From Hylemonella sp. (GTDB lineage: Bacteria > Pseudomonadota > Gammaproteobacteria > Burkholderiales > Burkholderiaceae_C), in the NCBI RefSeq assembly GCF_027532185.1, contig NZ_JAPZSV010000002.1, forward strand, positions 434,001 through 498,000: a DNA stretch of 64,000 nt, given 5' to 3'. Positions within the stretch are counted from its first letter, which is position 1. The number at the start of each line of letters is the position of its first letter. Below the pieces are notes generated by a model. The model was given only the letters and a program-made list of their open reading frames with translations. It was not told where the DNA came from and searched no databases. This document shows, one piece after another, positions 1-64,000 of the stretch. Made by a program: the position numbers and the translations under genes.

Positions 1-274
1 GCAGGTCACCGATCAGGCCACGGTCCAGATAGGTGCCCGTGGTGCGCACCTTGCGGTCATCGGTGGTGATGGCGACGATTTCGGTACTGCCGCCGGCACC
101 TTCCTGGATGACGGCACTCTTGATGCGACCGTTCTGGACTTCGTCCAGGAAGTCGGAATAGCTCAGCGTACTGGTCGCGCCCGTGGTGCGAGCGTCAAAC
201 TGCTTGAACACCGTGAAGAGGACAAGCGCGACGACCAGCCAGACGGCGACTTTAGAAAACCACTGATTGTTCAA
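1..274 (-). CDS. ftsH: ATP-dependent zinc metalloprotease FtsH, N-terminal part (runs off left edge)
   Basis: Membrane-anchored AAA+ zinc protease that degrades misfolded membrane proteins and short-lived regulators; only about the first 91 residues are in the window. The reading frame begins LNNQWFSKVAVW with one hydrophobic membrane segment (about residues 8-24) followed by the periplasmic segment containing YSDFLDEVQNGRIKSAV, typical of FtsH. The start is taken as TTG at 274..272, because a GGAG Shine-Dalgarno lies 6 nt upstream and the family usually begins MNNQWFSK at this point. It follows rlmE on the same strand, the same rlmE-ftsH order as in E. coli. The AAA+ and HExxH domains lie outside the window. 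Confidence 0.93.
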   Translation of the reverse strand, partial: MNNQWFSKVAVWLVVALVLFTVFKQFDARTTGATSTLSYSDFLDEVQNGRIKSAVIQEGAGGSTEIVAITTDDRKVRTTGTYLDRGLIGDL

Positions 275-439
275 GTGCAGCTCCAGTAGGGATGCCAGGG
301 AAACATATAGCTTGGCCCCATTTTAGGCGTTTCAAGCCTGGCGCCGATTGATTTTGCACGCGACAGCCATTGATGCCACAGGGGATTTGCGCGCTTCTGC
401 ACACTGCATCCCGGGCAGGACACCCCGCAGAGGGCTGAT
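275..439 (-). promoter_or_regulatory. rlmE-ftsH spacer with possible ftsH promoter
   Basis: The 165-nt spacer holds no ORF of its own. On the minus strand a CTTGAAA element (plus 330-336) is followed after about 14 nt by CCAAGCTAT, a loose match to the sigma-32 pattern. A TAAAAT hexamer (plus 320-325) could instead be a sigma-70 -10. ftsH is a heat-shock gene in E. coli, which makes the first reading attractive, but the -10 half is weak. Confidence 0.3.
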
Positions 440-1108
440 TCAGGGTGCGGTCTGGGGTTTCAGACCGATGCCCACCAGGAAAGTTTCAGACGAACGGTCG
501 CGCGAAGCCTTGGGCTTGAAGGGCTTGACGGTCTGGAAATTGGCACGAAAGCGGTGCACAAGCTCGTTGTAGCCGCTGCCATGAAAGACCTTGGCCACCA
601 GGGCCCCCGAAGGCTTGAGGTGGTGCTGGCAGAAGTCGATGGCCAGCGCGATGAGCTCCTCGATCCGGGCTGTATCCACCGACGCCACCCCTGAAAGGTT
701 GGGCGCCATGTCCGAGACCACGAGGTCGGCCTGGCGGCCCTGGAGCAGCTCTTCCAGCTGGGCCAGCACCGCCGCCTCCCGGAAATCGCCCTCAATGACC
801 TGCACCCCCTCGATGGGCTCCATGGGCAGCAGATCCAGGCCGATGATGGTGCCCTTGAGCTCGCCCACCGCCGCCCCGCCGGGCGCCATGCGCCGGCGCA
901 GGTACTGGCTCCAGGCCCCGGGCGCGCAGCCCAGGTCCACCACCACCTGGCCAGGCTTGACCAACTTGAGGGTTTCGTCAATCTCCTTGAGCTTGTAGGC
1001 CGCGCGCGCACGGTAGCCCTCCTTCTGCGCCAGCTTCACGTAGGTGTCGTTGACGTGGTCATTGAGCCAGGACTTGTTGACCTTCTTGCTCTTGGTTTGG
1101 ACTTTCAT
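440..1108 (-). CDS. rlmE: 23S rRNA (uridine2552-2'-O)-methyltransferase RlmE (FtsJ/RrmJ)
   Basis: Methylates the 2'-OH of U2552 in the A loop of 23S rRNA using S-adenosylmethionine, a late step in 50S assembly. The 222-residue protein is close to the usual size. Visible motifs are the SAM-binding [15 protein letters not shown] and the catalytic K-D-K-E tetrad: K39 in AAYKLKEID, the Asp of [11 protein letters not shown], the Lys of LVAKVFHG and the Glu of SSETFLVG. It lies upstream of ftsH on the same strand and diverges from yhbY across about 108 bp. A short basic N-terminus precedes the fold. Confidence 0.96.
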
Positions 1109-1130
1109 TTCATCATTCAGTTTAAGGCGA

Positions 1131-1210
1131 CAACCGGTACCGCCGGTTGCGGCGCAGACTCACTTCGCCAAGCGAAGTCAAGACGCGAAGCGCCGCGTCG
1201 GAGTCATAAT
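1131..1210. promoter_or_regulatory. rlmE/yhbY divergent control region with three hairpins
   Basis: Three perfect short inverted repeats lie in tandem between the divergent genes: CAACCGG/CCGGTTG (1131-1149), ACTTCGC/GCGAAGT (1162-1178) and GACGCG/CGCGTC (1182-1199). They are followed by a CATAAT hexamer (1205-1210) that ends 6 nt before the yhbY start codon. The hexamer is a candidate -10 for yhbY. Whether the hairpins are operators or act in RNA is unknown. Confidence 0.45.
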
Positions 1211-1216
1211 AGCGAG

Positions 1217-1690
1217 ATGCCCGCGATACAACTGACTCCTGCCCAGCGCAAGGAATACCGCGCCGAAGCGCATCACATCGATCCGGTCGTGATGATCGGC
1301 GGCGACGGCCTGACGGCCGCCGTCAAAAAAGAGACCGACGCCGCCCTCAAGGCCCACGGCCTGATCAAGGTGCGCGTCTTCTCCGACGACCGTGCCGAGC
1401 GCGAGACCATCTTCCAGACCCTGGCCGATGAGCTGAGCGCTGCGCCGATTCAGCACATCGGCAAGCTGCTGGTGCTCTGGCGTCCCAAGCCGGTCAAGGA
1501 GCGTGTCGAGGACGAGGACCGCATGCCTGGCCCGCGCGACGTCAAGGTGCTCAAATTCAGCAAACGTGGCGGCCAGCGCCCCGAGGTCCAGATCCTGCGC
1601 GTGCTGGGCAACCAGCGCCTGACGCCTGGCGGCAAGATCAAGCGCGCCAAGCCCAAGCAGACCAGCGTCAAAAAGCGTAGCCAGACCTGA
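1217..1690 (+). CDS. yhbY: YhbY-family ribosome-assembly RNA-binding protein
   Basis: Small CRM-domain (CRS1-YhbY) RNA-binding protein associated with pre-50S particles. The start is set at ATG 1217 (MPAIQLTPAQRKEYRAEAH), because an upstream in-frame extension would be translated from the rlmE control region. The core (about residues 1-100) shows the family pattern HHIDPVVMIGGDGLT, the Lys-rich helix and HIGKLLVLWRP. The 157-residue product has a basic C-terminal tail of about 55 residues absent from the E. coli protein (about 97 aa). The neighbourhood (greA, yhbY, rlmE, ftsH) matches the enterobacterial one. No Shine-Dalgarno is seen at useful spacing, so translation may be leaderless. Confidence 0.9.
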   Translation: MPAIQLTPAQRKEYRAEAHHIDPVVMIGGDGLTAAVKKETDAALKAHGLIKVRVFSDDRAERETIFQTLADELSAAPIQHIGKLLVLWRPKPVKERVEDEDRMPGPRDVKVLKFSKRGGQRPEVQILRVLGNQRLTPGGKIKRAKPKQTSVKKRSQT

Positions 1691-1704
1691 ACCCGAGGGG
1701 GCGT

Positions 1705-2127
1705 TCAGCGCCCGCGGCCCAGCCGCCAGAAGGTGATGGCGGCACAGAACCACTGCAGCACATAAAGCGTGCTGCCGGCCCGGTGCCACAGTGCAAGATT
1801 GTCGCGTGCCAAGATGCGCGGCGCCACGGCAAATTCGACCAGCAGGGCCAGCAGCAGGCCGCCGACGACCGTCAGCCGCACGGCCTGCAAGGGGCCCCGC
1901 TCCGCCCCCTCCTCCGCCTCGGGCCGTGAGGCCATCAAGAGCAGCAGGGTGCAGACCACGGTGATCCAGGTCTGCGCGGTGAAAAGCTTGGCCGCCATAC
2001 CGCCCGCCAGCGCCGGACTGGGCAGGTGTACGAACAACAGAGGCACCACCAGAAAGCCGACCGTCGTGAGGCTGCCCCACCAGAGCGCCGCCGCCCACAG
2101 CGGCAACTTGAGCAGGAAGGCACGCAT
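1705..2127 (-). CDS. DUF4149-type integral membrane protein
   Basis: Predicted inner-membrane protein of 140 residues with about four hydrophobic helices (roughly residues 5-33, 44-65, 80-100 and 115-132) and a conserved N-terminal pattern ALWWGSLTTVGFLVVPLLF, as in DUF4149 proteins. Its biochemical role is not known. It lies 16 nt downstream of greA on the same strand and ends convergently with yhbY. DUF4149 genes often sit beside greA or yhbY in betaproteobacteria, so synteny supports the call. Confidence 0.8.
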   Translation of the reverse strand: MRAFLLKLPLWAAALWWGSLTTVGFLVVPLLFVHLPSPALAGGMAAKLFTAQTWITVVCTLLLLMASRPEAEEGAERGPLQAVRLTVVGGLLLALLVEFAVAPRILARDNLALWHRAGSTLYVLQWFCAAITFWRLGRGR

Positions 2128-2143
2128 CTCCGGCCCCGGCCTT

Positions 2144-2620
2144 TCAGCGGTAGCTCACAGCCACGATCTCGTAGCGCTTGACGCCACCGGGCGCTTGGAC
2201 CTCGGCCGTGTCGCCTTCTTCCTTGCCGATCAGCGCGCGCGCGATGGGCGAACCCACATTGATCAGCCCCTGCTTGAGGTCGGCCTCGTCCTCACCCACG
2301 ATCTGGTAGGTCACGCTTTCGCCCGTGGACTCCTCTTCGAGCTCAACCGTGGCGCCGAACACGACCTTGCCGCCCGCATCGATGGACGTGGGGTCGATGA
2401 CCTGGGCCGCCGAAAGCTTGCCTTCGATCTCCTGGATCCGGCCCTCGATGAAGCCCTGGCGGTCCTTGGCGGCGTCGTACTCGGCGTTCTCGCTCAGGTC
2501 ACCCTGGGCGCGCGCCTCGGCGATGGCGTTGATCACAGCGGGGCGGTCCACCGTCTTCAGACGGTGCAGCTCGGCCTTGAGCTTCTCGGCGCCGCGGGTG
2601 GTAATCGGGATGGTGGCCAT
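2144..2620 (-). CDS. greA: Transcription elongation factor GreA
   Basis: Inserts its coiled coil into the RNA polymerase secondary channel and stimulates cleavage of backtracked transcripts. The 158-residue length is canonical. The N-terminal coiled coil (about residues 1-75) includes the tip region with the acidic pair in [16 protein letters not shown], and the C-terminal FKBP-like domain ends [14 protein letters not shown]. It follows carB after 81 nt containing a GC-rich hairpin and precedes the DUF4149 gene, so it may be partly co-transcribed with carAB. Confidence 0.97.
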
Positions 2621-2649
2621 GTCTCTGAATGATCGGAATGAAAAGTAAC

Positions 2650-2683
2650 GGGGGCAGACCGCGCCATGCGCTGGCCTGCCCCC
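2650..2683 (-). terminator. GC-rich hairpin between carB and greA
   Basis: An 8-bp stem GGGGGCAG/CTGCCCCC (2650-2657 with 2676-2683) extends inward after one mismatch. Read on the minus strand it is followed by only a broken T-run (GTTACTTTTC). It could be a weak intrinsic terminator or a processing hairpin that lowers greA expression relative to carAB. Confidence 0.5.
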
Positions 2684-2701
2684 GGGGCGATGCGAACTAT
2701 T

Positions 2702-5944
<3,243 letters not shown>

Positions 5945-7108
5945 TTACTTCTTCTCCATCAGCGCCGTGAAGCGGTCGAACAGGTAGGCGATATCGTGCG
6001 GGCCGGGCGAGGCTTCCGGGTGGCCCTGGAAACAGAAAGCCGGCTTGTCGGTACGCGCCAGGCCCTGCAGCGTGCCGTCGAACAGGCTGATGTGCGTGGC
6101 GCGCAGGTTGGAAGGCAGCGAGTCCATGGCCACGGCGAAACCGTGGTTCTGGCTGGTGATGCTCACGCGGCCGTTGTCCAGGTCTTTGACCGGGTGGTTG
6201 GCACCGTGGTGGCTGTTCTGCATCTTGAAGGTCTTGGCGCCCGAGGCCAGGGCCATGATCTGGTGCCCCAGGCAGATGCCGAAGGTGGGGATGCCGGTCT
6301 CGATGATCTCGCGCACGGCGGTGATGGCGTAGTCACAGGGCTCCGGGTCCCCTGGGCCGTTGGAGAGGAAGACGCCGTCGGGCTTGAGCGCGAGCACGTC
6401 CTTGGCAGGGGTCTTGGCCGGCACCACGGTGAGCTTGCAACCGCGCTGGGCCAGCATGCGCAGGATGTTCTTCTTGACGCCGTAGTCGTAGGCCACGACA
6501 TGGAACTTCGGGGCCTTTTGTTCGCCGTAACCCGTGCCCAGCTGCCATTCGGTCTGGGTCCAGGCATAGGGCTTGGCCGTCGTGACCACCTGGGCCAGGT
6601 CCAGGCCCTTCATGCTGGGCGCGGCCTTGGCAGCCGCCAGGGCTTCGTCGATACGCGCCTGGCTCACGGCCTCGCCGGCCTGGAGCGCGACGATGGCGCC
6701 GTTCTGTGCCCCCTTGCTGCGCAGCAGGCGCGTGAGCTTGCGGGTGTCGAGGTTGGCGATAGCTACGGTCTTCTCGCGCACGAGGTACTGCGACAGCGTC
6801 TCGGTACTGCGGAAGTTGGAGGCCAGCAGGGGCAGGTCCTTGATGATGAGACCGGCGGCATGGACCTTATCGGCTTCGATGTCCTCGGGGTTGATGCCGT
6901 AGTTGCCGATGTGCGGATACGTGAGGGTCACGATCTGCCGGCAGTAGCTCGGATCAGTGAGGATTTCCTGGTAGCCGGTGATGGCGGTGTTGAACACCAC
7001 TTCGCCGACGGTGGTGCCGGGGGCACCGATGGAATTGCCGAGAAAGACCGTGCCGTCTGCGAGCGCCAGGATGGCGTGAGGGTTGGTTCCCTGGAGAGAC
7101 AAAAGCAC
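5945..7108 (-). CDS. carA: Carbamoyl-phosphate synthase small (glutaminase) subunit
   Basis: Class I glutamine amidotransferase that hydrolyses glutamine and passes ammonia to CarB. It has 387 residues: N-terminal CPSase small domain ([23 protein letters not shown]) and a C-terminal GATase with nucleophile C279 in FGICLGHQ and the catalytic His/Glu in QGHPEASPG. The start is GTG at 7108, with a GGAG Shine-Dalgarno 6 nt upstream. It heads the carAB unit, with a TATAAT -10 about 125 nt upstream. Confidence 0.98.
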
Positions 7109-7278
7109 TGGGTACTCCGTTGGTTACGGGCGCGCCCACGCACTCCACAGGAAACGGGTCCTGGCTGCTGCTTTTGAGAGGGATTGTTCGGACGGAAATG
7201 CGCTGGGGCGGCTGGATTTCTGAACAGTCGGAGATTATAGCGGATGGGGGATAGCCCTCAGCGTCTCTCAGGGTGTGC
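7109..7278 (-). promoter_or_regulatory. carAB promoter and leader
   Basis: The 170-nt spacer upstream of carA has a consensus minus-strand -10 TATAAT (plus 7234-7239). The matching -35 is weak (CTGAGG-like, 16-17 nt away). Transcription would start near 7226 and give a leader of roughly 118 nt. No clear arginine (ArgR) or pyrimidine operator was recognised. Confidence 0.55.
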
Positions 7279-8046
7279 TCATCGTGCCGCGGCGCTCGCG
7301 TGCAGGCAGATGGCGGCGGCGGCGGCCACATTGAGAGACTCCTCGCCGCCGGGCTGGGCAATGCGCACCGACAGCGCGGCGCGCGCCATCAGCTCGGGCC
7401 CAACGCCTTGCCCTTCGTGGCCCAGCACCCAGGCGCAGGGCCAGGGCAGCTGCGCACGGTGCAGCAACTCGCCCTGGTGGGAGCTGGTCACGAGCAGGGG
7501 CAGGTCCAGGCTCTCCAGTGCACCCGGCTCCACGCTCTCCACTAGGTGCAGAGCGAAATGCGCGCCCATGCCGGCGCGCAGCACCTTGGGCGACCAGAGT
7601 GCGGCCGTGCCCTTGAGCGCGATCACCTGGGCAAAACCGAAAGCGGCCGCACTGCGCAGGATGGAGCCCACGTTGCCGGCGTCTTGAACACGGTCGAGAA
7701 CGACCGTGGCCGTCCCGGCCTGCACTGCGGTCTCGGCCGTCAGATCAAGCATCAGGCCCAGGCGGGCCGGCGACTCCAGACCACTGATGGCGTCGAAGAG
7801 CTCATCAGGCAAGAGCACGGTCTTGCCCGCCACTGCACCGAACTCCCCAGCCAGCGAGGCCCACGCCGATTCAGCCAGTACTGCCACGGCAGGTTTGACA
7901 CCGCGCTGCAGGGCCGCGCGGGCCAGGTGATCCCCCTCGATCCAGCAGCGCCCGGCTTTGCGATAGGCCGCACCATCCTGGCTGAGCTTGCGCAACTCCT
8001 TGAGCAGAGGGTTGTCGCGCGAGGTGATGCGCTGGGGTGTGCTCAT
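7279..8046 (-). CDS. TrmH/SpoU-family RNA 2'-O-methyltransferase
   Basis: SPOUT-class SAM-dependent methyltransferase for rRNA or tRNA 2'-O-methylation; the target nucleotide cannot be told from sequence. The 255 residues comprise an N-terminal substrate-binding domain ([24 protein letters not shown]) and a C-terminal trefoil-knot domain with the three SpoU motifs: [16 protein letters not shown], the VLGHEGQGV block and [18 protein letters not shown]. Its start overlaps the rnhB stop by 4 nt, so it is the last gene of the lpx/rnhB operon. RlmB-like or TsnR-like specificity are both possible. Confidence 0.88.
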
Positions 8047-8660
8047 TTCAAAACCTCCGCCACCGGTGCGAAGCTCTTGCGATGCTGCGGGCAGGCACCG
8101 TGCTCGCGCAGAGCGGCCATATGCTCGGCCGTGCCATAGCCCTTGTGGCCTGCGAAGCCATATTGGGGAAACTGGCGGTCGTAGTCAGCGCACCAGCGGT
8201 CGCGATGCACCTTGGCCAGGATGGAGGCCGCAGAAATGGCGGGCACCTTGGCGTCGCCCTTGACGATGGCCTCGGCCAGCACGTCGAGCACGGGCAGGCG
8301 GTTGCCATCGACCAGCACCTTGGCCGGCTTGAGACGCAGGCCTTCGACGGCGCGGCGCATGGCCAGCATCGTCGCCTGCAGGATGTTGAGCGCGTCGATT
8401 TCCTCCACACTGGCCTCGGCGATGGAGCAGCACAGGGCCTTGGCGCGGATCTCGTCGTAGAGCCTCTCACGCCGCAAGGCCGTGAGCTTCTTGGAATCGG
8501 CCAGGCCGGCAATGGGATTCAGATCATCGAGGATCACGGCGGCGGCCACCACGGGCCCGGCCAGCGGGCCGCGGCCGGCCTCATCTACCCCGGCCACCAG
8601 GCCCGGGGTGTCCCACACCAGCGTGGCCTGCTCAGCCTGCAAGAACTTGCGCGATCGCAT
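8043..8660 (-). CDS. rnhB: Ribonuclease HII
   Basis: Endonuclease that cuts RNA in RNA:DNA hybrids and initiates removal of misincorporated ribonucleotides. The protein (205 residues from ATG 8660, [11 protein letters not shown]) shows the [17 protein letters not shown] active-site block, [12 protein letters not shown], and the later catalytic Asp in VLVDGNRLP. An upstream in-frame start would add 25 residues unlike the family. ATG 8660 overlaps lpxB by 29 nt, and a TTG at 8642 is an alternative with less overlap. The stop overlaps the following methyltransferase start. lpxB-rnhB order is conserved in proteobacteria. Confidence 0.95.
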
Positions 8661-9771
8661 CGGCAGACAGACGGGAGGTATCGCGCTGCAGTTCGGCATG
8701 CAGGGCGTTGAAGGTTTGCACAAGGGCATCCACACGGCCGGGATCGTCCAGCCACTGCAGCGTGGCCGCAGCCAGGGCCTCGGGCGTGGCCGCCTGCTGC
8801 ACCAGCTCGGGCACGACGAAGTCGCGGCACAGGATGTTGGGCAGGCCGATCCAGGGCTGCAGGTGTTTGCGCTTCATAAGCTGGTAGGTCAACCAGTTCA
8901 TGTTGTAGGCGATGACCATGGGCCGCTTGAACAATGCCGCTTCCAGCGTGGCTGTGCCGCTGGCGATCAGGGTCACGTCGCAGGCCGTCAGCACGGTGTG
9001 GGACTGGCCGTCAACAATCTGCAGGCGTTCCAGCACGCCTGCGGCACGGCCGGCGCGCTCGATGGCAGCACGCAGCCGCGGAATCGCCGGCACGACGATC
9101 CTCATCTCGGGTCGCTGGCGCAGCATCAGCGCTGCCGCCCGGAAAAAACGCTCCGCCAGGTATTTGACCTCCGAGCCACGACTGCCCGGCAGGATGGCCA
9201 GCACCGGCGCCTGCTGCGGCAGGCCGAGCGCGGCACGCGCCGCGGCCCGGTCTGGCACTCTGGGGATCACATTGGCCAGTGGATGGCCCACATAGGTGGC
9301 AGCGATGCCATGCCGCGCCAGCAGCGCCACCTCGAAGGGGAAGATGCACAGCACATGGTCGACGCTGGCCTTGATCTTGTGCACGCGCTCAGGCCGCCAG
9401 GCCCAGATCGAGGGGCAGACGAAATGCGCGGTCTTCACGCCAGCCGCCTTGAGATCGCGCTCCAGGTCCAGATTGAAATCGGGCGCATCGACACCGATGA
9501 AGACATCGGGCGGATCCTGTAGCAGGCGCTGCTTGAGCTGGTCGCGGATGCCGACGATCTCGCGGTAGTGGCGCAGCACTTCGACATAACCGCGCACCGC
9601 CAGCTTGTCGCTAGGCCACCAGGCCTCGAAGCCGCGGCGGACCATCTGCGCACCGCCGATGCCCAGGGTCTGCACCCCGGGCCAGCGGGACTTCAGCCCG
9701 TCGAGCAGCAAACCGGCCAGCAGGTCACCGGAGGTCTCCCCGGCAACCATGGCCACGCGGGGTGAGCTCAT
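8632..9771 (-). CDS. lpxB: Lipid-A-disaccharide synthase
   Basis: GT19 glycosyltransferase that joins UDP-diacylglucosamine and lipid X into the lipid A disaccharide at the inner face of the cytoplasmic membrane. It has 379 residues, normal for the family, with the N-terminal [17 protein letters not shown] block, the [14 protein letters not shown] motif and the C-terminal nucleotide-binding pattern LPGSRGSEV followed by [10 protein letters not shown]. The start is 6 nt downstream of the lpxA stop. The 3' end overlaps rnhB. Confidence 0.97.
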
Positions 9772-9777
9772 GGTCGG

Positions 9778-10572
9778 TCAGCGGATGATGCCGCGTTGCG
9801 GCGTGGTCTGGGACAGGAAGCCCGTCATCAAGGCCACATCGGGCGCCGCCTCGGGATAACGCTGGGTCAGCGCAGCGATCTGGGCCTGGGACTGCTCCAT
9901 GGTCAGGCCGTCGCGGTACAGGGCCTTGTGCATGGCCTTGATGGCGCTGATGCGTTCCGCGCTGAAGCCGCGGCGACGCAAGCCCTCGAAATTCATGGAG
10001 CGCGCCTCGGCCGGCTGGCCCTGGCACATCACGAAAGGCGGCAGGTCGCCGAACAGCACGGAACACATGGCGCTCATGCTGTGCGAGCCGATGCGCACGA
10101 ACTGGTGCACCACGGTGAAACCGCCCAGGATGACCCAGTCCCCCACCACCACGTGGCCGGCCAGCTGGGCGTTGTTGGCAAAGATGCAGTGGTCGCCCAC
10201 CAGGCAGTCGTGCGCCAGATGGGTGTAGGCCATGAGCCAGTTGTCGTTGCCCAGGCGGGTCAGGCCGCCGCCTTGCACGGTGCCGATGTGGTAGGTGCTG
10301 TACTCGCGGATGGTGTTGCGATCGCCAATGACGAGCTCGCAGGGCTCGCCCTTGTACTTGCGGTCCTGGTTGTCCGAGCCCAGGGACACGAACTGGAAGA
10401 CCCGGTTATCGCGGCCGATGGTGGTATGCCCTTCGATCACGCAATGCGAGGCGATGCGGGTACCGGCCCCGATCTTCACATGCGGGCCGATGATCGTGTA
10501 GGGGCCGACCTCGACCGTGCTGTCGAGCTCGGCCTGGGGATCGACCAGGGCGGTTGGATGGATCTGCGCCAC
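9778..10572 (-). CDS. lpxA: UDP-N-acetylglucosamine acyltransferase LpxA
   Basis: First lipid A enzyme: transfers a 3-hydroxyacyl chain from ACP to the 3-OH of UDP-GlcNAc. The 264-residue protein begins with hexapeptide repeats of a left-handed beta-helix (IHPTALVDPQAELDSTVEVG onward) and ends in an alpha-helical domain. The catalytic His lies in YTHLAHDCLVGDHCIFANN. It sits 9 nt after fabZ and 6 nt before lpxB, so the three genes are one transcription unit. Confidence 0.98.
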   Translation of the reverse strand: MAQIHPTALVDPQAELDSTVEVGPYTIIGPHVKIGAGTRIASHCVIEGHTTIGRDNRVFQFVSLGSDNQDRKYKGEPCELVIGDRNTIREYSTYHIGTVQGGGLTRLGNDNWLMAYTHLAHDCLVGDHCIFANNAQLAGHVVVGDWVILGGFTVVHQFVRIGSHSMSAMCSVLFGDLPPFVMCQGQPAEARSMNFEGLRRRGFSAERISAIKAMHKALYRDGLTMEQSQAQIAALTQRYPEAAPDVALMTGFLSQTTPQRGIIR

Positions 10573-10581
10573 AGGCGGTCC

Positions 10582-11028
10582 TCAGGCGACCTTGCGCATG
10601 GTGCACATGAGCTCGGCCTCGACCGCCAGCTCCTCGCCCACGCTGGCCCGGGCCTTGAACTTGAAGATGCCGGCCTTCATGCGCTCGAGCTCCACATCCA
10701 GGATCAGCTGGTCGCCCGGCTCCACGGGACGTTTGAAGCGCGCGCCATCAATGCCGGCGAAATAGTAGACCGTGTTCTCGTCGGGCGTCTCACCCAGGGT
10801 CTCGAAGGACAGCAGGGCGGCCGTCTGGGCCAGGGCTTCCAGCATGAGCACGCCAGGCATGACGGGGCGGTGCGGGAAGTGGCCGTTGAAGAACTCTTCG
10901 TTGATGGTCACGTTCTTGATGGCCTTGATGCGCTTGCCCTTCTCCACCTCCAGCACGCGGTCCACCAGCAGGATGGGGTAGCGATGCGGCAGCATCTTGA
11001 GAATCTTGTGGATGTCCATCGTGGTCAT
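10582..11028 (-). CDS. fabZ: 3-hydroxyacyl-ACP dehydratase FabZ
   Basis: Hot-dog-fold dehydratase converting 3-hydroxyacyl-ACP to trans-2-enoyl-ACP in fatty acid synthesis; it competes with LpxA for the shared 3-hydroxyacyl-ACP pool. The 148 residues carry the active-site His H50 in [12 protein letters not shown] and Glu E64 in VLMLEALAQ. Its start overlaps the lpxD stop by 4 nt (ATGA), so it is translationally coupled. Start [10 protein letters not shown]; the second Met (residue 4) is a possible alternative. Confidence 0.98.
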
Positions 11029-12002
11029 TTTTTGCTTTCCTTGAATTCTTTTTCCAGCCCGCGCAGGCGTTCGCGCAAGGTGGAGAGCTGCTTGAGCGTG
11101 GCGGCATTCTTTTCCCAGGCCGCATTGTCATCCAGCGGGTAAAAGCCCGTGTAGTGACCCGGCTTGGTCAGCGAACGCGTGACCAGCGAGAAGGACGACA
11201 CATGGACATTGTCGGCGATGGTCAGATGGCCCAGCACGCCGGCGCTGCCGCCGATGGTGCAGTTGGCACCGATGGTGGCGCTGCCGGCCACGCCCACGCA
11301 GCCGGCCATGGCCGTGTTACGGCCGATACGCACGTTGTGGCCGATCTGGATCAGGTTGTCGAGCTTGACGCCGTCCTCGATCACGGTGTCGTGCAGCGCC
11401 CCGCGATCGATACAGGTGTTGGCGCCGATCTCGACGTCGTCGCCGATGCGCACCGCACCGAGCTGCTCAATCTTCTCCCAGCGCTCACCGTCCTTGGCGA
11501 AGCCGAAGCCGTCCGCGCCGATGACCACGCCGGGATGCACGATGCAGCGCGCGCCGATGACGCAGTCCTCGCCAACCGTGACGCGCGACTTCAGCACCGT
11601 ACCCGCGCCAATCTTCGCGCCGCGCTCGACCACGCACAGCGGTCCGATCTGGGCAGACGGGTCCACCTGCGCCTCCGCGTCCACGACCGCACTGGGGTGG
11701 ACACGCGGCCCGGCCGGACGCGGGCGTGCGCGCTGCCAGAGCTGCGTGACACGGGCGAAGTAGAGATAGGGGTTGTCGGCGACGATGCAGGCACCACGGG
11801 CCTGCGCAGCTTCGCGCAGGGCGGGCGCGACGATGACGCAGCCGGCCTGGGTGGTGGCCAGCTGCTGCTGGTATTTGGGGTTGCTGAGAAAGCTCAGTGC
11901 GTGGGCGTGCGCCGACTCCAGTGGCGCGAGGGCATGGATTTCAAGCTCGGGATCGCCCCGCAGCTCGCCGCCGAGCTGCTCGATGATGCTGCCTAGACGC
12001 AT
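11025..12002 (-). CDS. lpxD: UDP-3-O-(3-hydroxyacyl)glucosamine N-acyltransferase LpxD
   Basis: Third lipid A step: adds the second 3-hydroxyacyl chain to the 2-amino group. The 325-residue protein has an N-terminal uridine-binding domain ([31 protein letters not shown]), a long hexapeptide-repeat beta-helix (about residues 105-290) and a C-terminal helix. The catalytic His lies in [15 protein letters not shown]. It is 29 nt downstream of skp and overlaps fabZ. Confidence 0.97.
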
Positions 12003-12031
12003 ACGACACGCGGCCCGTCCGTGCGGCCGCC

Positions 12032-12547
12032 TTACTTGCCCGCGCTGCTGGCGTTGAGGGCACGGATCACCTTGTCGGTGATGTCGTGCTTGGGGTTCAC
12101 GTAGACCGCCTCCTGGAGGATCAGGTCGTACTTCTCGGAATCCGCCACCTGCTTGACCACACGGTTGGCGCGCTCGAAGACTTGCTGCAGTTCCTCGTTG
12201 CGACGCGTGTTGAGGTCGTCCTGGAATTCGCGGCGCTTGCGCTGGAAGTCACGGTCCAGCTCGATCAGCTGTTTCTGGCGGTTGGCACGCTGGCTCTCCG
12301 ACAGGGTGGGTGCTTCGCGTTCCAACTGTTCGGCCTGGCTCTTGAGCGTGGCCCCGAGAGCCTGCAGGTCTTTTTCACGCTTGGAGAACTCCTGTTCCAG
12401 CTTGGCCTGCGCGTTCTTGGCCGGCACCGCTTCCTTGATGATGCGGTCCAGGCTGACGAAGCCCAGCCGGAACTCCTGAGCCAGCGCCGGCATGGCCAGC
12501 ATGCTCAGGCCCAGCAGAAGAATGGCAGGTCGGGTGATGTACTTCAT
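12032..12547 (-). CDS. skp: Periplasmic chaperone Skp/OmpH
   Basis: Trimeric holdase that binds unfolded outer-membrane proteins in the periplasm and delivers them towards the BAM complex. The 171 residues start with a signal peptide (about 1-23, cleaved near LAQEF), then a [22 protein letters not shown] core strand region and long coiled-coil tentacles rich in Lys, Glu and Gln. The ATG overlaps the bamA stop by one base (TGATG), giving coupling to its functional partner. Confidence 0.95.
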
Positions 12548-14838
12548 CAGAAAGAGGTCCCAATCTGGAATTGCAGAAATTGCATTCTATCGCCTTCGAA
12601 TTTGCGGATGGGGCGTGCAAAGGCGAGTCGCAAGGGGCCCATGGGGGAGATCCAGCTGATGCCGACCCCACCGGCTGCGCGGAAGGTGGATGCGTCGATC
12701 GACTCATCCGGCCCGAAAACGTTACCGGTGTCGATGAAACTGTAAAGACGCAGGGTACGGTCGTTGCCGGCGCCCGGGAAAGGCGCCTGCAGCTCGAAGT
12801 TGAAGAAGACGCGTTTGGGGCCGCCGTAGCTCAGGTTGGTGGCGGGGTCACGCGGCCCCAGGCTGCCCGCCTCAAACCCGCGCAAGGAGCCCAGGCCTCC
12901 GCCGTAGAAGTTCTTGAACAGAGGATACGTCCGTTCGCCGATGGCCTTGCCCAGACCCAGCTCACCGTTGAACGCAAAGGTGTACTGCTTGGTCAGCGGG
13001 AAGTAGTGCTGATACTGGTAGGTGCTGCGAACATAGCGCACCTCCCCCACCGCGCTCCACTCCGCTGTCAGACGCTGGAAGTTGCCGCTGGTCGGCACCA
13101 GCGCACTGTCGCGGTTGTCGCGCCCCCAGCCCACCGTCAGAGGATAGGCCGTGCTCGTGAAGCCGAACTGGTCGGCATAGGTTTGGTAGACCGTGGGCAG
13201 GAAGGTCCCGGGCACGATGGTGGTTCGCTCGATACCGCCCCCCAGGTAGATGGTGTCGCGCTCGGTGACCGGGACACCGAAGCGCAGGCTGGAGCCCGTG
13301 GTCTCCAGGGCATAGCTGTCCGTACTCAGGTAGGGCCGTGCGACCCGATGGTAGACGTCCAGCGTACGCGACACGCCATCCTGGGTGAAATAAGGGTCGG
13401 TCGTGCTCAGCACGATGACGCGATTGATCCTGCTGGTATTGATCTGGATGCCCAGCGAGTTGCCGCTGCCGAACGCGTTCTGCTGGTTGATACCGAACTG
13501 CAGCCCCAGACCTTCATTGCTGGAGAAACCCGCCCCCAGGGTCAGGCTACCGGTCGGCCGCTCCTTGACCTGCAGGTTCAGGTCCACCTGGTCGGCCGTG
13601 CCCGGCACCTCGCTGGTCTCCACGTTGACCTGCTCGAAGTAGCCCAGCCGGTCGACCCGGTTGCGCGACAGCGTGATCCTGTCGCTGTCGTACCAGGACG
13701 ACTCGTATTGCCGAAACTCGCGCCGGATCACCTCGTCGCGCGTACGGTTGTTGCCCGCGATGTTCACGCGCCGTACATAGGCGCGGCGCGAGGGCTCGGC
13801 CTGCAGGACCAGGGTCACGCGGTTGGTCGTGCGGTCGATTTCGGGCACGGGTTGGACGCGCGCGAAGGCGTAGCCGAAACGGCCGAAGTATTCGGTGAAG
13901 GCCTTGACCGTCGCCGCCACCTGGTCGGCGTTGTAGGCCTCGCCTGGACGGATGCTGACCAGCGCCTTGAACTCCTCGTCACGGTCCAGGTAGTTGCCCG
14001 CCAATCGTACCGCCGAGACCACGAAGCGCTCACCCTCGGTCACATTCACGGTGATCGTCATGTCCTGCTTGTTGGGCGACATAGCCACCTGGGTCGAGTC
14101 GATACGGAACTCCAGATAGCCACGGGCCAGGTAGTAGGACCGCAAGGTCTCCAGATCGGCGTTGAGCTTGGCACGCGAGTAGCGGTCGGACTTGGTGTAC
14201 CAGCTCATCCAGTTGCCCGTGTCGAGCTCGAACAGGTTGCGCAAGGTCGACTCCGAGTAGACGGTGTTGCCGACAATGCGGATCTCGCTGATCTTGGCCG
14301 GCTCGCCTTCGCTCACGGTGAAAGCCAGGCTGACGCGGTTGCGCTCGACCGGCGTCACGGTGGTCACCACCTCGGCCGCGTAGAGGCTCTTGTTGATGTA
14401 CTGACGCTTGAGCTCCTGCTCGGCGCGATCCAGCAAGGCCTTGTCGAAAGGCCGCCCCTCGGCCAGACCGATGTCCTTGAGCGCCTTGGCAAGCGCCGTC
14501 TTGTCGAACTCGCGGGTGCCGATGAACTCCAGGCTGGCCACACTGGGCCGCTCCTGCACCACAACCACGAGCACATCGTCCTTGACCTCCAGGCGCACAT
14601 CGGTGAACAAACCCAGGGCGAAGAGCGCACGGATCGAGGCGGTGCCCTTCTCGTCGTTGTAGGTGTCGCCCACGCGCAGCGGCAACGAGGCGAAGACCGT
14701 ACCTGGCTCCACGCGCTGCAGGCCTTCGACCTGGATGTCACGGATCTTGAAAGGGTCAGCGCCCCAGGCCACCTGCGCAGCCAGCAGCATGGCGGCCGCC
14801 AGAGCAGAGGCGCGCAGGCTAAAACGTTTGAAATGCAT
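12547..14838 (-). CDS. bamA: Outer membrane protein assembly factor BamA
   Basis: Omp85 core subunit of the BAM complex, inserting beta-barrels into the outer membrane. At 763 residues it has a signal peptide (about 1-26, AAQVAWGA-DPF), five POTRA domains (about 30-420) and a C-terminal 16-strand barrel ending in the expected Phe (FQIGTSF). The conserved GGLGSLRGFEAGSLGPRD block carries the substrate-interacting VRGF/Y-like motif as LRGF. It lies between rseP and skp, the usual proteobacterial order. Confidence 0.98.
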   Translation of the reverse strand: MHFKRFSLRASALAAAMLLAAQVAWGADPFKIRDIQVEGLQRVEPGTVFASLPLRVGDTYNDEKGTASIRALFALGLFTDVRLEVKDDVLVVVVQERPSVASLEFIGTREFDKTALAKALKDIGLAEGRPFDKALLDRAEQELKRQYINKSLYAAEVVTTVTPVERNRVSLAFTVSEGEPAKISEIRIVGNTVYSESTLRNLFELDTGNWMSWYTKSDRYSRAKLNADLETLRSYYLARGYLEFRIDSTQVAMSPNKQDMTITVNVTEGERFVVSAVRLAGNYLDRDEEFKALVSIRPGEAYNADQVAATVKAFTEYFGRFGYAFARVQPVPEIDRTTNRVTLVLQAEPSRRAYVRRVNIAGNNRTRDEVIRREFRQYESSWYDSDRITLSRNRVDRLGYFEQVNVETSEVPGTADQVDLNLQVKERPTGSLTLGAGFSSNEGLGLQFGINQQNAFGSGNSLGIQINTSRINRVIVLSTTDPYFTQDGVSRTLDVYHRVARPYLSTDSYALETTGSSLRFGVPVTERDTIYLGGGIERTTIVPGTFLPTVYQTYADQFGFTSTAYPLTVGWGRDNRDSALVPTSGNFQRLTAEWSAVGEVRYVRSTYQYQHYFPLTKQYTFAFNGELGLGKAIGERTYPLFKNFYGGGLGSLRGFEAGSLGPRDPATNLSYGGPKRVFFNFELQAPFPGAGNDRTLRLYSFIDTGNVFGPDESIDASTFRAAGGVGISWISPMGPLRLAFARPIRKFEGDRMQFLQFQIGTSF

Positions 14839-14884
14839 CGATCAACTTGAAATGCGGCCAGGCCGGGCCGGATGGAACAGCCGC

Positions 14885-16246
14885 TCAGCCCAGGAGACGG
14901 GTAACGTCATTGAAGAGTGCGATGGACATCATGAGCGCCAGCACGACCACACCGGCGCGTTGCAGGCGCTCCAGCCAGGCTTCCGAGACGGGCCGGCCGG
15001 TGACACCCTCCCAAAGATAATACATCAGGTGTCCACCATCGAGGACGGGCAGCGGCAACAGGTTGAGCACGCCTAGGCTCACACTGATGAGCGCGAGAAA
15101 CACGAGGTAGGACGTCAGCCCCAGGCTGGCCGAGCGCCCCGCATAGTCGGCAATCGTCAACGGCCCGCTGAGGTTCTTGAGCGAGGCTTCGCCCACCACC
15201 ATGCGCCCCAGGGTACGCAGGGTCAGCACCGAGACCTCCCAGGTCTTGACCACGCCCTGCCAGATGCCGTCCAGCGGACCGTACTGCACGGTGACCATCT
15301 CGGGCGGCACGCCCACATAGGCGCCGATGCGCCCGATCAGTGCCCCGCCCTGCTCCACCACGTCGGGCTGGACGTCGAGCGCCAGCACCCGTCCCTCGCG
15401 CTCGATGCGCCAGACCGCCGTCACGGCCTGTCCATCCCGCACCGACTGGCGGATGAGGGCGCGCAGCTGGCGGCCGTCAGACACGGTCGTCCCGCCTGCC
15501 GTCAGCACCAGATCACCCGGCCGCAGTCCCGCGCGCTCGGCAGCGCCTCCCGCGCTGATCTCCCCGATCTCGGGCCGGCTCAGCGGTGCGACGATGCCGA
15601 TCCGCTCCAGCAGGCTGGCGTCGGCGTCACGCGCATCCATCGCCGCCAGCGGCAACAGGCGCTCGGTCTCGCCACGCCCGCCCGGTCCGGCCAGCACCAG
15701 GCGCACATCGCGCCCCTCGAGCGCTCCACGCGTCAGCAGCCAGCGCAAATCCTCGAAAGCCACCATCTCCTGCGGCTCCTGGCCTTCGAAGCCGGCACGC
15801 AACACTCTCTCACCTCCCGTGAAACCGGCGCGCTCGGCCACCGACTCGGCTGCCGGCGGGCCCAACAGCGGGGCGGCCATCTGTACCCCGCCCCAGTTGA
15901 CCGCGGCGTAAAGCAGCACCGCAAGCAGCAGATTGGCCAGCGGCCCGGCCGCCACGATGAGCGCGCGGGAACGCAGCGGCTGGGTGTTGAAGGCCAGATG
16001 GCGTTCGGCCGGATCCACCGGACCTTCGCGCTCGTCGAGCATGCGCACATAGCCGCCGAGGGGAAAAGCCGCCAACACGAACTCGGTCGGCGAACCCTTG
16101 GGCTGCCAGCGCAGCAAGGTGTGGCCGAAGCCGATCGAAAAACGCAACACCTTGACGCCACAGGCCACGGCCATACGGTAATGGCCATACTCATGGATGG
16201 CGATCAACAGGCTCAGGGCCACGATGAAAGCAACAACCGTCAACAT
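14885..16246 (-). CDS. rseP: Site-2 intramembrane zinc protease RseP
   Basis: Inner-membrane metalloprotease that cleaves the anti-sigma factor RseA and clears remnant signal peptides. The 453 residues carry the HExxH zinc motif in the first helix (H18 E19 Y20 G21 H22), two PDZ domains in the periplasmic middle (about 115-290; GAAERAGLRPGDLVLTAGG is clear) and the second zinc ligand region NLLPLPVLDGGHL. ATG is preceded by AGGAG. It sits between dxr and bamA. Confidence 0.96.
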   Translation of the reverse strand: MLTVVAFIVALSLLIAIHEYGHYRMAVACGVKVLRFSIGFGHTLLRWQPKGSPTEFVLAAFPLGGYVRMLDEREGPVDPAERHLAFNTQPLRSRALIVAAGPLANLLLAVLLYAAVNWGGVQMAAPLLGPPAAESVAERAGFTGGERVLRAGFEGQEPQEMVAFEDLRWLLTRGALEGRDVRLVLAGPGGRGETERLLPLAAMDARDADASLLERIGIVAPLSRPEIGEISAGGAAERAGLRPGDLVLTAGGTTVSDGRQLRALIRQSVRDGQAVTAVWRIEREGRVLALDVQPDVVEQGGALIGRIGAYVGVPPEMVTVQYGPLDGIWQGVVKTWEVSVLTLRTLGRMVVGEASLKNLSGPLTIADYAGRSASLGLTSYLVFLALISVSLGVLNLLPLPVLDGGHLMYYLWEGVTGRPVSEAWLERLQRAGVVVLALMMSIALFNDVTRLLG

Positions 16247-16258
16247 GTGATCTCCTGG

Positions 16259-17464
16259 TCAGGTAGCCAGGGCCTGTACGGACTGGGTGGCCACGGCGCG
16301 CGACTGCGCATCCAGGGCCAACAAGTCCTCCAAAGAACCCGGCGCTGCGGGTGTGATCGCTTCCAGGGTCCGCAAGTTCACGGCATGGATCTGGTCGAAG
16401 CGGATGCGTCGCTCCAGGAAGGAGGCTACCGCCACCTCGTTGGCCGCATTGAGCACGGCCGTGGTACCAGACGGGCCGCGCAAGGCCTCCCAGGCCAGCT
16501 GCAGGCCCGCATAGCGTTGCGCATGGCCGGGTGCATCGAGAGCCTCAAAAGTCATGGCCGCCAGCGCATGGAAATCCAGTGGCGCGGCGCCCGAGGCCAT
16601 GCGCTCCGGCCAGGACAGGCCATAGGCGATGGGCACACGCATGTCCGGCGTACCCAGCTGGGCCACCACCGAATGGTCGCTGTATTGCACCATGGAATGG
16701 ATCACGCTCTGCGGATGGATCACCACCTCCAGCCGCTCCGGCGGCAGGCCGAAGAGGAAACGCGCCTCAATCACCTCGAGCGCCTTGTTCATCATGGTCG
16801 CCGAGTCCACCGAGATCTTGCGGCCCATCACCCAGTTCGGGTGGGCACAGGCCTGCTCGGGCGTCACGTCCCGCAGGGTCTGCGGATCACGGGTACGGAA
16901 AGGCCCGCCCGAGGCGGTGAGGATGATCTTGTCGACGCGCTGGCTCCAGGTATCCGGATCCTCGGGCAGGGACTGAAAGATGGCCGAATGCTCGCTGTCG
17001 ATGGGCAGCAGCGTGGCGCCGCCGGCGCGCACCGTCTGCATGAAGTAGTCCCCCCCCACCACCAGGGCCTCCTTGTTGGCCAGCAGCAGGCGCTTGCCCG
17101 CGCGCGCCGCGGCGAGACAGGGCGCCAGACCGGCAGCGCCGACGATGGCGGCCATCACGGCGTCGACCTCCGAGTCGGCCGCGATCTCGGCCAAGGCTGC
17201 GGCCCCCCCCAGGACCTGGGTGGCCGAGCCCGCGGCCTTGAGGCGCACCGCCAGCTCGGCCGCGTGAACCTCGCTCGCCATGACGGCGTAACGGGGGTGG
17301 AACTGCAGGCACTGCTGCGCCAGCAGATCGACCTGGGTCGATGCCGTCAGGGCATAGGCCTCGAAACGCTGCGGGTGGCGGGCCAACACATCCAGCGTGC
17401 TGGTCCCGATCGAGCCGGTGGAGCCGAGGATGGCCACACGTTGGCGTTGCGCTTGCGCTTTCAT
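16259..17464 (-). CDS. dxr: 1-deoxy-D-xylulose 5-phosphate reductoisomerase
   Basis: Second committed enzyme of the non-mevalonate isoprenoid pathway: DXP + NADPH to 2-C-methyl-D-erythritol 4-phosphate. The 401-residue protein has the N-terminal NADPH motif LGSTGSIGTSTLDVL, the LLANKEALVVGG block and the metal/substrate loop in PIDSEHSAIFQ and TASGGPFR. It lies between cdsA and rseP with short spacers. Its product feeds UppS, encoded two genes upstream. Confidence 0.98.
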   Translation of the reverse strand: MKAQAQRQRVAILGSTGSIGTSTLDVLARHPQRFEAYALTASTQVDLLAQQCLQFHPRYAVMASEVHAAELAVRLKAAGSATQVLGGAAALAEIAADSEVDAVMAAIVGAAGLAPCLAAARAGKRLLLANKEALVVGGDYFMQTVRAGGATLLPIDSEHSAIFQSLPEDPDTWSQRVDKIILTASGGPFRTRDPQTLRDVTPEQACAHPNWVMGRKISVDSATMMNKALEVIEARFLFGLPPERLEVVIHPQSVIHSMVQYSDHSVVAQLGTPDMRVPIAYGLSWPERMASGAAPLDFHALAAMTFEALDAPGHAQRYAGLQLAWEALRGPSGTTAVLNAANEVAVASFLERRIRFDQIHAVNLRTLEAITPAAPGSLEDLLALDAQSRAVATQSVQALAT

Positions 17465-17469
17465 GCGAC

Positions 17470-18324
17470 TCAGGCCGTCAGGCTGTAGAGCATCATGGCC
17501 AGCGGCAGCGTGGGCAGCAGCGCATCCACCCGGTCGAGCACACCCCCGTGGCCAGGCAGCAGACCGCTGCTGTCCTTCATGCCCGCGCTGCGCTTGACCA
17601 GGGATTCGACCAGATCACCCACCACGCTCATGACTGTGAGAAAGAGCACGGCCGGCAACAGCAGCCACCAGCCGGCCTGCGCGAGCAGGTGACCGTAGAG
17701 GCTGGGCGGCGGCAGCACGTCCGCGCGCTCCAGCGCCAGCCAGGCGAAGGCCAGCACGAACACACCCACCATGCCGCCCCAGACGCCCTCCCAGCTCTTG
17801 CCGGGGCTGATGGCCGGGGCCAGCTTGCCACGGCTGTAGCGGCCGCCCAGGGCCTTCCCGGCAAAATAGGCGGCCACATCGGCCATCCAGACCAGCAGCA
17901 GCACGGAGAGCAGGAAGGTGATACCGATCTCGCGCGCCTGCACCACGGCCAGCCAGGTCAGCCACAGGGCCGCCCAGCCACCGAGCAGACGCAGCACACG
18001 CGGCCGCTCGCCCCAGCGGGCGACGCCGGCCTTGAGCAGCGCAGCACCGACCAGCACCCAGGCGCCACCGGCCAGGGTCCACAAGAGGCTCAGGCGGCGG
18101 TCCAGCAGGCCCAGGTCCCAGGCCATGACGCAGGCCACGAGGGCGCCGAATCCGCCCAGCACGCTGCCATAGGGCCCCAGACCGTTGAGTCGCCCCCACT
18201 CCCAGGCACCCGCGGCGATCAGCGCCAGGGCCATCAGTCGCCAATACAGGGTGTCGTGATGGAACAGGGCCGGCAGCAGGAACAGCAGCAGGACGAGGGC
18301 GGTGATGATGCGCTGCTTGAGCAT
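17470..18324 (-). CDS. cdsA: Phosphatidate cytidylyltransferase
   Basis: Makes CDP-diacylglycerol from phosphatidate and CTP, the branch point for all membrane phospholipids. The 284 residues form a polytopic membrane protein (about eight hydrophobic helices) with the C-terminal signature region SRGKLAPAISPGKSWEG and VGDLVESLVKRSAGMKDSSG, including the conserved acidic and Lys-Asp-Ser cluster. It is 11 nt downstream of uppS and 5 nt upstream of dxr. Confidence 0.96.
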   Translation of the reverse strand: MLKQRIITALVLLLFLLPALFHHDTLYWRLMALALIAAGAWEWGRLNGLGPYGSVLGGFGALVACVMAWDLGLLDRRLSLLWTLAGGAWVLVGAALLKAGVARWGERPRVLRLLGGWAALWLTWLAVVQAREIGITFLLSVLLLVWMADVAAYFAGKALGGRYSRGKLAPAISPGKSWEGVWGGMVGVFVLAFAWLALERADVLPPPSLYGHLLAQAGWWLLLPAVLFLTVMSVVGDLVESLVKRSAGMKDSSGLLPGHGGVLDRVDALLPTLPLAMMLYSLTA

Positions 18325-18335
18325 GAAGGGAATCC

Positions 18336-19073
18336 TCAGGCGGCCTTCTGATCTGCCGCCATGCCCAGCTGTTCGGAGGTCTGGCCGTAGCGGCGTTCAC
18401 GCCGGGCGTATTCGGAAATGGCGTGGTCCAGCTCAGCCTCGTCGAAATCGGGCCAGAGCCTCTCGCTGAAATAGAGTTCGGCATAGGCCGCCTGCCAGAG
18501 CAGGAAGTTGCTCAGGCGCAGCTCACCGCCGGTGCGAATGATCAGGTCGGGGTCCGGCACATGGGCCAGGGCCATGGCCTGGTGCAGGGAGAGTTCGGTG
18601 ATGGGCTGGCCCTGGGCTGCGAGCCGGGCCGCGGCCTGCGCGACATCCCAGCGACCGCCGTAATTGAAACAGACGTTGAGCACCAGACGCCGGTTGCCGG
18701 CGGTGGCGGCCTCGGCCTGGTCCAACCCGGTACGCACCTTGTCCGACAGCCCGGCGCGCTCGCCGACAAAATGCACCTGCACCTGGTCGGCCTGCAGCTG
18801 CGGCATCTCCTTGGCGAGGGCGGTGACCAGCAACTCCATCAGGCCCGAGACCTCATCGGCCGGGCGGTTCCAGTTTTCGGAAGAGAAGGCGAAGACAGTC
18901 AGCACGGCCACGCCGCGGTCCAGACAGGCGCGGATGCAGCGGCGCAGGCTTTCCATGCCCTGGCGATGGCCCGCCAGACGCGGCAGGAAACGCCGGGTGG
19001 CCCAGCGACCGTTGCCATCCATGACGATGGCGATGTGCTGCGGCGTGCCACCGGGTGATGTGACGGCGCTCAT
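18336..19073 (-). CDS. uppS: Isoprenyl transferase / undecaprenyl diphosphate synthase
   Basis: cis-Prenyltransferase that makes the C55 lipid carrier for peptidoglycan and O-antigen. The start is set at ATG 19073 (MSAVTSPGGTPQHIAIVMDGNG); a longer upstream frame would run through the intergenic repeat. The 245 residues include D19 in the MDGNGRWA substrate motif, the RxG block around HRQGMESLRR, SSENWNRPADEV, and the C-terminal DLIIRTGGELRLSNFLLWQ. It is followed by cdsA and dxr. Confidence 0.96.
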   Translation of the reverse strand: MSAVTSPGGTPQHIAIVMDGNGRWATRRFLPRLAGHRQGMESLRRCIRACLDRGVAVLTVFAFSSENWNRPADEVSGLMELLVTALAKEMPQLQADQVQVHFVGERAGLSDKVRTGLDQAEAATAGNRRLVLNVCFNYGGRWDVAQAAARLAAQGQPITELSLHQAMALAHVPDPDLIIRTGGELRLSNFLLWQAAYAELYFSERLWPDFDEAELDHAISEYARRERRYGQTSEQLGMAADQKAA

Positions 19074-19094
19074 ATCAACGGTACCAGCGCCGCC

Positions 19095-19160
19095 GGGCCG
19101 CCCCAAGGCGCGAGGGCCCCCTCGGGGAGCAGCGCAGCACACGGCGTGGCAAGCGTGGGG
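19095..19160. repeat. REP-like GC-rich intergenic repeat between frr and uppS
   Basis: The 92-nt spacer contains GGGCCGCCCCAAGG (19095-19108), then a CCCCCTCGGGG core (19117-19127) and a tail reading GCAAGCGTGGGGGT. The first two blocks recur with small changes at 36631-36660. Short palindromic units of this type are common between genes in Comamonadaceae-like genomes; that is a recollection, not checked here. Confidence 0.45.
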
Positions 19161-19165
19161 GTCAT

Positions 19166-19726
19166 TCAGACCGCCATCACTTCCTGTTCCTTGGCCGCGA
19201 CCAGCTGGTCGATGGTGGCCACGTGCTTGTCGGTCAACTTCTGGATGTCGGCCTCGGAGCGCTTCTGCTCGTCCTCGGATGCGGCCTTGTCCTTGACCAG
19301 CTTCTTGACCGCCTCGTTGGCGTCGCGGCGCAGGTTACGCACGGCGATCTTGGCGTTTTCACCCTCCGTGCGCACGAGCTTGGTCATCTCCTTGCGGCGC
19401 TCCTCGCTCATGGGCGGCATGGGCACGCGGATCAGGTCGCCCATGGCGGCAGGGTTCAGACCCAGATCGCTCTCGCGAATGGCCTTCTCGATCTTGGCCC
19501 CCATGCCCTTTTCCCAGGGCTGTACGCTGATCGTGCGCGCGTCGAGCAGGGCCACGTTGGCCACCTGGCTCAGCGGCACCATGGAGCCGTAGTACTCGAC
19601 CTGCACGGCGTCGAGCAGCGAGGGATTGGCGCGCCCGGTGCGGATCTTCGAAAGATGGTTCTTCAGGGCCTCGATGGACTGGTCCATCTTGGTTTCCATG
19701 GTTTTCTTGATATCGGCGATCGTCAT
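19166..19726 (-). CDS. frr: Ribosome recycling factor
   Basis: Splits post-termination ribosomes together with EF-G. The 186-residue length is canonical, with the three-helix-bundle sequence [23 protein letters not shown] and the conserved C-terminal region [15 protein letters not shown] followed by [17 protein letters not shown]. It lies 30 nt after pyrH. The order rpsB-tsf-pyrH-frr is nearly universal. Confidence 0.98.
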
Positions 19727-19756
19727 GTTGTCCTCCTAGGGGCTTGCCGTCCGCAC

Positions 19757-20479
19757 TCAGGCGTAGACCAGCGTACCCTCGTCCTCACCCAGCACCACGC
19801 GCTTGAGCGCGCCGTGCTTGAAAATCGAAAACACCTTGATCGGCAGCTTCTGGTCGCGGCACAGCGCAAAAGCCGTGGCGTCCATGATGCCCAGGTTCTT
19901 CTGGATGGCTTCGTCAAACGAAATCTTGGCGTAACGCGTCGCTGTCTTGTCCTTGTTCGGGTCGGCACTGTAGACGCCATCCACCTTGGTGGCCTTGAGC
20001 ACCATCTCGGCCCCGATCTCGGCGCCGCGCAGCGCGGCCGCCGTGTCGGTGGTGAAGAAGGGGTTGCCCGTGCCCGCCGCGAAGATCACGACCTTGCCCT
20101 CTTCGAGGTACTGGAGGGCCTTGGGGCGCACATAGGGCTCGACCACCTGCTCGATGGCGATGGCCGACATCACGCGGGCCGTCAGGCCGGCCTTGTTCAT
20201 GGTGTCGGCCAGGGCCAGGGCGTTCATCACGGTGGCGAGCATGCCCATGTAGTCAGCCGTGGCACGGTCCATGCCGACCGAACCGCCGGCCACGCCACGG
20301 AAGATGTTGCCACCACCGATGACCACCGCCACCTCGACGCCCAGGCGGGTGACCTCGGCCACCTCCTGCACCATGCGCTGGATGGTCGCGTGGTTGATGC
20401 CGAAGGCATCATCGCCCATCAACGCCTCCCCGGACAGCTTCAGCAGAATACGCTTGTGGGCTGGCTTGGGGTCGGGCAT
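19757..20479 (-). CDS. pyrH: UMP kinase
   Basis: Hexameric bacterial UMP kinase (amino-acid-kinase fold), producing UDP and allosterically controlled by GTP and UTP. The 240 residues begin [15 protein letters not shown] and show the GGGNIFRG motif, the D-rich acceptor region [20 protein letters not shown] and [19 protein letters not shown]. It is separated from tsf by 95 nt containing a long GC hairpin. Confidence 0.98.
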
Positions 20480-20535
20480 GAAAAGCTCCTGGCGGGGTTC
20501 GGTGTTCTGGGAGATGCGCCGAATTTACAGGATTT

Positions 20536-20563
20536 CCCCGGCCGCTCGGCAGGACGGCCGGGG
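20536..20563. terminator. 9-bp GC stem-loop in the tsf-pyrH spacer
   Basis: CCCCGGCCG (20536-20544) pairs perfectly with CGGCCGGGG (20555-20563) around a 10-nt loop. No T-run follows on the transcribed strand, so it is not a standard intrinsic terminator. It may slow polymerase, protect the upstream rpsB-tsf mRNA end or serve as a processing site. Confidence 0.5.
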
Positions 20564-20574
20564 ATGGCGCGCGA

Positions 20575-21468
20575 TCAGCCGGCCTTCTGGGCAGCAGCCA
20601 CCTGGGCAGCCACCTCGGCGGCGAAGTCGTCGACCTTCTTCTCGATACCCTCGCCCACGACGTAGAGGGTGAAGCCCTTGACGGTGGTGTTGGCGGCCTT
20701 GAGCATCTGCTCGACGGTCTGCTTGTCGTTCTTCACGAAGGGCTGGTTGAACAGCGACACTTCCTTGAGGTACTTCTGCACCGAGCCTTCGATCATCTTG
20801 GCGGCGATGTCGGCCGGCTTGCCAGACTCGGCAGCCTTGGCGGTGGCCACCGAACGCTCGCGCTCGATCAGCTCGGCCGGCACGTCGGCACTGGTCAGGG
20901 CCACGGGCTTCATGGCAGCCACGTGCATGGCCACATCCTTGGCCGCGGTCTCGTCACCCTCGTACTCGACGACCACGCCGATGCGCGTGCCGTGCAGGTA
21001 GGTGGCCAGCTTGGTGCCCGAAGCGAAGCGTTTGAAGCGACGGAAGCTCATGTTCTCGCCAATCTTGCCGATCAGACCCTTGCGCACCTCCTCCAGCGTG
21101 GGGCCGAAACCGTCCTGGCTGTAGGGCAGCGCACCCAGAGCGGCCACGTCGGCCGGGTTGTGCTCGGCAATCAGCTTGGCCGCGGCCTGGGCCAGGGCGA
21201 GGAAGCTGTCGTTCTTGGTCACGAAGTCGGTTTCGCAATTGACTTCGATCAGGGCCCCGGCATTGCCGCTGGCAGCGGTGGCGACCACGCCTTCGGCGGT
21301 CACGCGGGACGCGGCCTTGCCGGCCTTGGTGCCCAGCTTGACGCGCAGCACTTCCTCGGCCTTGGCCATGTCGCCGTCGGCTTCGGTCAGGGCCTTCTTG
21401 CACTCCATCATGGGGGCGTCGGTCTTGGCGCGCAGTTCGGCGACCATGCTTGCGGTGATTGCAGCCAT
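20575..21468 (-). CDS. tsf: Elongation factor Ts
   Basis: Guanine-nucleotide exchange factor for EF-Tu. The 297 residues include the N-terminal UBA-like helix region ([24 protein letters not shown]), the core [13 protein letters not shown] containing the conserved TDFV motif that interacts with EF-Tu, and [13 protein letters not shown]. It follows rpsB after 88 nt that carry a strong terminator-like hairpin. Confidence 0.98.
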
Positions 21469-21510
21469 CTTGTTACTCCATCATTCAGTTCAGTGGTTCA
21501 GACTCAAGCT

Positions 21511-21540
21511 AAAAAAAAGGGGCACACAGCGCCCCTTTTT
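21511..21540 (-). terminator. Intrinsic terminator/attenuator in rpsB-tsf spacer
   Basis: AAAAAGGGGC (to 21523) and GCCCCTTTTT (21531-21540) form a 10-bp hairpin around 7 nt, and on the minus strand it is followed by eight T residues. As the only obstacle between rpsB and tsf it probably lets only part of the transcripts read into tsf. It is also near-symmetrical and could act on both strands. Confidence 0.8.
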
Positions 21541-21556
21541 GCGGGTCGGAAGGGGA

Positions 21557-22309
21557 TCAGGCGGAAGCTTCGTTCACTTCCACGAACTCGTCGCCGCTCT
21601 CCGAGGACACGGCCTTGACCACGTCTTCCACGGCGTTGGCACGGCCTTCCAGGATGGCGTCGGCGATGCCGCGGGCGTACAGCGTGACGGCCTTGGACGA
21701 ATCGTCGTTGCCCGGGATTACGTAGTCGATGCCCTCGGGGGAGTGGTTGGAGTCCACCACGCCGATCAGCGGAATGCCCAGCTTCTTGGCTTCGGCCACG
21801 GCGATCTTGTGGTAGCCGACGTCGATCACGAAGATGGCGTCCGGCAGGGTGTTCATGTCCTGGATGCCGCCGATGTCCTTCTCGAGCTTCTCGAGCTCAC
21901 GGGCGAACATCAGCTGCTCCTTCTTGCTCATGGCGTCCAGGCCGGCTTCCTGCTGGGCCTTCATGTCCTTGAGACGCTTGAGCGAGGTCTTGACCGTCTT
22001 GAAGTTGGTCAGCATGCCACCCAGCCAGCGCTGGTCGACATAGGGCACGCCGGCGCGCTGGGCTTCAGCGGCGACGATTTCGCGGGCGGTGCGCTTGGTA
22101 CCCACCATCAGGATGGTGCCGCGCTTGGCCGCGAGCTGTTTGGCGAACTTGGCCGCCTCCTGGAACATCGGCAGCGACTTTTCCAGGTTGATGATGTGGA
22201 TCTTGTTGCGATGGCCGAAGATGAAGGGGGCCATCTTGGGGTTCCAGAAGCGGGTCTGGTGACCAAAATGGACACCGGCTTCCAGCATTTGACGCATGGT
22301 CACGGACAT
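21557..22309 (-). CDS. rpsB: 30S ribosomal protein S2
   Basis: Small-subunit protein uS2. The start is ATG 22309 ([22 protein letters not shown]) preceded by GGAG; the longer open frame upstream is leader. The 250 residues contain the family signatures [13 protein letters not shown] and [20 protein letters not shown]. First gene of the rpsB-tsf-pyrH-frr unit, preceded by a long leader. Confidence 0.98.
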
Positions 22310-22475
22310 GTGAGTACTCCGAAGGTTGGGTCTAAAATCCGGCCCGAACTGCAACCGATGGTTTCGGCAGCAACACCTGGATGGACCGGTTTGCGATTAA
22401 CTTTGCGGACTGCCTGCGCGGGATGCGCATACCCTTCCAGCAAAGCCCGACGAGTATAACACAGCCCACCTGCCG
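22310..22475 (-). promoter_or_regulatory. rpsB leader and promoter region
   Basis: A minus-strand TATACT hexamer (plus 22453-22458) is the best -10 for rpsB and would give a leader of about 138 nt. S2 represses its own synthesis through the rpsB leader in gammaproteobacteria, and a leader of this length would allow that here. The -35 is not evident. A plus-strand TATAAC at 22455-22460 overlaps it and may serve the divergent amidase gene. Confidence 0.45.
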
Positions 22476-23819
22476 ATGATGCCCGCCACCGACCTCCTGG
22501 CCACCCGCGACCGCCTGCTGGCGGGCCAGACCAGCCCGCGGGCCGAGATCGAGCGGGCCATCGCCGCCGCCGGGTCGCCGGCCTGCCGCCACGCGTTTCT
22601 CCGGACCGATTTCGAGGGTGCCCGCGCCCAGGCCGCCGCGGCCGATCCGGCGCGCCAGCCCCTGGCCGGTCTGGCCGTCTCGGTCAAGGACCTGTTCGAC
22701 GTCGCCGGCCAGGTCAGCCGCGCCGGATCCATCGTGCTCGACGATGCCCCAGCGGCACGGCAGGACGCCGTGGCCGTGGCCCGTCTGCGCGCGGCCGGTG
22801 CGGCATTCATAGGTCGCACCCACATGACCGAGTTCGCCTACTCGGGCGTGGGCATCAATCCGCACCACAAGGTCCTGGCCAATGCCGCGGCCACCGATGT
22901 GCCGCGGGTGCCCGGAGGCTCGTCCAGCGGCGCGGCCGTTTCCGTGGCCACGGGTGCCGCCTGGGTCGGCCTGGGCTCGGACACCGGGGGATCGATCCGC
23001 ATCCCGGCCGCCCTGCACGGCATCGTGGGCTTCAAGAGCACCCAACGCTTGGTGCCACTGGACGGCACCGTCCCCCTGTCATCGACGCTGGATACGGCTT
23101 GCGCCATGACGCGTTCGGTGCGCGACGCCATCCTCGTGCACGAGATCCTGGCCGCGCGGCGCGTCACGCGTAGCGATGCGCCACTGTCGCATTACCGCCT
23201 GGCCGTGGTGCCACAGCTCATGTTCGACGGCATCGACGCGACGGTAGCCCGCGCCTTCGAGCGCAGCCTGCAGAACCTGCGCGCGGCCGGCGCCCGTATC
23301 AGCGAACTGCCCCTGCCCGCCCTGACAGAAGTGGCCGGACTGCAAGCCAAGGGCGGCTTTGCCGCCGCCGAGAGCTATGCCTGGCACCGCGGCCGGCTGG
23401 CCGAGCGCCGGGCACAGTACGACCCGCGCGTGCTTACGCGCATCGAGCGCGGTGCGGCCATCAGCGCGGCCGACTACATCGACCTGCAGCAGGCGCGCCG
23501 CGACTGGATCACGCGCGTCGAGCAGGCGCTGCAGGGCTTTGACGCGGTGCTCTCGCCCACCGTGCCCGTCGTGGCGCCGCCGCTGGCCGAGGTACTGCCA
23601 GGCCCCGAGCGCGACGAGGCCTTCTTCCATCTCAACGGCCTGCTGCTGCGCAACCCTGGCGTGGTCAACCTGCTTGACGGCTGCGCGCTCACCCTACCCT
23701 GCCACGCGGCGGACGAACTGCCGGTGGGCCTCATGGTCTGGCATGGCGCGATGCGCGATGATGGGGTCCTCAACATCTCGCAGCAGATCGACACGCTGCT
23801 GCGGCCACAACAACCATAA
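22476..23819 (+). CDS. Amidase-signature family hydrolase
   Basis: Amidase of the GatA-like superfamily that hydrolyses a carboxamide; the substrate is unknown. The 447 residues show the Ser-cisSer-Lys triad: K71 in VSVKDLFDVAG, the Ser-rich GGSSSGAAVS loop (S149-S151) and nucleophile S173 in GSDTGGSIRIPAALHG. It is too short and isolated to be a true GatA, since no gatB or gatC is nearby. It starts MMPATDLLATR; either Met may be used. Divergent from rpsB, 48 nt ahead of a D-amino-acid-dehydrogenase-like gene. Confidence 0.85.
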   Translation: MMPATDLLATRDRLLAGQTSPRAEIERAIAAAGSPACRHAFLRTDFEGARAQAAAADPARQPLAGLAVSVKDLFDVAGQVSRAGSIVLDDAPAARQDAVAVARLRAAGAAFIGRTHMTEFAYSGVGINPHHKVLANAAATDVPRVPGGSSSGAAVSVATGAAWVGLGSDTGGSIRIPAALHGIVGFKSTQRLVPLDGTVPLSSTLDTACAMTRSVRDAILVHEILAARRVTRSDAPLSHYRLAVVPQLMFDGIDATVARAFERSLQNLRAAGARISELPLPALTEVAGLQAKGGFAAAESYAWHRGRLAERRAQYDPRVLTRIERGAAISAADYIDLQQARRDWITRVEQALQGFDAVLSPTVPVVAPPLAEVLPGPERDEAFFHLNGLLLRNPGVVNLLDGCALTLPCHAADELPVGLMVWHGAMRDDGVLNISQQIDTLLRPQQP

Positions 23820-23867
23820 TCTCCATCCCGCCAGCCATCCTGTGGGCGGGTACCCTCTCCCTGATCC

Positions 23868-25121
23868 ATGAAAATTGCAGTCATCGGCGCCGGCATCATC
23901 GGCGTCACCACCGCCTGGGAACTCGCCTGCGACGGCCACGAGGTCACGGTCTTCGAGCGCCGCATCGCCGCCGCCGAGGAAGGCAGCTTCGCCAACAGCG
24001 GCCTGATCGCCCCGGGCTACAGCAGCCCCTGGGCCACCCCCGGCATGTCCCTGCGGGTGCTGCGCCAACTGTTTGCGCGTCACCGTCCGGTACGCCACAG
24101 CCTGCCCCTGACCGGTAGCGAGCTCGCCTGGATGTGGAAGAGCTGGCGCGCCTGCTCGTCCGACACGTCCCAGCGCAACCGGCTCGCCCTGCAGGGCCTG
24201 GCGCGCTACAGCAGGACGCGTCTGCACGAGATCGCCGACACGCTGGAGCTCGAATTCGACCGCAGCCCGGGCCTGTTGGTCTTGCTGCGCTCCGAGCGCG
24301 AACAGGTCCAGCTGCGCGCCGGCCTGCAACTGCTCAAGGACCAGGGCGTCGTCCACCGCGAACTCAATGCCGAAGAAGCACGCGCGATCGAACCCGCCCT
24401 CAACCCCGACACCGCCTTCCTGGGCGCCATCCACCTGCCCGACGACGAGGCTGGCAACTGCCGCCAGTTTGCCCTCCTGCTCAAGAACGCAGCCGTGGCA
24501 CGCGGTGTGCAATTCGAGTTCAGCACCGAGGTCGAGCGCCTGACGCCCGGCGCAGGCATGGACGTGCACATCGCGGGCGCGGGCCTGCCGCGGCGTTTCG
24601 ATGCCGCCGTGCTCTGCGCCGGCACGGACTCGGCGCGCCTGCTGCGCGGCCTGGGCCTGAAACTGCCCCTGGCCGCCGTGCACGGCTACTCCGTCAGCGC
24701 CAACGTACGCGAGCCGCTCAACGCCCCGCGTAGCGCCGTGATGGACGAGCGCTACAAGGTGGCCATCACCCGCCTGGGCAACCGGGTACGTGTGGGCGGC
24801 GGTGCCGAACTCGGTGGGCGCGCCGAACAGCACAACAAGGCCGCGGTGCAGACCCTCTACAAGGTGCTGCAGGACTGGTTCCCCGGTGCGGCCGTGCTCT
24901 CCAGCGGCGTGCAGACCTGGAAGGGCACACGTGCCATGCTGCCCGATGGCCCGCCCCTGCTGGGCGCCAGTGGCATCCCGGGCCTGTGGCTCAACTGCGG
25001 CCACGGCTCCAGCGGCTGGACCCTGAGCTGCGGCGCGGCCCGCGCGCTGGCCGACCTGGTGGCCGGGCGCACGCCCGAAACCGATCTCGCCGGCTTCGGC
25101 CTCGCGCGCCTGCAAGGCTGA
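23868..25121 (+). CDS. D-amino acid dehydrogenase-like FAD oxidoreductase (DadA family)
   Basis: Flavoprotein of the DAO superfamily that oxidises D-amino acids to 2-oxo acids and passes electrons to the respiratory chain. The 417 residues begin with the Rossmann FAD motif IAVIGAGIIGVTTAWELACDGHEVTVFE, followed by NSGLIAPGYSSPWATPG and the C-terminal GLWLNCGHGSSGWTLSCGAA. It matches DadA in length and motifs. No alanine racemase gene is adjacent, so the substrate is uncertain. It may be co-transcribed with the upstream amidase. Confidence 0.85.
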   Translation: MKIAVIGAGIIGVTTAWELACDGHEVTVFERRIAAAEEGSFANSGLIAPGYSSPWATPGMSLRVLRQLFARHRPVRHSLPLTGSELAWMWKSWRACSSDTSQRNRLALQGLARYSRTRLHEIADTLELEFDRSPGLLVLLRSEREQVQLRAGLQLLKDQGVVHRELNAEEARAIEPALNPDTAFLGAIHLPDDEAGNCRQFALLLKNAAVARGVQFEFSTEVERLTPGAGMDVHIAGAGLPRRFDAAVLCAGTDSARLLRGLGLKLPLAAVHGYSVSANVREPLNAPRSAVMDERYKVAITRLGNRVRVGGGAELGGRAEQHNKAAVQTLYKVLQDWFPGAAVLSSGVQTWKGTRAMLPDGPPLLGASGIPGLWLNCGHGSSGWTLSCGAARALADLVAGRTPETDLAGFGLARLQG

Positions 25122-25178
25122 GCGCGGGAGCCCGGGGGCATTGTGTACAGTTGAGGCTCACCCGTCCACAATGCACCC

Positions 25179-26027
25179 ATGAGTCCTGAACTGTCGCAAA
25201 AACTGGCAGCCGCCGTCGATGGCATGCCGGCCTTTCCCAAGAGCGTGCAGGCCATCCTGGACCTCACGCGCGACGTGAATTGCACCCCCAAGGATCTGGT
25301 GCAGGTCATCGACAAGGACCCGGTGGTCACGGTCAAGATCCTCAAGGTCGTGAACTCGGCCTACTACAGCCTGCCCAAGCAGATCGCCTCGGTCAACCAT
25401 GCGGTGGTCTTCCTGGGCTTCAACACCATCAAGAACCTGGCGCTGAGCATTGCCGCCATCGGCATGCTGCCCAGGAGCAATGCCGCCGGTTTCGATGTGC
25501 AGCAGTACCTGCTGCATTCGCTGGCCACCGCCAGCATCGCCCGCGAGCTGGGCACGAAGATGGACGGCACCGACCCCATGGACTGCTTCATCGCCGGGCT
25601 GCTGCACGACTTCGGCAAGGTGGTCTTCGCCCAGTTCATGCCCGACGAATTCAAGCAGGCCCTCGAGGCCAGTAAGGCCAGCGGGAGTTCACTGCACGAG
25701 GCGCTGACCCGGACCATCGGTGTGGACCACACGGTGGTCGGCGGCATGCTGGTGGAGAAGTGGCGCTTCGCCCCCAAGCTGGTCGAGACCATCCAGAACA
25801 TGCACGGTCCCGAGGTCAAGGACACGCCCATGATCGCCTGTGTCTTCGCCGCCAACCAGATCGCCAAGAAGCTGCAGTTCGGCTTTGGAGGCAACCATTT
25901 TGTGGAACCGCTGCCCCCGCCCCTGGCCCGGCGCCTGGGCGGCAACCTCGACCACGTGATCGCCGAACTCGGCGATCTGCAGGCGCTCTTCGAGGAAGCG
26001 CAGGTCTTCTCCCGACTCGAATCATGA
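25179..26027 (+). CDS. HDOD-domain signalling protein
   Basis: HDOD proteins are non-catalytic relatives of HD phosphohydrolases that act in signalling and gene control. The 282 residues are essentially one HDOD domain (about 15-215: AFPKSVQAILDLTRDVNCTPKDLVQVI, KILKVVNSAYYSLP, FIAGLLHDFGKVVF). There is no output domain, so it must work through partners. Its stop overlaps the start of the next gene (ATGA), tying it to a metallo-hydrolase. A CACAAT hexamer ends 6 nt before the ATG, with no Shine-Dalgarno. Confidence 0.88.
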   Translation: MSPELSQKLAAAVDGMPAFPKSVQAILDLTRDVNCTPKDLVQVIDKDPVVTVKILKVVNSAYYSLPKQIASVNHAVVFLGFNTIKNLALSIAAIGMLPRSNAAGFDVQQYLLHSLATASIARELGTKMDGTDPMDCFIAGLLHDFGKVVFAQFMPDEFKQALEASKASGSSLHEALTRTIGVDHTVVGGMLVEKWRFAPKLVETIQNMHGPEVKDTPMIACVFAANQIAKKLQFGFGGNHFVEPLPPPLARRLGGNLDHVIAELGDLQALFEEAQVFSRLES

Positions 26028-26911
26028 AAGTCAAGTTCTGGGGCGTGCGCGGCTCCATCGCCTCACCCGGTCCGCACACCGTGCGCTATGGTGGCAACAC
26101 CACCTGCATCGAGGTGCGCACCGACGACAACGAGCTCATCATCCTCGATGCCGGCACCGGCATCTTCCCGCTCTCGCAGACCCTGCTGGCCGAATTGCCC
26201 GTGCAGGCCCATGTGCTGATCAGCCACTCGCACTGGGACCACATCCAGGGCCTGCCCTTCTTCGTGCCCAATTTCATCCCGGGCAATGTGCTGCGCCTGC
26301 ACGGCGCCTACGATCCGGTCAGCGGCCAGGGCGTGGAGCAGGTCATGTCGGTGCAGCTGCAGTACAGCTACTTTCCCGTGCGCGAAGCCGAGATGAAAGG
26401 CGCGATCGAGTACGTGACGCTGATGCCCGAGCAGAGCGTGCAGATCGGCAGCGCCACCGTCACCCCCTACCTGCTCAACCACCCGGTGATCAACTTCGGC
26501 TATCGCATCGAGTCCCGGGGCAAGTCCGTCTTCTTCACCGGCGACCACGAGCCACCCTACAACATCTACCAGCCGGGCGACGCCGAGTACGCCGAGTACC
26601 AGGGTTTCGTTGACGAGAAGCAGGCCTCCATCCTCAAGGGCATGCAGGGCGTGGACGTACTGATCGCCGACACCTCCTACACTGCGCAGGAGTACCCGTC
26701 CAAGGTGGGCTGGGGCCATGGCACCTATGCATCGAGCATCGACTATGCCGTGCGCGCCGGTGCCAAGGTGCTCTACTGCACCCACCACGAACCCACGCGC
26801 AGCGACGATGCGCTCGAAGCGGCCTACCGGCAGGCCTTGGCGGAAAACCCGGTGCCACCCGGCGGCCCCGAAATACGCCTGGCCTACGAAGGCCACGTCT
26901 ACGAATTCTGA
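26024..26911 (+). CDS. Metallo-beta-lactamase-fold hydrolase
   Basis: MBL-fold phosphodiesterase- or hydrolase-like protein of 295 residues. It begins MKVKFWGVRGSIASPGPHTVRYGGNTTC, typical of PhnP/RNase Z-like cytosolic MBL proteins, and has the zinc motif H68-x-H70-x-D72-H73 in SHSHWDHIQG, a later Asp in VFFTGDHEP and a C-terminal His in YCTHHEP. The substrate is unknown; cyclic phosphates or nucleotides are plausible for this branch. ATG overlaps the HDOD stop, and a NAD(P)HX repair gene starts 13 nt later. Confidence 0.88.
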   Translation: MKVKFWGVRGSIASPGPHTVRYGGNTTCIEVRTDDNELIILDAGTGIFPLSQTLLAELPVQAHVLISHSHWDHIQGLPFFVPNFIPGNVLRLHGAYDPVSGQGVEQVMSVQLQYSYFPVREAEMKGAIEYVTLMPEQSVQIGSATVTPYLLNHPVINFGYRIESRGKSVFFTGDHEPPYNIYQPGDAEYAEYQGFVDEKQASILKGMQGVDVLIADTSYTAQEYPSKVGWGHGTYASSIDYAVRAGAKVLYCTHHEPTRSDDALEAAYRQALAENPVPPGGPEIRLAYEGHVYEF

Positions 26912-26924
26912 TCCTGCCGCCCTC

Positions 26925-28373
26925 ATGCAGCGCATCGTTCCCGGCCCCGCCCATGCGCTGTACACGGCCGGCGCCACGCGCGCGCTCGAAACCTCCGCCG
27001 CTGCAGCCCTGCCCCCGCATACCCTGATGCAGCGCGCCGGCCTGGCCACGGCCCGCCTCGCGCTGGCGCTGGCGCCGCACGCGCAACGCTGGTGGATCGC
27101 CTGCGGCCCGGGCAACAACGGGGGCGACGGCCTCGAGGCCGCGCTGCACCTGCAGGCCTGGGGCAAGACGGCAATCGTGAGCTGGCTGGGCTCACCCGAG
27201 CGCTCGCCTGCCGACGCGCGCACCTCGCACGCACGCGCCCTGGCCGCTGGCGTGCCCTTCGTCACCGAGCCACCGCCTGACTGCGATGCGGCCATCGACG
27301 CCCTGCTGGGCACCGGAAGCACACGCGCGCCCGAAGGCCGCCTGGCGCAATGGATCACGCAGCTGAACACCCTGGATGTGCCTGTGCTTGCGGTGGACCT
27401 GCCCTCGGGCCTGGACGCCGACACCGGCCGCGCCTGGGAGACCAGCGTGCGCGCCACCCACACGCTGAGCCTGCTCACGCTCAAGCCCGGTCTCTACACC
27501 GGGCTGGGACGCGACCACTGCGGCGAACTCTGGTTCGACACGCTGGGCGTCGAGACCGCCCCCCATCCGCCCCAGGCTCGGCTCAATGCGGCCCCCACGC
27601 CGAGCGCGCGGCCGCACGCCAGCCACAAGGGCAGCTACGGTGACGTGGCCGTGATCGGCGGCGCACCCGGCATGGGCGGTGCGGCCCTGCTGGCCGCGCG
27701 GGCGGCTCTGCATCACGGCGCGGGCCGCGTCTACGTCGGCCTCCTCGACGGCAGCGGCCTCCGGTTCGATGCGGGCCAGCCCGAGCTGATGCTGCGCGAT
27801 CCGGCCGCACTCGATCCTGCGATGCTCACGGTGGTGGCCGGTTGCGGCGCTGGCGATGCGATCCGCACGGTGCTGCCGCGCCTGCTCTCGGCCGCGCCGC
27901 GCCTTGTGCTCGACGCCGACGCCCTCAATGCCATCGCCCGCGACCCTCAGCTGCAGACCCAGCTGCGCGCGCGCCGCGGACGCGGCCATGCCACCGTGCT
28001 GACCCCGCACCCGCTCGAAGCCGCACGCCTGCTCGGCAGCAGCGCTGCCGGGGTGCAGCAGGATCGTCTGCATGCTGCGCAAGAGCTGGTCCAGCGTCAC
28101 GAGGCCTGCGTGGTGCTCAAGGGCTCGGGCACAGTGATCGCTGCGCCCGGCCTCACCCCGGTCATCAACCCGACGGGCAATGCACGCTTGGCGACGGCCG
28201 GTACAGGAGACGTGCTCGCCGGCCTGATCGGTGCGCATCTGGCGCGGGGAGAAGATGCTTTCGAGGCCGCCTGCGCGGCGGTCTGGCTGCATGGCCTGGC
28301 AGCAGATGTGTGGCCTCCCGCCCAGACCCTGACCGCTGGAGCCCTGGCGCAGCTCGCCGGCCCCGTGCGCTAG
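26925..28373 (+). CDS. nnr: Bifunctional NAD(P)H-hydrate epimerase / ADP-dependent dehydratase
   Basis: Repairs hydrated NADH and NADPH. The 482-residue protein fuses an N-terminal YjeF epimerase domain (about 1-215; CGPGNNGGDGLEAALHLQ, then DALLGTGSTRAPEG and VDLPSGLDADTG) with a C-terminal ribokinase-like dehydratase domain (about 225-480; HKGSYGDVAVIGGAPGMGGAALLAARAAL, TPHPLEAARLL and the ATP/catalytic loop NARLATAGTGDVLAGLIG). Start ATG 26925 (MQRIVPGPAHALYT). Its TAG stop overlaps the convergent AraC gene stop in a CTAG tetramer. Confidence 0.93.
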   Translation: MQRIVPGPAHALYTAGATRALETSAAAALPPHTLMQRAGLATARLALALAPHAQRWWIACGPGNNGGDGLEAALHLQAWGKTAIVSWLGSPERSPADARTSHARALAAGVPFVTEPPPDCDAAIDALLGTGSTRAPEGRLAQWITQLNTLDVPVLAVDLPSGLDADTGRAWETSVRATHTLSLLTLKPGLYTGLGRDHCGELWFDTLGVETAPHPPQARLNAAPTPSARPHASHKGSYGDVAVIGGAPGMGGAALLAARAALHHGAGRVYVGLLDGSGLRFDAGQPELMLRDPAALDPAMLTVVAGCGAGDAIRTVLPRLLSAAPRLVLDADALNAIARDPQLQTQLRARRGRGHATVLTPHPLEAARLLGSSAAGVQQDRLHAAQELVQRHEACVVLKGSGTVIAAPGLTPVINPTGNARLATAGTGDVLAGLIGAHLARGEDAFEAACAAVWLHGLAADVWPPAQTLTAGALAQLAGPVR

Positions 28374-29104
28374 ACCTGCCGCACCTCACGCAGCGGCTTG
28401 AGCACGCTGGACGGCGTCATGCCGAAAGTCTGGCGGAACATGCGGCTGAAGTGCGAGGAGTCGACGAAGGCTCCACTGAGCGCCGCATCGGTCAGCCGCG
28501 GGCCCGCCGCCAGGGCTGACATGGCAGCGCGCACCTGGGACCAGATGCGGTAATCGCGAAAGCTCACACCGATCTCGGCACTGAACAGATGGTTGAAGCG
28601 CGAGGGCGAGAGCCGTACGGCCGTGGCCACCTCGGTACGCCCCAGCGGGCCCTCGCCGCCCTGGCGCATGAGCCGCAGGCTGTGCTGCACCCGCGCGTCC
28701 AGCGGCGCAGCCACCGGCAGGTCCAGCGCCAGCAGGGCCGGCAGGTCAAAAGACTGAAGACGCGTCTGGCTGGCGCTGCGCACCAGCACCGGCCGGGCCG
28801 GATCGAGGATGACACCACCGCGCTGGGCGAACAGCGCGCGTAAGCCGCGCACTTCGGGCGCATCGGGCTCCAGATAGACCAGGGCCACGGTTTCACCCCG
28901 TGGATCGAACACATGCTCGATGCCGGTGTCAACGAGCGCGCTGTGGCAGGTCTCGACCCTCCCGGGCCCCAGATGCAGGGCAAAACGCCCGGACAGGCCC
29001 TGCAGCAACACAGGAGATGCGTGCCGGTGCCAGCCCGTGGCGGGCAGTTCACCGAGGTAGAGCGCGCGGTCGCCGCCCAGCGTGAGGCTGTTCTGTGCAG
29101 GCAT
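28370..29104 (-). CDS. AraC-family transcriptional regulator
   Basis: DNA-binding regulator of 244 residues from ATG 29104 (MPAQNSLTLGGDRALYLGE). The N-terminal half looks like a cupin sensor (LPATGWHRHASPVLLQGLSG) and the C-terminal part holds two HTH motifs, with LSPSRFNHLFSAEIGVSFRDYR and the AraC signature region SGAFVDSSHFSRMFRQTFGMTPS. It diverges from an alpha/beta hydrolase gene about 90 bp away, a likely target. A TACGAT hexamer ends exactly 6 nt before the ATG, with no Shine-Dalgarno. Confidence 0.88.
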   Translation of the reverse strand: MPAQNSLTLGGDRALYLGELPATGWHRHASPVLLQGLSGRFALHLGPGRVETCHSALVDTGIEHVFDPRGETVALVYLEPDAPEVRGLRALFAQRGGVILDPARPVLVRSASQTRLQSFDLPALLALDLPVAAPLDARVQHSLRLMRQGGEGPLGRTEVATAVRLSPSRFNHLFSAEIGVSFRDYRIWSQVRAAMSALAAGPRLTDAALSGAFVDSSHFSRMFRQTFGMTPSSVLKPLREVRQV

Positions 29105-29195
29105 AGCCCAATCGTACAAGTCTTTTTTCGTGCGTCCGAATAGTCTTGCGCCCGCAAGGCCGGAGAGACCGGCCGCATGAACAAGGAGCACCCGA

Positions 29196-30122
29196 TTGAA
29201 CTACCTCACCCTGATCCTGGCCGCGCTGGCCTGTCTGGTCCCGGCCACCTGGTACGGCCGGCCCGAGCTGCTGCGCCCCGCCCTGACCGAACTCAACCGC
29301 AAGCGGGCGGGTCTGGCAGAACACACCATCGCCGTGGACCGGCACCAGATCCATTACCTGGCCGGAGGCCAAGGGGAGACCGTGGTGCTGCTGCACGGCA
29401 TCTTCGGCGAGAAGGACCATTGGGTGGACTTCGCGCGCAAGCTGACGCCGCACTACCGCGTCATCGTGCCGGACCTGCCGGGCTACGGCGCCAGCACGCG
29501 CCACGAGGACATGGCCTATGACTACGCGAGCCAGACGCAGCGCCTGGCCGCCCTGCTCGATGCGCTGGACGTGAAACGTGCGCATGTCGCCGGCAGCTCC
29601 ATGGGCGGCACGCTGGCAGCCCTGCTCGCGCTGGAGCGGCCGCAGCGCGTGGCCAGCGTGGCCTTCATCGGCGCGCCGCACGGCATCCGCAGCCTGCTGC
29701 CCAGCGACATGGACCTGGCCATCGAGGCTGGCCGCGCACCGCTGGTCACGCCCGACGCCCAGGCCTTCCAGGAGATGATGGCCCTGGTGTTCGCGCGCCC
29801 GCCGTTCCTACCCTACCCCATCCTGCAGGGCGCACGTGCCCAGGCGCTGGAGCGCGCGCCCTCCAACCAGCGCCTCTGGAAGGAACAGCTGCGTGATCGG
29901 CACCTGCTGCACGAACGCATCGCGGGCTTGCGCGGCCCGGCACTTGCACTCTGGGGCGGACAGGATCGGGTGTTCGACGCCACCGGGGCGCGCACGCTGG
30001 GGGCTTTGCTGCCCCAGGCCGAAGTCGAGATCCTGAGCCGGCTGGGCCACCTGCCCATGATGGAAGCCCCGGCCGAAACGGCCCGGCGCTACCTGCGCTT
30101 CCTGCGAGACCAGCCCGCTTAA
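29196..30122 (+). CDS. Alpha/beta-fold hydrolase with N-terminal membrane anchor
   Basis: Serine hydrolase (esterase, lipase or C-C hydrolase type) of 308 residues. Start is TTG 29196, with AAGGAG about 8 nt upstream. A hydrophobic N-terminal segment (about residues 3-19) suggests membrane attachment. The core shows the oxyanion strand [14 protein letters not shown], nucleophile elbow GSSMGG with S135, an acid near [12 protein letters not shown], and the His in [12 protein letters not shown]. Divergent from the AraC regulator and convergent with an SDR gene (stops overlap by 3-4 nt). Confidence 0.87.
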
Positions 30123-30874
30123 CCGCGTCCCACAAAGGGCATCTTGGTCGCCATCACCGTGTGGAACAGCACATTGGCTTCGAGCGGCAGATTGGCCATG
30201 TAGCGCACGGACTCGCCCACGATGTCCACGTCCAGCAGCGGCTCGGAGGCGATCTGCCCATTGGCCTGGGGCACGCCCTGGGTCATGCGCATGGCCAGTT
30301 CGGTGGCCGCGTTGCCGATGTCGATCTGCCCCACGGCGATGTCGTACTTGCGCCCGTCGAGCGAGGCGGCCTTGGTGAGACCTGTGACGCCATGCTTGGT
30401 GGCGGTGTAGGCAATGGAGTTGGGCCGCGGCGCATGCGCCGAGATCGAGCCGTTGTTGATGATGCGCCCGCCACGCGGGCTCTGCGCCTTCATCACACGG
30501 AAAGCCTGCTGGATGCAAAGGAACATGCCCGTGAGATTGATGTCCACCACATCCTTCCACTGCGACAGCGTCAGGTCTTCGAGTGGCACACCCGGCGCAT
30601 TGACGCCGGCATTGTTGAACAGCAGGTCCACCCGGCCCCAGGTCTGGACCGTGGTGTCAAACAAGGCCTGCACCGATGCTGCTTGCGCCACGTCGGTGGG
30701 CCATGCCAGGGCTCGTGCACCCGCGGCGCTCTCCTGCACCACCGCCTGCAAAGGCTCGCGGCGCCGCCCGGCCAGGGCCACGTGCCAGCCGTCCTGGAGC
30801 AGGGCCAATGCGGCCGCCCGGCCGATGCCTGTGCCCGCGCCGGTGACGATCGCCACCCGCTTCGCTTCACTCAT
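30119..30874 (-). CDS. Short-chain dehydrogenase/reductase
   Basis: Classical SDR of 251 residues: cofactor motif [15 protein letters not shown], the NNAG motif ([12 protein letters not shown]), and catalytic Ser in [10 protein letters not shown] with Tyr-x-x-x-Lys in [10 protein letters not shown]. An Arg pair after beta-2 (AGRRREPL) suggests NADP preference. The substrate is unknown. It lies 35 nt downstream of rnr on the same strand, so it may be transcribed by read-through from rnr. Confidence 0.88.
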
Positions 30875-30909
30875 CTCGTCTCCTCGTTTTGAAATGCAGG
30901 CGCAAGGGC

Positions 30910-33219
30910 TCAGCGGCGCGTCTTGCGGCCCTTGCCCTTGGCCTTGTCGACCACCTTCTTCGCCGCGGCCTTGACCGAGGCCTTGAGGGCCTGGATGGGC
31001 GACGGGAGCGCACGTTTCTGTGCATCCCCCGCCTTCTTCTGCGCGCGCTTCTGGGATGCCTTGCGCGGCACGCCCGTCGGTTCGTCGTCGTCTCCGTGCG
31101 AGAGGCCCTTGTCGCGCAGGGCACGGCTGGTCAGCTCCTCGCCTTCGCGCACCAGGCGGAAGTCGATGCGCCGGCCGTCCAGGTCCACACGGCTGACCTG
31201 CACGCGCACGCGCGTGCCGATGGCATAGCGGATGCCGGTGCGCTCGCCGCGCAACTCCTGGCGCACCTCGTCAAAGCGGAAGTACTCACCGCCGAGCTCG
31301 GTGATGTGGATCAGCCCTTCGACGTACATGGCGTCCAGCGTGACGAAGAGGCCGAAGCTGGTCGCCGCCGTCACGATGCCGCTAAATTCCTCGCCCAGGT
31401 GCTCGCGCATGTACTTGCACTTGAGCCAGGCTTCCACATCGCGGCTGGCCTCGTCGGCACGGCGTTCGTTGGCGCTGCAATGCAGGCCGGCGGCCTGCCA
31501 GGCCATGAGTTCTGCACTGACCTTCTTGGGCTTCTCGCCCGAGACCTTCATCTTCGCGGCTTCGCTCTTCTCGATGCGCTTGGTGAGCTTGGCATGCGCC
31601 TCGCCCGGCGTGGGCAGCACGGGCAGGTGGTAGCGGGTCTTGTTGAGGATGGCCTTGATCACGCGGTGCACCAGCAGGTCCGGGTAGCGCCGAATGGGGC
31701 TGGTGAAGTGGGTGTAGGCCTCGAAGGCCAGGCCGAAGTGGCCGCTGTTGTGCGGCGTGTAGATGGCCTGCTGCATGGAGCGCAGCAGCATGGCGTGGAT
31801 CTGCTGGGCGTCGGGCCGCTCCTTGGTGGCGATGGCAATCGCCTGGAATTCGGCGGGCGACGGGTTCTCGCTGATCGTCAGGCCCACGCCTGTGGCCTTC
31901 AGGTAGTTGCGCAGCAGCTCGTTCTTCTCGGGCGTCGGCCCCTCGTGCACGCGGAACAGGCCGGCGTGCTTGCTCTGGCCGATGAAGTCGGCGCTGCAGA
32001 CGTTGGCTGCCAGCATGGCCTCCTCGATCAGGCGGTGCGCGTCGTTGCGCGTGCGCGGCACGATCTTCTCGATGCGTCCGCTCTCGTCGCAGATGATCTG
32101 GGTCTCGGTGGTCTCGAAGTCCACCGCACCGCGCTTGGCGCGCGCGGCCAGCAACGCGCGATAGACGTCGTGCAGGTGGATGAGATCCTGCACCCGTTCT
32201 TTGCGCCGCGCCGCCTCGGGGCCGCGGGTGTTGGCCAGGATGGCCGCCACCTCGGTGTAAGTGAAGCGTGCATGGCTGTGCATCACGGCCGGATAGAACT
32301 GGTAGGCCGTGACCTCGCCCTCGCTGCTCACGAACATGTCACAGACCATGCACAGGCGGTCCACGTCCGGGTTCAGCGAGCACAGGCCGTTGGAGAGTTT
32401 CTCCGGCAGCATAGGAATCACGCGGCGCGGGAAGTAGACGCTGGTGGCGCGGTCGTAGGCATCGACATCAATGGCGCTGCCGGTCTCCACGTAGTGGCTC
32501 ACGTCGGCAATGGCCACCAGCAGGCGCCAGCCGCGCAGCGCGGCCTTGCCGCGCCCCTGAGTGGCGGGCTCGCAGTAGACGGCGTCATCGAAGTCACGCG
32601 CGTCTTCGCCGTCGATGGTCACCAGCGGCACGTCGGTGAGGTCGACGCGGTGCTTCGTGTCCTGCGGCCGCACCTTGTCGGGCAGGCTGCGCGCCTGGGC
32701 GATGCAGGCCTCGGAAAACTCGTGCGGCACGCTGTACTTGCGCACCGCGATCTCGATCTCCATACCTGGATCGTCGATCTCGCCCAGCACCTCCTTGATG
32801 CGCCCCACGGGCTGGCCATAGAGCGCCGGCGGCTCGACGAGCTCGACGACGACCACCTGGCCGGCCTTGGCCTGGCCGGTCGCGCCCTTGGGGATCAGAA
32901 TGTCCTGGCCATAGCGCTTGTCTTCGGGGGCGACAAGCCAGACTCCGCTTTCCTGCAGCAGACGGCCAATGATGGGTTGCGCGGCGCGCTCGATGATCTC
33001 CAGCACCCGCCCCTCGGGCCGACCCTTGCGGTCGAAGCGCACGATGCGAGCCTTGACACGGTCCTTGTGCAGCACGGCCCGCATCTCGTTGGGCGGCAGG
33101 TAGATGTCGGGCTCGCCGTCATCACGCACCACGAAGCCGTGGCCGTCGCGATGGCCGCTGATGGTTCCTTCGAATTCTTCCAGCAGGCTGCCGGAGTGAG
33201 CAATATTCTTGATATACAA
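30910..33219 (-). CDS. rnr: Ribonuclease R
   Basis: Processive 3'-5' exoribonuclease that degrades structured RNA, important in rRNA quality control. The 769 residues contain cold-shock-like N-terminal domains ([26 protein letters not shown]), the RNB catalytic domain with [18 protein letters not shown], an S1 domain ([26 protein letters not shown]) and a Lys/Ala-rich basic tail from about residue 700. The start is uncertain: TTG 33219 (reading [10 protein letters not shown]) is used, but no strong Shine-Dalgarno supports it and an internal start just before EEFEGTISG is possible. It diverges from tRNA-Leu with only about 21 bp between them. Confidence 0.94.
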
Positions 33220-33240
33220 TCCTGTTCTTGTTCCTGAGAT

Positions 33241-33325
<85 letters not shown>

Positions 33326-33339
33326 AGTTTATGACCAAA

Positions 33340-33370
33340 AGCCGCTGATCTTCAGCGGCTTTTTGTTTTT
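33340..33370 (+). terminator. Intrinsic terminator after tRNA-Leu copy 1
   Basis: A 9-bp stem AGCCGCTGA/TCAGCGGCT (33340-33348 with 33352-33360) with a 3-nt loop is followed by TTTTGTTTTT, a textbook terminator 14 nt after the tRNA 3' end. Confidence 0.92.
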
Positions 33371-33447
33371 CTGCGGGGCCTTCGCAACATCGCAGATCGA
33401 GCATCACACGCCATCGTGCTCCAGCCGAATGCGCCAAAAAATCAGTC

Positions 33448-33453
33448 TATAAT
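33448..33453 (+). promoter_or_regulatory. -10 element for tRNA-Leu copy 2
   Basis: A perfect TATAAT at 33448-33453 lies 16 nt ahead of the second tRNA-Leu and is followed by a GC-rich TCGCGC discriminator, typical of stringently controlled stable-RNA promoters. The -35 is poor. Confidence 0.7.
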
Positions 33454-33469
33454 TCGCGCTTTCCTGAAA

Positions 33470-33554
<85 letters not shown>

Positions 33555-33561
33555 AGATGCG

Positions 33562-33592
33562 AAAAAGCCGCTGCACCGCAGCGGCTTTTTTC
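33562..33592 (+). terminator. Intrinsic terminator after tRNA-Leu copy 2
   Basis: GCCGCTGC (33567-33574) pairs with GCAGCGGC around ACC, flanked by an A-run and followed by TTTTTT. It lies 7 nt past the tRNA. The remaining stretch to the rimO stop (33593-33736) shows only a GC-rich tail ending CCTGGGGGT and no gene. Confidence 0.92.
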
Positions 33593-33736
33593 ATTCTCGA
33601 TCGACAGGCAATCTGACCGAGCGGGAAGGGCTTGAACCAGCAACGCCGTGGAACCGGCTCTGCCGGGCCACTGGCGTTGCCCTCTGCAAGGCGGATGGCG
33701 AAGCGAACGTAGGGAGCGGAGCCTGGGGGTGTTCAA

Positions 33737-35137
33737 TCAGACAGGAACGGCCACCAGATCGTGGCCCTGCGCGCCCACGATGCGCGCCCGCGTGAACTCT
33801 CCCACCCTGAGCGTCTTGCTGATCTTCTCCGGCGGCAGCAGCTGCACCACGCCGTCGATCTCGGGCGCATCGGCGTAGCTGCGACCCACCCCGCCCTTGC
33901 GGCCCAGGGCCGGCGCGCTGTCCACGAGCACCTGCATGGTCGCGCCGATGCGCCGCTGCAGGCGGGCCGTGGACACCTCTTCGGCCACGGCCATGAAGCG
34001 CGCGCGGCGCTCCTCGCGCAGCGCCTCGGGCAGCATGCCCGGCAGCTCGTTGGCGGCCGCGCCCTTGACGGGGCTGTAGGCAAAACAACCCGCACGGTCG
34101 ATCTGCGCCTCGCGCATGAAGTCCAGCAGGTGCGTGAACTCTTCTTCGGTCTCACCGGGGAAGCCGGCGATGAAGGTGCTGCGGATCACCAGCTCGGGGC
34201 AGATCTCACGCCAGCGCTGGATGCGCTCCAGGTTGCGCTCGCCGCTGGCCGGGCGCTTCATGCGCCGCAGCACCTCAGGGTGGCTGTGCTGGAAGGGCAC
34301 GTCGAGATAAGGCAGCACCAGGCCCTGCGCCATCAGCGGCAGGATCTCGTCGACATGCGGATAGGGATAGACGTAATGCAGGCGCACCCAGGCGCCATGC
34401 GCCTCGGCCAGCGCGCCCAGGGACTGCACCAGATCCAGCATGCGGGTCTTGACCGGCTTGCCGTCCCAGAAACCGGTGCGGTACTTCACGTCCACACCGT
34501 AGGCCGAGGTGTCCTGACTGATCACCAGCAACTCTTTCACGCCGCCTTCAAACAGGGCCTTCGCCTCCTTGAGCACATCACCGACCGGGCGCGAGGCCAG
34601 GTCACCGCGCATCGAGGGAATGATGCAGAAGGTGCAGCGGTGGTTGCAGCCCTCGCTGATCTTCAGGTAGGCGTAGTGGCGCGGCGTGAGCTTGAGCCCG
34701 GCTTCCCCGAAAGCACCCGGCACCAGGTCGATGAAGGGATCGTGCGGCTTGGGCAGGTGGGCGTGCACGGCGTCCATCACTTCCTGCGTGGCGTGCGGGC
34801 CGGTCACGGCCAGCACGCTGGGGTGCATTTCCCTGACCAGATTGCCGCCGCCCTCGCCCGTCTTGGCGCCCAGGCAGCCCGTCACAATGACTTTGCCGTT
34901 CTCGGCCAGGGCCTCGCCGATGGTGTCCAGGCTCTCCTTGACAGCGTCATCGATGAAACCGCAGGTGTTCACGATCACCAGATCCGCGCCCTGGAAGGTC
35001 TTGGAGGTCTGGTAGCCCTCGGCACTCAATTGCGTGAGGATCAGCTCGGAATCCGTCAGGGCCTTGGGACAGCCCAGGCTGACGAACCCGACCTTGGGGG
35101 GCTGCACGCTGGCAGCGGGGGACAAAACTTCGCTCAT
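33737..35137 (-). CDS. rimO: Ribosomal protein uS12 methylthiotransferase RimO
   Basis: Radical-SAM enzyme that adds a methylthio group to a conserved Asp of S12. The 466 residues have the N-terminal UPF0004 domain ([16 protein letters not shown], with Cys residues for the auxiliary 4Fe-4S cluster), the radical-SAM CxxxCxxC in [18 protein letters not shown], and a C-terminal TRAM domain. A GACAAT hexamer ends 7 nt before the ATG, with no Shine-Dalgarno. A glutamine-amidotransferase gene lies upstream on the same strand. Confidence 0.97.
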
Positions 35138-35150
35138 GGCCGCTATTGTC
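35135..35150 (-). promoter_or_regulatory. Putative leaderless start signal of rimO
   Basis: Reading the minus strand, GACAAT (plus 35145-35150) is followed by exactly 7 nt and then the rimO ATG. No AGGAG-like sequence lies in between. If the hexamer is a -10, transcription would start at or next to the A of ATG. Confidence 0.4.
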
Positions 35151-35181
35151 CCAGTATTCCTTCCGGCCTGGCGCCGGGCGC

Positions 35182-35973
35182 TCAGAGATCGGGCAGGCGA
35201 CTCTGGGCTGCGGCCAGGAAGGCTTCCAGCAGGGGCGAGCAGTCCAGCAAGTCATTGCCGGCCTGGCTGTGAAACTCCGGATGCCATTGCACGCCGCAGA
35301 CGAAGCTGCCGCCATTCCAGCGGATGGCCTCGATCACGCCGTCATCACTGCTCAACGCCTCCACCACCATGTCGCGCCCCAGTCGATGGACACCCTGGTG
35401 GTGGATGGACACGACCTGCCCGTCGGACCGCTCACCGAACCAGCCGCGCATCAGGCCGTCTTCGGCAAAGCTCACGCGATGCACATGCCGATCGTAGTGG
35501 CCGCTTTCATGGTCGTGCGTGTCGGGACGCTGGGTCCGCAAATCCTGGTAGAGCGAGCCCCCGAGCGCCACATTGAGCAGCTGCATGCCACGGCAGATGC
35601 CCAGGATGGGTTTTCCGGCCTCCATGAACTCATGCACCAGCTCCAGCTCGTAGGCATCCCGCACCGGGTCGCCGCTCCATTCGGACCGCAGTGGCTCCTC
35701 GCCATAGGCGCGCGGACTCACGTCGGCACCGCCCTGCAGGATGAGGCCGTCAAGGTACTGTGCATAGTCGCGCAGACGGATATTGCTGCGTATCAGCTCG
35801 CCGCCCTGCACCACCGACGGGACCATGAGCAGCAGCACGTCGCGTGACATGGCCCACTGGGCCACGCTCTGCTCGTACACCAGCAGGGTCTTGGTCTTGA
35901 TGCCGCTGGCACCGGGTTCGGGATGAAAGATGCGGGCCGAGAGGCCGATGCGCAGAGGGGGGCGGCTGCTCAT
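35182..35973 (-). CDS. Class I glutamine amidotransferase-like hydrolase (peptidase C26, PuuD-like)
   Basis: Gamma-glutamyl hydrolase of 263 residues, resembling gamma-glutamyl-GABA hydrolase PuuD. The nucleophile Cys lies in [24 protein letters not shown] and the catalytic His-x-Glu in [11 protein letters not shown]. No other putrescine-pathway genes are present, so a role in polyamine breakdown is only suggested by family. It lies 44 nt upstream of rimO and starts with the same signal as rimO: GACAAT ending 6 nt before ATG. Confidence 0.85.
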
Positions 35974-35985
35974 GCCGTCATTGTC
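35971..35985 (-). promoter_or_regulatory. Putative leaderless start signal of the C26 hydrolase gene
   Basis: On the minus strand GACAAT (plus 35980-35985) is followed by 6 nt and ATG, with no Shine-Dalgarno. This is the same hexamer and near-identical spacing as at rimO. Confidence 0.4.
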
Positions 35986-36021
35986 GCCCCAAGCGCGGCG
36001 CGGCGCAAAGCAGCGCCGCCA

Positions 36022-36555
36022 TCAACGCTTGAGTCCGAAGGTCTCCAGCATCTGCTCGGTCTGCTTCTGCATCTGCTCCTGCATCTGCAGATATAGGTTT
36101 TTCGACTGTTCGAGGTTCTGCGTCACCAGCCCCTGCATCATGGGTGCCTGCATGGCCATGAACTGGTTCCACATCTCGGGTGTCAGGCCCTGGGACTGCT
36201 CAGCCATGCGGGTCTGCAGTTCCTGCATCGTCTGGATGTTCTTCTCCAGGTAGCCGCCCATCAAGCCCTGCATGGCGTGCCCATAAAAACGGATGATGTT
36301 GGCCAGCAACGAGGTGCTGAACATGGGCGTGCCGCCCGCTTCTTCTTCCAGGATGATCTGCAACAGGATGCTGCGCGTGAGGTCTTCGCCACTCTTGGCA
36401 TCACGCACCACGAAGGCTGCGCTGTCCATGACCAGTTGCTTGATCTCGGCCAGCGTGATGTAGCTCGAGGTCTGGGTGTCGTACAGACGGCGGTTCGGGT
36501 ATTTCTTGATCACCCGCTCGGCGCCTGCAGGCGCCTCAGCCTTTTTTTCCTTCAT
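36022..36555 (-). CDS. phaR: Polyhydroxyalkanoate synthesis regulator PhaR
   Basis: DNA-binding repressor that also binds PHB granules and controls phasin and PHA genes. The 177 residues begin with the PHB/PHA accumulation regulator domain (VIKKYPNRRLYDTQTSSYITLAEIKQLV), followed by a second conserved block (DLTRSILLQIILEEEAGG) and a C-terminal Gln/Met-rich coiled coil. A strong GGAG site precedes the ATG. The gene is alone here, since phaC, phaA and phaB are not in the window, but it implies that the organism stores PHA. Confidence 0.94.
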   Translation of the reverse strand: MKEKKAEAPAGAERVIKKYPNRRLYDTQTSSYITLAEIKQLVMDSAAFVVRDAKSGEDLTRSILLQIILEEEAGGTPMFSTSLLANIIRFYGHAMQGLMGGYLEKNIQTMQELQTRMAEQSQGLTPEMWNQFMAMQAPMMQGLVTQNLEQSKNLYLQMQEQMQKQTEQMLETFGLKR

Positions 36556-36630
36556 ACCCGGATCTCCTCTCCTCGGTCCTCACGTCAGCACCGTTGCACT
36601 GAGTCGCAACACATTCTAGGAAGCCCCATG

Positions 36631-36660
36631 GGGCCGTGCCCCAAGGTTTACCCTGAGGGG
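36631..36660. repeat. Second copy of the REP-like intergenic motif
   Basis: GGGCCGTGCCCCAAGG (36631-36646) followed by CCCTGAGGGG (36651-36660) resembles the unit at 19095-19127, between tRNA-Val and phaR. It includes short self-complementary segments but no T-run. Confidence 0.4.
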
Positions 36661-36690
36661 GCATGGCACCCGGTGAAAAGAGGAAGGGAT

Positions 36691-36767
36691 TGGTAGGCGC
36701 GATTGGACTCGAACCAACGACCCCCACCATGTCAAGGTGGTGCTCTAACCAGCTGAGCTACGCGCCT
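36691..36767 (-). tRNA. tRNA-Val(GAC)
   Basis: A 77-nt tRNA with encoded CCA. The acceptor AGGCGCG pairs with CGCGCCT. The anticodon loop TTGACAT in a CCACC/GGTGG stem gives anticodon GAC (reads GUC and GUU). The T arm carries TTCGAGT. A minus-strand TATACT hexamer (plus 36789-36794) is a plausible -10. Confidence 0.97.
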
Positions 36768-36858
36768 GAGAATTTGTTCGAGACCGCGAGTATAGCAGCA
36801 AAAGTGATGAGCTCCGTTGGGGTCGTGGCAGACTCCGATCTGCGCGCAGGCCCGGGGT

Positions 36859-36885
36859 CATAATTGACGTTTACGTCAACGTCAA
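36859..36885 (+). promoter_or_regulatory. Palindromic operator overlapping the SDR promoter (LiuR-like)
   Basis: A CATAAT hexamer (36859-36864) runs into a perfect 7-2-7 inverted repeat, TTGACGT-TT-ACGTCAA (36864-36879), with a further CGTCAA half-site ending at 36885. Palindromes built on ACGT with this spacing resemble operators of the MerR-type regulator LiuR, which controls branched-chain amino acid breakdown in proteobacteria. The position just after the -10 suggests repression. Confidence 0.6.
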
Positions 36886-36900
36886 TCACAGGAGAACTTC

Positions 36901-37659
36901 ATGCAGATCGCTGGCAAGGTATTCATCGTCACCGGTGGCGCTTCGGGACTGGGCGAAGGCACGGCCCGCATGCTCGCGGCCAACGGCGGCAAGGTCGTCA
37001 TCGCCGACCTGCAGGTCGAGCGCGGCGAGGCCGTTGCCAAGGAGATCGGCGGCGCCTTCGTCAAATGCGATGTGAGCCAGGAAGCCGATGGCCAGGCCGT
37101 GGTGGCCAAGGCCGTGTCGCTGGGCAAGCTCATGGGCCTGGTCAACTGCGCGGGCATCGCGCCGGCCGAGAAAACCGTGGGCAAGAACGGCGCACACGCG
37201 CTGAGCACGTTCAGCAAGACCATCACGGTGAACCTGATCGGCAGCTTCAACATGATCCGACTGGCCGCCGACGCCATGTGTAAGAACGAGCCCGAGCCCA
37301 CGGGCGAGCGCGGCGTGCTGATCTCCACCGCCAGCGTGGCCGCCTACGACGGCCAGATCGGACAGGCGGCCTACAGCGCGTCCAAGGGCGGCGTGGTCGG
37401 CATGACCCTGCCCATCGCACGCGACCTGGCACGCAATGGCATCCGCAACATGACCATCGCCCCCGGCATCTTCGGCACGCCCATGCTCTTCGGCATGCCG
37501 CAGGAGGTTCAGGACGCGCTGGCCGCCAGCGTGCCCTTCCCGAGCCGCCTGGGCACACCCGAGGACTACGCCAAGCTGGCGCGGCACATCATCGAGAACG
37601 ACATGCTCAACGGCGAGGTGATCCGCCTCGACGGCGCCATCCGCCTCGCGCCACGCTGA
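36901..37659 (+). CDS. SDR oxidoreductase, 3-hydroxyacyl-CoA dehydrogenase (HSD10) type
   Basis: The 252-residue SDR closely resembles the type II 3-hydroxyacyl-CoA / 2-methyl-3-hydroxybutyryl-CoA dehydrogenases: [16 protein letters not shown] cofactor motif, acidic D after beta-2 (IADLQ) pointing to [13 protein letters not shown], and catalytic Ser and YSASK in [23 protein letters not shown]. It probably acts in isoleucine or fatty-acid beta-oxidation. The LiuR-like palindrome directly upstream supports this. It has AGGAGA 7 nt before ATG and is followed 13 nt later by a gamma-glutamyltransferase gene. Confidence 0.9.
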
Positions 37660-37672
37660 GCACAGACCGACC

Positions 37673-39550
37673 ATGCGTCGCCCTCGGCTCACCCACCTGC
37701 TCGCGCTGCTGACGGCAGCGATGCTGGTGGGCGCGCCGGCGGGCGCGAAATCGCCAGCGCCAGCGGGCGCACCGCTGCAGCCCGAGGCGGCCAGCGGTCG
37801 CCAGGCCAAGCCCGGCTGGTCCAGCCGCAAGTTCGCGGTGGCCGCAGCGCATCCTCTGGCGGTCGATGCGGGCTACCGAGTTCTCAAGGAAGGCGGCAGT
37901 GCCATCGACGCGGCGGTCGCCGTGCAGATGGTGCTGACCTTGGTCGAACCGCAGTCCAGCGGCATCGGCGGCGGCGCATTTCTGCTGCACCACGATGGCA
38001 AGATCACCGAGGCCTATGACGGCCGCGAGACGGCGCCCAGTGCCGTCGATGAACAACTGTTCCTCGACGATCAGGGCAAGCCCCTGTCCTTCCAGGCAGC
38101 CGTGCACAGCGGGCGTTCGGTCGGCACCCCCGGCGTGCTGCGCCTGCTGGAGCTGGCCCATCGCCAGCACGGCCAATTGCCCTGGGCCCGTCTGTTCGAA
38201 CCCGCGATCGCCCTGGCCGAGCAGGGCTTTGCCGTGAGCCCGCGCCTGCACGCCCTGCTGGCCGAAACCCCCGAGTTGCGGCGTGACCCGGTGGCGGCCG
38301 CGCATTACTACGATGCCCAGGGCCGCCCCTGGCCTGTGGGCCATATGCTCAGCAACCCTGAACTTGCCGCGGTGCTGCGACGCATCGCCGCCGAAGGCAG
38401 TGCCGCCTTCTATGGCGGCGAGGTGGCCGAAGCCATCGTGCGCAAGGTGCGCGAGCATCCGATCCATCCGGGCCGTTTGAGCCTGGAGGACCTCACGGAG
38501 TACGAAGCCACGGTGCGCCCGCCCCTGTGTTTCGTCTACAGCGCACGGCCGCTGAACCCGCCCCAGGCCAAGACAAGGGCGCGGATGCGTGACGTGCGCA
38601 TCTGCGGCATGCCGCCGCCCAGCTCCGGCACGCTCGCGGTGGGACAGATCCTGGGCCTGCTGGCCCACACCCCCGCCGCGAAGCTGCCACCGCAGCGCAG
38701 TCCTCAGGGGCTGCGACCCGGCCCGCACTGGCTGCACCTCTATGCCGAAGCCGCGCGCCTGGCCTTCGCCGACCGCGCGCTTTATGTGGCCGACCCCGAC
38801 TACGTGCCGCCGCCGGGCCCCAGCTGGATGAGCCTGCTTGACGACGACTACATCGCCCAGCGGGCCAAGCTGATCCAGAGCGGTCCGCACGGCAAGCGCG
38901 TGCCCGAGGCTCCAGCGGGTGTGCCCGCCGGTGTGCAGCAGAGCCGCGCCCCCATGCCCGAACAGCCCGAGTACGGCACCAGCCACATCAGCATCGTCGA
39001 CAGCCAGGGCCGTGCCCTGGCGATGACGAGCAGCATCGAAGCCGCCTGGGGGGCCCGCCTCATGGTCAACCGCGGCGTGGGTCTCTCCGGCGGCTTCCTG
39101 CTCAACAACCAGCTGACCGACTTCAGCTTCGTGCCACGCAGCGAGTCGGGCGCGCCGATCGCTAACCGTGTGGAGCCGCGCAAGCGCCCGCGCTCGTCCA
39201 TGACGCCGCTCTTGGTCTTCGAGCGCCCGCGCGGCGAATTCCTGCTGAGCGGCGGCAGCCCGGGGGGGGCCTACATCATCCATTACACGGGCAAGCTGCT
39301 CTACAGCACGCTGCACTGGGGACTGGACGTGCAGCAGGCCATCAACCTGCCCAATATCGCGTCCTTCGGCGGACCCGTGCTGCTGGAAGAAGGTGGCTTC
39401 CCGCCCGCTACCTTACGCGCCCTGCGCCAGCGCGGACACGTCGTGCGCGAGCAGCCTCTGACCAGCGGCCTGCAGGCCATCCAGGTGCGGGGCAAGGGGC
39501 TCTACGGCGGCGCCGACCCGCGGCGCGAGGGTGTGGTCCGGGGCGATTGA
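37673..39550 (+). CDS. ggt: Gamma-glutamyltransferase
   Basis: Periplasmic N-terminal-nucleophile hydrolase that cleaves and transfers the gamma-glutamyl group of glutathione. The 625-residue precursor has a signal peptide (about 1-25, ending AGA-KSPAP), the large-subunit motif SGIGGGAFLLHH, and self-cleavage just before T436 in EYGTSHISIVDSQG. The small subunit contains GGFLLNNQLTDFS and the substrate loop LLSGGSPGG. The second residue after the catalytic Thr is Ser rather than the more usual Thr. It precedes dnaG by 28 nt. Confidence 0.94.
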   Translation: MRRPRLTHLLALLTAAMLVGAPAGAKSPAPAGAPLQPEAASGRQAKPGWSSRKFAVAAAHPLAVDAGYRVLKEGGSAIDAAVAVQMVLTLVEPQSSGIGGGAFLLHHDGKITEAYDGRETAPSAVDEQLFLDDQGKPLSFQAAVHSGRSVGTPGVLRLLELAHRQHGQLPWARLFEPAIALAEQGFAVSPRLHALLAETPELRRDPVAAAHYYDAQGRPWPVGHMLSNPELAAVLRRIAAEGSAAFYGGEVAEAIVRKVREHPIHPGRLSLEDLTEYEATVRPPLCFVYSARPLNPPQAKTRARMRDVRICGMPPPSSGTLAVGQILGLLAHTPAAKLPPQRSPQGLRPGPHWLHLYAEAARLAFADRALYVADPDYVPPPGPSWMSLLDDDYIAQRAKLIQSGPHGKRVPEAPAGVPAGVQQSRAPMPEQPEYGTSHISIVDSQGRALAMTSSIEAAWGARLMVNRGVGLSGGFLLNNQLTDFSFVPRSESGAPIANRVEPRKRPRSSMTPLLVFERPRGEFLLSGGSPGGAYIIHYTGKLLYSTLHWGLDVQQAINLPNIASFGGPVLLEEGGFPPATLRALRQRGHVVREQPLTSGLQAIQVRGKGLYGGADPRREGVVRGD

Positions 39551-39578
39551 GCGGGCTTCCTACAATCAGGCCCTAGCT

Positions 39579-41447
39579 ATGGCCATCCCCCAGTCCTTCA
39601 TCCAGGAGTTGCTCGCACGCGCCGACGTGGTCGAGATCGTTGGCCGCACCGTACAGCTCAAGAAGGGCGGCGCCAATTTCATGGGCCTGTGCCCTTTCCA
39701 TGCGGAGAAGTCGCCCTCCTTCACGGTCAGCCCGACCAAGCAGTTCTACCACTGCTTCGGCTGTGGCAAGCATGGGGATGCGATCAACTTCCTGATGGAG
39801 CAGACGGGCATGAGCTTCATCGAGGCCGTGCGCGACCTGGCCCAGCACTACGGGCTGCAGGTGCCCGAAGACGAGGCCAGCCCGCAGGACCGTGCGCGCG
39901 CGGCCGAGCAGCGCCAGAAGCAGGCCACGCTCAGCGACGTGCTGGAGAAAGCCGGCGAAGCCTGGCGCAAGCAGCTCAAGAACTCGCCGCGCGCGGTGGA
40001 CTACCTCAAGCGCCGCGGACTCTCGGGCGAGGTGGCCAAGGCCTTCGGTCTGGGCTATGCCCCCGAGGGCTGGCGCGGCCTGGCCAGCGTGTTCCCGAAC
40101 TACGACGACCCGCTGCTCACGGAGTCCGGCCTGGTCATTGCCAGCGAGGGCGAGGATGGTGGTGAGGGCAAACGCTACGACCGCTTCCGCGACCGCATCA
40201 TGTTCCCCATCCGCAACGTCAAGGGTGAATGCATCGGCTTTGGCGGACGCGTGCTCGGCGACGAAAAGCCCAAGTACCTGAATTCGCCCGAGACCCCGGT
40301 CTTCAGCAAGGGACACGAGCTCTACGGCCTGTTCGAGGCGCGCAATGCCATCCGCGACGCGGGCTACGTGCTGGTCACCGAAGGCTATATGGACGTGGTG
40401 GCCCTGGCCCAACTGGGCTTTCCGAATGCCGTCGCCACGCTGGGCACAGCCTGCACCACGGACCATGTGCAGAAACTCTTCCGCTTCACCGACTCGGTCG
40501 TCTTCAGCTTCGACGGCGACGCCGCCGGCCGACGCGCCGCGCGCCGCGCACTCGACGGCGCCCTGCCCTATGCCTCCGATGTGCGTACGGTCAAGTTCCT
40601 CTTCCTGCCCGCCGAACACGACCCGGACAGCTATATCCGCGAATTCGGAAAGGAAGCCTTTGCGCGCTGCGTGAGCGAGGCCGTGCCGCTGAGCCGCTTT
40701 CTGATCGAATCGGCACGCGAGGGCTGTGACCTGGCCACGGCTGAGGGACGCGCCCGCCTGGCCAGCAACGCCAAGCCGCTGTGGAACGCCCTGCCCGACG
40801 GTGCGCTCAAGCGCCAGTTGCTCGGCGAGATCGCTGGCCTGGTGCAACTCGACACGCAGGAGCTGGGCGGCCTCTGGGCCGGCACGCCTGCCCGTGGCGT
40901 TGCCGCACGGAACACGGAACGTGGTCAGGCCCCGGCTACAGAAACCAGCGACGGCTGGCGCCCCCGTGCCGCGCGGCCGGCCGCCAGCCGCCCGGCCGGC
41001 CGGGCCCAACCCGTCAACCGGGCCGACCATGCTACGCGCCTGCTGCTGGCCCACAGCCAGCTTTGGGACCAGATTTCGGGGGAGGAACACGGCCTGCTGT
41101 GTGCCCTGCCCGGCGCCCACGGTGAGCTGCTGAGCTGGCTCGAAGCCCAGCTGCATGAGCATGGCCCCCAGCCCTGGGCCGCGCTGCGCGAGGCCCTGCG
41201 CGAGCACCCGGCCCAGGCCCTGGCCGACCGCTTGATGCTGGGCTCCGACATCGCCGCCACCGACGACCACAGCGAAGCCCTGGCGGAATTGCGCAACCTG
41301 CTCAAGCGCATGCTCATCGACCAGCTCAAGGCCGAGGAGACCGAGGCCATCGAAGCCGCCCGCCTGGATCCGGCGGCCCTGGGGCGCTACCGCGAACTCC
41401 AGGCCCGCCGCCTGGCCCTGGAAACGGGTGCGGCCGCCGCGCAATGA
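39579..41447 (+). CDS. dnaG: DNA primase
   Basis: Makes RNA primers for replication. The 622 residues from ATG 39579 (MAIPQSFIQELLARADVVEIV) contain the CHC2 zinc-binding domain (C38, H41, C59, C62), the Toprim core (about 255-340; VLVTEGYMDVVALAQLGF and SFDGDAAGRRAARRAL) and a C-terminal helicase-binding domain. An Ala/Pro/Arg-rich linker lies near residues 455-490. A TACAAT hexamer at 39561-39566 could be its own -10. Followed by rpoD, as in the E. coli macromolecular synthesis operon, but rpsU is not upstream. Confidence 0.97.
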   Translation: MAIPQSFIQELLARADVVEIVGRTVQLKKGGANFMGLCPFHAEKSPSFTVSPTKQFYHCFGCGKHGDAINFLMEQTGMSFIEAVRDLAQHYGLQVPEDEASPQDRARAAEQRQKQATLSDVLEKAGEAWRKQLKNSPRAVDYLKRRGLSGEVAKAFGLGYAPEGWRGLASVFPNYDDPLLTESGLVIASEGEDGGEGKRYDRFRDRIMFPIRNVKGECIGFGGRVLGDEKPKYLNSPETPVFSKGHELYGLFEARNAIRDAGYVLVTEGYMDVVALAQLGFPNAVATLGTACTTDHVQKLFRFTDSVVFSFDGDAAGRRAARRALDGALPYASDVRTVKFLFLPAEHDPDSYIREFGKEAFARCVSEAVPLSRFLIESAREGCDLATAEGRARLASNAKPLWNALPDGALKRQLLGEIAGLVQLDTQELGGLWAGTPARGVAARNTERGQAPATETSDGWRPRAARPAASRPAGRAQPVNRADHATRLLLAHSQLWDQISGEEHGLLCALPGAHGELLSWLEAQLHEHGPQPWAALREALREHPAQALADRLMLGSDIAATDDHSEALAELRNLLKRMLIDQLKAEETEAIEAARLDPAALGRYRELQARRLALETGAAAAQ

Positions 41448-41469
41448 CCGCCGCCAGGCCGCACCAGCA

Positions 41470-41497
41470 TTGAATTTCCCGCTTTCGCGGGTATAAT
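41470..41497 (+). promoter_or_regulatory. rpoD promoter with hairpin spacer
   Basis: TTGAAT (41470-41475), a 16-nt spacer and TATAAT (41492-41497) form the best sigma-70 promoter in the window, just after the dnaG stop. The spacer contains CCCGC-TTTC-GCGGG (41478-41491), a perfect inverted repeat touching the -10. Transcription would start near 41504, giving a leader of about 217 nt to the rpoD ATG. The rest of 41448-41720 shows no ORF. Confidence 0.8.
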
Positions 41498-41720
41498 CCA
41501 CGACTGATTTCCGGCAAGAGCGACAGCAGCACCTCCGGGCCAGGCCAACCGTAGCCTACGCGCACCACCGGCCACCTTACCGCAAGGACTGCATCCCAAA
41601 TGTTCGCCCTCCCATCTTGCCCCTGAGGATTTCTCGCCTCTGTCCCCCAACCGCGCCGGTGCTGAACACGGTGCTGTGTTTGTTTCTTCGTGTCCGTTTT
41701 TGATGTTTCGAGGTTGATCC

Positions 41721-44174
<2,454 letters not shown>

Positions 44175-44198
44175 TCTGTTGTCTTCGCTCTTGAAGCG

Positions 44199-44224
44199 GC
44201 CCGCTTTCGAGCGGGCTTTTTCTT
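44199..44224 (+). terminator. rpoD intrinsic terminator
   Basis: A 7-bp stem GCCCGCT/AGCGGGC (44199-44205 with 44210-44216) closed by a TTCG tetraloop is followed by TTTTTCTT, 24 nt after the rpoD stop. Confidence 0.92.
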
Positions 44225-44257
44225 GTTCTGCGCTGTGTTTTTTGCTGTCGTGGCATT

Positions 44258-44790
44258 GCCGGGTCTCGCCCCGGCGGGCGAGGTACTTTCTTTTGCTTCG
44301 CCAAAAGAAAGTACCCAAAGAAAAAGCGAGCCGGATTCGTCGGCCCGCTACGCGGGCACGCTGCGTTGCTCGGTCTGAGCGGGGTGCGCGCAAACTCGCC
44401 CTACGGGCTCAAACATGCGCGCCCCTTTTTCCGCTCAGCCCTGCGCTACTCGCCTCCTCATTACGGCGGGGGGAACCGGGAACCGAATACCGAATTCAAC
44501 GAGGACGCGCCACGGCGCGTCCTCGTGGGACCCGGCTGTTTGGTATTGCCCGCCCTTGTGTCTGTGCCGAGAAGCGCAGCGGCAGGCGGATCAAGAGACG
44601 CGCATGTCTGAGCGCAGCGAGTTTGCGCGGCTCCCGCCTGGCGCGAGCATCGCAGGGTGCCCCGGCGCAGCTGGGGTCACAGACACTAGGGTCGCCTTCT
44701 TTTGCCTACTTTTCTTGGCGACGCAAGAAAAGTAGGTGCGCCGCCGGGCGCACGTCCCGGCCAAACCAGTCCGCCGGGGCGAGACCCGGC
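44258..44790. mobile_element. 533-bp terminal-inverted-repeat element with nested hairpins (MITE-like, non-coding)
   Basis: A gene-free block between rpoD and dnaE. Its ends are perfect 20-bp inverted repeats, GCCGGGTCTCGCCCCGGCGG at 44258-44277 and its complement at 44771-44790. Inside each end is a long perfect hairpin: 14-bp stem at 44282-44315 and 13-bp stem at 44705-44736, both with 6-nt loops and similar sequence. Further in, CGCGCAAACTCGC and GCTCARACATGCGCG (44387-44421) recur inverted at 44599-44629. A 13-bp-stem palindrome (44499-44526) lies near the centre. Short ORFs across it look like translated repeat. Similar A/T-rich hairpins recur in Burkholderiales intergenic DNA (recollection). 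No transposase or clear target duplication was found. Confidence 0.75.
44499..44526. repeat. Central 28-bp palindrome of the TIR element
   Basis: ACGAGGACGCGCC and GGCGCGTCCTCGT pair over 13 bp with only two bases between, near the midpoint of the element. Confidence 0.85.
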
Positions 44791-44859
44791 TCACCTCGAT
44801 TGCCAGGATACTCAGCGAAAAGACGGGAAAACCGCAATGAGTGGGCAAGGCGCGCCCAC

Positions 44860-44872
44860 TAAAATCAAGCCT

Positions 44873-44875
<3 letters not shown>
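44860..44875 (+). promoter_or_regulatory. Putative leaderless promoter of dnaE
   Basis: TAAAAT (44860-44865) is followed by 7 nt (CAAGCCT) and the dnaE ATG at 44873. No Shine-Dalgarno is present, and no good -35 was found. The same TAAAAT-N7-start arrangement precedes trhO. Confidence 0.45.
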
Positions 44876-48346
<3,471 letters not shown>

Positions 48347-48355
48347 GGCTGAGCT

Positions 48356-48697
48356 TCACCTTTTGGAGGCCAGGCCCACGTCTGAGATGCTGACGGTGAT
48401 GATTTCGTAGATGCTGGTGGCCAGCACGGCCACGAAGACCAGCATCACCGTGATCATGATCATCAGGCCGGTCCCGGTGCTGCTCAGGCGCACGGTCGCT
48501 GCGGCCTGCAGGGCCAGGGGCATGATGAGCCAGCCCAGCAGGCTGGCCAGGATCACGGCGAACAACACCCGGATCTTGTTGGCCCGCGCTCCGCTGAACA
48601 ATCCGAAGACAAAGACGGCTAGCGCCAGCACCAGGGCCGCGATGGACACGGTGTTGCCCAGATCCGGCCAATACAACACCAGATTGCCTGACTGCAT
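48356..48697 (-). CDS. Small integral membrane protein of unknown function
   Basis: A 113-residue protein with three strongly hydrophobic helices (about residues 16-37, 43-64 and 75-100) and a short charged tail ending LASKR. It begins [22 protein letters not shown], and AAGGAG lies 7-8 nt before ATG, so it is likely translated. No family was recognised. It is convergent with dnaE (9 nt between stops) and divergent from trhO. No signal peptide is evident beyond the first helix. Confidence 0.75.
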
Positions 48698-48803
48698 GTT
48701 CGATCTCCTTCAAGGATGCGCGTAGACGGGAGGTCTCGGGTGCTGCGCCGGCACCTGCAGGCTTTATACCTGCAAACCTGCGTCCACTCCGCGCGCGCAA
48801 ACC

Positions 48804-48819
48804 TAAAATCCCTGCTGTG
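48804..48819 (+). promoter_or_regulatory. Putative leaderless promoter of trhO
   Basis: TAAAAT (48804-48809) is followed by 7 nt (CCCTGCT) and the GTG start at 48817. It has the same hexamer and spacing as dnaE, again with no Shine-Dalgarno. Confidence 0.45.
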
Positions 48820-49554
48820 CAGACCATCCTCAATATCTCCGCCTACAAATTCGTCCCCCTGCCCGACGCCCCGGCCCTGCGCGACCAGCTGCACGCGCGG
48901 GCCACGGCGCTGGCGCTCAAGGGCACGATCCTGCTGGCCGAAGAGGGCATCAACCTCTTCCTCGCCGGCACCGAGGCGGCCGTGCGCAGTTTCGTGACCG
49001 AACTGCGGCAGGACACGCGCCTGCAGGACCTGGCACCTAAGGAGAGCTGGTCGGAGCGTCAGCCCTTCCGCAAGATGCTGGTCAAGGTCAAGCGCGAGAT
49101 CATCCGCATGAACCACCCCACGATCCGGCCTGCCGAAGGCCGCGCACCGGCGGTGCCCGCGGCCACCGTGAAACGCTGGCTGGACCAGGGCCATGATGAC
49201 GCGGGCCGCCCCGTGGTGACGCTGGACACGCGCAACGCCTTCGAGGTGGATCACGGCAGCTTCGAGGGTGCCATCGACTGGCGCATCAGCAAGTTCTCCG
49301 ATTTTCCAGCCGCTCTGCTGGCCCATAAGGACGAGCTCGCCGGCAAGACCGTCGTGAGCTTCTGCACCGGCGGCATCCGCTGCGAGAAGGCGGCGATCTA
49401 CATGCAGGAGGCCGGTATCGAGCATGTCTACCAGCTCGAAGGCGGCATCCTGAAGTATTTCGAGGAGACCGGCGGTGTGCACTATCGTGGGGCCTGTTTT
49501 GTCTTTGACGAACGGGAGGCTTTGGGCCATGACCTGACGGCGCGCCAGCCGTAA
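48817..49554 (+). CDS. trhO: tRNA uridine(34) hydroxylase TrhO (rhodanese family, YceA)
   Basis: Oxygen-dependent enzyme forming 5-hydroxyuridine at tRNA wobble position 34, the first step to (m)cmo5U. The 245 residues have the N-terminal acylphosphatase-like domain ([19 protein letters not shown]), then a rhodanese domain with D in [19 protein letters not shown] and catalytic C183 in [15 protein letters not shown]. It lacks the C-terminal Cys-rich extension of the longer forms. The start is GTG 48817. Confidence 0.93.
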
Positions 49555-49611
49555 CTTATTCCCGTTTCGCTCCGAAGACGGGGCTGGAGCGCGGACCTGT
49601 TTCGGCATACC

Positions 49612-50637
49612 ATGGATGCACCCCAGGCAACTCCCGCAGCCATGCCGCGCGCCCCGTACACCGCCCCCCGACCGGCCAACGCACTGCGCCGGCGCTGTGT
49701 CCTGCTACTGGGGATCCTCGGCCCCTGGCTCAGCGGCGGCTGTTCGCCGCCAGCGCCCCTGCGACTCGTCGGCCATCCCTGGCCCGGGCATGAACCGTTT
49801 TTCCTGGCGCAGCATCTGGGGTATCTGCCGGCCCAGCCCCTGCTGCAGCTGCAGGAGACCGCCACCTTGCAGGAATCGCTGCAGCGTCTGCGCGAGTCGC
49901 GCGCCGACGGCGCCATGCTGCCGCTGAGCGACGTGCTGCAGCTGCGGGATGAAGGACTGAAACTGCAGGTGGTGCTGGTGCTGGACGTCTCGCGCGGGGC
50001 CGATGTGGTGCTGATGCAGACCGGCCTGCGCGGCCTGTCTGCATTGCGCGGACAGCGTGTCGGAGTGGAGAACAGCAGCCAGGGCACGCTGATGCTCCAG
50101 CTGGCCCTGGACAAAGCGGGCCTGCAGGCGGGGGACGTGCAGATCGAGCGCCTGCCTTACGAGCAGCATGAACTGGCCTGGGAGCGGCGCGACGTCCATG
50201 CTCTCGTGACCCACGAACCCGTGGCCAGCCGGCTGCTCGCACGCGGCGCCTACGCGGCGCTCAACACGCGCCAGCTGCCCGATACCCTGTTCCACGTCCT
50301 GGCCGTACGCAGCGATGTGCTGCCCCTGCATGGGGATGCGATGCGCGCTGCGCTGGCCGGCTATTTCCAGGCACTGGACTACCAACGTGGCAATCCCTGG
50401 GATGCGGCCTACCGGATGGCGCCGCGCCTTCAGCTCAGTGCCGAGGCCCTGCTGGAGGCCATGCGCGGACTGGAACAGCCTGACCGCCTGGGTAACCGTC
50501 GCTACCTCGCTGAAACCGACAGCGCCCTGCAGCGCATCGCCCTGCAACTGGCTCCGCTGATGGAGCGCGCGGGCCTGTTGCGCCAGCCGGTCTCCCTGAT
50601 CGATCTGGACAGCAGCGAGTACCTGCCAAGATCCTGA
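49612..50637 (+). CDS. NMT1/SsuA-like periplasmic solute-binding protein, possible lipoprotein
   Basis: A 341-residue protein resembling the ABC-transporter substrate-binding proteins of the NMT1/THI5/SsuA group: VGHPWPGHEPFFLAQHLGYL near the start, GLRGLSALRGQRVGVENSSQGTLMLQLAL in the middle and ALVTHEPVASRLLA. A charged RRR and hydrophobic stretch (about 26-43) end in WLSGGC with C44 as a possible lipidation site, though the lipobox is imperfect. No permease or ATPase gene is adjacent. A methyl-accepting chemotaxis protein gene follows after 139 nt, suggesting a sensing role. Confidence 0.78.
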   Translation: MDAPQATPAAMPRAPYTAPRPANALRRRCVLLLGILGPWLSGGCSPPAPLRLVGHPWPGHEPFFLAQHLGYLPAQPLLQLQETATLQESLQRLRESRADGAMLPLSDVLQLRDEGLKLQVVLVLDVSRGADVVLMQTGLRGLSALRGQRVGVENSSQGTLMLQLALDKAGLQAGDVQIERLPYEQHELAWERRDVHALVTHEPVASRLLARGAYAALNTRQLPDTLFHVLAVRSDVLPLHGDAMRAALAGYFQALDYQRGNPWDAAYRMAPRLQLSAEALLEAMRGLEQPDRLGNRRYLAETDSALQRIALQLAPLMERAGLLRQPVSLIDLDSSEYLPRS

Positions 50638-50655
50638 GAACCTCCGCGCTCCGTG

Positions 50656-50679
50656 CAAATGCCACACAAGCGGCATTTG
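50656..50679. promoter_or_regulatory. 8-bp inverted repeat upstream of the chemoreceptor gene
   Basis: CAAATGCC (50656-50663) and GGCATTTG (50672-50679) are perfect complements around an 8-nt loop, in the 139-nt spacer. It is either an operator for the chemoreceptor gene or a terminator without a T-run. Confidence 0.5.
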
Positions 50680-50776
50680 GTGCAGCGGCGCACCACCGGC
50701 TCTCAAGGCGACGCGGATTCTGCCGATGTAAGCTTGCAGGGCATCTCTGTCGTCAGGATTTCCAGGAGTCTCCTAC

Positions 50777-52738
50777 ATGAACGGTTTTTTCGGGCCAGCC
50801 ACCGCCCTGATGGCGCGCCTGCGCTTCAGCTACAAGTTCGCCCTGTCCGGCCTCGTCGCCCTGGCCTTGCTGCTCTACATGGGGGTCACGGAAATCACGA
50901 CGCTGCACTCGCGTGTCAGCATGATCGCCTCGGAGCGGGCCGCCGTCGCGCTTATGGCGGACCTGGTCGAGTGGAACAAGGTGCTGATCGAGAGCCGCCG
51001 CATCGCCATCACCTCTGCACCGGGTGACGCGGCGGTACGCCAGCGCTTCCAGGACAACGCCAAGGCGGTCAATGCCGTGCTCAAGCGCATCGAGGAGGGT
51101 GTGGCGAAATCCGCGCCCTGGTTCGACATGAGCAAGGAGCTCAAGGGGCTGCAGGACGGCTGGACGGAGCTGCAGAAGAAGGTCGAGGCGCTACCGCTGG
51201 ACGGCGAGTTCGCGCAGAAGGCCTTTGCGGCGCATGCTCCTGAATACGGCCGGCTCTACGCCTTCATGCGCGACATGGGCAACAAGTCGCGCATGGCGCT
51301 GGACCCCGACCTCGATCTCTTCTACCTCGGCTACCCGCTGGCCAACAACACACCGAGTACCGCCGGCATCGCCGTGCGCATGGCAGCCTACGCCACCTTG
51401 AACGTCACGCGCGGCGACATCAAGCCGGGTGACAAGGTCTTCTACGAGGTCACGGATGCACGTCTCAGCGACACCTTCGGCACCGTGGAGAGCATGCTGT
51501 CCCAGGCCATGAAGGCCAACCCAGAGGTCGAGAGCCGACTCAGCAAGAATTTCTCCCAGCTCAAGGACAGCTCCAAGGAGTTCACCGCCTTCATCCGCAA
51601 GAACTTCACCTCGGCCGAGACCATCGGTGTCACCCAGCAGCAGGTGGGCCAGGCTTCGCAGGCCACCATCGATGCCGCCTGGGCACTGGTCGAGGCCAAC
51701 CGCAAGACCATGGATGACCTGCTGACGCAGCGCGCAAGCAGCGCCGCGCTCAAGCGCAATGTGCTGGGCCTGGTGCTGGGTCTGGGGCTGCTGCTCTCGA
51801 TCTATCTCTACATGGGCATGTACTTCGGCATCGCTGGCGCCATGCAACAGGCCAAGCAGGCCGGCCGTGCCATCGCCGCCGGAGAGCTGGGCACGGTGCC
51901 CCTGCCCTCCACACGCGACGAGTTCGCCGATCTGATGCAGGACCTGCGCCAGGCCGACCAATCGCTGATGGGCATCATCAGCAATGTCAAGAACGCCGCC
52001 GAGTCCATTGCCACGGCCTCCGCCGAGATTGCACAGGGTAACGCGGATCTGAGCCAGCGCACCGAGCAGCAGGCCGGATCGCTGGAGCAGACCGCTTCGG
52101 CCATGAGCAGCCTGACCCAGACCGTGCAGCACAGCGCCGACAACGCGCGTCAGGCGACGCAGCTGGCGGCCACGGCGTCGGAGGTGGCGGCACGTGGCGG
52201 CCAGGCCGTGGGCGAAGTGGTCAGCACCATGGCGGGCATCCAGCAAGCCTCGCAGAAGATCAACGACATCATCGGCGTGATCGACGGTATCGCTTTCCAG
52301 ACCAACATCCTGGCGCTCAATGCAGCGGTCGAAGCGGCCCGCGCGGGCGAGCAGGGCCGCGGTTTCGCGGTGGTGGCCGGGGAGGTGCGCAATCTCGCAG
52401 GCCGCAGCGCCGAGGCCGCCAAGGAGATCAAGGCCCTGATCTCGGACAGCGTCGGGCAGGTCGACAACGGCTCGCGCCTGGTCAGCGACGCGGGACAGAC
52501 CATGGGCGAGATCGTGGCCCAGGTCCGGCGCGTCACTGATCTGATCGGCGAAATCAGCACGGCCACGGTGGAGCAGTCCTCAGGCATTGCACGGGTCAAC
52601 GACTCGATCACCGGCATCGACCAGATGACGCAGCAGAACTCCGCCCTGGTCGAGGAATCGGCCGCTGCCGCAGCCAGCCTGCGCGATCAGGCCAATCGTC
52701 TGAACGAAATGGTCAGCGTCTTCAAGATCCGGAACTGA
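50777..52738 (+). CDS. Methyl-accepting chemotaxis protein
   Basis: Transmembrane chemoreceptor of 653 residues: TM1 about 23-43, a large helical periplasmic sensor (about 44-330), TM2 about 331-350, HAMP about 352-405 and a cytoplasmic signalling domain with the hairpin tip [41 protein letters not shown] in frame near residues 500-540. No CheR-binding pentapeptide ends the protein (VFKIRN). The sensor has no cofactor motif; it may be read through the solute-binding protein encoded upstream. A TCCAGGAG-like ribosome site precedes ATG. Confidence 0.94.
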
Positions 52739-52750
52739 GCCCGGCCACGT

Positions 52751-53638
52751 TCAGGGCACGAAGCGACGCTCAGGCAGCGGGATGAACTCGGTCTCGCCCG
52801 GGACCTGGCCCAGGCGCTGGGCCTCCCAGTCCGCGGCCGCCTGCACGATGCGCTCCTTGCGGCTGGAGACAAAGTTCCACCACATGTGACGCGGACCGTC
52901 CAGCGGCGCGCCGCCGATCACGACCAGACGCGCGGCCTGGGCGCCGGCGCGGATGCGCGCCATCTCACCGGCTGGCAACACCGCCATCTGGCGAGCCGAC
53001 AAGAGTCCGTCACCGATCTGAAGATCCTGGTCCACCGCATAGACCGCGCGCTCCTCGTAAAGCGGCGGCAGATCGAAGACACCGCCCGCGGGCAGCTGCA
53101 CGTCGAGGTAGAGCGTGGGCATGTAGACCGCCACCGGCGAGCGATGGCCCCAGGCCTCGCCGATCAGCAGGCGCACGGTGGCATCGCCCACCTGCAGCTG
53201 CGGGATGGCGCTGGCTGGTGTGTGCACGAAGCTCGGCGCGTCTTCCTCGTGCGCACGCGGCAGCGCAGCCCAGAGCTGCAGGCCGTGGATGCGATAGTGC
53301 TGGTCCAGCAGGTCATCGGGTTTGCGCTCGGAATGCACGATGCCGCGCCCCGCCGTCATCCAGTTGATGGCACCAGGCTCGATGCGCTGCAGCGAACCCA
53401 CGCTGTCACGGTGCATCTGCGCGCCCTCGAAGAGGTAGGTCACGGTGGCCAGGCCGATGTGCGGGTGCGCGCGCACGTCGTGCTCGCGCCCCGGCGTCTC
53501 GGTGACGGGACCAAAGTGGTCGAAGAAGATGAAGGGGCCGACCGCGCGCCTGGCGACGGCCGGCAGGACACGGCGCACGATGAAACCGCCGCCGAGATCT
53601 TTCTCGTGGCCCGACAGGATCAGCAGTGGATGGGGCAT
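52751..53638 (-). CDS. Pirin family protein (first pirin of the operon)
   Basis: Bicupin of 295 residues; start ATG 53638 (MPHPLLILSGHEKDLGGGF), supported by GGAG 8 nt upstream rather than the earlier GTG. It has the pirin metal motif GPFIFFDHFGPV followed by DVRAHPHIGLATVTYLFEGA and IVHSERKPDDL. Pirins bind Fe and include quercetin 2,3-dioxygenases and redox sensors. Last gene of a minus-strand set that also encodes a flavodoxin-fold reductase, DoxX and a second, differently sized pirin. Confidence 0.88.
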   Translation of the reverse strand: MPHPLLILSGHEKDLGGGFIVRRVLPAVARRAVGPFIFFDHFGPVTETPGREHDVRAHPHIGLATVTYLFEGAQMHRDSVGSLQRIEPGAINWMTAGRGIVHSERKPDDLLDQHYRIHGLQLWAALPRAHEEDAPSFVHTPASAIPQLQVGDATVRLLIGEAWGHRSPVAVYMPTLYLDVQLPAGGVFDLPPLYEERAVYAVDQDLQIGDGLLSARQMAVLPAGEMARIRAGAQAARLVVIGGAPLDGPRHMWWNFVSSRKERIVQAAADWEAQRLGQVPGETEFIPLPERRFVP

Positions 53639-53685
53639 GAAAATCACTCCTCAGAGCGCACTGTAGCCTGCCGGGTGCGGCACGC

Positions 53686-54240
53686 TCAGCTGCGCAGCTT
53701 GCGGGCCACCTCGGCCACACGCTGGCCGTAGGCCTTGGCGGTCTCGAGGTCGCCCTGCGGGATCTCGTCGACGCTGGCGTCCGAGGGGGACTGCACCAGC
53801 AGGCCGACCGAGCCCCCGAGGTTGTTGATATCGTTGCGCGTGGCGGCCTTGCTGTTGGAGGGCAGCAGGCCCAGGCTGACCCAGATACCGCCGTGCTGCG
53901 AAGCCAGGGTCTGCAGATAGATCAGGCTGACCTGCTTGTCGCCGTTGAAGCTCGCGCTGTTGGTGAAACCGCCGAACACCTTGTCCTTCCAGCCCTGCGA
54001 GAACCAGGCCTTGGAGCTGGCGTCGGCGAACTTCTTGAACTGCCAGCTCACCATGCCCATGTAGGTCGGCGCGCCGAGAATGATCGCATCTGCAGCAGCG
54101 AGGGTCTCCCAGCCGCCTGCGGGCAGGTTGCCCTCGGCGTCGATGGCCAGCAGCTCGGCCTGGGCGCCCTGCGCCACGGTCTGCGCCACGCGCTGGGTGT
54201 GGCCGTAGCCGGAATGATAGACAACAACGACTTTTGCCAT
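53686..54240 (-). CDS. Flavodoxin-fold NAD(P)H:quinone reductase (WrbA-like)
   Basis: FMN-binding protein of 184 residues. It begins MAKVVVVYHSGYGHTQRVAQTVA, the phosphate-binding loop of the flavodoxin/WrbA type, and has LGAPTYMGMVSWQFKKF and GGFTNSASFNGDK. It probably reduces quinones by two electrons, avoiding semiquinones. An AGGAG site precedes ATG. It lies between doxX and the distal pirin, consistent with a quinone or electrophile response. Confidence 0.85.
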   Translation of the reverse strand: MAKVVVVYHSGYGHTQRVAQTVAQGAQAELLAIDAEGNLPAGGWETLAAADAIILGAPTYMGMVSWQFKKFADASSKAWFSQGWKDKVFGGFTNSASFNGDKQVSLIYLQTLASQHGGIWVSLGLLPSNSKAATRNDINNLGGSVGLLVQSPSDASVDEIPQGDLETAKAYGQRVAEVARKLRS

Positions 54241-54281
54241 GGTTTAACTCCTGTGTAGTAAAGGATGGGGGAATAAAGGGT

Positions 54282-54689
54282 TCAGGCGCGACGAGCGTCC
54301 AGACTCCAGGCACCTGCGCCGTGCGAGGCCAGCAACAGCAGACCACCAGTCACGGCAACGTTCTTGAAGAAAAGAAGCTGCTGCATGAAAGCCTGCTCGG
54401 CCGGCACGCTCCAGTAGGCGTGGAAGAAGAAGCTCGCCACCAGCGTGAACAGCGCCAGGGCCAGCGCAGCGAGGCGGGTCTGATAGCCCACGATCAGTGC
54501 CAGGCCGCCCAGCACTTCCACCGCAATCGCTAGGGCCGCGCCCACGGCCGGCAGCGGCAGCCCGACCGAGCCGATGTAAGCCACGGTGCCGGCAAAGCCC
54601 GTGATCTTGGAAATGCCCGCAGGCAGGAAGAGCGCGGCGATCAGCAGACGGCCGGCGAGGCTCAGGGGGTTTTGCAGTGAGGCCAGCAT
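54282..54689 (-). CDS. DoxX family membrane protein
   Basis: Integral membrane protein of 135 residues with four hydrophobic helices: PLSLAGRLLIAALFLPAGISKI is the DoxX opening, followed by AIAVEVLGGLALIVGYQTRLAAL. Start ATG 54689, with AAGGAG 9 nt upstream; the longer open frame upstream runs in the pirin gene. DoxX-like proteins often accompany redox-stress genes, but their biochemical role is poorly defined. Confidence 0.88.
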   Translation of the reverse strand: MLASLQNPLSLAGRLLIAALFLPAGISKITGFAGTVAYIGSVGLPLPAVGAALAIAVEVLGGLALIVGYQTRLAALALALFTLVASFFFHAYWSVPAEQAFMQQLLFFKNVAVTGGLLLLASHGAGAWSLDARRA

Positions 54690-54723
54690 GAGAAATGCTC
54701 CTTGTGAAAAGTGACAGACGACA

Positions 54724-55425
54724 TCAGGCAGCGAGGTCGAACACCAGCACCTCGGCGTCGCGCCCGGCCTTGAGCGAGAGATGGTCTTCCTCGGCCAGCA
54801 GCGCGGCGTCACCGCCGCTGAGCTTCTGACCATTGACTTCCAGTTCCCCGCGCACCAGGTGCACATAGGCCTTGCGTGCCGGGTCCAGCGCCAGCTCAGC
54901 CGACTCGGCACCGTCGAACAGACCGGCGTACAGGCGCGCATCGGCATGGAGCTTCACCGAGCCCTGGGCCGCATCGGGCGAGGCCACCAGGCGCAGGCTG
55001 CCGCGCTTCTCAGCCTCGGCGAAACTCTTCTGCTCGTAGCTGGCCGGGATGCCGCGCACATTCGGCTCGATCCAGATCTGCAGGAAGTGCGTGGTGTCCT
55101 GCGGCGCGTGGTTGAACTCGCTGTGCATCACGCCACGGCCCGCGCTCATGCGCTGCACGTCGCCCGGCGGAATCGCCCGGCCATTGCCCATGTTGTCCTT
55201 GTGCGCCAGTTCACCCGAGAGCACGTAGCTGATGATCTCCATGTCGCGATGCCCGTGCGTGCCAAAGCCCGTGCCGGGGGCGATGCGGTCCTCGTTGATC
55301 ACACGCAGATTGCCCCAGCCCATGTGCTCGGGGTCGTAGTAGCCGGCGAAGGAAAAACTGTGGAAGGACTTGAGCCAGCCGTGGTCGGCGTAGCCGCGGT
55401 CCTGGGACTTGCGTAGGTTCAGCAT
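54724..55425 (-). CDS. Pirin family protein, YhhW-like (second pirin)
   Basis: A 233-residue bicupin resembling E. coli YhhW, a quercetinase-like pirin: SFSFAGYYDPEHMGWGNLRVINEDRI, metal ligands in GFGTHGHRDMEIISYVLSG and GVMHSEFNH. AGAAGGAG precedes ATG. First gene of the operon yhhW-like/doxX/flavodoxin/pirin, divergent from a LysR regulator over 129 bp. Confidence 0.9.
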   Translation of the reverse strand: MLNLRKSQDRGYADHGWLKSFHSFSFAGYYDPEHMGWGNLRVINEDRIAPGTGFGTHGHRDMEIISYVLSGELAHKDNMGNGRAIPPGDVQRMSAGRGVMHSEFNHAPQDTTHFLQIWIEPNVRGIPASYEQKSFAEAEKRGSLRLVASPDAAQGSVKLHADARLYAGLFDGAESAELALDPARKAYVHLVRGELEVNGQKLSGGDAALLAEEDHLSLKAGRDAEVLVFDLAA

Positions 55426-55523
55426 GATGGCTCCTTCTTCGTGGGTGCAGGCGCCCTGCCTGCGATGGGATGAACTTTAGGCTCCCGCCCGCGCTTTGCG
55501 ATCCATGCGCTTTGATGGCATGA

Positions 55524-55538
55524 TTCAAATAAATTGAA
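55524..55538. promoter_or_regulatory. LysR-type operator in divergent promoter
   Basis: TTCAA-N5-TTGAA is a perfect dyad with the T-N11-A pattern of LysR boxes. It lies in an AT-rich patch between the lysR-type gene and the pirin operon. It is the likely site for autoregulation and for control of the operon. Confidence 0.65.
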
Positions 55539-55554
55539 GCAAAATCAATTCACC

Positions 55555-56529
55555 ATGCAAACCGCCCGCGACGTTCTGACCCCCGACGCTCTCGCCATGC
55601 TGCAGGCCATCGAAGATGCCGGCAGCTTCGCCGCCGCCGCCCGCGGCCTGGGCCTGGTGCCCAGCGCCCTGACCTACCGCGTGCGCCAGATCGAGGACGC
55701 GCTCGACGTGCTGCTCTATGACCGCAGCTCACGCCAGGCCCGGCTTACGGCAGCCGGTGCCGAGCTGCTGCGCGAAGGCCAGCGCCTGCTGCAGGAGATC
55801 GACGCCGTGGCCCACCGCGTCAAGCGCGTGGCCACGGGCTGGGAAGCCCAGTTCACCGTCACGCTCGACGGCATCATCCACCGCACCACGGCCATGGAGC
55901 TCTGCGAGAGCTTCTTCGCCCTGGGCGCGCCCACACGCCTCAAGCTGCGCGAGGAAACGCTCTCGGGCACGGTGGAGACCCTGACCAGCGGCCAGGCTGA
56001 CCTGGCCATCGGCGTGGTGCTCGACTCGGGGACCCTGGCCGGCGTGCAGAGCAAGCCCCTGGGCACCATGGCGTTCGTCTACGCCGTCGCCCCGCACCAT
56101 CCGCTGGCTGCACTGCCCGAGCCCTTGAGCGATGAACAGCTGCTGCGCCACCGCGCCGTGGCCGTGGCCGACACGGCGCAGCGCGGCGGCGGCCTCACCA
56201 TCGGCCTGCTGGCCGGGCAGGATGTGTTCACCGTGGCCACCATGCAGTCCAAGCTCGACGCGCAGCTGCGCGGCCTGGGCGGCGGCTTTCTGCCCGAATG
56301 CATGGCGCGCCCGCACATCGAAGCCGGCCGCCTGGTCGTCAAGAAAACCGAGCGGCCGCAGCGCGTGGTGCGCGTGAGCTATGCCTGGCGCAGCAGCAAC
56401 GGACGCAGCACCGGCCGCGCCCTGCAATGGTGGTTGCAGCAGCTGGAAAGCCAGGCCACGCGGGACGCCCTGCTCGGTCCGTTACAGTGGCAAGCAGACA
56501 ACCCCAAAAAACGGAGATCCAGCCGATGA
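55555..56529 (+). CDS. LysR-family transcriptional regulator
   Basis: A 324-residue regulator: N-terminal winged HTH (about 10-68; AMLQAIEDAGSFAAAARGLGLVPSALTYRVRQIEDAL) and a C-terminal periplasmic-binding-protein-like effector domain. Start is ATG 55555; an in-frame TTG at 55534 lies inside the operator. It is divergent from the pirin operon and overlaps the next gene (ATGA), so its transcript also carries a flavoprotein gene. The inducer is unknown; electrophiles or quinones are plausible from context. Confidence 0.92.
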   Translation: MQTARDVLTPDALAMLQAIEDAGSFAAAARGLGLVPSALTYRVRQIEDALDVLLYDRSSRQARLTAAGAELLREGQRLLQEIDAVAHRVKRVATGWEAQFTVTLDGIIHRTTAMELCESFFALGAPTRLKLREETLSGTVETLTSGQADLAIGVVLDSGTLAGVQSKPLGTMAFVYAVAPHHPLAALPEPLSDEQLLRHRAVAVADTAQRGGGLTIGLLAGQDVFTVATMQSKLDAQLRGLGGGFLPECMARPHIEAGRLVVKKTERPQRVVRVSYAWRSSNGRSTGRALQWWLQQLESQATRDALLGPLQWQADNPKKRRSSR

Positions 56530-57569
56530 AAGATTCCCAGCACTTTGCCGTGATCGGCGCCGGCATGGCCGGCGTCGCCTGCGCCCGCACCCTGGTCCAG
56601 GCCGGCCACCAAGTCACCCTGGTGGAGAAGAGCCGGGGCGCAGGCGGCCGCATGTCCACACGCAACACCGAATTCGGCAGCTTCGACCACGGCACCCAGT
56701 ACTTCACCGTACGCGATGCGCGCTTCGAGTTGGCCCTCCAGACCGTGCCCGGCCTGTGCCGCCCCTGGAGCGCCAACGCCGTGCGCGTGCTCGACCCGCT
56801 GGGCCGGGTGGTCGCCGCGGCCCTGCCCGCGCGCGAACCGCACTGGGTGGCCGTGCCCGGCATGAACGCGCTGGTCAAGCGCTGGGCCGAGCCGCTGCAG
56901 GCCGCCGAGCGCATGCGGACCGAGACCCGGGTGGTGAAGATCGCGCGCGACGCGCTCAGCGCCCAGCGCTGGCAGCTGCACACCGAGGGCGTGGACGGCG
57001 AACGCCATGTCTATTCCGGCTTCGACGCCGTGCTGCTGGCCATGCCCGCTGAGCAGGCGCACGAGTTGCTGCGCGCCTCGCAGCTGGTCGAGAACCTGGC
57101 GCAGCGCATCGGCGAGGTCGAGACCGCCCCCTGCTGGACGCTGATGGTCGCCTTCCCTCAGGCCATGCAACCGGGCATGAACACCCTGGGCCCGCAGTGG
57201 AATGCGGCGCGCAGCACGCACCACCGCATCGCCTGGGTGGCGCGCGAGTCCAGCAAGCCGCAGCGCGGCCCCATCGAGCGCTGGACCGCCCAGGCCAGCA
57301 AGGAATGGTCGCAGGAGCACCTGGAGGACGATGCCGAGCGGGTGCTGGGCAAGATGCTCAAGGCCTTTGCCGAAGTCACCGGCATCCGTGCCGAGCCCAG
57401 CCACGCCACCGTGCACCGCTGGCGCTACGCCCAGACCGTGCGTCCGCTGGGCGCCAGCCATCTCTGGCACGCCCACGCGCGCATCGGCGTCTGCGGTGAC
57501 TGGTGCCTGGGCCATCGCGTGGAGGACGCTTTCATCTCGGGTCTGGAACTCGCGCTGGCCGCGGCCTAG
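56526..57569 (+). CDS. FAD-dependent oxidoreductase, renalase/amine-oxidase-like
   Basis: Flavoprotein of 347 residues with Rossmann motif VIGAGMAGVACARTLVQAGHQVTLVEK, then SRGAGGRMSTRNTEFGSFDHGTQYFTV, characteristic of the bacterial renalase-like group that oxidises aberrant dihydropyridine nucleotides or amines. C-terminal FAD contact in IGVCGDWCLGHRVEDAFISGLELA. It is translationally coupled to the LysR gene by ATGA, and its stop is immediately followed by the gluQ ATG. Confidence 0.85.
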   Translation: MKDSQHFAVIGAGMAGVACARTLVQAGHQVTLVEKSRGAGGRMSTRNTEFGSFDHGTQYFTVRDARFELALQTVPGLCRPWSANAVRVLDPLGRVVAAALPAREPHWVAVPGMNALVKRWAEPLQAAERMRTETRVVKIARDALSAQRWQLHTEGVDGERHVYSGFDAVLLAMPAEQAHELLRASQLVENLAQRIGEVETAPCWTLMVAFPQAMQPGMNTLGPQWNAARSTHHRIAWVARESSKPQRGPIERWTAQASKEWSQEHLEDDAERVLGKMLKAFAEVTGIRAEPSHATVHRWRYAQTVRPLGASHLWHAHARIGVCGDWCLGHRVEDAFISGLELALAAA

Positions 57570-58475
57570 ATGTCCTCATCAAGCTACGTCGGCCGCTTCG
57601 CCCCCTCCCCCACGGGTCCGCTGCATGCAGGCTCGCTGGTGGCCGCGCTGGCGAGCTGGCTCGATGCGCGGGCGCACGGCGGGCGCTGGCTGGTGCGCAT
57701 CGAAGACGTGGATGTGCCGCGCTGCGTGCAGGGTGCGGACCGAACCATCCTGCAGCAGCTGGCCGACTGCGGCCTCACGCCCGACGAAGCGCCGCTCTAC
57801 CAGTCACGCCGCAGCACGCTCTACCAGCGCGCCCTCGACATGCTGGTGGAACATCGCCAGGCCTATGCCTGCGCGTGCTCTCGCCGCGACATCGAGGCCG
57901 AGCTGCAGCGCCTGGGTCGGGACAAGCCGCGCCATGGCGAACTCGTCTACCCCGGTACCTGCCGGCCCGAACGCGGTGGCCTGCACGGCAGGCCGGCACG
58001 CGCCTGGCGCCTGCAGGCGGTGCCCGGCACCCTGCTCTGGAACGATCGCCGCCTGGGCCCGCAGGCCCAGGACGTGGAGGCCGAGGTCGGCGACTTCGTG
58101 CTCCGGCGCGCCGACGGCTGGTTCGCCTATCAGCTGGCCGCGGTGGCGGACGATGGCGTGCAGAGCGTGACCGACGTGGTGCGCGGCGAGGATCTGGCCG
58201 ACAACACCGCGCGCCAGATCCTGCTGCAAGCCGCCCTGGGCCTGCCGCGCCCGCGTTACCTGCACACGCCGCTGGTGCTCGGCCCCAACGGCGAAAAGCT
58301 CAGCAAGCAGAACGGTGCCCAGGCGCTGGATACGCGTGAGCCGCTGGCCGCACTCAACGCCGCGGCCGCCGTGCTGGGCCTGCAGGTGGGTGGCAGCACC
58401 GTGGGCGACTGGCTGGCCTCGGCCACGCGACAGTGGGCCGAGCGCTGGGGACCGACCGGTAAAATTCCGGGGTGA
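57570..58475 (+). CDS. gluQ: Glutamyl-Q tRNA(Asp) synthetase
   Basis: Attaches glutamate to the queuosine at position 34 of tRNA-Asp; a GluRS paralogue without the anticodon-binding domain. The 301 residues contain the HIGH-like H19-A-G-S in [14 protein letters not shown], the zinc-binding region [13 protein letters not shown] to YPGTCRP, and KMSKS-like KLSKQ. The start directly abuts the upstream stop (TAGATG). The 3' end overlaps trmB by 4 nt. Confidence 0.95.
58460..58474 (+). promoter_or_regulatory. TAAAAT hexamer ahead of trmB
   Basis: TAAAAT (58460-58465) within the end of gluQ is followed by 6 nt and the GTG start of trmB. It is a possible internal leaderless promoter; translational coupling by the GTGA overlap is an equally good explanation for the start. 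Confidence 0.3.
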
Positions 58476-59254
58476 ACGACACCACCCGCCCCACCGCACC
58501 CCAGCCGGCGCCCGAGCGCGCCACCGAAGCGAGCGCCGCCCCCAAGGACCGGCGCCGCCTGCCGCCCCCGGGCGTCGAATTCCCCAAGACCATCAAGAGC
58601 TACGTCAAGCGCGCCGGCCGGACCACCACGGGCCAGGCCAAGGCGCTCGAAGAGCTGGGGCCGCTCTATGTGCTGCCCTATACCGCCGCGCCGCTGGACC
58701 GCGCCGCCGTCTTCGGTACCGACGCGGCGAACCGCCCGCTGATCCTGGAGATCGGCTTTGGCATGGGCGACGCCACAGCCCACATCGCCGACCTGATGCG
58801 CGACACGAACTTCCTGGGCTGCGAGGTGCACGAGCCCGGCGTGGGCGCCCTGCTCAAGCACATCGGCGAACGCGGGCTCACCAACATCCGCATCCTGCAG
58901 CACGACGCCGTCGAGGTGCTGGACCACATGTTGCCCGAGCGCAGCCTGGACGGCGTGCACATCTTCTTCCCCGACCCCTGGCACAAGACCAAGCACCACA
59001 AGCGGCGCCTGCTGCAGTCGCCCCTGGTGGCCAAGCTGGCCGCACGCCTCAAGCCCGGCGGCTATCTGCACTGCGCCACCGACTGGGAACCCTATGCCCA
59101 GCAGATGCTGGAGGTGCTGGGCGCCGAGCCGCTGCTGAAGAACACGGCGGCGGGCTACGCCCTCAAGCCCGAGTACCGCCCGCTGACCAAGTTCGAGAAA
59201 CGCGGCCTGCGCCTGGGCCATGGCGTCTGGGACCTGGTCTTTCAACGCGTCTGA
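58472..59254 (+). CDS. trmB: tRNA (guanine46-N7)-methyltransferase
   Basis: SAM-dependent methylation of G46 in the tRNA variable loop. The 260 residues show a disordered N-terminus (about 1-50), the SAM motif [20 protein letters not shown], and the signature [18 protein letters not shown] 58472 overlaps the gluQ stop (GTGA). A pseudouridine synthase gene follows after 11 nt, forming a tRNA/rRNA modification group. Confidence 0.96.
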
Positions 59255-59265
59255 ACAGACCGGCG

Positions 59266-60192
59266 ATGAGCCGCCCGCCCCATCAGCATCGCCCCCCCAT
59301 GATCGATGGGGTCAGCGCCAGCTGTGTGGCCTTGCCCCATGGCCCCTGGCCTCGGCTGATCGACTTCCTCACCGAGCGCCTGCCCGCCGTGAGCGCGGCG
59401 CAATGGGCGCAGCGCATGAGCGCGGGCCGCGTGCTCGACGAAGACGGTGCGACACTGGCGCCCGAAGCGGTTTACGCCCCGGGGCAACGCGTCTACTACT
59501 ACCGTGAACTCGACGCCGAGCCGGTGATTCCTTTCGAGGAGACCATCGTCCACCAGGACGAGCACCTGCTGGTCGCCGACAAGCCGCACTTCCTGCCCGT
59601 CACGCCCACAGGCCGCTATGTGCAGCAGACCCTGCTCGTGCGTCTGAAGCGCCGCACCGGCATCGAGACACTCACGCCCATCCACCGCATCGACCGCGAG
59701 ACCGCCGGCCTGGTGGTCTTCAGCGTGCGCCCGCAGGACCGCGACGCCTACCAGCGCCTGTTCCGCCAGCAGCAGGTCGAGAAGGTCTATGAGGCCATCG
59801 CCCCGCTGCGCCCCGAGCGGCCCCTGCCCGCCGTGCACCGCAGCCGCATCGTGGAGGACGAACAGTTTTTCCGCCAGCGTGAAGTGCCGGGCGAGCCCAA
59901 CAGCGAGACCGCGCTGGAGCTGGTCGAGGCGCGCGGCACGCTCGCCCTGTACCGCCTGCGCCCGAAAAGCGGCCGCACCCACCAGCTGCGCGTGCACATG
60001 AACGCCCTGGGCCGGCCCATCGTCGGCGACCTCTTCTACCCCGTGGTCGTGCACGGCCCGGGCCATGCGCAGGACGACCTGTCACAGCCCTTGCGCCTGC
60101 TCGCCCGCGCCCTGGCCTTCAACGATCCCGTGAGCGGCCATCCCCGCACGTTCGAAAGCCGGCGCCGGCTCGACTGGCCGGCGCAGCCCTGA
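59266..60192 (+). CDS. RluA-family RNA pseudouridine synthase
   Basis: Pseudouridine synthase of 308 residues (from ATG 59266, MSRPPHQHRP; ATG 59299 is an alternative). An N-terminal S4-like region (about 25-70) precedes the catalytic domain with D143 in PIHRIDRETAGLVVF, followed by VEKVYEAIAPL and SGRTHQLRVHMNALGRPIVGD. This fits the RluA family, but the target site in rRNA or tRNA cannot be assigned. It is in line with trmB and gluQ. Confidence 0.9.
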   Translation: MSRPPHQHRPPMIDGVSASCVALPHGPWPRLIDFLTERLPAVSAAQWAQRMSAGRVLDEDGATLAPEAVYAPGQRVYYYRELDAEPVIPFEETIVHQDEHLLVADKPHFLPVTPTGRYVQQTLLVRLKRRTGIETLTPIHRIDRETAGLVVFSVRPQDRDAYQRLFRQQQVEKVYEAIAPLRPERPLPAVHRSRIVEDEQFFRQREVPGEPNSETALELVEARGTLALYRLRPKSGRTHQLRVHMNALGRPIVGDLFYPVVVHGPGHAQDDLSQPLRLLARALAFNDPVSGHPRTFESRRRLDWPAQP

Positions 60193-60344
60193 GCGCCGCC
60201 GGCAATCGGGACGTCCTATAGGGCCATCACTTTTTCCGATGGCTCCTCCGTAAAAACCAGCGTCCTGTGCACGCGCCGGGTTCCTATACTGCGAGGCACC
60301 CCGCAGCCCGCCCTCCGGCGGGCCCTGCCGATTCAGGAGACCCC

Positions 60345-61310
60345 ATGAAACTCAAGACCTTCGCCCTGGCCCTGGGCGCCCTGTGTGCCACGGCCCCGGC
60401 CCTGGCCCAGAACTACCCGAGCAAGCCCATCACCATGGTCGTGGGCTTTGCCGCCGGCGGCGCCACCGACACCGTGGCCCGCATCATCGCCAAGCACCTG
60501 GGCGACGAGCTCAAGACCAGCGTGGTGGTGGAGAACAAGGCCGGTGCCGGCGGCAACATCGCCACCGACTTCGTGGCCCGCGCCGAGGGCGACGGCCACA
60601 CCCTCCTGCTGGGTAGCGTGGGTTCGCTCACCGTGGCCCCGCACCTGGTGGCCAGGCTGCCCTACAAGCCGCTGCAGGATTTCGCGCCCGTGACCATGGC
60701 CGTGGTCTTCTCCAACGTGCTGGTCGTCAAGCCCGATCTGCCGGTCAAGAACCTGGCCGACTACATCAAGCTCGCCAAGGAACAGCCCGGCCGTCTCACC
60801 TACGCCTCGCCCGGCATCGGCGGCGCCGGCCACCTGGCGGGTGAACTGCTCAAGCTGCGCGCCGGCATCGATGTCACCCATGTGGCCTACAAGGGCGGTG
60901 GCCCGGCCATGCTGGGCCTGCTCGGCGGCGAGGTCGACTCCTTCATGTCCACGCCGCCCACGGCCGGCCCGCACATTAAGACCGGCAAGGTCCGCGCCCT
61001 GGCCACCACCGGCGCCAAGCGCGACCCGCTGATGCCCGACGTGCCCACCGTGGCCGAGCAGGGCTACCCCGGCTTCGACACCCTGAACTGGTACGCCTAT
61101 GTGGTGCCGGTCAAGACCCCCAAGCCCGTGATCGACAAGCTCAACCAGGCGCTGGTCAAGATCCTCAAGGATCCAGACGTGACCAAGGAGCTGGAGCTCA
61201 AGGGTCTGTCGCCCAGCCCCAGCACCCCGGCCGAACTCGCGGCCTACATGAAGCGTGAGTACGACACCTGGGCCGAGGTGGTGAAGAAGGCCGGCATCAA
61301 GCCCGAGTAA
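60345..61310 (+). CDS. Bug/TctC-type tripartite tricarboxylate transporter receptor
   Basis: Periplasmic solute receptor of 321 residues with signal peptide (about 1-21, ALA-QNYP) and the Bug motifs YPSKPITMVVGFAAGGATDTVARIIA, VVENKAGAGGNIATDFVA and THVAYKGGGPAMLGLLGG. It binds organic acids or related small molecules. No tctA or tctB is adjacent, so it is one of the orphan Bug receptors that are plentiful in Burkholderiales. A TATACT hexamer (60285-60290) is a plausible -10, and AGGAG lies 6-7 nt before ATG. Confidence 0.93.
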   Translation: MKLKTFALALGALCATAPALAQNYPSKPITMVVGFAAGGATDTVARIIAKHLGDELKTSVVVENKAGAGGNIATDFVARAEGDGHTLLLGSVGSLTVAPHLVARLPYKPLQDFAPVTMAVVFSNVLVVKPDLPVKNLADYIKLAKEQPGRLTYASPGIGGAGHLAGELLKLRAGIDVTHVAYKGGGPAMLGLLGGEVDSFMSTPPTAGPHIKTGKVRALATTGAKRDPLMPDVPTVAEQGYPGFDTLNWYAYVVPVKTPKPVIDKLNQALVKILKDPDVTKELELKGLSPSPSTPAELAAYMKREYDTWAEVVKKAGIKPE

Positions 61311-61334
61311 GCCCTCTAGGCGATTCACCTGCCG

Positions 61335-61366
61335 CGGGCCTGCAGCGATGCGGGCCCGTTCGCTTT
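61335..61366 (+). terminator. Weak terminator-like hairpin after the Bug gene
   Basis: CGGGCC (61335-61340) pairs with GGCCCG (61353-61358), followed by TTCGCTTTT. The long loop and broken T-run make it weak. Confidence 0.35.
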
Positions 61367-61410
61367 TGGCAGCGCTACACTGCGCCGTTCCCGCACGTCA
61401 CGGAGTTGCC

Positions 61411-62595
61411 ATGGGCCAGAACGTCCTCGTTGCCGGTGTCGGCATGATCCCCTTCGCCAAGCCCGGCGCCCACCGCCCCTACCCCGAGATGGCCGCCGAG
61501 GCTACGCGTGCCGCGCTGGCCGATGCCGGGCTGGACTACGCCCGGGTACAGCAGGCCTATGTGGGCTATGTCTATGGTGACTCCACCGCGGGCCAGCGCG
61601 CGCTCTATGAAGTCGGCCTGAGCGGCATCCCCATCGTCAACGTCAACAACAACTGCTCCACCGGTTCCACCGCGCTCTACCTCGCGCGCCAGGCCGTGGC
61701 CAGCGGCGCGGCCGATTGCGTGCTGGCCCTGGGCTTCGAGCACATGAACCCAGGCGCACTCGGCGCGGTCTTCCAAGACCGGCCCTCGCCCTTCGACCGC
61801 TTCGACAACGCCACCGAGGAACTCGTGGGCCATGCCGAGATTCCGCTCGCGCTGCGCTACTTCGGCGGCGCGGGTCTGGCCCACATGCAGCAGTACGGGA
61901 CCAAACTCGAGACCTTTGCCGCCATCCGCGCCAAAGCCAGCCGCCACGCCGCACACAACCCTCTGGCCCTGTTCCGCAAAGAGGTCACGACCGAAGAGGT
62001 TTTGGCCGCGCCCATGCTCTGGGACGGCGTCATGACCCGCCTCATGGCCTGCCCACCCACCTGCGGTGCCGCCGCGGCTATCGTCTGCTCAGAGGCCTAC
62101 GCGCAGCAGCACGGCCTGGACCGCAGCGTGCGCATCCGCGCCCAGGCCATGACCACCGACACGAAGCAGACCTTCGAGGCGCGCGACATGCGCGAGGTCG
62201 TCGGCTTCTCCATGGCCAAGGAAGCGGCACGCCAGGTCTATGAAAGTGCGGGCATCGGCCCGGAGGATGTGGACGTGGTCGAGTTGCACGACTGCTTCGC
62301 CCACAACGAACTCATCAGCTACGAGGCCCTGGGCCTGTGCCCCGAGGGCGGCGCCGAGAAGTTCGTGATGGACGGCGACAACAGCTACGGCGGCCGTTAT
62401 GTCACCAACCCCTCGGGCGGCCTGCTGAGCAAGGGCCACCCGCTGGGCGCCACGGGCCTGGCCCAGTGCACTGAGCTCGTGCAGCAGCTGCGCGGCCAGG
62501 CCGGTGCGCGCCAGGTGCGAGATGCCCGGCTGGCCCTGCAGCACAACCTGGGCCTGGGCGGGGCCTGCGTGGTCACGCTCTACGAAAAAACCTGA
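61411..62595 (+). CDS. SCPx-like thiolase / acetyl-CoA acetyltransferase family
   Basis: Thiolase-fold protein of 394 residues resembling the lipid-transfer-protein (SCPx) thiolases used in side-chain beta-oxidation: ATG 61411 (MGQNVLVAGVGMIPFAKPG), nucleophile C82 in NVNNNCSTGSTAL, HDCFAHNELISYEAL and the C-terminal GGLLSKGHPLGATGLAQCTEL. It may cleave branched or steroid-like 3-oxoacyl-CoA. A diverged, truncated copy of its last 45 codons lies about 970 bp downstream. Confidence 0.9.
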   Translation: MGQNVLVAGVGMIPFAKPGAHRPYPEMAAEATRAALADAGLDYARVQQAYVGYVYGDSTAGQRALYEVGLSGIPIVNVNNNCSTGSTALYLARQAVASGAADCVLALGFEHMNPGALGAVFQDRPSPFDRFDNATEELVGHAEIPLALRYFGGAGLAHMQQYGTKLETFAAIRAKASRHAAHNPLALFRKEVTTEEVLAAPMLWDGVMTRLMACPPTCGAAAAIVCSEAYAQQHGLDRSVRIRAQAMTTDTKQTFEARDMREVVGFSMAKEAARQVYESAGIGPEDVDVVELHDCFAHNELISYEALGLCPEGGAEKFVMDGDNSYGGRYVTNPSGGLLSKGHPLGATGLAQCTELVQQLRGQAGARQVRDARLALQHNLGLGGACVVTLYEKT

Positions 62596-62624
62596 ACCCG
62601 CACTGCACAGAGGAGGACACCCCC

Positions 62625-62861
62625 ATGAGCCAGGAACAACATCTGCACCTGCAGCACAGCGAATCCGTCGTGGCCCAGATGTCGGCCACCGTCTTCGCGG
62701 CCTTCGTGCGCAACCAGGTCGTGACCGAGGCCAACGAGGACGCGCTGATTGACAAGGCCGTCTCCATCGCCGCGCGACTGGCCAGCCGCGCCGAGAAGCA
62801 CGTCAAGAGTGACCAAGAGTGGGTGCAGAAGGACAGCGGCACCGCGTTTCTCGGCGGCTGA
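62625..62861 (+). CDS. Small hypothetical protein (78 aa)
   Basis: A soluble-looking, His/Gln/Ala-rich protein beginning MSQEQHLHLQHSESVVAQMSA, with a predicted helical middle (TEANEDALIDKAVSIAARLASRAEKHV) and an acidic tail ending TAFLGG. GAGGAGGAC lies upstream at good spacing, so translation is likely. No family was recognised. It is 29 nt after the thiolase gene and probably co-transcribed with it. Confidence 0.7.
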   Translation: MSQEQHLHLQHSESVVAQMSATVFAAFVRNQVVTEANEDALIDKAVSIAARLASRAEKHVKSDQEWVQKDSGTAFLGG

Positions 62862-62881
62862 GGCGCAGCGGAAACGATCTG

Positions 62882-63421
62882 ATGAGCTTGTTCTCGCCTG
62901 TAGTCTCACTGCTGTCGATCCGACCATCCTGGCAATATGACGGCGACTATTTCTTTGCCAGGACATCAACGGCGCTGAGGCTTCTGACGCTGTTCGGCTA
63001 CGAAAGACGACTGCTGATCAACAGGCCGGCGAAGATGATGCGCCTGTCGGTGACCCGATGGTGGTTCTTTCGGGACATCACCGAACTCCCGACCCAGGGC
63101 GTCCGAGGCGTCCTGTATAGCTACAAGGACTTTGGCACGAGCTGGTCCGTCAGCCCCTTCTGGATGGGCAGAACCGACGCCGTGGAAGTTTTCTCCGTCG
63201 GGCTGGCATTGACCGGCCCCGTGGAGCAGATACCCTTGTTCGCCTTTGTCGGCGAAGGCAGCACCGAAACCGGATGGCAAGGGGTCATCCTCGGGGGCGA
63301 CAGCGTTCTTGACGCCCGTGGTGCTCAGACGGAAGACAGCAGAAAATTTGTGGACAAGCTATGCCACGCATTGGGCGTGGGCATCCTTGTTCCTGGGCAG
63401 TTTCGGAGTCCCGGGCACTAG
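62882..63421 (+). CDS. Hypothetical protein, possibly PH-like domain (179 aa)
   Basis: A protein of unknown function with several Trp/Phe-rich beta-strand-like segments ([48 protein letters not shown]) and no membrane helix, reminiscent of bacterial PH-like small domain proteins; that resemblance is from memory. Start ATG 62882 lacks a good Shine-Dalgarno. The base composition looks lower in GC than the neighbouring genes. It sits between the intact thiolase gene and a truncated thiolase 3' end, suggesting acquired DNA. Confidence 0.6.
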
Positions 63422-63431
63422 CCTGCGCGAG

Positions 63432-63569
63432 CTGGCGCAATGCACCGAGCTTGTGCAGCAGCTGCGCGACCACGCCGGCGCCCGCCAGGTGCAGGACGCA
63501 CGCCTGGCCCTGCCGCACAACCTCGGCCTGGGCAGGGCCTGCGTGGTCACGCTCTACGAGCGCGCCTGA
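63432..63569 (+). pseudogene. Truncated second copy of the thiolase 3' end
   Basis: From CTGGCGCAATGCACC to the TGA, 46 codons align without gaps to the last 46 codons of the thiolase gene (62458-62595). By hand count 117 of 138 bases and 38 of 45 residues match ([12 protein letters not shown] start, ACVVTLYE near the end). Many differences are at third positions, so this copy diverged while coding. Nothing upstream of it resembles a thiolase, so it is a remnant of a paralogue that lost its 5' part. Confidence 0.88.
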
Positions 63570-63570
63570 A

Positions 63571-63597
63571 ATAAAAAAAGCCCCTCGCAAGAGGGGC
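63571..63597 (-). terminator. Intrinsic terminator of the fasciclin-domain gene
   Basis: GCCCCTC (63580-63586) pairs with GAGGGGC (63591-63597) around GCAA. On the minus strand the stem is followed by seven T residues (plus 63573-63579), 25 nt past the fasciclin gene stop. Confidence 0.9.
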
Positions 63598-63621
63598 CAA
63601 GTGGAGCACCCACGGAGGGGA

Positions 63622-64000
63622 TTACTTCGGCAGCACCACGCTGTCGATCACATGGATCACGCCGTTGTCGGTCACGATGTCGGTCTTCACCACGTTGGCG
63701 TTGTCAACCTTGACGCCGCCCATGGTGCTGACGGTCAGCTCGGAGCCCTGCACGGTCTTGACCTTGCCGGCCTTGACATCCTTGGCCATCACCTTGCCCG
63801 GCACCACGTGGTAGGTCAGCACCTTGGTCAGCGCGGCCTTGTCCTTGAGCAGGGCTTCGAGCTGGGCCTTGGGGATCTTGGCGAAGGCTTCGTCGGTGGG
63901 GGCGAACACGGTGAACGGGCCCGGGCCCTTGAGCGTGTCCACCAGGCCGGCGGCCTGCACGGCCGTCACCAGGGTCTTGAAGGAACCGGCCGACACAGCG
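63622..64000 (-). CDS. Fasciclin (FAS1) domain protein, partial (5' end beyond right edge)
   Basis: Secreted or surface FAS1-domain protein, often linked to adhesion. About 126 C-terminal residues are visible: H1 motif [17 protein letters not shown], the conserved [13 protein letters not shown], and H2 motif [14 protein letters not shown] at the C-terminus. A GTG at 63996 is in frame, but the sequence [17 protein letters not shown] there is the middle of the domain's first helix, so the real start and signal peptide lie outside the window. Confidence 0.92.

Follow-up and report, generated by a model that had tools for sequence, protein, structure and literature searches.

The 64,000-nucleotide stretch of DNA analysed here (the window) contains an intact thiolase-like gene of 394 aa (61411-62595, plus strand) and, downstream of it on the same strand, a second copy of its last 46 codons, stop codon included (63432-63569). 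In our judgement, held with slightly more confidence than doubt, this second copy (the relic) is a displaced, non-functional thiolase 3' end that was left behind by a recombination event. Between the two copies lie a 78-aa gene (62625-62861, plus strand) and an orphan ORF of 179 aa (62882-63421, plus strand). The relic is followed by the terminator-like hairpin (63580-63597, minus strand) of a convergent fasciclin-domain gene (63622-64000, minus strand), which continues past the end of the window.

The intact gene is recognised by NCBIfam NF006102 (700 bits, cut-off 436) as well as by Pfam Thiolase_C_1 and Thiolase_N; its product belongs to the PRK08256 subfamily and carries the NCBIfam name lipid-transfer protein. 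Its last 46 codons (62458-62595) and the relic are identical at 117 of 138 bases in an ungapped comparison (84.8%), and a repeat finder returned the same pair (139 nt, 85%). The starts of the copies are 974 bp apart, and the longest exact run common to both comprises 25 bases, which are identical in the related genomes G020, G005 and G016 as well. Third codon positions hold 14 of the 21 base differences, and the changed codons comprise 11 synonymous and 7 non-synonymous ones. Chance similarity is ruled out, as the best ungapped match of the 138-mer elsewhere in the window, on both strands, reaches only 69/138. Immediately 5' of 63432 the homology to thiolase stops in the ungapped comparison. 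Gapped alignments creep further to the left with many gaps (to 63413 against G020, to 63392 or beyond against others), and some 20 bases of decayed thiolase homology may possibly lie there; this extension is left out of the counts given here. The sequence-only reading of this DNA had described a recurrence of the last 46 codons at about 85% identity, with mostly synonymous-type changes, with unrelated sequence upstream and with two ORFs of lower GC between the copies. All these points are borne out, the weak gapped creep aside: the GC content is 0.646 for the 78-aa gene and 0.593 for the 179-aa ORF, compared with 0.686 for the intact thiolase-like gene.

A search of 60 genomes, 25 of them further members of the genus, revealed a close thiolase homologue (at least 85% protein identity) in 13 of these 25, and a homologue at 73-75% in three more distant genomes. 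Besides the own locus, 14 loci of relatives were read. In three of them (G016, G010, G013) the stop codon of the thiolase is followed, within about 10 bases, by an A-run, the hairpin and the fasciclin gene, and the relic precedes the hairpin and the fasciclin gene here just as the thiolase stop does in these three genomes. The hairpin, which has its T-run on the minus strand, recurs unchanged or almost unchanged in G016, G010, G013, G020 and G005 and serves as the landmark for the native right flank of the thiolase end. The fasciclin-domain gene itself (Pfam Fasciclin, 142 bits) is complete in locus L032, with 151 aa. In G005, the 78-aa gene is located between a normal thiolase gene and the hairpin and the relic is absent; in G020 (L033), a TfoX_C gene occupies this place. 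A TfoX_C gene is found behind the thiolase in G023 (L046) too, where the TfoX_C match contains an internal stop and the fasciclin stretch gave no match. TfoX_C matches are present in 8 of the 26 genomes of the genus (7 of them over the cut-off), the own genome being without one. The next gene after thiolase encodes an acyl-CoA dehydrogenase in G002, G025, G024 and G004, MutL in G006 and a tRNA methyltransferase in G031, and a rhodanese-like frame, judged by eye, follows in G018 and G015. The thiolase of G023 reads in two frames, which indicates a frameshift or a sequencing error; for this frame break, G023 was omitted from the tail comparisons, the tract comparison, the trees and the approximately unbiased (AU) tests, and the AU tests were performed without G031 as well.

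The relic is absent from all 14 loci of the relatives, and its place at the native end of the gene can be recognised in three. None of these loci contains a second thiolase end in the same orientation in the stretch read. The survey was extended to 94 loci (the 14 of the relatives and 80 others, with some genomes in both sets and some loci on short contigs), and a second thiolase tail in the same orientation was not found in any of them. The only locus with the tail twice, L101 (Pseudorhodoferax soli), was set aside, as its second tail is part of an inverted paralogue (residues 52-393); the two thiolase paralogues of this locus are convergent and about 2 kb apart. An intact paralogue with an 85%-identical C-terminus is not among the matches listed for the own genome: the best three of the five are the intact gene itself, the relic and a distant match that shares 35% identity.

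The 78-aa gene has an 88% identical homologue in the same place in G005. Over the first 73 codons, dN is 0.036 and dS 0.46 (the last residues differ), and therefore the gene is probably real. Within the genus, 2 of the 26 genomes have it, one of them being the own genome; a sample of 299 genomes from the family gave it once, again in the own genome. No further homologue of the protein was found in viral contigs and plasmids, and family searches gave a best E of 0.068 in Pfam and of 0.15 in PHROGs and nothing in NCBIfam and PADLOC. For the 179-aa ORF, a homologue was not found at E 0.001. Its GC3 (0.739) is the highest among its codon positions and lies below that of the measured neighbour genes (0.87-0.94), as if a coding sequence had come in from elsewhere; possibly it is a cargo gene. 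Sampling covered 26 genomes of the genus, 299 of the family, 300 of the order and 369 of the class, each sample counting the own genome and the first including several incomplete ones among the other 25, and it was detected in the own genome only. It was found neither in the species genome collection and in viral contigs, which were searched with patterns that catch close relatives, nor in phages and plasmids. Pfam and PADLOC gave no family for it, NCBIfam a best E of 0.1 and PHROGs of 0.033. Solved structures yielded nothing credible (best E 1.6), and the AlphaFold model calculated from the single sequence has a mean pLDDT of 34.9.

The relic is identical to the thiolase tail of G005 at 127/138 bases, to that of G016 at 126/138 and to that of G020 at 120/133 aligned bases, compared with 117/138 for the intact tail next to it. 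The 21 differences, 14 of them in third positions, and the greater nearness of G005 and G016 make it unlikely that the tail next door was duplicated recently. However, closeness in the conserved thiolase tail says little, because the own tail has no clear lead over tails from other genera in its match to the relic: among the matches listed for 399 genomes sampled from the family, where G005, G016 and G020 are absent, we found 88% over 128 bases for G305, 87% over 129 for G076 and 86% over 138 for G294, with 88% over 128 for the own tail in the same comparison. That the fragment is closer to the thiolase of another species is true insofar as G005 and G016 surpass the own tail, but the AU test does not settle it. 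A tree with the relic and the own copy as sisters is not rejected (p 0.24 with 138 columns, 0.42 with 129 columns), and uniting the relic with G005 and G016 instead brings no improvement in fit (p 0.36 and 0.35), the likelihood of this second tree on 129 columns being even slightly lower. Support is poor (19 and 35 for the tail tree, 34-47 for the combined tree), too poor for the thiolase-tail trees to place the relic.

Between the relic and the own tail, dS is 0.45 and dN 0.055; for the whole thiolase compared with G020, G005 and G016, dS is 0.33-0.41 and dN about 0.02. Against the same three genomes, the relic has a dN of about 0.055 and the intact tail of about 0.022. Six of the 21 differences are bases private to the relic in comparison with 13 relatives (codon positions 3, 3, 3, 2, 2 and 1), and four of these lead to the replacements G362D, Q363H, Q377P and G384R. 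Three of the four replaced residues are invariant in 13/13 relatives, and one is conserved in 12/13. The natural reading of this pattern is that the fragment gathered its first differences while still part of a functional gene and only later degenerated as a pseudogene. Furthermore, the last two residues of the relic are R-A, in line with the relatives (R in 13/13, followed by A or V), whereas the intact copy ends in a private K-T (K393, T394). The four private bases responsible cluster in 62586-62595 and are possibly the trace of a junction or of repair. When the intact thiolase was compared with the 13 relatives, no tract came close to identity with any of them; the best segment has 94.6% identity.

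We propose that DNA from a related lineage brought in thiolase sequence together with the 78-aa gene and the 179-aa ORF, and that it paired with the thiolase region already present here. The left side of the incoming DNA would have been joined by homologous recombination, and the right side by illegitimate recombination into the resident gene at about codon 350. The incoming thiolase end would thus have become the working end, and the last 138 bases of the resident gene would have been left standing before the fasciclin terminator, where they would have degenerated over time. On the left, the thiolase is collinear with that of the relatives, and a tract boundary to a particular donor is not visible. 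The right edge at 63432 is abrupt in the ungapped comparison, with the weak gapped creep further left; a donor with the 179-aa ORF, against which this junction could be compared for microhomology, was not found. The position and the right flank of the relic are those of the end of the single thiolase in three relatives. Foreign DNA with a homologous end, one of the origins considered in the sequence-only reading, fits better than the other because the relic is at the native end position and is closer to two sister lineages than to its neighbour. The argument from closeness is weakened by the tails of other genera and by the second of the two tree constraints. Recombination is the most likely reading but not a proven one: the tree tests fail to tell it apart from an old duplication, and tails of other genera match the relic as well as the own one.

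Such an old tandem duplication of the thiolase within the lineage, followed by loss of the 5' part of the second copy, with the two small genes inserted or taking its place, appears rather unlikely to us, though it deserves serious consideration. Partial tandem duplications are common. Moreover, the AU test does not reject the relic and the own copy as sisters, an arrangement that is marginally likelier on 129 columns than the one with G005 and G016. However, the relic has fewer differences from G005 and G016 than from the intact copy next to it, and 0 of the 13 same-genus relatives with a close homologue have a second same-strand copy in the stretch read. If the duplication had started from a gene order like that of G005, a second 78-aa gene would be expected after the tandem copy, and instead the hairpin follows the relic. 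A duplication also needs more steps. A second paralogue deprived of its 5' part, the other origin proposed earlier, found no direct support among the matches listed for the own genome or in the 94 loci, with the tree tests leaving it unrejected. A literature search on partial duplication and transfer yielded no paper.

The geometry of the locus, with a working gene of slightly changed C-terminus, cargo and a displaced original end, is also that of a small integrative element remnant that targeted the thiolase 3' end and supplied a substitute; the intact gene would then end in the element's sequence, including the private K-T, and the relic would be the host end. We regard this as very unlikely. 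Neither the interval separating the copies nor any of the ten flanking ORFs examined gave a match to an integrase family, and the three Phage_integrase matches of the genome, the recombinase family covered by the genome-wide search, are all on other contigs. The ten flanking ORFs belong to ordinary chromosomal families, i.e. glutamyl/glutaminyl tRNA synthetase domain, Methyltransf_4, pseudouridine synthase and TctC receptor upstream, and Fasciclin, TetR_N, HDOD, Usp, histidine kinase and EptA/EptB-type transferase downstream. No tRNA or tmRNA gene was found in the 18 kb of L032. In addition, G005 carries the 78-aa gene without any second thiolase end, the exact run of 25 bases need not be an att core, as it is identical in G020, G005 and G016, and traces of such an element elsewhere are missing both from the 94 other thiolase loci (same-strand second tail) and from the genome samples (179-aa homologue). 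The earlier suggestion of a site-specific element restoring the gene end is therefore unsupported. Hardly probable at all is a relic that still works, either as the C-terminus of a 107-aa ORF (63246-63569) or as a regulatory spacer. The frame is open upstream of the relic, Pfam still recognises the tail (29-30 bits, cut-off 28) and the differences from the neighbouring copy are mostly synonymous, but the 107-aa ORF and the 179-aa ORF overlap in different frames, Pfam has no match for the 5' part of the former, and residues invariant in 13 relatives are replaced in the tail. A broader view, which we consider quite unlikely, would treat the junction behind the thiolase as a small, integrase-free exchange site of the genus, where cargo borne on homologous thiolase ends would be exchanged ahead of one fixed terminator. 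According to this same view, its cargo would be nothing, the 78-aa gene, a TfoX_C competence-regulator-like gene, or the 78-aa gene together with the orphan 179-aa ORF.

The relic is a true finding, and recombination with foreign DNA, stripped of the site-specific element, brings the second of the two origins proposed in the sequence-only reading near the mark in outline. The locus documents a local and ordinary event with an orphan ORF inside and is a modest example of an ordinary process. Neither the scar nor the orphan ORF alters current understanding. The scar is small and readable: it illustrates that recombination may place new neighbours beside a single gene with no mobile element involved, the displaced end being the evidence that remains.

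The proposed event resembles homology-facilitated illegitimate recombination, which is reported for the naturally competent Streptococcus pneumoniae, Acinetobacter baylyi and Pseudomonas stutzeri, with insertions and deletions of about 1 kb on average (PMC3240628). In common would be homology on one side and its lack on the other, as well as the scale of about 1 kb inferred here. A product of that process would be expected to show an abrupt non-homologous junction, often with 3-10 bp of microhomology, and an insertion of foreign DNA. In contrast to those reports, the event described here is deduced from the sequence of one genome. Displaced 3' ends have also been proposed for effector-immunity arrays of the type VI system in Vibrio cholerae, and the same source mentions orphan 3' regions of Rhs loci (PMC5361080). 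In these arrays, as proposed for our case, a new module joins upstream and the 3' end of the old gene is shifted downstream; nothing was found to suggest that the 78-aa and 179-aa genes act as effector or immunity genes, and unlike in the arrays, the gene concerned here is a metabolic thiolase and the displacement is single. Finally, in the e14 prophage at icd of Escherichia coli, the insert supplies the 3' end of the gene and a 163-bp pseudogene copy is present at the far side (PMC6379469; also PMC5431349). Whereas e14 is a site-specifically integrating prophage and here no integrase was found and the copies start only 974 bp apart, both loci share a displaced gene end at the far boundary, which in our case is accompanied by the native right flank, namely the hairpin and the fasciclin gene that follow the thiolase stop in G016, G010 and G013.
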